Positions 1 through 48,526 of a DNA stretch of 48,526 nt are shown here, one piece after another. The position numbers and the translations under genes were made by a program. Origin of the DNA: a virus. The number at the start of each line of letters is the position of its first letter. Position 1 is the first letter of the stretch. The notes beneath the pieces are model-generated. The model searched no databases, had not been told where the DNA came from, and saw only the letters and a program-made list of their open reading frames with translations. Where the stretch lies: IMG/VR virus record IMGVR_UViG_3300013372_005370, positions 1 through 48,526 of that record; one strand, written 5' to 3'.

Positions 1-762
1 CCATCGGGTACTTTTGAATTTATTAGCCCATATTTTAATGTAACTGGACCCTCTGGTTCTATGAATAGCCCGGTTATTACCACCATGTCTTCTTCTCCAT
101 CTTCTAGCAGTCCATCTTCGGTATATCTTTATTCAGGATCAACAGGAGATGCTTTGGTTACTAGTAGATTGGGTGATACTTTTAATAAATTATCTCATAA
201 TGTCTATCACATTTCGTTAGAGAATTCCTCGGCAAAGCAATTTTACGTAAATACTAAGGGTAAGGTAATGACTAGAAAGATTTATTCCCCAGTAACTTAC
301 GGTAATATAACTTCATCAGCTACTGGGTCAGTTGGCGGAAATCAAGTTAGATGGTACACTATTACTCCGCCTTTCTCATCAAACGGTGTACCATTAACAA
401 GAGGAAATACTGTAGTTATTACCCCGTATGGTACACCAGTTAATAATTATATAGGTATCGGAATTTCTAATATATTATCGAATGGACTAGGTACTACAGG
501 GGGAATAGAGAACAATGAATCAATAGACGTTAGCGTTTATTTTTCGCCTAATTCAACACAGGCGGGTTATTCGGATGGTATAAAATATATCGGAAAAAGT
601 ACAACCTCAATATCAAGTGTTACTAATGTTGTTTCCCTTCCCTTTAATGCGATCTCTATAGATTTTACTATATCTAGGGGAGTTACTGGGGCATCATCAA
701 CCAGCGTCTATTATAAAGCTTATGGATCTGCTGGTGGAAGTGGAGGATCTTTCGTACTTTGA
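1..762 (+). CDS. Tail fibre-like protein, C-terminal part (5' end outside window)
   Basis: The reading frame is open from base 1, so this is the 3' end of a longer gene; the ATG at 61 is an internal methionine and not a credible start. The visible protein is rich in Ser, Thr, Gly and Asn and lacks charged clusters, as in beta-structured fibres. Its last 70 residues resemble the C-terminus of the next fibre gene: both have an IDFTI strand, a Gly/Thr-rich loop and then a Y/F-K-A-Y-x-S/G-A motif. That points to a shared C-terminal domain and tandem duplication. It is probably a receptor-binding or baseplate-attached fibre. The fibre class is inferred from composition and neighbours. Confidence 0.6.
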   Translation, partial: PSGTFEFISPYFNVTGPSGSMNSPVITTMSSSPSSSSPSSVYLYSGSTGDALVTSRLGDTFNKLSHNVYHISLENSSAKQFYVNTKGKVMTRKIYSPVTYGNITSSATGSVGGNQVRWYTITPPFSSNGVPLTRGNTVVITPYGTPVNNYIGIGISNILSNGLGTTGGIENNESIDVSVYFSPNSTQAGYSDGIKYIGKSTTSISSVTNVVSLPFNAISIDFTISRGVTGASSTSVYYKAYGSAGGSGGSFVL

Positions 763-769
763 TATATAA
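761..769 (+). promoter_or_regulatory. GATATATAA element (candidate phage promoter)
   Basis: TTTGATATATAA overlaps the stop codon of the first fibre gene and lies 20 bases before the next start. It is the same element as at 18323, 23679, 26621, 42595 and 48003. The promoter role is inferred from recurrence and placement. Confidence 0.4.
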
Positions 770-789
770 TATAGTAAAAAAAATACAAA

Positions 790-2457
790 ATGCCTGAATT
801 AAAACTTCTTAGAATAGAGGACGGGGATTCTCAAAAGAATATTTCCAATAAGGTAAATTACAACTTCCAGGAGATTTTAGCCTATGGGGGTGGACCATAT
901 GGAAGAATTGGATCTGAAGGTCCCCAGGGATTTAATGGATTAGTTGGTCCTGTTGGATCATACGGAGATCTAGGATTAAGAGGATCTGTTTGGACGATAG
1001 GCCCATCCCAACCTAGCTCTGGTATTAATGGTGATTATTGGATGAACACTGATGATAATAACGCAGTATATGTTTTTTCTAATGATATATGGTCCTTATA
1101 CGGTGTTTATGCTTTATCGAATGATTTATTTGATGTTATTGGACCTATAAATACTTCTTCTGGTCCATCTACAAAGTATGGCTATTTTCTTTTCTCCGGT
1201 GAACCTATATCTTATACAATGGTTTTAAGTGATGCCACGATAGTTAGCGGAAATCTAGCATCCCCTAATACTGTATCAAATCCACAATATACTAAGATGG
1301 TCGTATCTATTTACGGTAATGATGCCAGTAAGAATATTATGGAATTTAATAAAGGAATATATCAATCTTCTGTTTTATATAGTTCAGGAACACCAAAATT
1401 TTATTGGTTACAAGGGGCTACCGCAGAAAGAGGATCTTATGGTTTAGGTTTTAAAAACGGAGGAAGCACAACATTTAGAACAACTGCGGATTCATTATTT
1501 CGATCCACATCGGGATCTGTTGAATTTAGTTCTACTGGTATAAATATAAATTCATCATCCACTCAAGATCAACTAATTTTTAATTTATCAAATGGTATAA
1601 CATTTAACACGGGGACAGGAACAGCATATTTTTCGACTAATAACTTTTCCTATAATGGTAATCTATTTACAATACCACTTCAACTTAATTTCCAAACTAA
1701 TTCTAATCTACCAGCACTCACTATACAATGTGATAATTTTTATGATAATGGGATTAGATATTATTACGCAGGATCAAGTACATCTCTTGCAACTTTAATA
1801 AACGTGAGACAGATATCAGGTCAAGGTGATATCTTTAATGTATATGGGAATGGATTAGTTTATCTTTTCCGTAAAGTGAATACGATACAAAATACACAAA
1901 CTCTAAATTCCACAGTAACCTCCATCGTTAGCGCTGTTACTATAGACTGGATAACTCTAATCCCTACTGTTGCTACTTCAGTCGGGACCGGAAATTATGT
2001 TTGGGTTAATAGGGGAAGTGATATACCTACAGCTAGAACATCATCGACTGGTAATCAACGGGGGGTTTGTCTATGGACACCAGCAACCGGCGGAACTGGT
2101 TCGATTTATAATAAAGGCTGGCTTAATCTACTAGAAAGTGGAGAAGCTATAAATCTAAGAGTTCATGCAAATAACTCAGCAGCTACGGGTGAACTTTTTA
2201 GATATGTTGGTCTAAATACATCAGAAAATCAAGCCTTAGCTCCGAATAATACTGCATCTTCTAATTACTCATATGCAGATTTAACTGGAAGTAGCTTCGT
2301 CGGTGCTTCCACAATAGATTTTACTATAGTTAATATACAAGGAACAGGTGGAACATCCGGAACAAGAAGATGGTTTAAAGCATATTACTCTGCATGGGGA
2401 GGTGGATTAACCGGAGCCAAATGTGGGGTTCTTTCAACTTATAATGCTACAGCTTAA
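790..2457 (+). CDS. Tail fibre-like protein with short collagen-like repeat
   Basis: A 555-residue virion protein. A short N-terminal segment containing KVNYNFQEIL is followed by nine uninterrupted Gly-x-y triplets (about residues 36-63). Next comes a GDYWMNTDD/VYVFSNDIW segment typical of phage fibre shafts, then a long Ser/Thr/Asn-rich beta region and a C-terminal domain shared with the preceding truncated gene. The N-terminal module is shared with the next gene, so these are paralogues. Short collagen-like stretches are common near the base of trimeric phage fibres, where they help trimer formation. It lies 2 bases upstream of the next fibre gene, in the same orientation. The attachment role is inferred; no receptor can be named. 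Confidence 0.7.
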   Translation: MPELKLLRIEDGDSQKNISNKVNYNFQEILAYGGGPYGRIGSEGPQGFNGLVGPVGSYGDLGLRGSVWTIGPSQPSSGINGDYWMNTDDNNAVYVFSNDIWSLYGVYALSNDLFDVIGPINTSSGPSTKYGYFLFSGEPISYTMVLSDATIVSGNLASPNTVSNPQYTKMVVSIYGNDASKNIMEFNKGIYQSSVLYSSGTPKFYWLQGATAERGSYGLGFKNGGSTTFRTTADSLFRSTSGSVEFSSTGININSSSTQDQLIFNLSNGITFNTGTGTAYFSTNNFSYNGNLFTIPLQLNFQTNSNLPALTIQCDNFYDNGIRYYYAGSSTSLATLINVRQISGQGDIFNVYGNGLVYLFRKVNTIQNTQTLNSTVTSIVSAVTIDWITLIPTVATSVGTGNYVWVNRGSDIPTARTSSTGNQRGVCLWTPATGGTGSIYNKGWLNLLESGEAINLRVHANNSAATGELFRYVGLNTSENQALAPNNTASSNYSYADLTGSSFVGASTIDFTIVNIQGTGGTSGTRRWFKAYYSAWGGGLTGAKCGVLSTYNATA

Positions 2458-2459
2458 AT

Positions 2460-4133
2460 ATGAAACTTAATACTAAACAAATATTTCAGGATGACTCTAA
2501 AAATGAGGTAATTAATAAGGTCAATTATAATTTCGATCAGATATTATCTTTTGGTGTCGGTCCTGATGGACATATGGGACCAAAAGGGGCTACCGGTATA
2601 TTTGGGCCTGCTGGTAAAAAAGGAGCAACTGGATTAAGCGGACCTAGAGGTAATAAATGGGATTCAGGGGGGAACCAACCTTATGAATCTGTAGAATATG
2701 ACCTATGGATAAAAGATGACGGAGACCTGGATTCTTATAGCGCAACTGGATCTTGGAATTTTACAGGATTTAATTTTTATAATTCATTATATTTTAAACT
2801 ATATAACGGGATAGAAGGTCCAGCAGGGGTTACTGATAAATATGTCATAGGATTTAAGGATACTTTACCTGGTTTACCTTCTGCTTATTCTTTTGTTGTC
2901 GGCGATTCCTCCTTATCTACACTAGATTCGAACCCAAATAAATCTAAGCTAGTTGTTTCTGTTGCTGATCAAGTAACTAGACCCTTATTTTCTTTTTTGA
3001 AATCTGGATCTTCTTCTTCTGGCTTTCCTTCATTCTACTGGGATTCCCTTGGTAATTCAAATAATTTAATCCTAGAATCGGCTGGTAATTTAAATGTTGT
3101 TTCGTATCTCTCATTAAAGGTTAATACCGCAACAAATGGAAGAATATTATTAGATTCATACAAGGCAATAATAAATTCACAAAGCAGAGCATACTTTACT
3201 GGTAACGGGAATTTAAGTTTTAATGCAAATACGACAATTGGGGCTGGTTCTTCTTTGATAGTTAATTCTAGTAGATTGAGTATTACAACAACTCAATTCA
3301 TAGCAAGTTCGTCTTTTTATATAAGAACATATAACTTCGGATCTACCGGGGGGTACGCATTAAATTCTAGTCCCGTTAACATCATCGATAACGGAGGAAT
3401 AAAATTGGAGGTTTCGGGAGGTCAGGCTGATCGAATTTTCCAATTAAAAGATCTCTCCGGTTCTGCTGTTTTATCTGCAAGACCTTCATCATCATCTAGT
3501 ACTGCGGGAGATATGGCTCAGACAATATTCGGTTCAACCGGATCATCCGCTGGTGCAACCGCTGGTCCTTATACTTATCATGTATCAAAAGTATCCCTTT
3601 CAAAATCCGCGACTACATCTAGGTCAAGTGTTAGGACTGCACAAAACAATTGTACAGGAACACCATCGACAATACAGAATATTTTTCAGATTATTAGATT
3701 CGCTAATAACGTTACTGTTATATCACCGACATCCAGAACTAATGCATCTCTAAATTCAATCTATTTAGAAATTCCATCTTCATATTTATCGAATTTGGAA
3801 GGTATCTATTCTGCATCTCACGTCAATCCTTATAGGATAATATTAGATGATTTAAGTGCTAACCCCTTAACGCTATTTATAAAGGGAATAGTTTTTTATT
3901 ATTCTAACACAGCATCTACTGGATGTTATCAATATGTTAATTTTAATCCAACATCTGATCAGAACTGTAGATTCGTTGACATCACATATCTTCCCCCTGC
4001 TAATTCATATAACCCAAATCCTAGAATTTTTTATAAGACATGTAACGGGACTAGCGGATACGTAAATATGGGTAATGTTTATGCAATAACCTCACCCCCG
4101 ACATCAACTCCACCTGCAAGTACATCAGCATGA
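2460..4133 (+). CDS. Tail fibre-like protein with short collagen-like repeat (paralogue)
   Basis: A 557-residue paralogue of the preceding fibre. It has the N-terminal motif KVNYNFDQIL, then nine Gly-x-y triplets (about residues 37-64, beginning GHMGPKGATG), and a long Ser/Asn/Gly-rich beta body. The C-terminal half differs from its neighbour, has several Cys residues (for example NNCTG and TGCYQYVNF) and ends in a Pro/Thr/Ser tail. Conserved N-terminus with a variable C-terminus is the expected pattern for fibres that share an attachment site but recognise different receptors. The start follows the previous stop by 2 bases, so translation may be coupled. Confidence 0.7.
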   Translation: MKLNTKQIFQDDSKNEVINKVNYNFDQILSFGVGPDGHMGPKGATGIFGPAGKKGATGLSGPRGNKWDSGGNQPYESVEYDLWIKDDGDLDSYSATGSWNFTGFNFYNSLYFKLYNGIEGPAGVTDKYVIGFKDTLPGLPSAYSFVVGDSSLSTLDSNPNKSKLVVSVADQVTRPLFSFLKSGSSSSGFPSFYWDSLGNSNNLILESAGNLNVVSYLSLKVNTATNGRILLDSYKAIINSQSRAYFTGNGNLSFNANTTIGAGSSLIVNSSRLSITTTQFIASSSFYIRTYNFGSTGGYALNSSPVNIIDNGGIKLEVSGGQADRIFQLKDLSGSAVLSARPSSSSSTAGDMAQTIFGSTGSSAGATAGPYTYHVSKVSLSKSATTSRSSVRTAQNNCTGTPSTIQNIFQIIRFANNVTVISPTSRTNASLNSIYLEIPSSYLSNLEGIYSASHVNPYRIILDDLSANPLTLFIKGIVFYYSNTASTGCYQYVNFNPTSDQNCRFVDITYLPPANSYNPNPRIFYKTCNGTSGYVNMGNVYAITSPPTSTPPASTSA

Positions 4134-4160
4134 TAATTAACTAATTTAAATATAAATACT

Positions 4161-4424
4161 ATGAAAAATTTAACTAATAAGGAGAGAGAAAAAATAATTA
4201 ATATATCTGAAAAATTCGTGGATATACACCAGAAAATAATTAAAATAGAAGGAAGGATTAATGATCTAAAATTGGAAGCTTCTTCCCTTATAAAGGAGCT
4301 AGAATCTTGCAGAGAAGTAGAGCATCTTTTCATTTCTACTCTCTCCGATAAATACGGGGAAGGAATATTAGATCCGCTAACTTTAAATTGGAGGGTTGAT
4401 AACAAAAAAAAAGAAATAGTTTAA
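4161..4424 (+). CDS. Small coiled-coil protein, unknown
   Basis: An 87-residue, highly charged, mostly helical protein. Residues 1-60 form a plausible coiled coil with heptad-like Ile/Leu spacing, followed by a short segment ending DPLTLNWRV. TATAAATA lies at 4151-4158, identical to the T4 late promoter core, but only two bases before the ATG. It sits between fibre genes and a membrane-anchored protein with one base separating it from the next gene, so it may be a virion or lysis accessory protein. I do not recognise a family. Confidence 0.55.
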   Translation: MKNLTNKEREKIINISEKFVDIHQKIIKIEGRINDLKLEASSLIKELESCREVEHLFISTLSDKYGEGILDPLTLNWRVDNKKKEIV

Positions 4425-4425
4425 A

Positions 4426-5259
4426 ATGGAAAAAATTAAAAAAATAACAGATTTTATAACCTCGAGGGGATTTATGCTAATAGCAATAGTTGTTTTAATC
4501 CTACTTTTTTTAAGACAATGTGGTGTGGCTAACGATGCAGAAAAAGAAGCTAAAAGAGAGCATAATAATTATTTAGCTTCGATAGATTCGGTCAGAACAA
4601 TTAAAAAGGAAAGGGATCATGCAATATATGAGAAATCAGCTTTTCAGGTAAAAGTTAGTGAATTGACGCAGGACCAAAAGAATACGATTAAACAACTGGA
4701 TCTAAATAGCAACGGGAGAGGAACAACACCAAAGACGGTTATTCAATATATTGTTGAGTACAGGGAAGTAATTAATAATATAGCTTCCACGGTGGAAAAG
4801 GATCCAGATGGAAGTGAATCTATTACTTTTTTACATAATCCCGAATTAAAAGGAAAAAATAAATTGAAGATCTCAGGTAAAGTACCATATTCTGTTAATA
4901 TATTAAAAGATTCTATAGATTCAACAAAATATTTTGCAGAGATAATCCCGGGCGGAACAACTCTAGATATAGAACAAAGTATTGATATAGTTACCGGTGT
5001 TTATATGGAGCCAAAAACTAAAAGAATAATGACAAGGGTAAGCACTACATTCCCTAATTTAACTTTTAGTGAGATTAATTCATTCGACATTACAGATAAT
5101 CCTGAAACTAGAAAGTTAATAAAATCTTCTAGAAAACAATTTGGATTAGGATTAAATATAGGATATGGTGCTAATCTAGGAGTCAGCGGCATAAACACAG
5201 GAATTTATGTTGGTATTGGATTTCATTACTCTCCTAGATTTTTGCAATTCGGAAAATAA
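4426..5259 (+). CDS. Membrane-anchored protein with coiled coil, unknown
   Basis: A 277-residue protein with a lysine-rich N-terminus, one transmembrane helix at about residues 15-29, a charged coiled-coil stretch to about residue 100, a middle beta-rich region, and a C-terminal Gly-rich strand region (FGLGLNIGYGANLG through GIYVGIGFHYS). Membrane anchor plus periplasmic coiled coil resembles an inner-membrane spanin, and the C-terminal strands look like a membrane-associated beta segment. Spanin function is only a possibility. There is one base between it and the upstream small coiled-coil gene and 8 bases before the next structural gene. Confidence 0.5.
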   Translation: MEKIKKITDFITSRGFMLIAIVVLILLFLRQCGVANDAEKEAKREHNNYLASIDSVRTIKKERDHAIYEKSAFQVKVSELTQDQKNTIKQLDLNSNGRGTTPKTVIQYIVEYREVINNIASTVEKDPDGSESITFLHNPELKGKNKLKISGKVPYSVNILKDSIDSTKYFAEIIPGGTTLDIEQSIDIVTGVYMEPKTKRIMTRVSTTFPNLTFSEINSFDITDNPETRKLIKSSRKQFGLGLNIGYGANLGVSGINTGIYVGIGFHYSPRFLQFGK

Positions 5260-5267
5260 ATTAAAAA

Positions 5268-7493
5268 ATGGCTTTTACTACAACATCTAAATTTGTTCAA
5301 ATTACCCCGTATTTATTAATGGAGTATATGTATGCTGATGAACCTACCCCTGAATCTTACTTTGTAAATACGGGAACAACCACGGTGGGCTACGAAAAAC
5401 TAGTGAACGGATACTTAAACAATAATATCCAAATTTTTAATCCAGGTGTTGATTATTCAATTACCCATAATACTGCAGATGACAGTGTTGTTAAAATAAG
5501 CGAATCCTCTTTTGTAACTCTGGATTCTAATCTTATCATACCCTTTAATGACTATAGTGACGAATTAACTAATACATCGGGACTTCCTATAACATTTCCC
5601 TCTAATTTGTTTATTGTTTATGATACGGTAAGGTATCACATAAGAGCAGGTTATAACTTAAACAATATAGACGGAATTGTCATGTCTATAGAATATCAAG
5701 ACCAGGATTTATCTTATGTTACTGTATCTCAAATAGTAATTAAAAAAGGATCTCAGCAGTTTTATGTTTTAAATTCAAGCCCTATAAATATAGGAGCAAA
5801 TATTTACGACAAATACTTTGAGATTAAAATACCTAATCTCAAAGATATGGGGGACAAGTACTTAGTTGCTTCCGGTGCATTTAAAACTCAGACACTAGCT
5901 TCTTTAATAAGCAAAAGCGGAGAAGGATTTGTATATGGTGCTCCACTTAGAATAAATGCATGGCAGATTCAAAATATTGTTGATTTTAATGGCTACGAAA
6001 GATATAACACTGCCAAAATATCTACTTTATCTTTAGAACAGGAAGACCCATTTTCTAATATAGGAGCAGAAATAAAGGAATCTGATCAGGGTCAATTTTT
6101 TGAGTATTATGCAACTGATAACGAGGGGTTCGTTGAAGATTTTATACTTTTTCAAAACTCAATAGGAAATGGATATTATATCAGCCACGAGATAGAGGTA
6201 CTTGAGCAAATTGGAGCAGCTTTAATAAAAACATCGCAGTTTCAATCAATTCAGACTACAGCATATGACTCACCTAATTACTATAGACCTATTGTTAAAA
6301 ATGCAGGAGTTGCTGTTAGTTTTATGCTGAGATATACTATGTCTTTAATAAACAGCATAAATCAATCTAGAATTACCAGAATATCTACCTACACATCAAA
6401 CAATCCTTCACAATGGGGCACAAATATAACCCCGTTACAGCTTAGTAATTTTCCGCAGGTTCAGAAAATATACAATAGAGTTTATAGTCAACCGCAAATA
6501 AATGTATCCGGTGGATCTACAAATATTAGAGCTAAAGAAATAGTTAAATATGTGAATATTTTCGTGGATCAAAATTTTGTTACAGCAACAGCAAGTAGTC
6601 TAAAATTTGTTAATAATAAATTAAGTTCTGAGGAAGGTGCTGGCGAAACTACAGCATATGGTACTGGAAAATTAACATTTTCCATATCTCCTTTTGATAA
6701 CTTTTATAAGTTCTCTTTTGTAAAAAGCGGGCCATCAGGAGATCCAGTTGAGATAGATCTTAGTAATTCCGGTAAATTTAATATTTCTTTTATTAATCCG
6801 AAAGGAAATAAAATACAAGTTCCTTCATTGGATGATAAGAATTTAGCTAATCCAGTTAAAGGTGAATTAGCTTTTAAAATAGATGAATCCATATCAACAC
6901 AAATACTTCAAGTAATAGATAGGAGATTCTTTATTACCAACGGAACTACAATAAACCCTCCGGAAAAAATTACAAATAATAAAGGAAGAGCCGTTAATAT
7001 TGATTTGAAAAAAAATGTACAAAAAGCAATTAAATCGGTATTTGAAAATGGTAATAATATAAAGGCTTCAACAAATAACACAAGTTCTGTTATGTATTGG
7101 GGTTACTGGAAGAAAGAGGGAGAGGAGGATTTCTTAACAGGCGCAACCGGAGGAACAACAGTTTTAACTCCCACACCTGAAACTAGTGGTATAGTATTTA
7201 CTAAAGAATTAGAATCACCTGCTACCCCTTCAATTAAGGTGATTAAACCAGCTTCTGATACTAAGGTACCCATCAAAAACCCAATAAACGCAGCATTGAG
7301 CGATGCGCAAATAATCGCTTTATCTGCAGATATATTAGGACTTCATGATAGCGGAAAGTCAGACGCTTTCATTATTAATTACTTCTTAAATCCTCTTGAA
7401 CCGGGGTTCGCCAAATATCCTGGATTAACCAGGGAAGAGTTTAAAAAAGCTGCATATGGAATTCTTTTACCAGCAACATTAAATAATATATAA
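5268..7493 (+). CDS. Large virion structural protein (baseplate or tail), unknown family
   Basis: A 741-residue protein with no transmembrane helix or signal peptide, beta-rich and Asn/Ser/Ile-rich, like a phage tail or baseplate protein. The middle (about residues 280-400) contains a more helical stretch. The C-terminus (about 650-740) has a Pro/Thr linker and then a helical segment ending in EFKKAAYGILLP. It is 13 bases upstream of a tail-tube-fold gene, so it probably belongs to the tail/baseplate set. Its size would fit a baseplate wedge protein, but I see no motif that decides which. Confidence 0.5.
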   Translation: MAFTTTSKFVQITPYLLMEYMYADEPTPESYFVNTGTTTVGYEKLVNGYLNNNIQIFNPGVDYSITHNTADDSVVKISESSFVTLDSNLIIPFNDYSDELTNTSGLPITFPSNLFIVYDTVRYHIRAGYNLNNIDGIVMSIEYQDQDLSYVTVSQIVIKKGSQQFYVLNSSPINIGANIYDKYFEIKIPNLKDMGDKYLVASGAFKTQTLASLISKSGEGFVYGAPLRINAWQIQNIVDFNGYERYNTAKISTLSLEQEDPFSNIGAEIKESDQGQFFEYYATDNEGFVEDFILFQNSIGNGYYISHEIEVLEQIGAALIKTSQFQSIQTTAYDSPNYYRPIVKNAGVAVSFMLRYTMSLINSINQSRITRISTYTSNNPSQWGTNITPLQLSNFPQVQKIYNRVYSQPQINVSGGSTNIRAKEIVKYVNIFVDQNFVTATASSLKFVNNKLSSEEGAGETTAYGTGKLTFSISPFDNFYKFSFVKSGPSGDPVEIDLSNSGKFNISFINPKGNKIQVPSLDDKNLANPVKGELAFKIDESISTQILQVIDRRFFITNGTTINPPEKITNNKGRAVNIDLKKNVQKAIKSVFENGNNIKASTNNTSSVMYWGYWKKEGEEDFLTGATGGTTVLTPTPETSGIVFTKELESPATPSIKVIKPASDTKVPIKNPINAALSDAQIIALSADILGLHDSGKSDAFIINYFLNPLEPGFAKYPGLTREEFKKAAYGILLPATLNNI

Positions 7494-7506
7494 TAAAAAG
7501 GTAAGC

Positions 7507-8055
7507 ATGCTACTTAATCCAAAACAAAATAGTTTTTTCTTTCAATTTCCTAAAGGATTTTTTCCTGAAATTATAGTTAATAAGTATTTGCCCTATCTTA
7601 AGAAACAACCAATCCCATATGATAGTTTAACTCAGTATGTTAATAGCACTATTCAAACTATTAGCTTCCCTGGATTACAGCTAGATTCGGTAGAACAAAT
7701 AAGGCCTTTGGGTAAAAAAGTCACTTATAGAGGATCTACTCCTATCCAGGATTTGTTTACTAATGATCTTAGCGTGCAATTTAGATTAGTTGATGGGTTT
7801 ATAAATTACTTTATTCTCCTAGATACGATTCTATGGTACGTTAATTTTTCACAAGAACAGGTATTTATACAGGATCTTCCTCTAAGAATTATGGACAGCG
7901 AAGGAAACATAGTGGTTTCCGCAACATTTCAGAAGCCAATTTTATCTTCTTTTTCAGAGCTTCAGTTTGCTTACACTTCAAATTCAGCTCAGGATGCTAA
8001 TTTTACAATGGGCTTTAAGTTCAATTACCTAGATATAAAATTGGAAGCTAAGTAA
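7507..8055 (+). CDS. Tail-tube-fold protein (gp19/gp54-like)
   Basis: A 182-residue protein with the layout of contractile-tail tube proteins: an N-terminal strand; a loop then ISFPGLQLDSVEQIRPLGKK; a YRGSTPIQDL turn like the T4 gp19 NVAGDRTFDDW region; a V-x-F strand; a helix with W-Y; LPLRIMDSEGNIV; and a C-terminal NFTMGFKFNYLDIKL strand. T4 gp19 is 163 residues and gp54 is about 320. It could be the tube protein, a tube initiator or a baseplate hub protein with the same fold. The position after a large structural gene fits any of these. Confidence 0.55.
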   Translation: MLLNPKQNSFFFQFPKGFFPEIIVNKYLPYLKKQPIPYDSLTQYVNSTIQTISFPGLQLDSVEQIRPLGKKVTYRGSTPIQDLFTNDLSVQFRLVDGFINYFILLDTILWYVNFSQEQVFIQDLPLRIMDSEGNIVVSATFQKPILSSFSELQFAYTSNSAQDANFTMGFKFNYLDIKLEAK

Positions 8056-8064
8056 GATATATAG
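8056..8064 (+). promoter_or_regulatory. GATATATAG element (candidate phage promoter)
   Basis: A variant of the recurrent GATATATA element, starting one base after the stop of the tail-tube-like gene and 17 bases before the next ATG. The last base differs from the usual A or C. Confidence 0.3.
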
Positions 8065-8081
8065 ATCAAATAAGGAAAGAA

Positions 8082-8321
8082 ATGAAAAAGTATTCAGAAT
8101 TACAGGAAATGAATGAAATGAAATACGCCCAACCGCTTTTCACGGAAAAGGATCGTATGAAAAATTTATTAGTAGCAGCATCAGGAAACGACCAAAGAGT
8201 TTTGAACGATCTAGTTAACTGTTTAAGTGACGAACAGATGAAGAAGTGCTACGATAAGCTTTCCCAAGTATATGGTTATACTGGAAGCACCGGTCAGAAA
8301 ATAGTTCCTCCTAGTCTATAA
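8082..8321 (+). CDS. Small protein, unknown
   Basis: A 79-residue soluble protein, helical in its first 65 residues, with two Cys (in LVNCLS and KKCYDK) and a Gly/Ser/Pro tail. AAGGAAAGA just before the ATG could serve as a ribosome-binding site, unlike most genes here. The MKKYSELQEMNE start is vaguely like the capsid-targeting leader seen downstream but lacks its aromatic spacing, so I do not include it in that group. It precedes the RuvC-like nuclease by 5 bases. No function can be assigned. Confidence 0.5.
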   Translation: MKKYSELQEMNEMKYAQPLFTEKDRMKNLLVAASGNDQRVLNDLVNCLSDEQMKKCYDKLSQVYGYTGSTGQKIVPPSL

Positions 8322-8326
8322 TTTTA

Positions 8327-9037
8327 ATGAATTTAGTAGGGATAGATTTTTCAATTAATTCACCCGCTTTCTGTTGTTTTAAAGATGGTGTATATACATG
8401 GGGATCAGTGACTAGATCAGAGAGATCAATGGAATCACTTATTAAAAATACAAAGAAACCATATTACTGGTTAGATTGTGATCCTAATTTTATTCTGACC
8501 TTTATAGGGAAAGAAGATTTACCTGATGACTACAGCGGAAGGGAAAGAATGAAGATATGTTACTTTTTAAACATCGTAGACGAGCTCTGGGATAGCGTTA
8601 AGAGAATAATGGGGGATTCAAATTTTAGCGTGGCTATGGAGGGTTTAAGTTTCTCCTCAAACGGGAATGCCCTAATAGATATTTCTATGGCAACTTCGTT
8701 ACTAAGGGAAAGAATAATTAAAGATATCGGAGTAAATTCTTTTTATGTTTTCTCGCCAACCAGTATAAAAAAGTTTGCATTAAAGGGCAATGCTAAAAAA
8801 GATGAGCTTTATGAAGCTCTATGTAATTTTAAAGAAGATGAAACAAATTTAGATGTATTTACTAAGATGCTAGCACACAACAAAGAAGAATGGGTAACTA
8901 AAGCCAAACAGGTAAATAAACCCATTGATGATATTGTCGATGCCACTTGGATTAACTTGTATTTAAAAAAGGAATTAAAAGGAATTTATGAAATTGAGAG
9001 AAATTTGGAAACTAAAAAAGCTTCTTCTACGATCTGA
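8327..9037 (+). CDS. RuvC-like (RNase H fold) Holliday junction resolvase candidate
   Basis: A 236-residue protein with RNase H-fold landmarks in RuvC order. GIDFSINSPAF at residues 5-15 supplies the first Asp, FSVAMEGLSFSSNG at about 103-116 the Glu after strand 4, and DDIVDATWINLYL near 206-218 the C-terminal acidic pair; KKDEL at about 165 precedes it. RuvC-like enzymes cut four-way junctions. T4 uses the unrelated endonuclease VII (gp49), so this phage may resolve branched replicative DNA with a different enzyme. It lies at the head of the gp32/primase/UvsY/UvsW cluster. Other RNase H-fold nucleases remain possible. Confidence 0.6.
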   Translation: MNLVGIDFSINSPAFCCFKDGVYTWGSVTRSERSMESLIKNTKKPYYWLDCDPNFILTFIGKEDLPDDYSGRERMKICYFLNIVDELWDSVKRIMGDSNFSVAMEGLSFSSNGNALIDISMATSLLRERIIKDIGVNSFYVFSPTSIKKFALKGNAKKDELYEALCNFKEDETNLDVFTKMLAHNKEEWVTKAKQVNKPIDDIVDATWINLYLKKELKGIYEIERNLETKKASSTI

Positions 9038-9052
9038 TATACTCGGCATCGT

Positions 9053-9194
9053 TATAAATAAAAAATCACGGAATATTATAAATCTCAGGGATGGACCATA
9101 GGGCCAATCAATTTTATTGTGGGTTACCCAATTTCCCTAATAATTGGAACAAAAAATAAAAATTTAAATAAAAACTAAAATTAATTTAAAAAAC
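9053..9194 (+). promoter_or_regulatory. Structured gp32 leader with possible pseudoknot and G-free ribosome-loading region
   Basis: TATAAATA at 9053-9060 matches the T4 late promoter core. Downstream, TAGGG (9099-9103) can pair with CCCTA (9135-9139), and CCAAT (9104-9108) with ATTGG (9143-9147). The order 1-2-1'-2' is an H-type pseudoknot. A TGGG-TTA-CCCA hairpin (9120-9130) fits between. From 9148 to 9194 there is not a single G. T4 gene 32 mRNA has the same arrangement, a 5' pseudoknot then an unstructured A/U-rich stretch where gp32 binds cooperatively and blocks its own translation. Pairings are read by eye; autoregulation is inferred. Confidence 0.5.
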
Positions 9195-10166
9195 ATGAGT
9201 AATTTAGACATTTTTAACTTAGACGCAGAGTCATTTGTAACAAAGATTAACCAAACAGGGGGATTGAAAGACCTCGAATTTTACAAACCTTATCCAGAAG
9301 ACGGAAAGGATGGAGTTTATAAATCATTAATCCGATTAATACCAAACTCCGAAAATCCAGCAAAATCTAAAATACATAAATATTATGTGTATTTGAATGA
9401 TCCAGTAAGTGGAAACGGATTTGCAGTAGATTGCCCTTCAACAGTTGGTAAAAGATCAATTCTTAAGGATCTTTTTTGGAAATTAAAAAATTCCCATTCG
9501 GCAGCTGATCAGGAATTGGCAAAGAGTTTTTCTAGAAAAGAAGATTTCTATTCGTTAATTCAAATTGTACAAGATAAGAACAATCCAGATTTAGAGGGAA
9601 AAATTATGATCTTTAAATTCGGGAAGAAAATAAACGAAATGATTGAAGCTCAACTTCAACCAGAGTATGGAGATGCTTGTAATCCTTATGATCTTTTTGA
9701 GGGAAGAGAATTTGCTATTAGTGTAAGAAAGGTTGGCGAATGGAATAATTATGATTTATGCTCGTTCGTTGGTGAGAGAACCCCTATAAAAATTCAGGGA
9801 GCTCAAATGAAAAAAAACCAAGAGGATATGGATAAAATCTTGGAATATTTAAATAGTGGTCCGAGAAACTTATCAGCCTTCGATTATAAGGATTGGGATG
9901 ATGATGTAACCGATAAAGTTATGTCAGTGATTAGAAACACTGTACCTGAACAAAGAATCATAAACGAAATAGTTGGCGGAGTTACCTCGGCTGCTTCTAA
10001 ACCAAATCCGGTTCAGCAATCTAGTGCATCTTCTCAAATGTTAGAAGATGTTTCTAATACTAAAGTTGGGGGACAAACACGAGAAGAACCTTCACCAGAA
10101 GCTCCTTCTACACCTTCTTCTACATCTTCTTCTGCATCACTGGATGATCTTTACGCAGATCTTTAA
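9195..10166 (+). CDS. 32: Single-stranded DNA-binding protein, gp32-like
   Basis: A 323-residue protein with the gp32 outline: an N-terminal segment (MSNLDIFNLDAESF), a central OB-fold-like core (about residues 25-215) with HKYYVYLND, a SFSRKEDFYSLIQIVQDKNNPDLEG stretch split across two strands and the CNPYDLFEGREFAISVRKV strand, then a Ser/Pro/Thr-rich linker and an acidic tip, LDDLYADL. gp32-type proteins coat ssDNA and recruit replication and recombination proteins through the acidic tail. The Cys/His zinc motif of T4 gp32 is not obvious, so the core may be metal-free. It is followed by a strong terminator, and its own leader may be autoregulated. Confidence 0.85.
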   Translation: MSNLDIFNLDAESFVTKINQTGGLKDLEFYKPYPEDGKDGVYKSLIRLIPNSENPAKSKIHKYYVYLNDPVSGNGFAVDCPSTVGKRSILKDLFWKLKNSHSAADQELAKSFSRKEDFYSLIQIVQDKNNPDLEGKIMIFKFGKKINEMIEAQLQPEYGDACNPYDLFEGREFAISVRKVGEWNNYDLCSFVGERTPIKIQGAQMKKNQEDMDKILEYLNSGPRNLSAFDYKDWDDDVTDKVMSVIRNTVPEQRIINEIVGGVTSAASKPNPVQQSSASSQMLEDVSNTKVGGQTREEPSPEAPSTPSSTSSSASLDDLYADL

Positions 10167-10177
10167 TTAAAAATTAT

Positions 10178-10214
10178 AAATTGGGGGCAATTAATTAACT
10201 TGTCCCCAATTTTT
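10178..10214 (+). terminator. Rho-independent terminator after gp32
   Basis: The left arm 10178-10190 pairs with 10200-10212 over 13 base pairs including one G-T, closing a 9-base loop, with T residues continuing to 10214. It would isolate high gp32 transcription from the primase gene, which starts only 6 bases downstream. Confidence 0.8.
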
Positions 10215-10219
10215 ATATC

Positions 10220-11284
10220 ATGGAAATATCAAAAATAGAATCTTTAGTAAGGGAAGTACTTATTAGGCAATTTCCTGCTAATCCAGGAAAGCAGATAGTA
10301 TACAAAGCTGGAAACAGACTTAATGTATCTTGTCCTTATTGTGGTGATTCAAATGACTCAAGAAAGAAAAGGGGAAATTTTTATCTAGATACATTAGCTT
10401 ATAAATGTTACAATGGAGGATGTGGTATTTATAAAGATTCTTTAAGTTTCTTTAAGGATTTCTCACTTTATTCGAAATTATCTAATAATGAAAAAAGCGA
10501 GATTAGATCAATACTAGATGAGAATAAAGGTAAAAGAAAGAGTGTATATGGAAACGTTGATCTTTCTCTATTTTTCGAAAATGACATAAATGAAATCCTG
10601 ATTAGTAGATCTGAATTTATGGAAAAGCTAGGGCTCAGTAACGTTTTTGGATCTACAATACAAAGATACATCCAGAGAAGACAACAAAAAACTGATAATA
10701 GATTTGCTTGGGACCCAAAGAAAGAAAAGATATTTTTATTTAATCTTACCCCCGATGATAAAATAATCGGACTTCAGGTAAGAAATATGCAATCGGTTAA
10801 AGGGGGGTCTAAATATTTAACATATAAATTGAGTGGGATCTATGAGAAACTTCTTAAAATTACTGACGCAGAAATTTTAACACGTGCTAGGGAGGTTGAT
10901 CCAATTTCCCATGTTTTTAATATAGGAAATTTAGATTTTAGCTCTTCGATTACTGTTTTTGAAGGCCCAATGGATTCTTGGTTTTGGAAAAATTCTGTTG
11001 GCTTATGTTCGATAGAAAATAAATTTCCATTTGAAATAGAAGGGATTAGATATTGGTACGACTGGGATAAATCTGGCATAGAGAAAAGCATGGACTTATT
11101 AAGTAAAGGATTTATTGTTTTTAATTGGGGAAAATTTTTAGAGGAAAATAATATCACTAAAAATAAAAAATGGGATTTAAATGACCTTGTTGTTCACCTC
11201 AGATCAACAGGAAAAAAAATAAAAAGGCTGGATGACTATTTTACTGATGATGTATTGGATTTAAGATATTTTATTAATGAGTGA
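10220..11284 (+). CDS. 61: DNA primase, gp61-like
   Basis: A 354-residue DnaG-type primase, close to T4 gp61 (342 residues). Residues 38-68 form a zinc ribbon with Cys38, Cys41, Cys63 and Cys68 (CPYC, then KCYNGGC). A TOPRIM core follows, with ITVFEGPMDSWF near residue 245 supplying the conserved Glu-Gly and YDWDKSG near 280 supplying the Asp-x-Asp. It makes RNA primers on the lagging strand with the gp41 helicase, which is not in this window. The stop overlaps the next start by 8 bases, so the downstream small protein and UvsY-like gene are probably translationally coupled. Confidence 0.85.
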   Translation: MEISKIESLVREVLIRQFPANPGKQIVYKAGNRLNVSCPYCGDSNDSRKKRGNFYLDTLAYKCYNGGCGIYKDSLSFFKDFSLYSKLSNNEKSEIRSILDENKGKRKSVYGNVDLSLFFENDINEILISRSEFMEKLGLSNVFGSTIQRYIQRRQQKTDNRFAWDPKKEKIFLFNLTPDDKIIGLQVRNMQSVKGGSKYLTYKLSGIYEKLLKITDAEILTRAREVDPISHVFNIGNLDFSSSITVFEGPMDSWFWKNSVGLCSIENKFPFEIEGIRYWYDWDKSGIEKSMDLLSKGFIVFNWGKFLEENNITKNKKWDLNDLVVHLRSTGKKIKRLDDYFTDDVLDLRYFINE

Positions 11285-11516
11285 GGATGAAATAGATAAA
11301 AAAATGGAGGAATGGGAATCCAGTATAAATACAGAGCTGAAGCCCAAATTAAAATATCCCATCAAGATAATAGAGCAAGATATATTAAAAGTGAATATTG
11401 AATTTATAGAACCCTCGATAGATCCGCCTAAGAAAAATATTAGGAAATCCACATCACAATCTTTTAAGGTTGTAGATATTACAAAGAAAAAAAATAAAAA
11501 CAAAAACCTATTTTAA
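11277..11516 (+). CDS. Small charged protein in recombination operon, unknown
   Basis: A 79-residue, highly charged protein with an acidic N-terminus (MSEDEIDKKMEEWE) and a very basic C-terminus (KKKNKNKNLF). It overlaps the primase stop by 8 bases and the next start by one base, so it sits inside a tightly coupled primase-UvsY-UvsW operon. Position suggests a replication or recombination accessory role, but I recognise no family. Confidence 0.55.
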   Translation: MSEDEIDKKMEEWESSINTELKPKLKYPIKIIEQDILKVNIEFIEPSIDPPKKNIRKSTSQSFKVVDITKKKNKNKNLF

Positions 11517-11962
11517 TGTCAAATTCAGAGAAAGCAGATTTTAATAAATTATTTGAGACCGAAAGATTCAATTGGAAGGAGAAGATACAAATTTTAGCAT
11601 TAGAGATGAAAGACATCAAGACTCTCGCTAAAGCTCAAGTTGATTTATTCAGTCAGAGACAAGTACTTTTAGAGTACAGTTATAAATTAGCCTCGATAGT
11701 TTCTAAATTAAATTCCAAATATAGAATTGAAAAATCAAAAAAACTAAAAGACTATTCGGAAAAAAGTGATATTAGATACGGAGCAAACGAAAAAAATGTT
11801 TTAATTGAAGGTGATATTAGTGAAATAACGGAAAAAATAGAATTAGTCGAGGGCCACAGAAAGTATATCGACCAAACGGTACAAACGATTGATCATATGT
11901 TATATGGGATTCGACAGAGAATAGCTCTTGAAGATTACCTCCGGGGATCAACAGTAAAATAA
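11516..11962 (+). CDS. uvsY: UvsY-like recombination mediator
   Basis: A 148-residue, all-helical, highly charged protein, close to T4 UvsY (137 residues). Features line up in order: a long N-terminal helix, then KLASIVSKLNSKYRIEKSKK, YSEKSDIRYGANEKNVLIEGD resembling the UvsY DRYEKSEMKTVLSADKDVLK segment, then a helix with IDHMLYGIRQRIALEDYLRG resembling ALDAIKSRGFAIKHIQDMRAF. UvsY loads the UvsX recombinase on gp32-coated ssDNA. The gene sits immediately upstream of a UvsW-like helicase, and uvsY and uvsW are also neighbours in T4. Assignment is by pattern and context. Confidence 0.6.
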   Translation: MSNSEKADFNKLFETERFNWKEKIQILALEMKDIKTLAKAQVDLFSQRQVLLEYSYKLASIVSKLNSKYRIEKSKKLKDYSEKSDIRYGANEKNVLIEGDISEITEKIELVEGHRKYIDQTVQTIDHMLYGIRQRIALEDYLRGSTVK

Positions 11963-11973
11963 AATAGAGATTT

Positions 11974-13512
11974 ATGTTAAGATTTCAAGTTTCCGAGGAT
12001 CAACAATGGATGATATTAATAGAGTCTATTGACGAGGTAGAAAAAAAACAGATAGACATTTCATTAACACAAAAAATCCATAACTTTTATTTTCATCCGC
12101 TAGTTAAGAAGAAAATATGGGATGGGAGTATATGCTTTATAGAGAAAAAAGGTGGTATGTGGAAAATACCAATAGGATTATGGAGGGAATTACTTGAAAT
12201 AGGTGAGAAATACAAGATAGAAATATCAATTAAAGGTATCGAAGATCTTATAATTAATGATCTTTCTTTGGCCGATTTCACTAAATGGGTTGATGATTTT
12301 TTTAGAGATGGTATAAATGGTGATATTAATAAAAAACCGAGGGATTATCAAATAGAGACGGCGTGGAAGATTATTAGGTATAGATATTCAGTCTCAGAGG
12401 TTGCAACATCATCAGGAAAAACGTTAATCTCATTTATGATATTTGCCTACTTAAAATCTAAAGGCATGATCAGAAAATTTCTCATGGTTGTCCCTAATAC
12501 AAATCTTGTTTTTCAGGGTAGTGATGACTTTGTAGATTACGGGTTGGATAGGCTTGGAGTTAAGATTCAACAGATAGGAGGAGGAAGTAAAATCAGGGAA
12601 GGCTGTGATTTAATAATAGGAACTTTTCAATCTCTAGTTAAGCAGGAATCTGATTTCTATGAAGAGATAGATGCAGTTTTTATTGACGAGGCACACCATA
12701 CTAACAGTATGTCTATAAAGAAAATTGTAGCGCATTGTACACTATCTAAATGGAGATTTGGATTAACAGGAACACTAACTAAAAGAGAAACTGCTGATTA
12801 TCTTACCATACAACAATTTTTAGGTCCACTTGTTGTTGAAATCCAACCAAGTTTTTTATTCGATAATAATTATGCTACACCTGTTTCAATACGAGTTATT
12901 ATTATGGACTGGCTCGAACAGGGATATAAGGATAAGCTGGCTGAACTTAAAACAAACTCAAATAACATTGAGGGGAATGAAATATACAATATAGAGAGAA
13001 AGCTTGTTGTTGAAAGCAAAAAAAGACTAAATTATATTGTTGATTTTATAAGTAAGGGATCTAAGAATTCATTAGTTCTTTTTCAATCAGTTAAAGACGA
13101 GTACGGAAAGCAAATATGGAACAATCTTAGAGAAAAAAACGGGGATAAGGAGGTTTTTTACGTTGACGGGGATACTAATGAGAATCTAAGGGAGGAATAT
13201 AAGACTAGAATGTCATCAGGGGAGAATAAAGTTCTAGTAGCAACATATGGTACCTTTTCTACCGGAATATCTATAAATAATATACACAATATTTTTCTTG
13301 TTGAATCATATAAAAGTGAAATTTTAATCAAACAGAGTTTAGGAAGAGGAATGAGAAAAATGGAGGGGAAGGAAAAGGTTAATGTTATAGATTTCGTCGA
13401 CGATTTTTCTAGTGGAAAATACCAGAATTACCTTTTAAAGCACAGCAGGGAAAGAATAGAAATTTATAAAAAAGAATTATTTGAATATAAGATTTATAAT
13501 ATAAAACTCTAA
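11974..13512 (+). CDS. uvsW: UvsW-like superfamily 2 helicase
   Basis: A 512-residue SF2 helicase, like T4 UvsW (587). An N-terminal DNA-binding domain (about residues 1-115) precedes the helicase core: Q-motif-like RDYQIETAWK near 126, Walker A variant TSSGKTLISF near 145, Walker B FIDEAHHT near 236, TGTLTK motif III near 264, and QSLGRGMRK motif VI near 454. UvsW unwinds R-loops and remodels stalled forks, so it shifts T4 from origin-dependent to recombination-dependent replication. It is the last gene of the gp32-to-uvsW cluster. Confidence 0.85.
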   Translation: MLRFQVSEDQQWMILIESIDEVEKKQIDISLTQKIHNFYFHPLVKKKIWDGSICFIEKKGGMWKIPIGLWRELLEIGEKYKIEISIKGIEDLIINDLSLADFTKWVDDFFRDGINGDINKKPRDYQIETAWKIIRYRYSVSEVATSSGKTLISFMIFAYLKSKGMIRKFLMVVPNTNLVFQGSDDFVDYGLDRLGVKIQQIGGGSKIREGCDLIIGTFQSLVKQESDFYEEIDAVFIDEAHHTNSMSIKKIVAHCTLSKWRFGLTGTLTKRETADYLTIQQFLGPLVVEIQPSFLFDNNYATPVSIRVIIMDWLEQGYKDKLAELKTNSNNIEGNEIYNIERKLVVESKKRLNYIVDFISKGSKNSLVLFQSVKDEYGKQIWNNLREKNGDKEVFYVDGDTNENLREEYKTRMSSGENKVLVATYGTFSTGISINNIHNIFLVESYKSEILIKQSLGRGMRKMEGKEKVNVIDFVDDFSSGKYQNYLLKHSRERIEIYKKELFEYKIYNIKL

Positions 13513-13522
13513 TTTAAACTGG

Positions 13523-13531
13523 GATATATAC
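13523..13531 (+). promoter_or_regulatory. GATATATAC element (candidate phage promoter)
   Basis: GGGATATATAC lies 10 bases after the uvsW-like stop and 17 bases before the next start, in the same arrangement as before other leader-bearing genes. Confidence 0.4.
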
Positions 13532-13547
13532 ATAAAAATCTATTTCC

Positions 13548-14093
13548 ATGGGAATTAAAAAATTTGATTCGTTTATATCGGAAAATTTAAATGAGGAATC
13601 GTCAACTAAAGAGGGTAAAAACAAATTTAGTAAATGGTTAAGAGGAGTAAATGACAGAATTAAGACTGAGACCGATAGTACTAAATACTATAGTAGGTAT
13701 TCTGACCCAAATACTGATAAATTCGTATCAGCAAATAAGGCAATAGCTTTAATCCCAGGAGCTTTTAGATTAATTATAGGTGCAGGTGCTGCAATATCTG
13801 ATTTTTTTACTAAAGGAGATAATAAGGATACAGTATCCAAATATTCCAAAGAAGATATTAGTAATAAAAAAGAAGAGATCATAGATAAATGGGAACAGGA
13901 CAACATTAAATCAAATACCACAGAAGCTGACGCTGAAAAATTCTATAAATCGGGAATTCTTAAGGGTAAAAAATTCTTTGGTCCTAATTATGACCCGACA
14001 AAACCTAAAAACAACGACGAAGAAATGTACACCGATTATATTAATGGCGTGATGGAAAGATATTATAAAAGAACATCCAAATATGATAAATAA
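13548..14093 (+). CDS. Putative capsid-targeted protein with hydrophobic segment, unknown
   Basis: A 181-residue protein beginning MGIKKFDSFISENLNEE, which fits the capsid-targeting leader with I-S-E (and L-N-E) as candidate gp21-type cleavage sites. The mature part is basic and charged except for a Gly/Ala/Ile-rich stretch at about residues 64-87 (KAIALIPGAFRLIIGAGAA), long enough to insert in a membrane or form a buried hairpin. The C-terminus is hydrophilic and Tyr-rich. It is preceded by a GATATATAC element. One idea is a protein delivered with the DNA that interacts with the host membrane; there is no direct evidence for that. Confidence 0.6.
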   Translation: MGIKKFDSFISENLNEESSTKEGKNKFSKWLRGVNDRIKTETDSTKYYSRYSDPNTDKFVSANKAIALIPGAFRLIIGAGAAISDFFTKGDNKDTVSKYSKEDISNKKEEIIDKWEQDNIKSNTTEADAEKFYKSGILKGKKFFGPNYDPTKPKNNDEEMYTDYINGVMERYYKRTSKYDK

Positions 14094-14097
14094 AATT

Positions 14098-15012
14098 ATG
14101 GATTTCTCAGGATTCTCTAGAGTTTTTGAAGGGGGAGCAGCTATAAAAACATCAAGAAGTATTAGAGAGGACGAGTTTCCTAAAACCTTTGATAGTATAA
14201 AATCTATTTTATTTCCTATCTTAGGTATAAATCAAATCAAGGAGGGATCTCAATATCTTGTAATCGGTAGTATTGGGAAAAAGAAAAACCCAGAAGATAC
14301 GTCAGGCGATCTTGATATAGGATACGACAGCAGTTGGTTTTCTAGAGAACATGGAATTACTCCGAAGGAGTGTTCATCTGAAGTTTATAAATTAATCTTG
14401 GAATCTCTCCCGGAAAAATTAGGATTCGACCCGGAGATAAAACATATGAAAGGTTTAGGTATAGTTAGTTTAGGTTGGCCAATACAAGGAGATTTTAATA
14501 AAGGTATAGTTCAATTAGATTTAATAGCGGTATCTAGCATGGAATGGGCCAAATTTATTTATTATTCGCCTAATTATAAAATAACGGAGAGTAAATATAA
14601 ATCAGCTCACCGAAATTGGTTACTAACAGCAATATTAGCATCAAGAAGAAAAATTACTAGGGTAGATCCTGACGGACAGGTATTGGATTACGATTCCCCC
14701 GTTATAATGCTTAGCGACGGTTTATTCTGGCACACCAAATCTTATGCAGGAAAGATTAAAGATAGACTTAAGAATCCTAAAAAAATAGAAGGAAGCGAAA
14801 GATTTGTTACTCGAAATCCACAGGAGTTTATAGATTTTACTCTGGGACCAGGATATACATTAGAGGAAGTAAAAACATTTGAGCAGGTATTTTCAATAAT
14901 AAATAACCCTTCTTTTGAATTATATGATAACATGGAAGAGATCAAAGATAAATTTAAAGAATATCTAAAAAGATGCGGTTTGGACGTTCCGTCCGAAATA
15001 AATAGGATTTAA
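14098..15012 (+). CDS. Pol-beta-fold nucleotidyltransferase with putative capsid-targeting leader
   Basis: From the ATG at 14098 the protein is 304 residues and begins MDFSGFSRVFEGG, a compact version of the leader. An upstream in-frame ATG at 14083 would add five residues and overlap the previous gene. The nucleotidyltransferase core is clear: VIGSIGKKK (GS motif, near residue 56), then SGDLDIGY (the two metal-binding Asp, near 70), then IVQLDLIAV with a third Asp near 141. Such enzymes add NMP to RNA, small molecules or proteins; the substrate is not evident. It is next to the ligase/NMN-adenylyltransferase fusion, so the two may act together. Confidence 0.7.
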   Translation: MDFSGFSRVFEGGAAIKTSRSIREDEFPKTFDSIKSILFPILGINQIKEGSQYLVIGSIGKKKNPEDTSGDLDIGYDSSWFSREHGITPKECSSEVYKLILESLPEKLGFDPEIKHMKGLGIVSLGWPIQGDFNKGIVQLDLIAVSSMEWAKFIYYSPNYKITESKYKSAHRNWLLTAILASRRKITRVDPDGQVLDYDSPVIMLSDGLFWHTKSYAGKIKDRLKNPKKIEGSERFVTRNPQEFIDFTLGPGYTLEEVKTFEQVFSIINNPSFELYDNMEEIKDKFKEYLKRCGLDVPSEINRI

Positions 15013-15051
15013 TAGATATAATAAATATAATATACATTACTAAAAGAAAAT

Positions 15052-17049
15052 ATGTCAGGAATAAGTCATTTATACGACATTTATAATAAGAAGGGAAAGG
15101 ATTTTGTAGAAAATCTTTTTAATTCTTACGTGACCGTTAATGAAAAGATGGACGGGTCAGCATTTATGTTTGAAAGAGACGTAGAGACTGGTAAATTTAT
15201 TTTTTATAAAAGGGATCAGCGAAATCCTATTACCATGGTGGATAGGACTTTAATGAAGTATTACGAAAAGCCTATATTATATATAGAATCTTTACCTATA
15301 CATATCATCAAAGAAATACCTAGAGGGTGGAAATTTGGATTGGAATATTTTTCAAATCCTAACCCGGTAGAAATTGCTTATGACAGAATTCCTAAGAATA
15401 ATTTAATTCTTTCTTATGTTAAGCCTAAAGAGGATTCCGATTCTGAGCAAATTACAGATAAAAAAAAACTTGATGTCTGGGCTAATCTGATAGGGGTTGA
15501 AATCCCACCCATAATTTTTCAAGGAATTTTATCAGCTGAACAGAAAAGTATGATTCTAGATTTTCTTAGAACACCTTTTGATAAGCTAGTTAACGAATAT
15601 AAAACAAAGAGTTTTGTTAGATTTATACTTGGTGTCCTTAATCCGGAGATAAAGAGCAGCGCATTAAATAACGATTTAGATAAACCAATAGAGGGGATAG
15701 TATTTAGATTTAGCTCGGATTCCAATAATAAAGGAGATGTTATACTTTCTAAAATGGTAGATCCGGTATTTACTGAGATAGCAAAATCCCGATCTAGTAA
15801 AAAATCTGAAGAGATTCCTAGTGATTTTTTAGGCATTACCATTCTCGATGTAATGAATTTCATTTTGGATAGAGGAATAGAAAATTTTAAAGTTAAAGGT
15901 GACTCTGAAGATAAAAGATATATTTCATTTATATCGGATGTTTTTTCTAAATTTTTAGAAGAATACGGATACAAATATAAAGGTGCTAATTTTCAGGAGC
16001 CAGATTATTTAAAGAAGGAAGAATTTAGACTAAATAGGGATATGATTGCTGATCCTAGAGTTATGAAATGGATCGAGGATGACGATTCCTATGAATCTTT
16101 ATTTAAGCTTATTCTGAATTCATTCAGAAAAATTAAGAAAAGAACTGATGGAATTATAACACCTGGCATAATTGATCAATTTAATATGCTAGTTTCTAAT
16201 ATAGATACTGCTGTTAGAAAAAAGAAATTGGTTAAGACTAACGAATCTAATATACCATCATTTCTAGATTTTAAAAAGAATAATATAGATCCTGTAAATT
16301 TAGATCACTTAACACTAGAAGGTGACGAGGCAGATGAAAATTTTGATGATCATTTCTATTCTTATAATGACTTTATTACAGCTCTAGAAACAATTGATTC
16401 TGTAGATAAACCTAAGGTTGATACAAAGCCAATAGACGATAAATCGGTTAAAGATAACAGTAAAGCTAAAAAAGGAGATCCCCAGAAAGTAAATCTTATA
16501 GTTGGCCGTTTTCAACCATTTCATAACGGTCATATGAAAATGGTTGATGTATTAAGGGACAAAAACGAGCTTCCTTCTATAGTAGCAGTAGTTCATTCAG
16601 GAAACGATAAATCGGAAGATTCTCCTTTTGATCTAAATCTGGTTTCTAAGTATATGGAAAGTTTAATCATGGAATTTCCTCAGAGAATACAAGGATATTT
16701 TATCGTCAATAAGGGACTATTAGGCCCGATTTGCAGCAGGGCTAAAGAGCTTGGGTATCTTCCAGTTTCTATTGGAAGCGGGGAAGATAAATCTGATGAT
16801 TATAATAAACAATTAGATTTTCTAAAAAAGATTGGTTCCGATTTTCATGAACCAATGGAGTTAATAGAAACCCCAAGAAAAAATAGTGGAAGCGAGATAA
16901 GGGATTACCTAGATAAGGAGGATTTCCTGGCTTTTAAAAAGTCAGTCCCCCAGTCAATATCTTCATTCTATCAGCAAATGGTCTCTTCTAAAAAAGGCAG
17001 ACAAATTACCGAAAATTTAATAACGGAAAAATTAGAAAAAAATAAATAA
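15052..17049 (+). CDS. Fusion: RNA ligase-like domain plus NMN adenylyltransferase-like domain
   Basis: A 665-residue two-domain protein. Residues 1-250 carry covalent nucleotidyltransferase motifs: EKMDGSAF with candidate AMP-accepting Lys32, FGLEYF near 94, PIEGIVFRF near 213 and ILSKMVDP near 233, as in Rnl2-type RNA ligases. A helical region and charged linker lead to residues 478-650, an NMNAT/cytidylyltransferase domain: VGRFQPFHNGH (the HxGH-type motif) and SGSEIRDYL near 613 (the ISSTxxR-type motif). The ligase would seal or cap RNA or DNA ends; the second domain would join NMN or a similar compound to ATP. It has no capsid leader. It is followed 2 bases later by a leader-bearing gene. 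Domain assignments are strong; the joint function is unknown. Confidence 0.75.
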   Translation: MSGISHLYDIYNKKGKDFVENLFNSYVTVNEKMDGSAFMFERDVETGKFIFYKRDQRNPITMVDRTLMKYYEKPILYIESLPIHIIKEIPRGWKFGLEYFSNPNPVEIAYDRIPKNNLILSYVKPKEDSDSEQITDKKKLDVWANLIGVEIPPIIFQGILSAEQKSMILDFLRTPFDKLVNEYKTKSFVRFILGVLNPEIKSSALNNDLDKPIEGIVFRFSSDSNNKGDVILSKMVDPVFTEIAKSRSSKKSEEIPSDFLGITILDVMNFILDRGIENFKVKGDSEDKRYISFISDVFSKFLEEYGYKYKGANFQEPDYLKKEEFRLNRDMIADPRVMKWIEDDDSYESLFKLILNSFRKIKKRTDGIITPGIIDQFNMLVSNIDTAVRKKKLVKTNESNIPSFLDFKKNNIDPVNLDHLTLEGDEADENFDDHFYSYNDFITALETIDSVDKPKVDTKPIDDKSVKDNSKAKKGDPQKVNLIVGRFQPFHNGHMKMVDVLRDKNELPSIVAVVHSGNDKSEDSPFDLNLVSKYMESLIMEFPQRIQGYFIVNKGLLGPICSRAKELGYLPVSIGSGEDKSDDYNKQLDFLKKIGSDFHEPMELIETPRKNSGSEIRDYLDKEDFLAFKKSVPQSISSFYQQMVSSKKGRQITENLITEKLEKNK

Positions 17050-17051
17050 CA

Positions 17052-17594
17052 ATGAACAGATTTGTAACTAAACTTAGCGATTTTAAATTTAAGGTTAATG
17101 AGAGTGATGGATTCGGAACTTCCCAATTTTTAAGGAAAAAAGAATCCGATATCTACCATTATTTCTTTAATTTAGATAAGGAAAATGGTGGCACCGAAGC
17201 ATATCACCTAATTATCGGTAAATATTCAGACAGAGAAGTAATAGAGGGTCCTAAAAATTCATATTGTGTATTAACAATAAACGAGATATCACCAGAGATA
17301 ATAGAAGATATTGCAGCCGAAAAGGAGGATATCCCGGGAATGAACTCACAAAAATTTAAAATGGGTTCAGGTGAATTATCTAGAACAATGAAGTACGTTT
17401 ATAAATGCGTAAACGATTACCTTCAGATTAATCCAAAGATTATTAGAATATATGACGAGATACAAGATAATTTAATTTATGACGGCAAGGGAACATATTT
17501 GGAATATATGAAATCAATTTCTCTATCGGAACTGGGATTAAATTGGTCCGTCCAAGAAGGATCATCTAAAATGACATTAATTATAAGCAGATAG
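17052..17594 (+). CDS. Putative capsid-targeted protein, unknown
   Basis: A 180-residue protein starting MNRFVTKLSDFKFKVNES, which fits the leader with V-N-E as a possible cleavage site (a less usual first residue). The rest is soluble and mixed alpha/beta (YHLIIGKYSDREVIEG, SYCVLTINEIS, a helix around KYVYKCVNDYLQ, and a C-terminal strand KMTLIISR). Only 2 bases separate it from the ligase/NMNAT gene, so they are co-transcribed and probably coupled. I recognise no family. Confidence 0.6.
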   Translation: MNRFVTKLSDFKFKVNESDGFGTSQFLRKKESDIYHYFFNLDKENGGTEAYHLIIGKYSDREVIEGPKNSYCVLTINEISPEIIEDIAAEKEDIPGMNSQKFKMGSGELSRTMKYVYKCVNDYLQINPKIIRIYDEIQDNLIYDGKGTYLEYMKSISLSELGLNWSVQEGSSKMTLIISR

Positions 17595-17646
17595 GAAACT
17601 TTTTTAAATTAACATATATAATTACAAACTAATAAAAAAAAATAAA

Positions 17647-17823
17647 ATGGAAAAATTCGAACAAATTAAAGCTCTAATTGAGCAAACACAAGGTGACGTT
17701 GAGAAATTCTCAGCTAAAAGAAATGTAACTGCAGGAACTAGAGTAAGAAAAGCTATGCAGGAGTTAAAAAATCTAGCTCAGGAATTAAGAATTGAAATTC
17801 AGGAAATAAAAAATAAATCTTAA
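17647..17823 (+). CDS. Histone H1-like (Hc1-type) DNA-binding protein
   Basis: A 58-residue ORF starting MEKFEQIKALIEQTQGD. It has the pattern of the small histone-H1-like proteins of Bacteroidota: a short acidic helix, then AKRNVTAGTRVRKAMQELK and LAQELRIEIQEIKNK, with the hallmark AGTR-R-RKA motif at about residues 29-36. These proteins bind DNA and are thought to compact it. It lies alone between the ligase operon and a DUF4494-like gene, preceded by CATATATAA at 17613. It may act on phage or host nucleoids. It is easily missed because of its size. Confidence 0.75.
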   Translation: MEKFEQIKALIEQTQGDVEKFSAKRNVTAGTRVRKAMQELKNLAQELRIEIQEIKNKS

Positions 17824-17841
17824 TCACTAAAACATTAATAA

Positions 17842-18078
17842 ATGAGCTATTGGGTAGTTAAAACAAAATTCGAATCAGGAGAGGTAAAAAAAAACGGAGA
17901 TCCGGTTTATAAAAAAGCAGAATTTCTAGTTGCTGGTGACTCTGTCATCGAAGTAGAAAAAAAAGTTGCAGAGTATATGGACGGTACCGTTGGAGGCTAC
18001 GAATCTTTTCAGGTTACAAAAACAAAAATCGAAGCCGTTATATACAACAAAGACAAATATGAAGAGCAGCTCCTCTAA
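17842..18078 (+). CDS. DUF4494-like protein
   Basis: A 78-residue protein with the outline of DUF4494, common in Bacteroidota: N-terminal WVVKTKFE strand, a hydrophilic turn, KKAEFLVAGDSVIEVEKKVAEYM (the strand-helix that matches YLVDALSFTEAEARI in that family), then a strand FQVTKTKIEAVIY. The family has no known role. It follows the Hc1-like gene by 18 bases and overlaps the next gene by 20 bases. It supports a Bacteroidota host. Confidence 0.6.
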   Translation: MSYWVVKTKFESGEVKKNGDPVYKKAEFLVAGDSVIEVEKKVAEYMDGTVGGYESFQVTKTKIEAVIYNKDKYEEQLL

Positions 18079-18310
18079 TTCCGCTGAAACCAGTTTTTAT
18101 GCTCCACCGCAATCACCAGTTGCCATACAACCCGGGGATACCGGATTTAAAATTGTAGGTAAAGGGTATAATAGATTTATTTGGACGTTTGCAGACTGGC
18201 AGAAAGGAAAAAAGAAGATCATAGATCCCGATACCAATTGGGATATTGCTTCAAAACAAATTACCCAGAAACAATGGGATAAAAAACAAAGAGACCTATA
18301 TTTAAAATAG
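18059..18310 (+). CDS. Small protein overlapping DUF4494-like gene, unknown
   Basis: An 83-residue protein starting MKSSSSNSAETSFYAPP. The ATG at 18059 overlaps the preceding gene by 20 bases; the frame is open further upstream, but that part is an out-of-frame shadow of the DUF4494-like gene. It has a Ser/Pro-rich start, an aromatic core (GKGYNRFIWTFADWQKGKKK) and a basic helical tail. Its last codons form the stem of a terminator. No family recognised. Confidence 0.5.
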   Translation: MKSSSSNSAETSFYAPPQSPVAIQPGDTGFKIVGKGYNRFIWTFADWQKGKKKIIDPDTNWDIASKQITQKQWDKKQRDLYLK

Positions 18311-18322
18311 GTCTTTTTTTTT
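18292..18322 (+). terminator. Rho-independent terminator
   Basis: AGACCTAT (18292-18299) pairs with ATAGGTCT (18307-18314) across a 7-base loop, followed by T residues to 18322. The upstream stop codon is inside the hairpin. Confidence 0.8.
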
Positions 18323-18331
18323 GATATATAC
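18323..18331 (+). promoter_or_regulatory. GATATATAC element (candidate phage promoter)
   Basis: It starts directly at the end of the terminator T-tract, 20 bases before the start of the CHAP-type gene: a terminator-then-promoter arrangement. Confidence 0.45.
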
Positions 18332-18351
18332 AATTAAACATAATTTGTATA

Positions 18352-19134
18352 ATGGGAAAAATATTAACTTTTAGCCAATATTTATTTGAAAATACCAATC
18401 AATCTGTAATTGATAGCTTTAAAAAGGCAATCTCGGATACCAATGCTGAGGAATCCCCTAGAGGTAGCAATAAAGGGACAAATGTTGAAGTCTTACAGGG
18501 GGGAGTTAATATAAATCCAGGCGATCCGTGGTGTGCAGCTTTCATATATGGTGTTTTATCAAAAACACTATTTTCTCAGGAAATAAAAAATAAAATTGCT
18601 AAGACAGGCTCAGTTCAAAATCAATGGAATACCACAAAAGGAAAAAAAGTGATTAATAAACCAAATTTGGATATAAACTCTGTTTTACCAGGAATGATTT
18701 TTTGCTACCTTAGTAAGGATAAAAAAACGGGGGGCTATCCAGGAAACGGACACACTGGAATAATTTTATCGGTGGATAAACAAAAAAAAGAATGGACAGG
18801 AATAGAAGGTAATGCAAATCCTATAGATGGCAGTAGGGAAGGCTATGGAACTTTTATAGTAACGAGAAAGTTTGCGGACCCTAGCATATCAAAAGACAAT
18901 GCGGAACATCCAGCAAAGTTACTTGGATTTATAGATTATTTTTCAACATACAGGAATACCCCACAATTTACTGTTTCTTTATCTAATAGCTTAAATGATT
19001 TATCTAATAAGCTTCTACCAAAAACAAGAAAAGAAATAGCTTATCTTAAAGCTAATCCAAAAGTTTTATATGATTACGAGAGAAATTATAAAAATAGACA
19101 TAAAAAACCCACTGGAGGAAGCATCAATAGGTAA
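18352..19134 (+). CDS. CHAP-like cysteine peptidase/amidase with putative capsid-targeting leader
   Basis: A 260-residue protein beginning MGKILTFSQYLFENTNQS, which fits the leader with L-F-E as the cut site. The catalytic domain (about residues 18-205) has GDPWCAAFIYGVL with Cys61, PGMIFCYLS, and GNGHTGIIL with His134, followed by IEGNANP and GYGTFIVTRKF. This is the Cys-His arrangement of CHAP/NlpC-type peptidoglycan hydrolases (the PWCAAF phage-lysin subtype). The C-terminus is basic. A lytic enzyme with a capsid leader would be unusual: it could be an ejected enzyme that aids DNA entry, or the leader resemblance may be chance in this case. Confidence 0.7.
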   Translation: MGKILTFSQYLFENTNQSVIDSFKKAISDTNAEESPRGSNKGTNVEVLQGGVNINPGDPWCAAFIYGVLSKTLFSQEIKNKIAKTGSVQNQWNTTKGKKVINKPNLDINSVLPGMIFCYLSKDKKTGGYPGNGHTGIILSVDKQKKEWTGIEGNANPIDGSREGYGTFIVTRKFADPSISKDNAEHPAKLLGFIDYFSTYRNTPQFTVSLSNSLNDLSNKLLPKTRKEIAYLKANPKVLYDYERNYKNRHKKPTGGSINR

Positions 19135-19160
19135 TAAGTTCAGAAATAAATCATAAAAAT

Positions 19161-19544
19161 ATGCCAGCAGTTAGTACAGCACAACAACGATTAATGGGTC
19201 AGGCCTATGCTATAAAGATAGGTGCAATGGAACCAGAAGATCTAAATCCTAAATACCGAGCTAATATTTTAAAACTTGCTAAAGAAATGACTAAAGCTGA
19301 GCTTGAAAAATATGCTTCAACAAAGCATAAAAATTTACCACATCATATTGATGAGGATATCATTGGTAATCTTTCAGTTAGTTTAGAACCGGTTGGGTCT
19401 GATAAAATACCACAGTTTCACCCGAAGGGACCAGGAAAGATAATTCCTTTCCTTGATCCTGATGCTAAACAAAAAAAAAGAGGAAAGGGTAACCTCCAAA
19501 ATCTTAAGGATTATCGGGACTGGATAAACACAAAACAATCTTAA
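19161..19544 (+). CDS. DUF3008-like small protein
   Basis: A 127-residue protein. The N-terminal 55 residues match the DUF3008 pattern: MPAVSTAQQRLMGQAYAIKIG, then a helix and KYASTKHKNLPHHI (family form MPAVSKKQQRFMG ... FASTKHKGLP). This small family occurs in many T4-like phages and bacteria and has no known role. The C-terminal half is an extension, hydrophilic and Pro/Lys-rich, not typical of the family. Confidence 0.65.
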   Translation: MPAVSTAQQRLMGQAYAIKIGAMEPEDLNPKYRANILKLAKEMTKAELEKYASTKHKNLPHHIDEDIIGNLSVSLEPVGSDKIPQFHPKGPGKIIPFLDPDAKQKKRGKGNLQNLKDYRDWINTKQS

Positions 19545-19564
19545 AAATAGGATAATAAAATCAG

Positions 19565-19573
19565 GATATATAA
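19565..19573 (+). promoter_or_regulatory. GATATATAA element directly before a GTG start
   Basis: AGGATATATAAATAGTG: the element ends only 3 bases before the GTG start at 19577. A T4-type late promoter at this spot would start the transcript at or after the start codon, so the element may work differently or the message may be leaderless. Confidence 0.35.
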
Positions 19574-19576
19574 ATA

Positions 19577-19990
19577 GTGAAACATGTTGTAATCTTTGAG
19601 GAATATGATCCATCGGACGAGTATAAATTAGATTCTCGTAGAGCCATTAATTTGGATAGGATAAGAAAATCAATAGAATATAAAAGAATCATGGATCTGG
19701 GATTTGAAGAGGAAACATCACACCAGCAGGAGCTGAATAACTCTATGAAGTTTATTAGGACAGAGAACAAACAAAGGGAGAAAGGCCACGGGGATGTTTT
19801 TTATACAATTCACCCGACAGGAACAGTTAGAAGATATAATCCTATAAGATCTAAAGAAACACCAGAGGGAAGCGGAAACGACATCAAGAAATTTGTGGAG
19901 CCTTTTAAGAACATAGCAGATTATAAGAAAGGGTTAAACTATTTATGGCAGTACCTTAAAAGGAAAGAAGATAGGAAAGATTATAGATAA
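19577..19990 (+). CDS. Putative capsid-targeted protein (GTG start), unknown
   Basis: A 137-residue protein. The GTG start is chosen because it gives a leader, (M)KHVVIFEEYDPSDE, closely matching MKHIKLFEDF and MRHLVLFENY of two other genes here; no in-frame ATG gives this. The remainder is charged and helical (RRAINLDRIRKSIEYKRI, a central FYTIHPTGTVRRYNP strand, then a basic helix ending KRKEDRKDYR). No family recognised. The absence of a clear [LI]-x-E makes cleavage less certain than for other members. Confidence 0.55.
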   Translation: MKHVVIFEEYDPSDEYKLDSRRAINLDRIRKSIEYKRIMDLGFEEETSHQQELNNSMKFIRTENKQREKGHGDVFYTIHPTGTVRRYNPIRSKETPEGSGNDIKKFVEPFKNIADYKKGLNYLWQYLKRKEDRKDYR

Positions 19991-20010
19991 TATATAATAA
20001 AATAATAGAT

Positions 20011-20241
20011 ATGTGTGATTGCGGAGGATATAGCGTTGCAGAATCATTAAATTCAAGAAAAGGAGCAAAAGAGGTCAGCCAGATAGACAATAAATGGATT
20101 CTTGATAATTTAGATAGGGAACTTTTAGTTCAAGGTCCCATATACGATATATACAATGATATTATAGGTTATATAACAAAAAATAAAGGGGGTAACATAG
20201 TTAGAATATTTCCCCATAATATAAAAAAAATATTAGATTAA
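20011..20241 (+). CDS. Small protein, unknown
   Basis: A 76-residue protein with an N-terminal MCDCGGY Cys pair, then SVAESLNSRKG and a beta-rich remainder (IYDIYNDIIGYITKNKGG). A GATAATATATAATAA stretch precedes it. It lies 4 bases before the Cys-rich gene, so the two may be co-translated. The Cys-x-Cys could bind metal; no function can be assigned. Confidence 0.5.
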   Translation: MCDCGGYSVAESLNSRKGAKEVSQIDNKWILDNLDRELLVQGPIYDIYNDIIGYITKNKGGNIVRIFPHNIKKILD

Positions 20242-20245
20242 ATTT

Positions 20246-20716
20246 ATGTTTTATCCAACTGGAAATACAACTAAAGGAAGATGTCTAGTCTGCATGGAGG
20301 ACGAGAAAAAAGAAATTAACGAAACCCTTAATAAGTGCAATGAGTCTTGCATGACAGAGTGCATGGGAAAATGGTTAAATGAAAAAAACTACTGCGTTGA
20401 AAAATGGCAGCTTAAAGAATATCTTAAAGAAATGGGATGTAACGAGGAAAAAATAATGGAAGATATGGATGCTGCACCAGCTCCTACCTCCGCTCCCGCT
20501 CCAGGTCTTGCAACATTAGGAAATGTCCCAGGTATGGGTAATCCAAGCACACCTTCCAATGATGGAACAAATGCTGGTTTTAATGATTTAAACAAAACCG
20601 GAAGTGGTGATAAATTTACCACATTAAATGCAGGAACTGCAGCTGCACGTAAGAAAGGTAAAAAAGGTAAAAATCTTATTTCTTATATAGATTTTATAAA
20701 AAGTAGAAAAAAATAA
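20246..20716 (+). CDS. Cysteine-rich protein with Pro/Gly/Ala linker, unknown
   Basis: A 156-residue protein. The first 70 residues hold eight Cys (CLVC, NKC, ESC, TEC, NYC, MGC), suggesting a metal-binding or disulfide-stabilised helical domain. It then has a low-complexity Ala/Pro/Gly/Asn linker (about 75-130) and a basic tail (ARKKGKKGKNLISYIDFIKSRKK). The modular form, small domain plus flexible linker plus basic tail, suggests nucleic-acid or virion association. No family recognised. Confidence 0.5.
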   Translation: MFYPTGNTTKGRCLVCMEDEKKEINETLNKCNESCMTECMGKWLNEKNYCVEKWQLKEYLKEMGCNEEKIMEDMDAAPAPTSAPAPGLATLGNVPGMGNPSTPSNDGTNAGFNDLNKTGSGDKFTTLNAGTAAARKKGKKGKNLISYIDFIKSRKK

Positions 20717-20760
20717 ATCGGCTTACTATTTTGGCAATTAGTATTATAATAAATATAGGG

Positions 20761-20787
20761 AAAGAAGACATTTAGTCTTCTTTTTTT
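20761..20787 (+). terminator. Rho-independent terminator
   Basis: AAAGAAGAC (20761-20769) pairs with GTCTTCTTT (20775-20783) around ATTTA, followed by T residues to 20787. It separates the Cys-rich gene from hsp20. Confidence 0.8.
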
Positions 20788-20834
20788 ATATGGAACTGTT
20801 TTTGTACTAAAATAAGTAAAAAATAAAACATATT

Positions 20835-21215
20835 ATGAACACAAAAGAATTTAGAAACATGTTTCCCACTATCCTATCATCTACCTTGAGTGATTCCTTT
20901 TTGGATAGCGTTGTATCAGCTAAATCTGGGTTATCTAATGATACCCACAAGTCTGAAATAAAAGACGGAAAGCTTAATATTGAATTTTCTTTACCTGGTT
21001 TGGCCAGAGAAGATATCTCTGTTTCTTTTGAAGCCAATAAACTGACTCTAGAAATAAACAGATCGAATAATTGGAATGTCGAAGATATAAAGACATACCT
21101 AATATCTGAAAAATTTAATACTGATGGAGCCTCAGCTGAAATGAAAAACGGGGTATTGGAAATAAAAATTCCGGAAAGATCAAAAAAAGGATCAAAAAAA
21201 ATACAAATCACCTAA
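20835..21215 (+). CDS. Small heat-shock protein (Hsp20/alpha-crystallin)
   Basis: A 126-residue Hsp20-family chaperone. The alpha-crystallin domain runs from about residue 35: LNIEFSLPGLAREDISVSFEANKLTLEI, then a gap and ISEKFNTDGASAEMKNGVLEIKIPER, which contains the conserved GVLEIKIP strand. A short basic tail follows. Hsp20 proteins hold unfolded proteins; T4-like cyanophages also encode one. Flanked by terminators on both sides of its region, so it is likely transcribed on its own. Confidence 0.85.
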   Translation: MNTKEFRNMFPTILSSTLSDSFLDSVVSAKSGLSNDTHKSEIKDGKLNIEFSLPGLAREDISVSFEANKLTLEINRSNNWNVEDIKTYLISEKFNTDGASAEMKNGVLEIKIPERSKKGSKKIQIT

Positions 21216-21249
21216 TTCGTTAAACACGTAGATTTTCATATTCTTTGGT

Positions 21250-21258
21250 GATATATAA
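21250..21258 (+). promoter_or_regulatory. GATATATAA element (candidate phage promoter)
   Basis: TTTGGTGATATATAAATAAC lies 35 bases before the start of the OmpA-domain gene, leaving room for a normal leader. Confidence 0.4.
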
Positions 21259-21293
21259 ATAACAATTTTAAAAATAAAATAAAAACTACCATT

Positions 21294-22559
21294 ATGAAAA
21301 GACCAGTATTAACATTTGCTGATTTCCTGATAGAGTCTGCAAGAATGATTAACGAGGGATATAGCTTTAGTCAGGCTAAAGAGATTTTATCCCAATACAT
21401 TAAAGCCTCAACAGTTGCCGAGGAGTCGGAATTTAAATCTAACATTAAAGCCATTACAACAACCCAAATAGCTGCAATTGAGAAAATGGCTGAAGGAGTT
21501 TCAGAAGAAGTAGTTAAAGCTTTAGGTGATGCTCTTGGAAATATGCTAAATGTTTCTTTGGAGAATAAGAAAATGGAACTTAATGTAGCAGACACAGAAA
21601 TCTGTATTGACCGAGTGATTATTAACAACGTAGTAGCTGGTCAAGTATTCTGCGACGAGGTTCCTGCTACTTCAGTTAAAACAGTGGCGGTTACCGATAA
21701 TAAAGTACCATTAGAAGGAATTCTTACAGGAATAAATCTATATAATGCCGAAGCAAGAAAGGATAAAAAATATTGGACACAGAAAAAAGAAGGAGCTGAC
21801 TTAGATTTTGTCCGTCTGGGAAAGAAGGGCACAGCTACACCTAACGCTGATAGTGATAATCAGATTTATATAACCAATGGTGATTCTAAGCTCGAATGGA
21901 AAAAAAATACCGAAGCAAACACGATTAGGCCATTATCTGGTTTTGCTGACCCAAGCCTCTCGTACTCCTCAGATGATGCTTTAAGAGTAAAATTAACTCT
22001 TTATGGAGTTCAAGATGTGCAGAAAGGTAAGGGAGGTAGCGTATCAGTAAGTGAAATTGTTCCTATTACAATTAAGAAAGGTGGGGGAACAACAGAAAAA
22101 GCTGTAGATATCCAAGATAACGGAACTTTATTCGTAAAAGCTAAATCTGAATTGCTAGAGGATGGTAAAAGAAACATCTTCAACGCTATTCAAACTAACT
22201 TTACCTCAGTTACCTCAGTAGAAGTAGTTGGTGGTGCTTCTAAAGAAGGCGACGAGGCTTTCAATAAGAAGCTTTGTTTAGATAGAGCTGGTTCGGTAGT
22301 TGAATTTCTTAAAACATTGATCCCAGGAGCATCTATCACAGCTTCTAAAGAAACTAACATCCAGCCTTTAGAAAGTACTGAAGATCTTAAAACTTGGAGA
22401 AAAGTTACGTTAAATGTAACTGGTACTCTAAGTGCAGTAGAACCAGCTTCTGACGTGATTCAGTATGTTGCACAGAATAAAACTATAAAGGCAGACCAAT
22501 ACAGATTATATCAAATTACTCTTAGCTTCTATGCTTATTTAGATATAGACAATGCATAA
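21294..22559 (+). CDS. OmpA-like domain protein with putative capsid-targeting leader
   Basis: A 421-residue protein beginning MKRPVLTFADFLIESARM, one of the best matches to the leader (cut after L-I-E). A helical region (about 15-95) precedes a beta-rich middle and an OmpA-like domain at about 280-350: NGTLFVKAKSELLEDGKRNIF, VEVVGGASKEGDEAFNKKLCLDRAGSVVEFL, i.e. the G-x-(T/S)-x-x-G...N-x-x-L-x-x-x-RA signature of peptidoglycan-binding domains. No signal peptide. Codons look richer in GCT/GGT/GTT than in neighbours, as in abundant proteins. It could be an ejected or baseplate protein that touches peptidoglycan. Confidence 0.65.
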   Translation: MKRPVLTFADFLIESARMINEGYSFSQAKEILSQYIKASTVAEESEFKSNIKAITTTQIAAIEKMAEGVSEEVVKALGDALGNMLNVSLENKKMELNVADTEICIDRVIINNVVAGQVFCDEVPATSVKTVAVTDNKVPLEGILTGINLYNAEARKDKKYWTQKKEGADLDFVRLGKKGTATPNADSDNQIYITNGDSKLEWKKNTEANTIRPLSGFADPSLSYSSDDALRVKLTLYGVQDVQKGKGGSVSVSEIVPITIKKGGGTTEKAVDIQDNGTLFVKAKSELLEDGKRNIFNAIQTNFTSVTSVEVVGGASKEGDEAFNKKLCLDRAGSVVEFLKTLIPGASITASKETNIQPLESTEDLKTWRKVTLNVTGTLSAVEPASDVIQYVAQNKTIKADQYRLYQITLSFYAYLDIDNA

Positions 22560-22573
22560 AACAATAGCACATA

Positions 22574-22603
22574 AAAAAAGGAGGTCCTAGGACCTCCTTT
22601 TTT
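22574..22603. terminator. Bidirectional terminator between convergent genes
   Basis: A perfect 30-base palindrome centred on AGGAGGTCCTAGGACCTCCT with flanking A and T runs, which works in both directions. It lies between a + strand and a - strand gene. Confidence 0.85.
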
Positions 22604-22620
22604 GTGATGTTTGTTTTTTA

Positions 22621-23094
22621 TTAGTCAAAAGAGATAACCACGTAGTATACCCCGTTTTCTTCGATCTGTTCTACCCAGAATTTCTTAGGACTTCCGTATC
22701 GGTTGAAATATGATTTAAACTCACTGGTAGTAAGAGTGTTTAATGCTCGTTCTACGAAGAATTCATATCCGTAGGTGTCGATTAGGTCTACCCCCTTGAT
22801 TGCATTACCTGTAATATTAGAAGCATTCAATACGGTTGAGATGTGTCCTTGATTCTGTACAAATCCTTGGGACGTACCGGTTCGGAATTCTTTCAGATAG
22901 TTGTAGCAACCGTTTTTCAAAGTTGCATCTAGCTTAATGTCAGAACCGTATGCTTTTTCGAATCCAGATTCGATGCTGTCTTGAACTGATTTGATTTTAT
23001 CCCCGTTACCTCCGTTTGCATATGAAGTGTTGAAGAAAAAAGTAAGAGCGATTACCAATCCTGTTACTTTGCTAAACTTGTTTTCTGTTTTCAT
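22621..23094 (-). CDS. Secreted protein with signal peptide (moron-like), unknown
   Basis: A 157-residue protein with a standard signal peptide: KTENKFSK, then hydrophobic VTGLVIALTFFF and NTSYA, with cleavage likely after residue 26. The mature part is small and soluble, with GHISTVLNASNITGNAIKGVDLIDTYGYEFFVERAL and a C-terminal WVEQIEENGVYYVVISF. It is transcribed alone on the - strand, bounded by a bidirectional terminator and a divergent intergenic region. Its base composition looks more G+C-rich than its neighbours. A TACATTTA upstream resembles the Bacteroidota -7 box (TAnnTTTG). All this suggests an independently expressed, acquired gene. No family recognised. Confidence 0.7.
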   Translation of the reverse strand: MKTENKFSKVTGLVIALTFFFNTSYANGGNGDKIKSVQDSIESGFEKAYGSDIKLDATLKNGCYNYLKEFRTGTSQGFVQNQGHISTVLNASNITGNAIKGVDLIDTYGYEFFVERALNTLTTSEFKSYFNRYGSPKKFWVEQIEENGVYYVVISFD

Positions 23095-23243
23095 AATTTC
23101 TATTTTTTTAATTGATTTATAAGGTAAATGTAGAACAGTAACTCGGGGAAAAAAATAAAAACACTAAAAATTTTTAAAAAAATATTTTATACGTGCGTGC
23201 GCTTTTATTTTTAATATACGCATTGATTCATTATCTTTATAAT

Positions 23244-23642
23244 ATGGAAATTAAAGGAAGAGAGATTCTTATACAAGAGGAGTACATTAATTCCCCGTGG
23301 AAAATGCTTGTTTGCTGTATTCTTTTAAATCAAACTAATAATAAACAAGTTAGACCTATTTTAAGCTCCGTATTTGAACTTATTCCAAATCCCGTATCTA
23401 CTATTGGGTGTGATCCGGAAAGGCTGGCAGCGGTCATAAAAACAACCGGATTTCAGAATGTAAAAGCATCCCGGATAATAAAGTTAAGTCAGAAATGGGT
23501 TGATGGATTTGAACATGTAGGTCAGTTACCAGGGATTGGTAAATATGGGGTAGATTCATGGAATATTTTTATAGAGTGCGATCTATCTGTTATCCCAACC
23601 GATAAAAAATTAATAAGTTACTTGGGAACCCAACAGGTTTGA
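23244..23642 (+). CDS. MBD4-like HhH-GPD DNA glycosylase
   Basis: From the ATG at 23244 (MEIKGREILIQEEY) the protein has 132 residues. It resembles the glycosylase domain of MBD4: SPWKMLVCCILLNQTNNK near residue 16, a helical region with TTGFQNVKASRIIKLSQKW, the helix-hairpin-helix LPGIGKYGVDSWNIF near 95, and VIPTDKKLISYL with the catalytic-type Asp near 119 (MBD4 has GIGKYGNDSYRIF and HPEDHKLNKY). MBD4 removes T or U from G mismatches. An upstream in-frame start exists but adds a hydrophobic stretch lacking in the family. The divergent region upstream (23095-23243) holds an unusual CGTGCGTGCGC run. Confidence 0.8.
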   Translation: MEIKGREILIQEEYINSPWKMLVCCILLNQTNNKQVRPILSSVFELIPNPVSTIGCDPERLAAVIKTTGFQNVKASRIIKLSQKWVDGFEHVGQLPGIGKYGVDSWNIFIECDLSVIPTDKKLISYLGTQQV

Positions 23643-23678
23643 GAGAATCAATTAAACTATGAATATGTTTTTTTTTTT

Positions 23679-23687
23679 GATATATAA
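23679..23687 (+). promoter_or_regulatory. T-run plus GATATATAA element (candidate phage promoter)
   Basis: Twelve T residues run directly into GATATATAAG, 26 bases before the next ATG. No hairpin precedes the T-run, so the T-run seems part of the element rather than a terminator. Confidence 0.45.
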
Positions 23688-23713
23688 GATAAATTAAATT
23701 TAAAAACTATAAA

Positions 23714-24328
23714 ATGAAAAAACATATTAAATTATTTGAACAATTTATCGGAGAAGCTTTCAATGAATTTGTAGATATTGAAAAAATCCTTGCAGTCGAC
23801 GGAAGAATAAAACCGTCTTTACAAAAGACTTTTACAATTAATGATGAATCAGAGAAAAGCGTTATCGGAATAGATGATAAGTATAGAGCAAAAGATATTT
23901 TTATAGAAGCAGATTCAATAGAATTTATGCTTTCCGACGAGGGAAGTTATGAGATAGGAGAAACCCTTTCTGCTAGTTTAAATCTATCTCTTTTGAAAGG
24001 ATTAACTTTAGACCTAGACAAAGCAAAAATGAGTCCGGATTTTAAAAATCTTAAAGTCAATAGTGGTATTTTAACATTTGATTATATTATTCCAGCTGAT
24101 TTTGCTGCTAAAAATAAAAAAGAATGGGGAGGAGGAACAAAAATTAGAAGAATAGATAAATTTAAAGAAGCCTTAAAAGGAGGAATAGATAAAGTAATAA
24201 AAACTTTAGACGGAAAATCAGATAAAGATATTCCCTCATTTTCTATAATAATACCTTGCCCTTCTATCGAAGAATATGGTTCTTTAACTATAAGTATTGT
24301 ATTTCAACCGGATACGCAAATCGGATAA
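23714..24328 (+). CDS. Putative capsid-targeted protein, unknown
   Basis: A 204-residue protein starting MKKHIKLFEQFIGEAFNEF, a near-ideal leader with I-G-E as the cut site. The mature part is beta-rich and charged: FTINDESEKSVIGID, SIEFMLSDEGSYEIGETLSASLNLSLL, SGILTFDYIIPADFA and a final SFSIIIPCPSIEEYG, suggesting a jelly-roll or immunoglobulin-like fold. No catalytic motif seen. It converges on a minus-strand pair of leader-bearing genes; the 31 bases between show no clear terminator. Confidence 0.6.
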   Translation: MKKHIKLFEQFIGEAFNEFVDIEKILAVDGRIKPSLQKTFTINDESEKSVIGIDDKYRAKDIFIEADSIEFMLSDEGSYEIGETLSASLNLSLLKGLTLDLDKAKMSPDFKNLKVNSGILTFDYIIPADFAAKNKKEWGGGTKIRRIDKFKEALKGGIDKVIKTLDGKSDKDIPSFSIIIPCPSIEEYGSLTISIVFQPDTQIG

Positions 24329-24359
24329 GAAATTTGGTATGAAAATATCATCATGAATA

Positions 24360-24812
24360 TTATTTAATTCTGATAAATTCTATAGGAAAGATGTTAATAT
24401 TATCCCATACAGATTTAGCCATATAAGCAATTTCTTTAGGAAATACTGATAACTCTTTTAACCACCATTCTATTGGTTTTTCGTTTAGATCCTCATAATC
24501 TGTATCCGGTACCTCCCCGCTTATACCGATAAGAAACCCATCTAAAAGAAATTGGCTAGAATTAGCATTCCTTACCATTTTATATTCTTTTAGAAAGTTA
24601 TTATATTCTTGTTTGGAGATAGACATATCTTCTGCATCCAAATATTTATATGACACATCGTCTATAACTGCCATCCATGTTTCAAAATCGTTCTGGTAAA
24701 GATCAGGAAAGCTTACCAGATCCTCTAATTTCTTAATATATTCTTCTCTGATCTTTGGATCTAGATCTAATTCAGTAGATTGGTAATTTTCGAATAATAC
24801 AAGATGCCTCAT
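24360..24812 (-). CDS. Putative capsid-targeted protein, unknown
   Basis: A 150-residue acidic, helical protein starting MRHLVLFENYQSTELDL, a leader match with a possible cut after T-E or no cut. It contains YQNDFETWMAVIDDVSYKYL and a Trp-rich PIEWWLKELSVFPKEIAYMAKSVW segment. Its start overlaps the stop of the upstream minus-strand gene by 4 bases, so the two are coupled. No family recognised. Confidence 0.55.
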   Translation of the reverse strand: MRHLVLFENYQSTELDLDPKIREEYIKKLEDLVSFPDLYQNDFETWMAVIDDVSYKYLDAEDMSISKQEYNNFLKEYKMVRNANSSQFLLDGFLIGISGEVPDTDYEDLNEKPIEWWLKELSVFPKEIAYMAKSVWDNINIFPIEFIRIK

Positions 24813-25111
24813 TTTTTAGATTTTGCTTTCTCCCTAAAAGATTCCTTGATATAATCGGTTACCTCTGTTCCCGTTCTTTTCTTTTTACTAAGAAACTTGT
24901 TAAAGTTTTCAGATTTTCCTTCGTTATCTAAAAAAATATTTACCTCTGCTGTCTCATACATTGCATCGATAATCTCAGGCATTTGTGGATTTGCTGAAGT
25001 GTAATTTCTAGAATTTACTCTAATCTCCGTGCTTTGTCCGGGTACATCAACGCTTCCTGGAGAATCTAGCCATTCAAATATGAAATTGTCGAAATTTTTT
25101 AAATTTTTCAT
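24809..25111 (-). CDS. Putative capsid-targeted small protein, unknown
   Basis: A 100-residue protein starting MKNLKNFDNFIFEWLDS, which fits the leader with I-F-E as the cut site. It is followed by a Pro/Ser/Val stretch and a charged C-terminus with a Lys-rich end (REKAKSKK). On the minus strand, GAATATATAC lies about 20 bases upstream of the ATG (25112-25134), a variant of the element found before plus-strand members. First gene of a two-gene minus-strand operon. Confidence 0.55.
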   Translation of the reverse strand: MKNLKNFDNFIFEWLDSPGSVDVPGQSTEIRVNSRNYTSANPQMPEIIDAMYETAEVNIFLDNEGKSENFNKFLSKKKRTGTEVTDYIKESFREKAKSKK

Positions 25112-25182
25112 CTAATAGTATATATTCACCTGGAACATAAGAAAGATAGATGGATAGAACAAATAAGAAAATCTCTTTTTAA

Positions 25183-26589
25183 ATGATCATAGACATAGAA
25201 AATAAAGGTAGTTATTTAAAGGTATCACACTTTAATGAAGAGGGGGAATTAGCTTTTATGGAAGTTCCAATTAAAGAGGAGGATAGATTTATCTGGGAGA
25301 AGTGCAGTCCACATGATCCAAAAAGGGATAAAGAATGGACCAATTGGATGGGGGAAGCAGTAAAAAAAACTAAGACCCAGAAATACAATAAGTATAGAAT
25401 GGCCCAAATACTTATAGATTCGCCTGAAGAATTAACTAAGCCACTTTGGGAATATCAAACACCCAGAAAATATTTTGTCGATATCGAGGTTGAAATAACA
25501 GAGGATATGGCAGCAGCCTTAGATACAGAAAACGCAAGAAATCGGGTTCTTTCTATAGGGATTGCCACTGACAAGAATAAGATAATAGTTCTTGGTCTTG
25601 ATCCTCTTACTTCTGAGCAACAAGCCAGTATTTACAAAAAAATAAATTCATATTTCGCAAGAACTGGAGACGAATGGACATTTAAATACAAGCAGTTTCC
25701 CTCAGAGTACGATATGCTCTACACTTTTTTCAAAGAACTTGGTCCTCGTATGCCTGTTATAACTGGTTGGAACTGGCTAGGCTACGATTGGCCTTATTTA
25801 TTAAATAGAGCTAAAAGAATAGGGATTGATCCTAAGATGATTTCCCCTGGAAATTATTTAATGGGAAAATCACAATTACCTATGCACTTACTTATGATTG
25901 ATTACCTCGATATCTATAAAAAATGGGATCGTGTTATCAAGATTAAAGAGAGCAATAGATTAGACTATGTTGCCGAAAAGGCGGTTGGATTTAAAAAAAT
26001 AGAGTACACAGGGACCCTTAGAGATTTATACCAATCTAATTTCGAAGACTTCATCTATTATAACGCTGTTGACTGTGCCTTGGTACATTATATTGACGCC
26101 AAGCTTAAAACTATGCAAACATTTTTTAAAATCGCTATGATTTCTGGGGTGGAAGTAAATAGAGCACTTTCCCCAGTATGGTCTACAGAAATTATGATGC
26201 TTAGAAAATTTCTTGATAGGAAACAGGTTTTTACCGACGAAAGAAAAGAAGAAGTACATGTTAAATTTGCAGGGGGTTATGTAAAAGAACCAGCTAAAGG
26301 ATTACATGAATGGATAGCTTGCTACGACTTTGCTTCTCTTTATCCGAACACTATGGTTCAATGGGGGATATCACCCGAAGTATATAAAGGTAAAAATCTA
26401 GATACTCCAAAAGAAACATGGACCAAGACAGCATCAGGAGCATATTTTGGAGGGGAGGACGAGAATCCGATATTAAGAACAATTATTAAAGATCTCTATT
26501 CTAAAAGAAGAAAAACAAAAGATCGAATGTTAGAGCTACAGATCGAAATTGACAAGCTAGAAAAGTTATTAGAAAAAGAAAAAAATTAA
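25183..26589 (+). CDS. 43: B-family DNA polymerase, N-terminal half (exonuclease and motif A)
   Basis: A 468-residue protein holding the first half of a gp43-type polymerase. Proofreading exonuclease motifs are intact: YFVDIEVEI (Exo I, Asp/Glu near residue 99), NWLGYDWPYL (Exo II, near 197) and YYNAVDCAL (Exo III, near 292). Polymerase motif A, DFASLYPNT, lies near 382. The frame then ends cleanly after a Lys/Glu-rich helix (LQIEIDKLEKLLEKEKN), which corresponds to the first fingers helix of T4 gp43. Motifs B and C are missing here and are found 14 kb away at 40876-42024. Together the halves total about 850 residues (T4 gp43 is 898). Confidence 0.85.
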   Translation: MIIDIENKGSYLKVSHFNEEGELAFMEVPIKEEDRFIWEKCSPHDPKRDKEWTNWMGEAVKKTKTQKYNKYRMAQILIDSPEELTKPLWEYQTPRKYFVDIEVEITEDMAAALDTENARNRVLSIGIATDKNKIIVLGLDPLTSEQQASIYKKINSYFARTGDEWTFKYKQFPSEYDMLYTFFKELGPRMPVITGWNWLGYDWPYLLNRAKRIGIDPKMISPGNYLMGKSQLPMHLLMIDYLDIYKKWDRVIKIKESNRLDYVAEKAVGFKKIEYTGTLRDLYQSNFEDFIYYNAVDCALVHYIDAKLKTMQTFFKIAMISGVEVNRALSPVWSTEIMMLRKFLDRKQVFTDERKEEVHVKFAGGYVKEPAKGLHEWIACYDFASLYPNTMVQWGISPEVYKGKNLDTPKETWTKTASGAYFGGEDENPILRTIIKDLYSKRRKTKDRMLELQIEIDKLEKLLEKEKN

Positions 26590-26620
26590 CAATTTAAGAC
26601 AACCAATCTCAATGTTTTTT

Positions 26621-26629
26621 GATATATAA
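26621..26629 (+). promoter_or_regulatory. TTTTTTGATATATAA element (candidate phage promoter)
   Basis: It lies between the polymerase N-half and the dUTPase-like gene, 52 bases before the start of the latter, and would serve the nucleotide-metabolism operon (dUTPase-like, nrdB, nrdA, adenylate kinase). Confidence 0.4.
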
Positions 26630-26681
26630 AAAACCCAGAGAGATTTAGTCTAGATATAAACACAGACAAAAAATCACAATT

Positions 26682-27161
26682 ATGGCAAATACAGACAATG
26701 AATGCAAGGATCTTCTTGTTGGAAACGATTACGAAAAATCCACACACCATCTGGAGAAGTTAATGACTCTGCAGAAAAACACTCAGGAAAGGGTTTATGG
26801 TTATAAATTTAATGATCTTACCCTCGGAGAAATTAAAGACTTTTGGCTTTGGAACACCAGAGCTATCGAAGACGAAATATCAGAGGCATACGATGCCTTA
26901 GGTGGAGTATCCAATAATGGCGAGACTTCTATAGGAAACGCAGTATGGAAACCGTGGAAGAGCAACCATAAGAAGGCTTACGAAATGAAAATATCGGATT
27001 TATCCGAGGATGACTTAAAAGAATTAAAAATGGAGTTAGTAGATATTCAACATTTCGTATTCAACATGATGGCTTCAGTTGGCATGACAGCTGAAGAGCT
27101 TTATGATTATTACCTCTCCAAAAACAAGGAAAATATACGGAGACAAGAAAACAATTATTAA
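26682..27161 (+). CDS. Dimeric dUTPase/MazG-like NTP pyrophosphatase
   Basis: A 159-residue all-helical NTP pyrophosphatase. WNTRAIEDEISEAYDAL (about residues 64-80) supplies the E-x-x-E metal-binding helix, and MELVDIQHFVFNMMASVG (about 118-135) the second E-x-x-D helix. The ending YLSKNKENIRRQENNY matches the K-x-x-N-x-x-RQ signature of dimeric dUTPases and MazG-like enzymes. It would hydrolyse dUTP (perhaps dCTP, as T4 gp56 does) to the monophosphate, which keeps uracil out of DNA and feeds thymidylate synthesis. It is upstream of nrdB and nrdA, as expected for a dNTP operon. Confidence 0.75.
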   Translation: MANTDNECKDLLVGNDYEKSTHHLEKLMTLQKNTQERVYGYKFNDLTLGEIKDFWLWNTRAIEDEISEAYDALGGVSNNGETSIGNAVWKPWKSNHKKAYEMKISDLSEDDLKELKMELVDIQHFVFNMMASVGMTAEELYDYYLSKNKENIRRQENNY

Positions 27162-27180
27162 TTAAAATTAAAAATTAAAT

Positions 27181-28164
27181 ATGGATAGATTATATTCTTT
27201 ACCTGAGCCTATTTTACAAGAAAACAAAAATCGTTTTGTTTTATTTCCCATCGAACATCAAGATATTTGGGAAATGTACAAGAAACAACAGGCTTGTATC
27301 TGGACTGCTGAAGAAATTGATCTAGCCCAGGATTTAAACGACTGGAGAAATAAGCTAACCGACGATGAAAGATATTTTGTCAAAAATGTTTTAGCTTTCT
27401 TTGCTGCTTCTGATGGTATAGTAAATGAAAATTTAGCTGATAATTTTGTTTCCGAGGTTCAATACACAGAGGCTAAGTTTTTTTATGGGTTTCAAATTAT
27501 GATGGAAAATATACATTCGGAAACATACTCATTACTCATAGACACATACATTAATGATAAGGAGGAAAAAAATAGGTTGTTTAATGCTATAGAAACAATT
27601 CCCGCGGTGAAGAAAAAAGCCGAATGGGCTCTTAAATGGATAGATTCGCCAAATTTTCAGGAAAGATTAGTTGCTTTCGCTGCTGTAGAAGGAATATTTT
27701 TTAGCGGATCCTTCTGCTCTATTTTCTGGCTTAAGAAAAGAGGTCTTATGCCGGGTCTTTCGTTTTCTAATGAGTTAATTTCAAGAGACGAAGGTATGCA
27801 CTGCGATTTTGCAGTGATGTTACACAATAACCACCTTGTAAATAAAGTTAGTGAAGCTAGAATTTATGAAATTATAATAAGTGCTCTTGAAATAGAAAAG
27901 GAATTTATCATCGAATCTTTACCTGTTAGATTAATTGGTATGAATTCAGAATTAATGAAACAGTATTTAGAGTTTGTTGCGGACAGACTCTTAGTCGATT
28001 TAGGGTGCTCTAAAGCATACAACTCAGAAAATCCATTTGACTTTATGATGAACATCTCACTTCAAGGAAAGACAAATTTTTTCGAGAAAAGAGTTGGTGA
28101 ATATCAGAAGGCTGGGGTAATAAACAAATCAGAAGACGCTTTTGATTTTGATGTCGAATTTTAA
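27181..28164 (+). CDS. nrdB: Ribonucleotide reductase class Ia, small subunit
   Basis: A 327-residue R2 subunit. Di-iron ligands and radical site are in order: FFAASDGIV (Asp near residue 79), [23 protein letters not shown] (Glu near 98, Glu and His of ENIHSE, and the radical Tyr just after), [11 protein letters not shown] (Glu near 170) and [11 protein letters not shown] (Glu and His near 203-206). The C-terminus, DAFDFDVEF, is the acidic, aromatic tail that docks on NrdA. It makes the tyrosyl radical used by NrdA to reduce NDPs. nrdA follows after 19 bases. Confidence 0.95.
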
Positions 28165-28183
28165 AAATAATAATATAAATTAA

Positions 28184-30679
28184 ATGATTGTAATAAAAAG
28201 AGACGGTTCTAAAGAACCTGTTAGATTTGAAAAAGTTTCCAATAGAATTAAAAAAATGACCTATGGTCTAAATCCAGACCATATTGATTCATTAGAGATT
28301 GCGCAAAAGGTTATTGCCGGGATTTACGATGGGATTTCTACGCAGGAGTTAGATAATCTTGCAGCTGAAACTGCAGCCTCACTTATACCTAACCATCCGG
28401 ACTATTCAATCTTGGCTTCAAGAATAGCAGTTTCCAGATTACATAAGACAACTAAGAAAAAATTCTCTGAAACTATAGAGGATCTCTATAATTACATCGA
28501 CCCGGAGACAAATATGCCAGCGGGTCTTATTAACGATCATACTTACGGTGTCGTTATGAAAAATAAACAGAAGCTCGATGGTGCTGTCATACACGAAAGA
28601 GATTTTAATTTTGAGTATTTTGGATTTAAAACCTTAGAAAAGAGCTATCTTTTAAAAACCCACGGTGAGACAACAGAAACACCACAACACATGTACATGA
28701 GGGTAGCTGTTGGGATTTGGGGAGAGGATTTTAAAAATGTGATAAAAACTTACGAGTTGCTTTCTAATCATTTAATGACCCATGCAACCCCAACTTTATT
28801 TAACGCGGGCACAAAAAAACCTCAGTTATCGTCTTGCTTTCTTTTGATGATGTCAGATGACTCTATTCCTGGAATTTATAAGACATTATCTGATGTTGCT
28901 GTTATTTCACAGAATGCGGGAGGAATAGGACTTGCTATTCATAACGTGAGAAGTACGGGATCGTATATTAAAGGTACAAACGGAACATCAAACGGAATCG
29001 TCCCAATGCTTAGAGTTTTTAATGAAACAGCACGATATGTTGACCAAGGGGGAGGTAAAAGAAAGGGATCTTTTGCTATATACATCGAACCATGGCATGC
29101 TGACATAGAGTATTTTCTAGATCTTAGAAAAAATACAGGCAAGGAAGAGCTAAGAGCTAGAGATTTATTTTTAGCTTTATGGACTCCTGATTTATTTATG
29201 CAGAGAGTTAAAGATAGCGGGGAATGGTCATTATTCTCTCCTTCTGACGTTCCGGGAATTTGGGAATTATACGGGGATGATTTCGAGAAAGCATATCTAG
29301 AAGCAGAGCTTTCTGGAAAGGCTAGAAAGACAATTAAAGCAAGAGATTTATGGACTAAGATTATCGATTCCCAAATAGAAACAGGAACACCATATATGCT
29401 TTATAAGGATGCTGCTAATAAAAAATCAAATCAGCAGAATTTAGGGACTATAAAAAGCTCAAATCTTTGTACGGAGATTTTAGAATACACCGACAAGGAC
29501 GAGCAAGCTGTTTGTAATCTTGCATCTATCCCAGTAAATAAATTTTTAAAATCTACAGATAATAGAACTTCCAAGATAGCTAGAGGAAAATGTGAAGTTG
29601 ATCACAAAGCTCTGTATGACGTATCTTACCAAACAGCTATTAATTTAAACAAAGTTATTGACGTTAATTATTATCCAACTAAAGAAACAGAAAGATCGAA
29701 CACTAGACACCGTCCTATTGGGATAGGAATCCAGGGGTTAGCCGATCTTTTTGCAATTATCGGTATTCCATTTACCTGCTTAGAAGCTAAGAAGATAAAT
29801 GAGGAAATATTTGAGACAATTTACTTTGCAGCTATGGTAGCTTCTGTTGATCTTGCTAAAAAAGAAGGTAAATATGAATCGTTCGAGGGATCACCTCTTT
29901 CTAAGGGACAATTCCAATTCAATCTTTGGGGATTTAACGACAAGGATCTCTCAGGAAGATGGGATTGGCACAAACTTAGAAAAGATGTAATGAAGCACGG
30001 AGCTAGAAATTCATTGTTACTTGCGCCGATGCCTACCGCTTCAACGGCTCAGATTATGGGTAATAATGAGGCATTTGAACCATTTACGTCTAATATCTAT
30101 ACTAGAAGAACATTAAGCGGTGAGTTCATCCTTGTAAACAAGCATCTTGTTAGAGAGCTCATCTCTTTAGGTCTATGGAGTGATAATATGAAAAATCTAA
30201 TTATCCTAAATAAAGGATCCGTCCAAAATATACCACAAATACCAGAAGCCCTTAGAGAAATATACAAAACTGTATGGGAGATAAAGCAGAAAGACCTAAT
30301 AGACATGTCTGCAGGAAGGGGTAAATTTATCTGTCAGTCTCAATCCCTAAATCTTTTCATAGAGAACGTTAATGCTGCTAAATTAACATCTGCACATTTC
30401 CATTCATGGGAATTAGGACTAAAAACTGGAATGTACTATCTAAGAACTAAATCCGCGGTGGATGCGATTTCCGGTTTAGGAATAGACATGGAAAAGGCAA
30501 AGAAATACCGGGAGACATCGGAGGAAAAAATCCCAACCCCAGTAAAAGAAAATGCTGAGGAGAAGATAGATATGCTCGGCATGACAAGTGAGGAACTAAG
30601 TAAGGCTGCAGAAGACATAATGTCTGATATAGTTTGTAGCTTGGACAATCCCGATGATTGTCTTGCTTGCGGATCATAA
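28184..30679 (+). CDS. nrdA: Ribonucleotide reductase class Ia, large subunit
   Basis: An 831-residue R1 subunit. An N-terminal ATP-cone (IKRDGSKEPVRFEKVSNRI, about residues 4-22) indicates allosteric activity control. The catalytic barrel has SSCFLL (first redox Cys near 218), NLCTEI (Asn, thiyl-radical Cys and Glu near 427-431), AVCNLAS (second redox Cys near 445), PTASTAQIMGNNEAFEP near 620, and GMYYLRT (two radical-transfer Tyr near 750). The C-terminus, DDCLACGS, has the Cys pair that shuttles electrons from thioredoxin or glutaredoxin. All key residues are present, so the enzyme should be active with the NrdB encoded just upstream. Confidence 0.95.
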   Translation: MIVIKRDGSKEPVRFEKVSNRIKKMTYGLNPDHIDSLEIAQKVIAGIYDGISTQELDNLAAETAASLIPNHPDYSILASRIAVSRLHKTTKKKFSETIEDLYNYIDPETNMPAGLINDHTYGVVMKNKQKLDGAVIHERDFNFEYFGFKTLEKSYLLKTHGETTETPQHMYMRVAVGIWGEDFKNVIKTYELLSNHLMTHATPTLFNAGTKKPQLSSCFLLMMSDDSIPGIYKTLSDVAVISQNAGGIGLAIHNVRSTGSYIKGTNGTSNGIVPMLRVFNETARYVDQGGGKRKGSFAIYIEPWHADIEYFLDLRKNTGKEELRARDLFLALWTPDLFMQRVKDSGEWSLFSPSDVPGIWELYGDDFEKAYLEAELSGKARKTIKARDLWTKIIDSQIETGTPYMLYKDAANKKSNQQNLGTIKSSNLCTEILEYTDKDEQAVCNLASIPVNKFLKSTDNRTSKIARGKCEVDHKALYDVSYQTAINLNKVIDVNYYPTKETERSNTRHRPIGIGIQGLADLFAIIGIPFTCLEAKKINEEIFETIYFAAMVASVDLAKKEGKYESFEGSPLSKGQFQFNLWGFNDKDLSGRWDWHKLRKDVMKHGARNSLLLAPMPTASTAQIMGNNEAFEPFTSNIYTRRTLSGEFILVNKHLVRELISLGLWSDNMKNLIILNKGSVQNIPQIPEALREIYKTVWEIKQKDLIDMSAGRGKFICQSQSLNLFIENVNAAKLTSAHFHSWELGLKTGMYYLRTKSAVDAISGLGIDMEKAKKYRETSEEKIPTPVKENAEEKIDMLGMTSEELSKAAEDIMSDIVCSLDNPDDCLACGS

Positions 30680-30691
30680 AGATTTTTTAAA

Positions 30692-31318
30692 ATGGAACAG
30701 ATAAAATACTTCGAACAATTTTTAAATGAAAGAGAACTTCCTGATAGTCAGGGTGAAGTTCTTGTTATTTTAGGGGCACCTGGATCTGGGAAGGGAACGT
30801 TAGCAAAAGTTCTTAAGGATGATTATGGGATTAACCACATATCTACTGGTGATCTAATCAGGAAGTCAGATGACGATGAGCTTAAAAAAATAATAGCTAG
30901 TGGAGATCTAGTACCTGATTCGATGATAGTTAAAATACTTGTTTCTGAATTAGAAAAAATGGATCCTTCGGAGGGTGTTATTTTTGATGGGTTCCCAAGA
31001 ACAATTAAACAAGCTAAAAAGCTAGATTCAATCCTTGGCAAGATGGGACTTGGGTTAAACCACGCAATATTTCTTGATCTTGATGAAAAAATAGCCAAGG
31101 AAAGGATAAAAGAAAGAGCAAAGAAAGAGGATAGGAAGGATGATTCCAGCGATGAGGTTATAGAAAACAGATTCAATGAATATCACGATAAAACATTCCC
31201 TTTAGTTGACTTCTATAAGAGAAGTAGAAAACTTCTAAAAATAGATGCTGAGGGTGGAAAGGATAAAGTACTTTCTAAAGTTGTTGAAAAACTGGGACTT
31301 ACTAAGAAGAAAAAGTAA
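30692..31318 (+). CDS. adk: Adenylate kinase with putative capsid-targeting leader
   Basis: A 208-residue adenylate kinase. After the leader MEQIKYFEQFLNERELP (cut expected after L-N-E at residue 13) come the P-loop GAPGSGKGT (residues 28-36), STGDLIR (AMP site), DGFPRT near 98, and the lid and Arg region KERIKERAKKEDRKDD...ENRFNEY. The family converts ATP + AMP into 2 ADP. The leader is extra to normal adenylate kinases, which start within a few residues of the P-loop strand, so about 20 residues here are an addition. It lies 12 bases after nrdA, so it could also just supply dNDP/NDP balance. Confidence 0.85.
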   Translation: MEQIKYFEQFLNERELPDSQGEVLVILGAPGSGKGTLAKVLKDDYGINHISTGDLIRKSDDDELKKIIASGDLVPDSMIVKILVSELEKMDPSEGVIFDGFPRTIKQAKKLDSILGKMGLGLNHAIFLDLDEKIAKERIKERAKKEDRKDDSSDEVIENRFNEYHDKTFPLVDFYKRSRKLLKIDAEGGKDKVLSKVVEKLGLTKKKK

Positions 31319-31336
31319 TTCCGTAAAATCATATAG

Positions 31337-31984
31337 ATGAGCACCACTAGTGGAGACTTTGTAAATTCCGTAAGGGATATTCTAAATAAGAAAAAAAAGG
31401 ACGATAATACAAGAAGAATCATTCTACGTGATATTTTTGACAGTCTTATAAATTATTTAAAAAATTCAGGAAAAGCTGAGATAAGGAACGTTAAAGACTT
31501 CGAGACTAACGAGATGTCATATCTTCTGAATCTATACCTAGAATCGGATAATATTTACGCTGATTTTTACGAAATATTAGAAAATAATGGTATCGTGCTA
31601 GATAGACACGAAATCGATTCTAAAAATTCCCTATATGTAGCTAATTTTGGAAAAATCATGCTATCGAATTTAAATTTGGATAGCATTTGTTTTTTGGAGT
31701 TAAAGATCACAGGTAAGTATTTCTCCACATTAAGAATAACTCTAAAAGCCGAAGATATTAGCTATCGTGTTTATGATACCAATTATTTCTATCTTAAGTT
31801 TTGGGTTTTTGATGGTATTAATTTTTCCAATCATGATATACAAATAAGGACTCAGGACAGAAACAAAAACAAGATGAGGGTAGATCTAAATAATGGGTAT
31901 TTTTTCAATATAGTATTTGATAAAATGGGTGAAGTGGTTGAAACAAATATTTCAAAAAAAAGGGGAGCAAAACAGAATCCTTAG
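31337..31984 (+). CDS. Protein of unknown function
   Basis: A 215-residue protein with a charged N-terminal helical part (SVRDILNKKKKDDNTRR) and a beta-rich C-terminal half (FLELKITGKYFSTLRITLKAEDISYRV, YFYLKFWVFDGINFSN). It lies 18 bases after the adenylate kinase and before the glycosyltransferase. No transmembrane segment, signal or catalytic motif seen, and no family recognised. Confidence 0.5.
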   Translation: MSTTSGDFVNSVRDILNKKKKDDNTRRIILRDIFDSLINYLKNSGKAEIRNVKDFETNEMSYLLNLYLESDNIYADFYEILENNGIVLDRHEIDSKNSLYVANFGKIMLSNLNLDSICFLELKITGKYFSTLRITLKAEDISYRVYDTNYFYLKFWVFDGINFSNHDIQIRTQDRNKNKMRVDLNNGYFFNIVFDKMGEVVETNISKKRGAKQNP

Positions 31985-32015
31985 ACTACAACTATAAACA
32001 GATAAACAAAGAATA

Positions 32016-33299
32016 ATGTCAAAGAATAAAATGAAAAAGAAAAGTCCTGTTCCCATGAGTAGCATGACTTCACCAGTGGCTATGAAAAGTCCTTCATATA
32101 ATACAGAAAAACAAGAGATTAGCTTATGTCTTGTTATGATCGTAAAGGATGAAGAGGACACAATGGAAAGATGCTTGAAAGCAGTTGCCCCTTATATCAA
32201 ATATTGGGTAATCGTAGATACTGGATCCACCGATAAAACAAAAGAGGTTATTAAAGCAACAATGGACGATCTAGGAATTCCTGGGGAACTACACGAAAGA
32301 CCTTGGGTTAACTTTGAAGTTAATAGGACGGAGAGCTTAAATCTGGCTAAAGGTAAATGTGATTACAGATGGATAATTGATGCCGATGATACATTCTTTC
32401 CTGAATCAGCTTCAATAAATCCTTTTTCTGGTTTAGATACTAAGCCAGATTGTTATCAACTAATGTATAAATTAAACCAACTACAATATAACCGGGCGCA
32501 GATCGTAAAATCTAGTCAAAATTGGGTTTATAAGGGGGTTCTACATGAATATTTATATTTAGATGAGGATAATATAGAGGTAATGCAGGTTGCTATTAAG
32601 AGATGCTATGTTATGGCTGACATTTCTCCATTAAAAAGAGCTAGCAGTTTGGAGGAAAAATATTCAAACGATGCTAAGATTCTAGAGGATGCTTTAATTA
32701 AGGAGCCAAGTAACGAGAGATATATGTTTTATCTTGCCCAAAGTTACAGGGATGCAGGTCAACTGGAAAAGTCTATAGAATCATACCGGAAAAGGGTTGA
32801 TATGAAAGGATGGGAGGAAGAAGTTTATTACTCCATGTATATGATAGCTAAAATTAGCGAAAGGATAGGTAAGCCAGATTCTGAAATAGCCGATTTATAT
32901 TCTAGAGCGTGGGAATATAGGCCTTCTAGATTGGAATCAGTTTTTCATACTATGAGAAAATTAAGAGACCAAGGAAGACATCTTATCTCTTTTGCGTATG
33001 GTGACGTTGCAATAAAAACTAAAGGTACTGCGGATATTTTATTTATAGAACCTGAGATTTGGCAATGGAGATTGCTAGACGAATATTCTTTGGCCGCATA
33101 TTACATAGGTAATCCTGAGATTTCATTAGAAAAAACAGGAGCTATTGTAAATTCACCCTTTTTTAAAGATATTTTACCAGAAGAACAGAAAAGACTTCTC
33201 AAGAATATAGACTTTTATAAAAAGGGCTCAGAAGAAAAAATGAAAAAATTAAAGCAGATGCAGGCACAGCAAAAAATGCAAGGTTTTAAAAATCCGTAA
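32016..33299 (+). CDS. Family 2 glycosyltransferase with TPR-like C-terminal part
   Basis: A 427-residue protein. After a basic Met/Lys/Ser-rich N-terminus, residues 34-130 form a GT-A domain: ISLCLVMIVKDEEDTMERCL, VIVDTGSTDKTKE near 68, and WIIDADDTFF near 120 (the Asp-x-Asp metal site). A beta segment with WVYKGVLHEYLYLD follows. The C-terminal 200 residues are helical with TPR-like repeats (RYMFYLAQSYRDAGQLEKSIESYRKRV). This GT2-TPR architecture occurs in bacterial glycosyltransferases that modify proteins or cell-surface glycans. The acceptor (phage DNA base, virion protein or host glycan) is not deducible. Confidence 0.75.
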   Translation: MSKNKMKKKSPVPMSSMTSPVAMKSPSYNTEKQEISLCLVMIVKDEEDTMERCLKAVAPYIKYWVIVDTGSTDKTKEVIKATMDDLGIPGELHERPWVNFEVNRTESLNLAKGKCDYRWIIDADDTFFPESASINPFSGLDTKPDCYQLMYKLNQLQYNRAQIVKSSQNWVYKGVLHEYLYLDEDNIEVMQVAIKRCYVMADISPLKRASSLEEKYSNDAKILEDALIKEPSNERYMFYLAQSYRDAGQLEKSIESYRKRVDMKGWEEEVYYSMYMIAKISERIGKPDSEIADLYSRAWEYRPSRLESVFHTMRKLRDQGRHLISFAYGDVAIKTKGTADILFIEPEIWQWRLLDEYSLAAYYIGNPEISLEKTGAIVNSPFFKDILPEEQKRLLKNIDFYKKGSEEKMKKLKQMQAQQKMQGFKNP

Positions 33300-33301
33300 T
33301 G

Positions 33302-33310
33302 GATATATAC
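33302..33310 (+). promoter_or_regulatory. GATATATAC element (candidate phage promoter)
   Basis: GGATATATACTATAAAAATA starts 3 bases after the glycosyltransferase stop and 26 bases before the next ATG. Confidence 0.4.
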
Positions 33311-33327
33311 TATAAAAATAGTATAAA

Positions 33328-33882
33328 ATGATACATCTTTTAGAATTTGAATCTTTTTTTAATTTTCTAATAAAAGAAAATGAGACGAAAGTAGGTATTC
33401 CTATTTATAACGAGAATATTTTCATGCAGAGCAATAATGCGAAACCTGCTATGATAGTAAAAGCTCCGGAACTTATTTCTACATTAACCCGATTATTAGA
33501 GGACCAGGAAAAGGGGGATATTGCAAAAATAATTATTGTCGCGGAAATACCAACTCAGGGTAAAAACGCCCCTGAATATGTAAAAAAGGATGTTCAGATT
33601 GAAAGGGATAGAATGGCTAAAAGAAAATTTGCTTTATATGGAAGTAGAGTAGAAAGAGCAGATAGACCTGAAGAAGAGGATTACACTGATGCTATCAATA
33701 TATTTGTAGATTCTGAATTTATTGTTAAAGGCGTAATTAATAAATTGGGTAAAGACTATATTATAGCAATTCCTGATTCGAAGAAAAGAAAAGCTGAATC
33801 TAGTCAATCCGAAATGGAATATTATACCGTTTATATAGAGCCTAAACAAGTAGACGAAGTGTTTTTTACCCCTGCTCAATAA
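33328..33882 (+). CDS. Putative capsid-targeted protein, unknown
   Basis: A 184-residue protein starting MIHLLEFESFFNFLIKENE, an extended form of the leader with possible cleavage after I-K-E. The rest is mixed alpha/beta: PAMIVKAPELISTLTRLLED, KIIIVAEIPTQGKNAPEYVKKDVQ, a basic segment RDRMAKRKFALYGSRVERAD, DAINIFVDSEFIVKGVI, and a final YYTVYIEPKQVDEVFFTPAQ. No family recognised. It is preceded by a GATATATAC element and followed by a strong terminator, so it is probably a single-gene transcription unit. Confidence 0.55.
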   Translation: MIHLLEFESFFNFLIKENETKVGIPIYNENIFMQSNNAKPAMIVKAPELISTLTRLLEDQEKGDIAKIIIVAEIPTQGKNAPEYVKKDVQIERDRMAKRKFALYGSRVERADRPEEEDYTDAINIFVDSEFIVKGVINKLGKDYIIAIPDSKKRKAESSQSEMEYYTVYIEPKQVDEVFFTPAQ

Positions 33883-33903
33883 AGCTAAATGAAACATAAT
33901 TAG

Positions 33904-33935
33904 AAAGCTCCGATATTAATATCGGAGCTTTTTTT
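33904..33935 (+). terminator. Rho-independent terminator
   Basis: A perfect 28-base palindrome (left arm 33904-33917, right arm 33918-33931; core GCTCCGATATT) followed by T residues to 33935. It ends the unit before the topoisomerase operon. ATGATATAAG just after it may be a weak version of the phage promoter element. Confidence 0.85.
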
Positions 33936-33984
33936 ATGATATAAGTTTATCCATATACTAAAACAACACTAGAAATAAAACAAA

Positions 33985-35778
33985 ATGTCTTCTAATAAAG
34001 TAAATAAAACAATCGAGGTATTAAGCGATTTTGAGCATATTCTTAAAAGACCTACCATGTATGTGGGATCTGTTAAAAGAAGCGAAGAGATAATCCCAAT
34101 AATAGGAGACGGATTTATAAAATCTGTAACCAAGGAACATTCTATAGGGATGTACAAATTATTCGATGAGGTTTTCGCTAATTCCGTTGATGAAGCTAAG
34201 AGAATGCAGACCCCAATGAAGAAGATAACTGTTGAGGTTTCCTCTAAGGAGAATTCAATCTCAATTACCGATACTGGTGACGGATTTACGAATGGATCTA
34301 CCGTTAACAAAAAAAGCGGGATGAGCAATATAGAAACAGCGGTTTCTATGTTAAGAGCTGGATCTAACTTCGACAATGATAATATAGATGAATCTATCGT
34401 TGGTACTAATGGTATGGGGGTTAGCTTGGTTAACGCTCTTTCTTACATGTTCGAAATAGAAACAACAAACAGCAAAGAAACGTATTACCAGATCTGGAAT
34501 AATTTTAAATCAACTAAGCCCACTATAAAGACAAAAGCAAAGAGTAAGGCTACTGGGACAAAGGTTGGATTCGTTCCTAACTCCAGTGTTTTCGATAATT
34601 CAAAATGGGATTATGCTACTATTCGAACCTATCTCTGTTTAAGAAAAAGAGTTTTAGAAACAGAGGAAAAGACTGCATCACTGAAGATAGAATTTATCTG
34701 GGATGGAAAGACCGAAATGATTTCATCAGAATTGAAGCCAGACTGGTCCGCAAAAACTCCCATTGGTGAATTATTGATATGGGAGAAAAAACAAGACTCT
34801 GGCTCATTCTCTTTTGTTAATAGTGCTTTATGTACAGGGATACACCAAAAGATCGTATACGATAAAATAAACGGGGAACTAGATGATTCTTTAGGACATC
34901 ATTTTTATGATACACTTCTCATATTAAATATGTCACCTAGAATAGTTAGGTTTGGTGATCAAAATAAAACAAAATTTGTTTCTAAAAGAGAGGAAGTAGA
35001 ACCAACGATTATAAGAAACTTTGATGGATCACTAAGCAAATTCTTTAGAAGTGATACTTATAAGAAAATAAAGAAATCTGTTGATGATAGGAAGAAAGAA
35101 ACAGCCCTGAAGAAAATAAGAAAAGAGAAAAAATCAATTAAGATAAAGCATTCAAATAAATATTTTCCGCCTACTTCTGGAAGAGCGGAAAATCTTTTTA
35201 TCGTTGAGGGACTTAGTGCAATGGGATCAATCCTCCAAAAAAGGGATCCAAAGAAAGAGGGGGTTTATGCTCTTAAAGGAAAAATAAAAAACGCTAGAAG
35301 TTTATTAGATCTTTCCGATAACCGGGAGATTCTTGAACTGATGCAGATATTAAACCTAGATCCGGCTGATCAATCTTTAAATTGCCCATTCGATAAGGTT
35401 GTTATAGCGACCGACCAAGATCCAGACGGTGCACATATTACATCTCTTTTAATAAATTTATTTTATATGTGGTTTCCCTGGATGATCAAGGAGGGAAGAA
35501 TTAGTTTTTTAGAAACACCATTAGTTACGGTTGGTGATCGAACAAAAAGATACTACTATTCATTAGAGGAATTTAAAAAGAATGTATCTAAAAGTGAAAG
35601 AGGTGCTATTAGATACCTTAAAGGACTTGGCTCTTTATCGTTAGAAGACTGGGATCATGTTATGAAAAACAAGAGAATAATATCAATTAAGGATGATGCC
35701 AAGGCAAAGTCAAATCTAGAAATGGCTTTTGGTAAATCTTCTTTGGAGAGAAAAAAATGGCTAAGTTCCGTAGTTTAG
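33985..35778 (+). CDS. 39: Type II DNA topoisomerase large subunit (gp39+gp60 fused)
   Basis: A 597-residue GyrB/T4 gp39-type subunit. The GHKL ATPase has DEVFANSVDEA near residue 61 (N-box Glu/Asn), DTGDGF near 97 and GTNGMGVSLVNALS near 140. The TOPRIM part has LFIVEGLSAMG near 406 and DQDPDGAHITSL near 477. In T4 the corresponding sequence is split between genes 39 and 60; here it is one continuous frame. With the gp52-like subunit encoded at 38674 it forms the phage topoisomerase that relieves supercoils ahead of forks. It is preceded by a terminator and starts a new operon. Confidence 0.9.
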   Translation: MSSNKVNKTIEVLSDFEHILKRPTMYVGSVKRSEEIIPIIGDGFIKSVTKEHSIGMYKLFDEVFANSVDEAKRMQTPMKKITVEVSSKENSISITDTGDGFTNGSTVNKKSGMSNIETAVSMLRAGSNFDNDNIDESIVGTNGMGVSLVNALSYMFEIETTNSKETYYQIWNNFKSTKPTIKTKAKSKATGTKVGFVPNSSVFDNSKWDYATIRTYLCLRKRVLETEEKTASLKIEFIWDGKTEMISSELKPDWSAKTPIGELLIWEKKQDSGSFSFVNSALCTGIHQKIVYDKINGELDDSLGHHFYDTLLILNMSPRIVRFGDQNKTKFVSKREEVEPTIIRNFDGSLSKFFRSDTYKKIKKSVDDRKKETALKKIRKEKKSIKIKHSNKYFPPTSGRAENLFIVEGLSAMGSILQKRDPKKEGVYALKGKIKNARSLLDLSDNREILELMQILNLDPADQSLNCPFDKVVIATDQDPDGAHITSLLINLFYMWFPWMIKEGRISFLETPLVTVGDRTKRYYYSLEEFKKNVSKSERGAIRYLKGLGSLSLEDWDHVMKNKRIISIKDDAKAKSNLEMAFGKSSLERKKWLSSVV

Positions 35779-35824
35779 TTTTTTATATCGTATATTACAT
35801 TTACTTTTATAAAAAAACAAAAAT

Positions 35825-36754
35825 ATGAGAAGATACGGATATTGCTGCATAAACTTAAGTCTTTCGGATAAAAAGATTTCTACCAACAGAGGAATGGTAA
35901 AGAAAACATTTTTAGAGAAAGGTATAGAATATGCTTCGGAATTAGCTTTAAAGAATGCAATAGATCTAAGAGAAATATTGGAATGGAATTCGGACAACGG
36001 AATTCGTATGTACCGAATGTCTAGCGACCTATTCCCGTGGTGCTCTGAATATGAGATAAAGGATCTACCTGATTATGATTTGATTTCATCTGTTTTAAAA
36101 GCATGTGGAAATCATGCAATAATAAATGACCAGAGAATAACCTTCCATCCATCACCATATGGGGTTCTAGCTTCAAATCGTCCGGATGTTGTAATAAAGG
36201 CAATAAAGGAGATTTCCCAACACGCAGAAATATTTGACATGATGGGATTTGAAAGAAGCTATAAATACCCTATTAATATTCACATAAACACTACTAAACC
36301 GACAAAAGAGGAGTCGGCAGATAGATTTTGTTGTAATTTTAAAATGCTACCAGAATCAGCAAAATCTAGGTTGGTATTAGAGGTAGATGATAAAAAATCA
36401 CAATTTCATGCAGAAGATCTTTATGAGTTAGCCTATAAAAAAATAGGGATCCCAATAACTTTTGATTATCTGCATAACAAATGCAACCCTTCTTCATTAA
36501 ACGAGGAAGAAGCACTAGCTCTATGTCTTAGTACATGGCCAAAAGGAATTACCCCGATTACCCATTATTCAGATTCGCGTAAAATACATGAGGATTTATC
36601 CTCGAAAGAGGTGGCACATTCTGACTGGATTTGGGAATATCCCGAAACTTATGGGCTTGAATTTGATATAGAGTTTGAAGTTAAAATGAAAGATTTAGCT
36701 TTACTTAAATACATAAAAGAAAAAGAATTGCTATATGAAGTCAAAAAATTCTAA
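35825..36754 (+). CDS. UV damage endonuclease, UvdE-like
   Basis: A 309-residue TIM-barrel repair nuclease. Family landmarks: N-terminal RRYGYCCINLSLS, then RMSSDLFPWCSEYE, FHPSPYGVLAS near residue 115, INIHINTTKPTKEESADRF near 155, LVLEVDDKKSQF near 185 and ITFDYLHNKCNP near 215, supplying the His/Glu/Asp metal ligands. UvdE nicks DNA 5' to UV photoproducts and some other lesions. T4 uses DenV (a pyrimidine-dimer glycosylase) instead. Its last 20 bases overlap the next gene. Confidence 0.85.
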   Translation: MRRYGYCCINLSLSDKKISTNRGMVKKTFLEKGIEYASELALKNAIDLREILEWNSDNGIRMYRMSSDLFPWCSEYEIKDLPDYDLISSVLKACGNHAIINDQRITFHPSPYGVLASNRPDVVIKAIKEISQHAEIFDMMGFERSYKYPINIHINTTKPTKEESADRFCCNFKMLPESAKSRLVLEVDDKKSQFHAEDLYELAYKKIGIPITFDYLHNKCNPSSLNEEEALALCLSTWPKGITPITHYSDSRKIHEDLSSKEVAHSDWIWEYPETYGLEFDIEFEVKMKDLALLKYIKEKELLYEVKKF

Positions 36755-36977
36755 AGAGCTTGAAGAGTTTGAGCAACAGTTAAGTAATCAGGAAGTAAAT
36801 TCACAGATTAAGTACAAGGTAGACCGGTTTCTAGAAGCCTCCATTAAACATGAATATCTAATTGAAACTTACGGCCAAGAAAAAGTTGATAATTTAGTGA
36901 AGAACGTTATTGATTTATTTGATTTGGATTTTTACAATCAAGTAAATAAAAAATTAGAAGAAGGGAATAATGTTTGA
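36735..36977 (+). CDS. Small helical protein, unknown
   Basis: An 80-residue, charged, helical protein (LEEFEQQLSNQEVNSQIKYKVDRFLEASIKHEYLI) overlapping the UvdE-like gene by 20 bases and the next gene by 8 bases. The tight overlaps indicate translational coupling. No family recognised. Confidence 0.5.
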   Translation: MKSKNSKELEEFEQQLSNQEVNSQIKYKVDRFLEASIKHEYLIETYGQEKVDNLVKNVIDLFDLDFYNQVNKKLEEGNNV

Positions 36978-37323
36978 TGATAATGAAGATGAGTTTAGAT
37001 TAGAAAAAAGTGAAGATGTTAGACATCCTCAGTATGATATTCTAAAAAAACACATAGAAAGGTCTGTGCAGGATATGTTTCTTATTACATTAAGAAATCA
37101 ACCAATAGAGCTAATTTTTATATTCGAAAATGAAGATCAAATAGATTCATTTAGTAATAGGGTATTAAAATACTGGGAGGATCTCGAAAAATATGAGATC
37201 TGCTCTGAAGTTATTGAATTATCTAAACAACTAAAAGAAAAATGGGGAAATAGGGGCAATCTAGAAAAAACAGAGGGTTCTATTAGAATCAGAAACATTT
37301 TTCAATCAACCTTTAAATATTAA
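36970..37323 (+). CDS. Small acidic protein, unknown
   Basis: A 117-residue protein with an acidic N-terminus (MFDDNEDEFRLEKSED), then KKHIERSVQDMFLITLRNQPIELIFIFENEDQIDSF, a helix and a C-terminal RIRNIFQSTFKY. It overlaps the preceding small gene by 8 bases and ends 2 bases before dnaJ. No family recognised. Confidence 0.5.
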   Translation: MFDDNEDEFRLEKSEDVRHPQYDILKKHIERSVQDMFLITLRNQPIELIFIFENEDQIDSFSNRVLKYWEDLEKYEICSEVIELSKQLKEKWGNRGNLEKTEGSIRIRNIFQSTFKY

Positions 37324-37325
37324 TA

Positions 37326-38357
37326 ATGTTGCAGAAAGACTATTATAATATACTGGGTATAGCAAAAAATGCGACAACGGATGTAATAAAAAAAGCATAC
37401 CGAAAACTGGCTCATACACATCATCCCGACAAAGCTGGAAATACTCCAGAGGTGAATGAAAAATTCCATGAAATATCAGAAGCATACGAAATCCTATCTA
37501 ATCCAGATAAGAGATCAGCATATGATAATCCATTTACTGGATCCAAACAAAATTGGAATTGGCAAAATACCAACCCGTTCCAGACTGGTGATTTTTCTAG
37601 TTTTTTTACCGGTAGATCTACCACCAAAGAAACAATGATAAACAGGGGTAGAAATCTAAATGCATACGTTTCAGTTACATTAGAAGAAATGATGACTGGT
37701 GCAATCAAGAAGATAAGAATAAACAGAAATACCCAATGTGATCCTTGTAAAGGAACAGGAGCGGAAAAAGGCGAAACTACAAACTGCTTTACCTGTGGAG
37801 GAATAGGAAAAATTAACAAAACAGTACAGCACACTTTCGGAGAAATAATAATGCAAGATGATTGCTATACATGCAAAGGTAGCGGAACGGTTTCAAAAGC
37901 TGACTGTAATAGCTGCAGAGGCACAGGTTTAATTAGAAAAGATGAAGAGCTGGAAACATCGATTCCCAAGGGATCAATAAATGGGGTTTCTTATCTAGTA
38001 ATAGGAAAGGGTGACTGGGCAAAATCCCCAGCAAATCCAGGGGATTTAATTATAAATATAGAGGAATATGTACATCCAGTTTACCGAAGGGATGGCATAA
38101 ATCTTATACATGACAAATATCTTTCATTTAAAGATGCTTGTTTAGGAACATCAATAGATATACCAGATCTAAAAGGATCAACTCTAAGAATAAAGATCCC
38201 AGCAGGAACTTCAGCGGAAAAATTATTTAGGTTACAGGGTAAAGGAATTCCCGAATTTAACGGAATGGGAAACGGAGATATTCTTGTTAAAACGTATATA
38301 AAAATTCCTAATGAGCTAAGCGATGAACAAATTAAAGCACTAAAATTATTTGAATAA
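37326..38357 (+). CDS. dnaJ: DnaJ (Hsp40) co-chaperone, type A
   Basis: A 343-residue full-length DnaJ. The J-domain (residues 3-68) has the HPD motif at 33-35 (HTHHPDKAG), which stimulates host DnaK ATPase. A short Gly/Phe/Asn region follows, then four CxxCxGxG repeats (CDPCKGTG, CFTCGGIG, CYTCKGSG, CNSCRGTG, about residues 138-205) that bind two zincs, and the two substrate-binding beta domains with a GDWAKSPANPGDLII segment. It would redirect host DnaK to phage proteins, as phages otherwise do with GroES-like factors. The stop overlaps the next start by one base. Confidence 0.95.
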   Translation: MLQKDYYNILGIAKNATTDVIKKAYRKLAHTHHPDKAGNTPEVNEKFHEISEAYEILSNPDKRSAYDNPFTGSKQNWNWQNTNPFQTGDFSSFFTGRSTTKETMINRGRNLNAYVSVTLEEMMTGAIKKIRINRNTQCDPCKGTGAEKGETTNCFTCGGIGKINKTVQHTFGEIIMQDDCYTCKGSGTVSKADCNSCRGTGLIRKDEELETSIPKGSINGVSYLVIGKGDWAKSPANPGDLIINIEEYVHPVYRRDGINLIHDKYLSFKDACLGTSIDIPDLKGSTLRIKIPAGTSAEKLFRLQGKGIPEFNGMGNGDILVKTYIKIPNELSDEQIKALKLFE

Positions 38358-38665
38358 TGGAATTTATTATCTTGATGTTATTTTTTGGATTCTGTATAAC
38401 TACCACAGTGGTCAATGGATCTATATTTGATGAATTTAGAAAATGGGCAGCAGTAAAAAAACCTTTGCTTTATAAATTAATAACATGTGTTATGTGTTTT
38501 GGTTTTTGGATGGGTGTTTTTATTTTCTGGCCATTAACATTTACCGGTAAGATAGAGCCTATTGGGGAAATGCCAATATGGTTTAATCTAATCTTTTATC
38601 CATTTATCCAAAGCACATTTGGTGTATTAATGGAGTCAATTGTAATATTCTTGAGAAAAACTTAA
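38357..38665 (+). CDS. Small membrane protein with CxxC motif, unknown
   Basis: A 102-residue protein with three likely transmembrane helices: residues 2-19, 38-58 (LYKLITCVMCFGFWMGVFIFW) and 74-98 (IWFNLIFYPFIQSTFGVLMES). The CVMCFGFW motif resembles DUF1360-type membrane proteins (C-x-x-C-x-G-F-W). A holin role is conceivable but the sequence gives no sign of it. It overlaps the dnaJ stop by one base and precedes the topoisomerase subunit by 8 bases. Confidence 0.6.
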   Translation: MEFIILMLFFGFCITTTVVNGSIFDEFRKWAAVKKPLLYKLITCVMCFGFWMGVFIFWPLTFTGKIEPIGEMPIWFNLIFYPFIQSTFGVLMESIVIFLRKT

Positions 38666-38673
38666 TTTTAAAA

Positions 38674-40071
38674 ATGAGTAATATTAATATATCGGATCAA
38701 ATAAACCGACAATATCGAACATATGCACTGTATGTATTACAAAGTAGGGGTATCCCTAATTTCTATGATGGTCTAACCCCGGTCCAGAGATTGGTATTAG
38801 AAAATTCACCATCTAAATTTAATAAAACAATAGGATTGGTAGGGGAGGTAATTAAAACTGGATTATACCACCACGGGGATTCATCTTTAGCTGGTGCGAT
38901 ATCTAAGCTAGCTAGACCTTTTGGTTGTTCGTATGGAGTATTAGAAGGGGATGGATTTTTTGGTTCGCCGGTAAATCCAAGTCCTTCAGCCCCCAGATAC
39001 ACTTCAGTAAGGATAAATCAAAAGATCAAGGATATTATTTCAAAGAATTCAGATCTCAATATCAAAAACGAGGAGGGAGGACATAATTGGATCCACGTAG
39101 AATTCCCTGTTGGTTTATTGACACATGTCGTTGGTATAGCAGTCGGATATAGAAGTAATATTCTTCCAAGAAAAATGGAAGACGTTTTGGAATACCTTCA
39201 GGGATCTCCCAAATTACTAAAACCATACTTTAAAGACTTTTCTGGAAAAATAACAAAATGGATGAACGAGGATAGTTCATGGTTAATAGAGAGTGGATTC
39301 GATGTTGATAAGAATAAGAAGTTAATCCGCATTTTCGATCTTCCCCCAGTTATGAGATATGATAGTTTTATCAATAAACTAGATGATAAACTAGATAGAA
39401 TGGGGCACGATTATAGAATAGAAAACATGTCTCAGAGTAAATGTGATTTAATCGTTTCTTTTAAAGGAATGAGTACGGAAACATTTGAAGAAACAGTTTT
39501 GACTGTTTCTAAATTAACTAAAATTATAGTTAAGGAGGACATTATTTTTGTTAAAGACGGTAATGTTATGGATTTTCCATCCATTAAGGATTATTTAGAT
39601 CATTTTAAAGCTCATTTAGAACTAGTTAAATTAAAGAGAATAATAAAAGATGAGCATGACTTCTCTAAAGAATTGGCTTTTTTAGAAGCTAAACTAATGT
39701 TTTTGAATTTCATGATAGCAAAGAAAAGAAATAATAATGAGATCGTAGATTTTATTTCTCAATTTGAAAATTGGATATCTCTTAAACTACAAAAGATAGA
39801 GATAATTAAATTAAGTCTTGAACATATAAAACAAACAGAAGAAAATATAAAGGAAATAAAAAAGAGAATAATACAGCTAAAAAAAGATATAAAAGAGCAG
39901 GAAAAAAATTATAAGAATGTCTGTAAAAATCTTGAGAAAATTTCAAAAACAAAGCAGACAAACATATCAAATAGTCTTTTCGAGGAAAGCCAAATTAATG
40001 GAATAGAAATATTTCAAATAGAAGAGGAAGAAGAAAAAATCAAAGAAATCGAGCAAGAAGACGAAATTTAA
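38674..40071 (+). CDS. 52: Type II DNA topoisomerase medium subunit, gp52-like
   Basis: A 465-residue GyrA/gp52-type cleavage subunit. FYDGLTPVQRLVLE near residue 30, KTGLYHHGDSSLAGAISKLARPFG near 67, and PSAPRYTSVRI near 105-115, where the Tyr is the DNA-linking catalytic residue after the Arg. A long C-terminal coiled coil (about 345-440) ends in an acidic tail. Length matches T4 gp52 (442). It partners the gp39/60-type subunit at 33985; four other genes lie between them. Confidence 0.9.
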   Translation: MSNINISDQINRQYRTYALYVLQSRGIPNFYDGLTPVQRLVLENSPSKFNKTIGLVGEVIKTGLYHHGDSSLAGAISKLARPFGCSYGVLEGDGFFGSPVNPSPSAPRYTSVRINQKIKDIISKNSDLNIKNEEGGHNWIHVEFPVGLLTHVVGIAVGYRSNILPRKMEDVLEYLQGSPKLLKPYFKDFSGKITKWMNEDSSWLIESGFDVDKNKKLIRIFDLPPVMRYDSFINKLDDKLDRMGHDYRIENMSQSKCDLIVSFKGMSTETFEETVLTVSKLTKIIVKEDIIFVKDGNVMDFPSIKDYLDHFKAHLELVKLKRIIKDEHDFSKELAFLEAKLMFLNFMIAKKRNNNEIVDFISQFENWISLKLQKIEIIKLSLEHIKQTEENIKEIKKRIIQLKKDIKEQEKNYKNVCKNLEKISKTKQTNISNSLFEESQINGIEIFQIEEEEEKIKEIEQEDEI

Positions 40072-40106
40072 AAGGAAACAACAGTAAAACTTAGAAAAGA
40101 TAAAAT

Positions 40107-40871
40107 ATGAGACTTAGAATCACAAGCACCGCAAATTTAATTACTCTTTTGAGAAGATTAAAAACGGTAGATAGGAGTGTTATCCTAGAATTAAAAAAAG
40201 ATGGAATTTTTTGTAAAGTACATACCCCGGATAAATCTGTAATGAAATATTCTTCGGTTAAATTTGATGATATATTAGAAGGAGAAATAGACTGGAAAAA
40301 AATTAAATACGATCGGATAAAAATAGGGATAATTGATATTACACGTTTAGTAGATTCATTTAAACACTTTAGACCAGAAGAGGAGATTTTTATTGAAATA
40401 GAAACAGATAATTTAGACGAATCCTGCGTTTCTACTGAGATTAAATTGATTTCTGCTTCTCTTAGTATCAGATTAAAATGTGCAGATCTTTCCTTACTTT
40501 CTTATGTCGAGGATAATATATTAGAAATAGTTCATAGTAAAGAAGATGCCCTATTAAGATTCAAAATATACCAATCAGATTTTAGTACAATCTCATCTTT
40601 ATGTGGATTAGAAACAAACTCCGACGAGATTTTATGTTTTAATGTTAAGGACACAAACGTTTATGCTAATGGTAATTCTTTTAATTATAAGCTAAACATA
40701 GGATCTTCTGAAATAATTTTAGAAAATGGCGAAGGCTCACCCAATATTTATAAGAAGGAATTATCATACATGGAGCCAGAAACATGCGAAGTGTATGTTC
40801 ATAATAATAGAATAGTTATGGTATCTGAGCAGTCTTCTACCTCTATAGCTATGGGATTAGTTGAAAAATAA
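40107..40871 (+). CDS. 45: Sliding clamp, gp45-like
   Basis: A 254-residue protein with the alternating beta/helix layout of gp45 (T4 228 residues), including ITSTANLITLLRRLKTVDRSVILELKKDG at the N-terminus and KKELSYMEPETCEVYVHNNRIVMVSEQ and TSIAMGLVEK at the C-terminus, as in a two-domain trimer-forming clamp. It tethers the polymerase to DNA and, in T4, also activates late transcription. The polymerase C-terminal half follows 4 bases later, so the two are coupled. Identity is by fold pattern and context; sequence similarity to gp45 is weak. Confidence 0.7.
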   Translation: MRLRITSTANLITLLRRLKTVDRSVILELKKDGIFCKVHTPDKSVMKYSSVKFDDILEGEIDWKKIKYDRIKIGIIDITRLVDSFKHFRPEEEIFIEIETDNLDESCVSTEIKLISASLSIRLKCADLSLLSYVEDNILEIVHSKEDALLRFKIYQSDFSTISSLCGLETNSDEILCFNVKDTNVYANGNSFNYKLNIGSSEIILENGEGSPNIYKKELSYMEPETCEVYVHNNRIVMVSEQSSTSIAMGLVEK

Positions 40872-40875
40872 AAAC

Positions 40876-42024
40876 ATGACGCAGGAAGAAATCCTAGAAG
40901 TAAAACAACAAATAGAGAAGCTAACCGAGATTAAGAACGAACTTAAAAACGAGGAGCAGGCTATTAAATTAACCATGAATTCTATTTACGGAGCGATTGG
41001 TAACAATTGGTTTGTGTGCTTTAATCCAGATGTTGCTGAATCTGTAACATTACAGGGGCAAGATTTAATAAAATACTCAGAAAAAATTCTCCATAAGTAT
41101 TTTCACGAACATTGGCACTTAGATAAAGAGCTCCACGAAAAATTAGGAATTAAAGTGGTAAAGAAAGTTACTAGACCATTGGTTGTTTACGGAGATACCG
41201 ATTCTAACTATGTGACATTCCAAGAGGTTATAGATTCTTGTGATTATAAAGGTGATGAGAAGGATTTAATTCTCAAGATAAATGAATATAGACTGAATAA
41301 TTATCTTAAAAAGTGCTTTGATATTTACTCACAAAAATGGAATACTGAAAATTACCAGGATTTTGAGCTTGAGTCTTTATCTTTTAACGCTATATTTCTA
41401 GGTAAAAAGAAATATGTTGTTAATCTAGCTTATGATTCAGGAATTCATACGGATCCTTTATCTCAATTAAAATTTACTGGTGTTGAAATGATTAAAGGTG
41501 GTACACCTCCATTTGTGAGAGAGAAGCTTGTTTACCTAACTAAATTTATTTTTTCGAAAGGTAGAAATTTTAATATTCGTGAATTTGTTAAAGAGCTTAA
41601 GAATCTTAAAAAGGAATTCAAGGTGCAAGAGCCTAAAAATATATCAGCATCGGTAAATATTAACAACTATGAGAAATTCATTCTTAATGATACCACAGCT
41701 TTTGAGGTAGCAAAGGCTTGCCCAATTCATGTCAGAGCTTCAGGTTATCATAATTATCTTTTAAACTCGTCTAAATATAAAAGTAAATATTCGCTGATAA
41801 GAAGTTCTGAGAAGGTAAACTATTACTTTGTTAAAACAAAATCTATAATCGATAATAACGTTTTTGCTTACCCACAGGGAACATTTCCTTATGAATTTGC
41901 TCCCCCTATAGATTATGATGAGCAGTTTACCAAAACCATTTTGGATCCTATAAATAGGTTTATTGAAGTTATGGGGTATAATAAAATAAGTCCTAATTTA
42001 TTTATGATTAATGCTCTTTTTTAA
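40876..42024 (+). CDS. 43: B-family DNA polymerase, C-terminal half (motifs B and C)
   Basis: A 382-residue protein holding the second half of a gp43-type polymerase. It starts with a Glu/Lys-rich helix (EEILEVKQQIEKLTEIKNE) corresponding to the second fingers helix, then motif B KLTMNSIYGAIGNNW near residue 30, motif C VYGDTDSNYV near 103 (two catalytic Asp), KKKYVVNLAYDSG and the thumb with KGGTPPFVREKL. The C-terminus, NLFMINALF, looks like a clamp-binding peptide. The ATG at 40876 is 4 bases after the clamp stop; an upstream in-frame TTG at 40861 would overlap the clamp gene. The N-terminal half is at 25183-26589. Confidence 0.85.
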   Translation: MTQEEILEVKQQIEKLTEIKNELKNEEQAIKLTMNSIYGAIGNNWFVCFNPDVAESVTLQGQDLIKYSEKILHKYFHEHWHLDKELHEKLGIKVVKKVTRPLVVYGDTDSNYVTFQEVIDSCDYKGDEKDLILKINEYRLNNYLKKCFDIYSQKWNTENYQDFELESLSFNAIFLGKKKYVVNLAYDSGIHTDPLSQLKFTGVEMIKGGTPPFVREKLVYLTKFIFSKGRNFNIREFVKELKNLKKEFKVQEPKNISASVNINNYEKFILNDTTAFEVAKACPIHVRASGYHNYLLNSSKYKSKYSLIRSSEKVNYYFVKTKSIIDNNVFAYPQGTFPYEFAPPIDYDEQFTKTILDPINRFIEVMGYNKISPNLFMINALF

Positions 42025-42029
42025 ATAAC

Positions 42030-42224
42030 ATGGGATTTAATAAAAAATATATACCCGACTTACAAAGATTAAAAGAAATAAGAATATCTTGCAAAAGCGA
42101 TGAAGAATTTTTGGAAAAAGTCCTGGGTAAAGCGGACGCTATTATCGGTTCAGTCGAGGCTGTCCGTTATTTGGATAAAGTTTACGAGGATCACAAAAAA
42201 AAAGGAAAAGGAAATAATGACTGA
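42030..42224 (+). CDS. Small basic protein, unknown
   Basis: A 64-residue, Lys-rich helical protein (RLKEIRISCKSDEEFLEKVLGKADAIIGSVEAVRYLDKVYEDHKKKGKGNND), 5 bases after the polymerase half and overlapping the next gene by 8 bases. Co-expressed with replication genes; no family recognised. Confidence 0.5.
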   Translation: MGFNKKYIPDLQRLKEIRISCKSDEEFLEKVLGKADAIIGSVEAVRYLDKVYEDHKKKGKGNND

Positions 42225-42516
42225 AGAGGAGATTAAAGAATATCTAGGCTCACTCAATGCAATGGCTTTTACCAAAAGTGAATATGATGAATATAAACTT
42301 TTAATGATAGAAGAGGCAGAAGAAATCCTATGTAACAAAGAAAAATACATAAACTTTGACAAACTCTCCATCATGACACGCATCTCCCGCTTGGATAATT
42401 TAATAGACTTCTTTGTAATAGAGGAGGAAAAAGAAATAGTCAATGACTTAAATTTAGTTAAGACTTCTGTTAAATTAAGATTTTACTTTAAACACTTCAT
42501 GTCTAATCGGGAATAG
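42217..42516 (+). CDS. Small helical protein, unknown
   Basis: A 99-residue, acidic, helical protein from the ATG at 42217 (MTEEEIKEYLGSLNAMAF). The frame is open further upstream, but that part is a shadow of the preceding gene. It overlaps that gene by 8 bases (ATG within its last codons). The 107 bases after it hold no gene but end in the GATATATAA element. Confidence 0.5.
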   Translation: MTEEEIKEYLGSLNAMAFTKSEYDEYKLLMIEEAEEILCNKEKYINFDKLSIMTRISRLDNLIDFFVIEEEKEIVNDLNLVKTSVKLRFYFKHFMSNRE

Positions 42517-42594
42517 CATCGGCTTATTTGTATTTACCCTACATTTAAAACCCTTATTTAATATAAAAAAGTAAATAGTTGGTTCTTTACTTTA

Positions 42595-42603
42595 GATATA
42601 TAA
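42595..42603 (+). promoter_or_regulatory. GATATATAA element (candidate phage promoter)
   Basis: ACTTTAGATATATAAG lies 20 bases before the start of the RimK/RimB fusion gene, in an otherwise empty 107-base gap. Confidence 0.45.
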
Positions 42604-42623
42604 GAAGCAAAATAATTTAAGTT

Positions 42624-44081
42624 ATGCCAATAAACAGAGTCCTTGATTTTTTTTCCTATATAAACGAGTCTAATATAGAAACTACAAAAATAGTGGTTTT
42701 AACAGGCAATGTTAAAGGAAGTAAAACTTCAACATCCTTTAAAGAGGAGTGTAAGAAAAGAAAAATAGAATGCTATATAGTAGATGTAAATGATGCTATT
42801 ATAGAAAAATCGTATAATGGCCATTTAATCAATACCGGAGATAATACGATTCAGATTGATCCAAATTCTACTGTGATTGTCCCAAGAAGGGGAGTTTTAG
42901 AAAACTCGTATACTAAACAGATCTTATCATATTTAGAGGATTCACGATATTTTACAGTAAACACTTTGGAATCAATGGAAGTTTGCGAGAATAAATATTT
43001 AACATCCCAGATTTTAGAGGAAAGTGGTTTACCAGTTCCTAAGTGTGCTTTAATTCCGAATGAAGATTTTCTAGATTCTGCGCTAAAACAAATAGGCGGT
43101 AAATTTCCTGTTGTTATGAAGCTACTCTCCGGGACACAAGGGATAGGAGTTTCTATTGTTGATTCATATTCTTCACTAAAATCGGTATACCAAACTATTA
43201 GAAAACTAGATGGAAATAATGAAATTTTAATTCAAGAAAAAATAGATTCAAACTTCGATCTTAGAATTCAGGTTATAATTAAGAAGTTCGATCCATTAAG
43301 ACCTAGTTCTGATAACTGTGTTATTTTAGGATCAATGAAAAGACAGGCAGTTAAAAAAGACTTCAGAACAAATTATTCTTTAGGTGGATCTGTTTCGAAA
43401 TACAACATCTCAAAAGAAATAGAAGAAATCGCATGTAGGGCAGCAAATGCAGTGGGATGTCATTGGTGTGGGGTTGATATTATGATAGATTCAAAAACTA
43501 AAAAACCATACATATTAGAGGTGAATTCGTCACCGGGTACAGAGGGTATATCACAAGCAATAGGAAAGCCTATAGTAAACGATCTTATAGATTACCTAGT
43601 AGAGAAAAGCAATTGGGCTTATTCTAATTTAGAAATAGGATATTTAGAAACAATAGGAATACCCGGGATTGGTGATTTTGTTGGTAAATTTGATACTGGA
43701 AATGGAGCAAAATCTTGCAGTATACACTGTGACGAATCTGAAGAGATTAACGGTAAATTAAAATGGAAGGTAGGTAATAAAAATTTCGTTAGCGAGATCA
43801 TTGGATATTCAGATGCCGAAGTAGGCAGGGATATACAGACTAGACCAATAATAGAGATGGACATAATGTTCCACGGTGTTTTAGTCCCTGGAGTTAAAAT
43901 TTCACCAGTAGACCGGACTGAAAAAAGCACCCCATTCTTAGCAAATAGAGGCTTTATGAGAAGACTTGGATTAATTGTTAATCCATATAAAGCTTTTGTA
44001 GTTTCGCAAGAACCTAAGGGAGGATATCAGGTTGGTGCTTCTAAGGGTAAAGCCCATGCAGGAATTAAATTTGAAAAATAA
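42624..44081 (+). CDS. RimK-like ATP-grasp ligase fused to RimB-like retropepsin protease, with capsid-targeting leader
   Basis: A 485-residue protein. Leader: MPINRVLDFFSYINESNIE (cut after I-N-E). Residues 20-330 form a RimK-type ATP-grasp ligase: CENKYLTSQILEESGLPVPKC near 120, PVVMKLLSGTQGIGV near 165, QEKIDSNFDLRIQVI near 205 and CGVDIMIDSKTKKPYILEVNSSPG near 285. Residues 340-475 match the RimB/ATP-dependent zinc-protease fold: GDFVGKFDTGNGAKSCSIH near 352, ending TPFLANRGFMRRLGLIVNPYKAFVV. RimK adds glutamates to ribosomal protein S6 and RimB-type proteases remove them. The fusion in one injected protein would let the phage modify and restore a host target. Target unknown. Confidence 0.8.
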   Translation: MPINRVLDFFSYINESNIETTKIVVLTGNVKGSKTSTSFKEECKKRKIECYIVDVNDAIIEKSYNGHLINTGDNTIQIDPNSTVIVPRRGVLENSYTKQILSYLEDSRYFTVNTLESMEVCENKYLTSQILEESGLPVPKCALIPNEDFLDSALKQIGGKFPVVMKLLSGTQGIGVSIVDSYSSLKSVYQTIRKLDGNNEILIQEKIDSNFDLRIQVIIKKFDPLRPSSDNCVILGSMKRQAVKKDFRTNYSLGGSVSKYNISKEIEEIACRAANAVGCHWCGVDIMIDSKTKKPYILEVNSSPGTEGISQAIGKPIVNDLIDYLVEKSNWAYSNLEIGYLETIGIPGIGDFVGKFDTGNGAKSCSIHCDESEEINGKLKWKVGNKNFVSEIIGYSDAEVGRDIQTRPIIEMDIMFHGVLVPGVKISPVDRTEKSTPFLANRGFMRRLGLIVNPYKAFVVSQEPKGGYQVGASKGKAHAGIKFEK

Positions 44082-44093
44082 CAAACATATAAA

Positions 44094-44306
44094 ATGGAAA
44101 ACTTAAAAGATTTTGGTAGCCTTAGCGAATCTGCTCAGGACGAAAAAACAGAAAAAATCCAGGTTCTTCTTTCCAAAGAAGATTTATCCGATTTAAGCAG
44201 AAAGCTTTCTAAAGAGGCTTTATCTAAAGGAGAAGCACCGGTTTCTATTTCACATTACGTAAGAAGACTAATTAGAAGAAACTTAGGGAAAACTACCGAG
44301 GATTAA
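44094..44306 (+). CDS. Ribbon-helix-helix-like DNA-binding protein with leader-like start
   Basis: A 70-residue protein. It starts MENLKDFGSLSESAQDE, a leader-like sequence with L-S-E, then KIQVLLSKEDLSDLSRKLSKEALSKGEAPVSISHYVRRLIRRNL, a strand-helix-helix layout with a Ser-hydrophobic-x-x-YVRRLIR helix 2, as in CopG/Arc-type repressors. It lies 12 bases after the RimK/RimB gene, so it may be its regulator or co-delivered. The leader assignment is weak because the aromatic spacing is imperfect. Confidence 0.5.
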   Translation: MENLKDFGSLSESAQDEKTEKIQVLLSKEDLSDLSRKLSKEALSKGEAPVSISHYVRRLIRRNLGKTTED

Positions 44307-44308
44307 TA

Positions 44309-44629
44309 ATGAGACTTATAATAGAGTTTGATGATTATCTGGAGGATGACTTGGAGTTAGGTGAGCCAGAGAAGGCCATGATTAGAAATTGGATACAGAA
44401 ATACGAGAAGTATTTTAATTTTCATAATAGTGGTGATTTTGTTGACTCAATTGATCAGATAACAAAAGACTGTATAGAGCAGCTAGGACTAGATAAAACT
44501 AAATCTGATGCTGTACAGGATTATTTAGAAAGCATATACACTCTTTCCGACGGGCTTTCTGTGGTGATGTCGCCAGGACAGGAACTACAATATACTGATA
44601 TAGACCAAGTGCAAAGATTCCAATATTAA
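44309..44629 (+). CDS. Small acidic protein, unknown
   Basis: A 106-residue acidic protein (RLIIEFDDYLEDDLELGEPEKAM, then KYEKYFNFHNSGDFVDSIDQITKD and a Tyr/Gln-rich end). It begins 2 bases after the ribbon-helix-helix gene, so it may be its partner or an unrelated operon member. A small hairpin (CTTGTT/AACAAG at 44647-44662) follows without a clear T-tract. No family recognised. Confidence 0.5.
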   Translation: MRLIIEFDDYLEDDLELGEPEKAMIRNWIQKYEKYFNFHNSGDFVDSIDQITKDCIEQLGLDKTKSDAVQDYLESIYTLSDGLSVVMSPGQELQYTDIDQVQRFQY

Positions 44630-44676
44630 CCGGAACTTTTTTAAATCTTGTTCTAAAACAAGTAAAATAATCGTTT

Positions 44677-46107
44677 ATGGATCTAGTTTCAGCTTTACAA
44701 CAATCTAATACAACTACTGAGAATGGAATGGTAACAAATTCTAGTTCACTTAATAACTGCGTTGATATGTTTTTTAAAATCGGAGCATTTAGATCTGCTA
44801 ATGAATCCGATGTGATTAGAGTTTTTTCCCTTGCATTTTCAGAAGATCCTGTTTCAGCTCTTAGAATTCTTTTCTGGGCTAGAGATATCAGAGGAGGCGC
44901 AGGGGAAAGAAGAGTTTTTAGAATATGCCTGGAATATCTTTCCAAAGCTAATAGAGAAGCTATGGTTAGGAACATGTCTATTATCCCTGAATATGGAAGA
45001 TGGGATGATCTGCTTGTGTTTTTTAGTACTGATCTTCAGGATGAGGCAGCAAAGTTAATTAAGGATGCTCTAAATTCGGAGAATAGTCTCTGTGCTAAAT
45101 GGATGCCCAGAAAGGGAGCTATTGCTAACGATCTCAGAAAGTTCATGAAAATGACACCAAAGGATTATCGTAAGACCCTTGTTTCTCTTACCAAAGTAGT
45201 TGAGCAGAATATGTGTTCTGGTAAATGGGACGGAATTAACTATTCGCAAGTTCCGTCTGTAGCTGCTGCTAGATATCAGACGGCTTTTTATAAAAGGGAT
45301 ACTGAAAGATATCAGGAGTACATTAGACTTTTATCACTCCCTCCAGAATCTAGACCAGAGGGGGTAAAAATAAATGCTCAAGCTGTTTATCCATATGACG
45401 TTCTAAAATCAATCAGGAAAGGTAACGAGGACGTAGCAATCGCACAGTGGAAAGAACTACCTAACTACATGGAGGGAAGCTCGGATATGATTTTACCGGT
45501 GGTTGATGTATCAGGATCTATGTCAACTCCAATTTCTAACGGATCTTCCCTAGAGTGTATGGATGTTGCAATTTCTCTTGGTCTTTATATTTCAGAAAGA
45601 AACGAGGGGCCTTTCCAAAACCACTTTATCACATTTAGTGAAAACCCAAAGCTTCAAAAATTAAAGGGTAATCTTTACGAGAGATATCACCAATTAGAAT
45701 CTTCTGAGTGGGGGATGTCTACTAATTTAGAATCGGTGTTTGATTTAGTTTTGCGTCAGGCTATTAAACATAGCGTGGGTAAAGAATCGATGCCAACTAA
45801 GATATTGATTCTTTCCGATATGGAATTCAACCAGGCCATCCGTGGAGGTGAAAGCGTTTCAGCTATAGAGATGATCAGAGGAAAGTACGAGCAAGCTGGA
45901 TATGATATGCCATCTATTATATTCTGGAACATTCAGAGTAGAAGTGGAGGAAATAATGTTCCGGTTAGATTCGATGAGTCGGGAACTGCTTTAATCTCCG
46001 GATTTTCGCCTTCGATTTTAAAATCAATACTTTCTGGTAATAATATTACTCCGGTTGATATTATGAAAGAGACAATAAACTCGGAGAGATACAAAAACAT
46101 ATCATAA
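44677..46107 (+). CDS. Ro60-like ring protein (TROVE/DUF2828-type helical repeat plus vWA)
   Basis: A 476-residue protein. Residues 1-260 are helical repeats resembling the TROVE ring of Ro60 and the DUF2828/DUF7788 family: FSLAFSEDPVSALRILFWARDIRGGAGERRVFRICLEYL near 50-90, YGRWDDLLVFF near 108, KWMPRKGAIANDLRKFMKMTPKDYRK near 143-168. Residues 265-440 are a von Willebrand A domain with a full MIDAS: DVSGSMS near 277, a Thr near 350 and ILSDMEF near 385. Ro60 proteins bind Y RNAs and misfolded RNAs through the ring. A structured non-coding region and a terminator lie directly downstream. Whether the ring binds RNA here is inferred from the family. Confidence 0.75.
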   Translation: MDLVSALQQSNTTTENGMVTNSSSLNNCVDMFFKIGAFRSANESDVIRVFSLAFSEDPVSALRILFWARDIRGGAGERRVFRICLEYLSKANREAMVRNMSIIPEYGRWDDLLVFFSTDLQDEAAKLIKDALNSENSLCAKWMPRKGAIANDLRKFMKMTPKDYRKTLVSLTKVVEQNMCSGKWDGINYSQVPSVAAARYQTAFYKRDTERYQEYIRLLSLPPESRPEGVKINAQAVYPYDVLKSIRKGNEDVAIAQWKELPNYMEGSSDMILPVVDVSGSMSTPISNGSSLECMDVAISLGLYISERNEGPFQNHFITFSENPKLQKLKGNLYERYHQLESSEWGMSTNLESVFDLVLRQAIKHSVGKESMPTKILILSDMEFNQAIRGGESVSAIEMIRGKYEQAGYDMPSIIFWNIQSRSGGNNVPVRFDESGTALISGFSPSILKSILSGNNITPVDIMKETINSERYKNIS

Positions 46108-46151
46108 TTAATGAAACATTATCTTCAGCTCAGCATATAAAAATAAAAAAA

Positions 46152-46295
46152 GGAATCTTTTCAGCAAACACAAACTCAAATATGACGAAGAAGTGTTGGT
46201 TCTTCGGTTCCAACATAAAAAAGAGATTCCGTTAATTTTAAAGGATTGTTACAGCAAAAAACATTCTATACAACTATAAGAAAAAAAACAATCCT
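46152..46295 (+). ncRNA. Candidate structured RNA(s), possible Y-RNA-like partner of Ro60-like protein
   Basis: The 281 bases between the Ro60-like gene and the next CDS hold no convincing ORF. Element 1: GGAATCTTTT (46152-46161) pairs with AAGAGATTCC (46221-46230), 10 bp with one G-T, closing a 59-base loop that contains CGAAGAA/TTCTTCG (46186-46192 with 46200-46206) and a competing or pseudoknotting TGTTGG/CCAACA (46194-46199 with 46210-46215). Element 2: AGGATTGTT (46242-46250) with AACAATCCT (46287-46295), closing a 36-base A-rich loop. Each 5' strand is followed closely by CAGCAAA. A strong terminator ends the region. End-pairing around a large loop is the shape of Y RNAs. Transcription is not proven. 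Confidence 0.5.
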
Positions 46296-46303
46296 GAAAC
46301 ATT

Positions 46304-46336
46304 AAAAGTCCGAGTGAAAGCTCGGACTTTTTTTTT
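46304..46336 (+). terminator. Strong rho-independent terminator
   Basis: AAAAGTCCGAG (46304-46314) pairs with CTCGGACTTTT (46321-46331) around TGAAAG, followed by T residues to 46336. It ends the Ro60-like gene/non-coding RNA unit. Confidence 0.9.
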
Positions 46337-46388
46337 CCTCCGGGATTATGTTGTATCTTTACCATTCAAACCAATAAAAAGATAAGTT

Positions 46389-46721
46389 ATGGAAGAACAA
46401 AAGAAGATTAATTGGAGCGAAGCTCGTATCAGGGCTTTAGATTTTTTCAGATCATCGATTAAGGTAATTTTTATTCTGGTAGCTGTTGCTTCAGGCTACG
46501 CCATCTCGGAAATACACCACAAATATTCAGAGGGAAATAGTAATAAAGAGGGTGCACCTATGAAGACTAGAAATTCATCGGAAATTTCTGTTGCTATTAA
46601 CGAGAGAAACGAACTAATGATAATAGATCGTAGAAATGGAGAGTATGAGATTTATCAGGATTCTACTGGGCTCCAAATATTTAATCTCTATGCAAATAAA
46701 ATGTATAACGATAACAAATAG
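46389..46721 (+). CDS. Small membrane protein, unknown
   Basis: A 110-residue protein with a charged N-terminus, one transmembrane helix at about residues 24-40 (IKVIFILVAVASGYAI) and a soluble C-terminal part (SSEISVAINERNELMIIDRRNGEYEIYQDSTG). It lies 5 bases before the transglycosylase gene, so a lysis or envelope role (for example antiholin- or spanin-like) is possible. Nothing in the sequence decides this. Confidence 0.55.
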   Translation: MEEQKKINWSEARIRALDFFRSSIKVIFILVAVASGYAISEIHHKYSEGNSNKEGAPMKTRNSSEISVAINERNELMIIDRRNGEYEIYQDSTGLQIFNLYANKMYNDNK

Positions 46722-46726
46722 GAACC

Positions 46727-47239
46727 ATGAAAAACCGTATTTATGTGATCGCTATGAGCGTTCTTTTACTTCCTATATTTTTTCTACTTCTTAGCAGCTC
46801 TGCGTCTACTAAAAGCGATGTATTGATATCCTCGGCTAAGCCATCTATGGAAGTACCTCCCTGTATAGAGATGCACAATTGCATAGAAAAATACTCCGAA
46901 ATATACAGGATCCCAAAAAGATACGCCTATGGAGTAGCATGGAAAGAAACCAGATATTCTGGTGCATTCCACTGGGAATATAATCCGGGACAGATCAGTT
47001 GCGTAGGAGCTGTAGGTCCGATGCAGGTAATGTATTCAACAGCCAAGATGATGTGGAAGGATAAGGAATTCACTAAGGAAGAATTGAAGAATGATATAGA
47101 ATTCAATGTGGAAACTAGTATGAAGCTACTTAGGCACCTTCATGATAGGTATGGTGATTGGAAAATTGTTTTTGGCTGTTATAACACAGGAAAGTCTATA
47201 GTTAATCAGTACGCCATAGATGTTTATAATTTTAATTAA
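46727..47239 (+). CDS. Lytic transglycosylase (SLT-type), membrane-anchored or secreted
   Basis: A 170-residue protein with an N-terminal signal or anchor helix (residues 5-23) and an SLT domain: CIEKYSEIYRIPKRYAYGVAWKETRYSG with catalytic Glu near 73, GAVGPMQVMYSTAKMMW near 95 (the GxMQ motif), and GDWKIVFGCYNTG near 143 (the AYNxG-type motif). Such enzymes cleave the MurNAc-GlcNAc bond without water. With its export signal it is a candidate for the phage endolysin, delivered by the Sec system. Confidence 0.8.
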   Translation: MKNRIYVIAMSVLLLPIFFLLLSSSASTKSDVLISSAKPSMEVPPCIEMHNCIEKYSEIYRIPKRYAYGVAWKETRYSGAFHWEYNPGQISCVGAVGPMQVMYSTAKMMWKDKEFTKEELKNDIEFNVETSMKLLRHLHDRYGDWKIVFGCYNTGKSIVNQYAIDVYNFN

Positions 47240-47297
47240 ATAAGGGAATAATAATTAGATCTAAAAATTTAGAGATATATATTAGTAAATAGAGGAT

Positions 47298-47471
47298 GTG
47301 GATAAGGAAATAGAAAAAGACTTTTATAATTATCTTAAGAATTTTGCAGATTCTAATGGGATAAGTATTACCGAGGTTATTAAAATACCAAAGCTAGTAG
47401 AAGATCTTAGGAATCTTTATTCCTCCAAAAAAAATACATCTGACTCTTCTCCTAAAAAAGAAGATAAGTAA
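47298..47471 (+). CDS. Small protein with GTG start, unknown
   Basis: A 57-residue ORF starting at GTG (MDKEIEKDFYNYLKNFADSN), with AGAGG a few bases upstream as a possible ribosome-binding site and GATATATATTAG at 47274. The ATG at 47296 leads to an immediate stop and is not used. The protein is charged and helical with a Ser/Lys-rich tail. It ends 3 bases before the tmRNA, so it may share its transcript. Confidence 0.4.
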   Translation: MDKEIEKDFYNYLKNFADSNGISITEVIKIPKLVEDLRNLYSSKKNTSDSSPKKEDK

Positions 47472-47474
47472 TAT

Positions 47475-47964
47475 GGGCCCGCTTTGGATTTGACAGGCGG
47501 AGGTAGTTCTTTGAGATGCAGGCAGTCTTAGATGGAAAGACTTTAATTACCTATTAAACAATAAACGCAAACGTTTATAATTCAGAGGATATCATGAGTA
47601 TCCAAACTTCACTTACTAGTTCACTAGTAGCTGAAGAGGTTGAGCTAGCTGTTGCAGTCTAACCAATTGGCGGCAACTGCCAATAATAAAACAAAGTTGC
47701 AAGCTGGCAAGAAAAAAGGTTCGTAGTATTGCCTATTTAACATTGAGTGGAACCTTGCGGATTCGTCCAATACCCATTTAGATCGTCACTATCGATGTTA
47801 GGTAAACCCCCGGTTAATACCGGGGAGTAACCCAGACTGAGCATTAAGTCTGAAAGAAAAAAGAAACGCACCCAAAGTTTGTTGATGTCAAACAATCAAC
47901 TAAGCCTGTGAATGAGTCCAATGGACATTTGATCTGGACGAGGGTTCGACCCCCTCCGGGTCCA
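47475..47964 (+). ncRNA. ssrA: tmRNA (ssrA)
   Basis: The tRNA-like ends pair: GGGCCCG (47475-47481) with CGGGTCC (47957-47963), with G3-U70 as in alanine tRNAs; A47964 is the discriminator and CCA is not encoded. The T arm is GAGGG-TTCGACC-CCCTC near the 3' end, and CTTTGGATTTGACAGG near the 5' end matches the conserved tmRNA start (TCTGGATTCGACGGG in E. coli). ATAAACGCAAAC precedes the tag frame. The tmRNA frees stalled ribosomes with host or phage SmpB and tags the product. At 490 bases it is longer than typical (about 350-400); most of the extra length comes from the long tag frame. Confidence 0.9.
47567..47662 (+). other. tmRNA tag reading frame, 31 residues
   Basis: Resuming at GCA (47567) after ATAAAC, the frame reads ANVYNSEDIM, SIQTSLTSSL, VAEEVELAVAV and stops at TAA (47660-47662). 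Typical tags have about 8-15 residues and end in ALAA or similar; this one ends in LAVAV. TACTAG-TTCA-CTAGTA (47614-47629) can form a hairpin inside the frame. The start of the frame is inferred from the E. coli arrangement. Confidence 0.65.
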
Positions 47965-48002
47965 CTGAATTAATCCCGTTCTCTACTGAATGGAATTTTT
48001 TT

Positions 48003-48011
48003 GATATATAA
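48003..48011 (+). promoter_or_regulatory. TTTTTTTGATATATAA element directly before an ATG
   Basis: It is followed after only 3 bases by the ATG at 48015. If TTTG is read as a Bacteroidota -7 box, the transcript would start inside ATATATAA and have a leader of a few bases. Confidence 0.4.
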
Positions 48012-48014
48012 ATT

Positions 48015-48526
48015 ATGAAGCATATTAAACTATTTGAGGATTTTAAAGATAAAAAAAATCCAAGCTATAAAAAACCAGAGTATGAGTTTAAAGAATTCTA
48101 CCGAGTTTTTAAGAATTATCCGGAGTTAAGATCCCTTCTTCCTACTGATATCGATCAAAAAGTATTTGACATTAAAGCGGATGGATTTGCAGGGGAACCT
48201 AAATGGCTAGAAAAACACTTAGATCCACCTAGTAAATCTGACGAGATCACAACGGAAGATCTTTTAATAATAGCGGAGCAGAATGATCCAAGGTTTATCC
48301 CCCTTATTATTTGGTGTCTGGAATTGTTTGAACAAGGGGAGATGGAAAAGATGCCTTTAGATTATATACGTCCAAGATTAAGTGCTGATTTTAAGAATCA
48401 CGATTGGGCGGAGTTAGAAAAAAATCCAGATTTTTTAGATGATTGTCAAGCCGAATATAATAAAGCAATAGAATTAGGACTGAATGACGAAACATTAAAC
48501 ACTAAAGGTCTAGTTCAAAAGTATCC
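48015..48526 (+). CDS. Putative capsid-targeted protein, unknown (3' end outside window)
   Basis: The frame is open to the window end; 170 residues are visible. It starts MKHIKLFEDFKDKKNPS, nearly identical to the leader MKKHIKLFEQF of the gene at 23714, though no clear [LI]-x-E follows. The visible part is acidic and helical, with several Trp and Pro (FAGEPKWLEKHLDPP, RFIPLIIWCLELFEQG). It immediately follows the tmRNA. No family recognised. Confidence 0.5.
   Translation, partial: MKHIKLFEDFKDKKNPSYKKPEYEFKEFYRVFKNYPELRSLLPTDIDQKVFDIKADGFAGEPKWLEKHLDPPSKSDEITTEDLLIIAEQNDPRFIPLIIWCLELFEQGEMEKMPLDYIRPRLSADFKNHDWAELEKNPDFLDDCQAEYNKAIELGLNDETLNTKGLVQKY

Follow-up and report, generated by a model that had tools for sequence, protein, structure and literature searches.

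The window, by which we mean the whole 48.5-kb virus record analysed here, has T4-like replication genes and carries a gene for a Ro60-fold protein (ro), followed by two end-paired elements and an intrinsic terminator (Table 1). A sequence-only reading of this DNA had described a 281-base gap behind ro, and such a gap separates the end of the ORF at 46107 from the start of the next ORF at 46389. The features assigned to the gap in that reading are in place as well: a 10-bp terminal stem closing a 59-nt loop with an inner hairpin, a second end-paired element, and a strong terminator downstream of both. The terminator would end the predicted ro–RNA transcript. A sigma-70 scan returned fewer sites than were found in shuffled sequences, and we therefore claim no promoter.

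Table 1. Features of the ro locus in the window
Feature	Position	Strand	Evidence
Ro60-fold protein gene (ro), 476 aa	44677..46107	+	Pfam DUF2828 and DUF7788, PHROG 850, MIDAS
Element 1, Y-RNA-like end-paired RNA, 79 nt	46152..46230	+	Fold, covariance model, conservation in L001-L003
Element 2, Y-RNA-like end-paired RNA, 54 nt	46242..46295	+	Fold, covariance model, conservation in L001-L005
Intrinsic terminator	46304..46336	+	12-bp stem 46304-46331, then T run to ~46336

Sequence comparisons place the 476-aa protein in a family with relatives in 682 of 50,697 phage records. It matches PHROG 850, annotated as RNA-binding protein, at E = 9e-154, and a Pfam scan identified DUF7788 (E = 9.5e-53) and DUF2828 (E = 3.9e-30) but not TROVE (PF05731). 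PDB searches with the sequence or its profile as query yielded no useful match, whereas a fold search succeeded. With the predicted structure (pLDDT 78.5), all Foldseek matches in the PDB with E ≤ 0.001 are Ro60/TROVE entries, including 11 of 11 at E ≤ 1.7e-5. VIA Z-scores are 13–19 for Ro60 structures over about 380–410 residues, as compared to 11.1 for the best other fold. We assigned the protein to the Ro60 fold because this structural match lies well above that to any other fold. The vWA domain contains a complete MIDAS (DxSxS, T, D) formed by D277, S279, S281, T349, and D381, all of which are invariant across 41 relatives. The prediction of a TROVE/DUF2828-type ring protein with a full vWA MIDAS is thus borne out for both the fold, a HEAT-repeat ring plus vWA domain, and the MIDAS, with DUF2828/DUF7788 as the Pfam assignment. 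Judged by its modelled structure, the protein is a Ro60-fold member of the DUF2828/DUF7788 branch; its sequence does not place it in Pfam TROVE. Ro60 proteins in phages were already known (PMC7824862, PMC7765460, PDB 9l5y).

The closing stem of element 1 comprises 10 bp, including one G-U pair, between 46152-46161 and 46221-46230, and the inner hairpin within its loop pairs 46193-46199 with 46210-46216. In element 2, 9 bp between 46242-46250 and 46287-46295 close an open, A-rich loop of 36 nt. Both elements share a feature that the earlier reading had missed: the sequence CAGCAA directly follows the 5' strand of the stem, at 46162-46167 in element 1 and, as ACAGCAA, at 46251-46257 in element 2. 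The DNA behind ro in relatives shows the same design in different letters, with a closing stem of ~7–10 bp, [T/A]CAGCAA, a variable loop, and the 3' strand, usually followed by G. A covariance model of this design (R1) has only two matches in the 48.5-kb window, element 2 (E = 7.6e-9) and element 1 (E = 1.3e-4), with the next hit at E = 0.47. The earlier description, in which one Y-RNA-like transcript is followed by another element, holds as far as its Y-like character is concerned, but the two elements are better viewed as two members of one RNA family.

Short stems arise readily in A+T-rich intergenic DNA, and the elements could represent chance folding of such a spacer next to a terminator. 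The strand from 46108 to 46340, terminator included, folds better than 200 of 200 dinucleotide shuffles (z = -3.96); the specificity of the model and compensatory changes in relatives are more telling than folding energy. An alignment of 30 sequences (A3) contains double changes at all seven stem pairs, and 98.1% of its cells pair. Its covariation score of 0.878 (0.214 for shuffles, no higher than 0.122 on sliding) leans in favour of pairing because the stems were picked by complementarity. Two approaches avoid this circular choice of stems. Patterns built on the element alone, ignoring ro and leaving one stem pair free, drew 77 stretches from IMG/VR; the free pair is Watson-Crick in 56/56 unique elements (A-T 32, G-C 10, T-A 8, C-G 6). 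Across 49 ro clusters, a strict scan of ro flanks located 50 elements, every one of them on the strand of ro, versus a mean of 0.47 (maximum 4) in dinucleotide-shuffled flanks. Seventeen of these clusters had been reached via element patterns and 32 were chosen by protein alone; one or more strict elements occur within 700 nt in 22 of the latter. Seven apparent "opposite-strand" elements belong to loci stored with ro on the minus strand (L213, L214, L219, and L222) and hence count as same-strand. The compensatory changes on which the sequence-only reading had staked its proposal are therefore present at every pair. Together with the invariant CAGCAA and the ~100-fold excess over dinucleotide shuffles, this covariation refutes chance folding, to which we assign a negligible probability.

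An additional GTC..GAC hairpin is present in 28 elements. Its loop is complementary to an upstream segment over 4–5 nt, and in several of these elements letters have changed on both sides, suggesting that these elements likely form a pseudoknot subclass. The candidate pseudoknot elements are the P1 elements in tRNA arrays (e.g. L089 5519-5579, L084, L146). With respect to the bulge or internal mismatch in the lower stem of Y RNAs, position 7 of the P1 stem is mostly T-G or a mismatch, beside a T that mostly faces A; both window stems are continuous. A larger variant occurs at L016 5440-5680, and also after ro in L017 and L021, where one element encloses a loop of ~150–230 nt with the shared segments GTCAA.CCACC, AAGACGTTAAA, GGGTTA, and GCCGAG; no Rfam family scores above cut-off at L016 5440-5680.

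Occurrence of the RNA tracks that of close ro homologues. Protein similarity alone was used to retrieve 80 loci, in 69 of which R1 produced a total of 79 matches. Every match is on the ro strand, and 78 lie 21–428 nt after the ro stop. Matches at E ≤ 0.1 were obtained in 7/9 ro loci from bacterial genome assemblies. Whole records and isolates were evaluated at a cut-off of E = 0.05. All 18 whole records with ro were positive, as were Felix O1 and GAP32, and the seven isolates that lack ro (T4, phiKZ, SPO1, RB69, RB43, S-PM2, and K) were all negative. R1 did not match phage G or six IMG/VR records, each with a divergent ro, nor one record with a close homologue (G077). The three contigs that contain relatives of the window topoisomerase were too few for an unbiased test, so we used tRNA-array contigs instead. 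Among 39 tRNA-bearing contigs picked regardless of ro and evaluated at E = 0.01, R1 was positive in 2/3 with a close ro, 0/6 with a weaker ro, and 2/30 without ro, both of the latter weak. Pooled, 22 of 23 close-ro records but only 2 of 37 ro-less records are positive (Fisher p = 4e-13). KVP40, Aeh1, S13, DLP6, FADO, phiM7, the 735-kb LR756501, and GAP32 contributed no sequence to R1 yet matched it; other positives include model sequences or their close kin. Conversely, PHROG 850 is present in 12/14 element-bearing contigs of at least 70 kb, as compared to close matches in 3/39 ro-independent tRNA-array contigs. A search for PF05731 in element-bearing contigs without PHROG 850 found it in 0/11. 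The Ro60 fold, the stem covariation, this tracking of close ro homologues, and the YrlA-type module in sibling elements (see below) support the earlier view of a protein/RNA pair instead of a simple spacer. The recurrence of the same RNA fold beside or near ro in phages of many unrelated hosts points to a widespread, uncatalogued protein–RNA partnership.

The position of the elements relative to ro bears on whether they are separate RNAs. In most Bacteroidetes-like relatives they lie 21–428 nt after ro on the same strand, and in Campylobacter and Listeria phages just ahead of it, an arrangement that would suit untranslated-region hairpins through which Ro regulates or protects its own mRNA. 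Many copies, however, reside in tRNA arrays apart from ro. These non-adjacent copies lie on the tRNA strand, typically 2–9 nt past one tRNA and ~10 nt ahead of the next, and copies in KVP40 and Aeh1 are also located within tRNA clusters. In GAP32, all five copies map to 307–312 kb and ro to 106 kb, ~200 kb away. Small RNAs that mature separately and act in trans would be expected to show such tRNA-gene-like placement far from ro. The presence of several tandem copies in one genome, and of YrlA-type modules within some elements, likewise argues against a cis element, which we consider unlikely. The tRNA-like spacing of many copies between tRNA genes could instead mark a hairpin unrelated to Ro that serves processing or spacing in phage tRNA operons. 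We regard this possibility as more improbable still: in the window and its nearest relatives the elements adjoin ro and do not lie among tRNAs, the tRNA-bearing but ro-less phages T4, phiKZ, SPO1, RB69, S-PM2, and K lack the element, and just two of the 30 ro-less tRNA-array contigs matched, weakly.

We next compared the elements with known Y RNAs. The Y-RNA-like label has no counterpart among the Y-RNA models of Rfam, none of which the window elements match, and no family in Rfam 15 covers the short CAGCAA elements. The window region was scanned at gathering and relaxed thresholds, together with 14 relatives, 12 tRNA-array loci, and 12 isolate loci; among the matches listed, none assigned the short elements to a family. 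Low-E matches on 46253-46339 (STnc430, sroB, and others) derive from the terminator and fall far under gathering. Like YrlA (RF02553), the partner of Rsr/Ro60, the CAGCAA RNAs are end-paired and located near ro, and the tRNA-like module of YrlA is present in several phage siblings that have the same stem and CAGCAA motif. GuuelaD has three tandem elements, the middle one of which surrounds a T-arm/D-arm module matched by the Rfam YrlA model (E = 0.029, regional scan); a phiM7 element likewise encloses a matched module (8.5e-5), and in L149 and L152 the match spans nearly the entire element. Scanning for the stem, CAGCA[A/C], a T-arm, and a D-arm identified 14 candidates at 13 loci, and in the Felix-type phage EC6 such a candidate adjoins short elements with the same stem. 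The YrlA scores of these siblings are 21–35 bits against a gathering cut-off of 69, and the model also weakly matches tRNAs; thus, our argument rests on the co-location of the module with stem and motif, not on the score. In contrast to YrlA, the two RNAs of the window, with lengths of 54 and 79 nt, lack the T-arm/D-arm module and have no Rfam match, and the CAGCAA family is found in tandem and within tRNA arrays. The short window RNAs share the closing stem and motif with YrlA-like RNAs, without the tRNA-like part, and are not YrlA members.

Metazoan Y RNAs (RF00019) resemble the elements by analogy, as their ends form a closing stem with a loop in between and their partner is a Ro60-fold protein. 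The window RNAs are shorter, do not match the Rfam model, and have the CAGCAA strand in place of the metazoan consensus. On the protein side, the fold is shared by the phage protein Ro60 of Thermus phage phiLo (PDB 9l5y; VIA Z 15.4 over 400 residues). The depositors of that structure named it TROVE, in contrast to the DUF2828/DUF7788 match of the window protein in Pfam. In Listeria phage CKA15, the Rsr-like protein CKA15_055 is a PHROG 850 homologue with three element copies directly upstream (25289-25553). Y RNAs were proposed for this phage from abundant non-coding reads, with no sequence or structure named (PMC12282133). The best-transcribed non-coding region with a given position, CKA15 26236-26727 (L230 2483-2974), does not contain the CAGCAA element. 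It encodes a structured, unexplained non-coding RNA ~1.1 kb before ro (PMC12282133). Purified virions yielded 20 peptides of CKA15_055, at 57.1% coverage (PMC12282133, Table 1), a hint that a Ro60-like protein may even accompany the genome on delivery; this is one mass-spectrometry result, and the authors caution about non-structural proteins (PMC12282133).

We consider it probable, at about 80%, that the locus represents a phage Ro60 ribonucleoprotein in which a Ro60-fold ring protein is joined by two minimal Y-like partner RNAs that dock on the ring. Weighing against this reading are the missing Rfam Y-RNA match of the window RNAs, the divergent ro records and G077 without an R1 match, and the well-transcribed CKA15 region that lacks the element. 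Y RNAs dock via their closing stem on the exterior of the Ro ring and gate its cavity, and bacterial Y RNAs can tether Ro to the nuclease PNPase. By analogy with these systems we infer binding, gating, client RNAs, and transcription of the window elements. The ro gene and both RNAs are probably transcribed as a single RNA ending at the terminator. The RNA would dock on the ring's outer face through its closing stem and CAGCAA strand, and Ro would stabilise the RNA. The RNA, in turn, may control access to the ring cavity or tether Ro to a nuclease, as bacterial Y RNAs do, with the loop, be it bare, a hairpin, a pseudoknot, or tRNA-like, serving as the putative effector part. The job of the complex would most likely be the handling of structured or damaged RNAs, including tRNAs, during infection. 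The window members are minimal and have no tRNA-like module. Y RNAs described in bacteria are tRNA mimics. Mycobacteriophage Y RNAs are treated as known, and as tRNA mimics, where PMC12282133 cites them (its reference 60).

Tentatively, and with the odds somewhat against it, the variety of loops could reflect a modular phage Ro60 system. One ring would be served by a set of RNAs with fixed stem and CAGCAA docking, interchangeable loops (bare, hairpin, loop pseudoknot, tRNA-like, or a ~180-nt ornate domain), and tRNA-gene-like spacing. Each loop would recruit a different client or nuclease, perhaps protecting or triaging tRNAs under host attack.

What appears to be new here is the CAGCAA RNA family; phage Ro60 proteins, mycobacteriophage Y RNAs, and the sequence-less suggestion of Y RNAs in CKA15 (PMC12282133) were already known. 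Neither Rfam 15 nor the searchable literature, whose coverage excludes the main reviews, contains a description of this family. It would extend Ro60–RNA pairs to phages of enterobacterial, Vibrio, Aeromonas, Listeria, Staphylococcus, Campylobacter, Bacillus, rhizobial, and mycobacterial hosts, and it reduces the RNA to the likely Ro-docking core of stem and CAGCAA. The covariance model is supplied for finding further members. Two questions, which features of a Y RNA are recognised by Ro60 and what purpose Ro60 serves in phages, become directly testable in lytic phages that can be grown in the laboratory (Felix O1, KVP40, and GuuelaD).

The neighbourhood of ro, with a tmRNA gene 1.1 kb downstream and tRNA arrays in relatives, fits an RNA-centred role. 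The phage-encoded tmRNA is located at 47475-47965, past the terminator, and specifies the tag EEVELAVAV; a tmRNA also lies downstream of ro in L001, L002, L004, and L005. Upstream of ro, at 42624-44081, the window encodes a RimK-like ATP-grasp ligase of 485 aa whose PHROG match is named ribosomal protein S6 glutaminyl transferase. The N-terminal and C-terminal parts of DNA polymerase B are encoded by separate ORFs, at 25183-26589 and 40861-42024, which lie ~14 kb apart.
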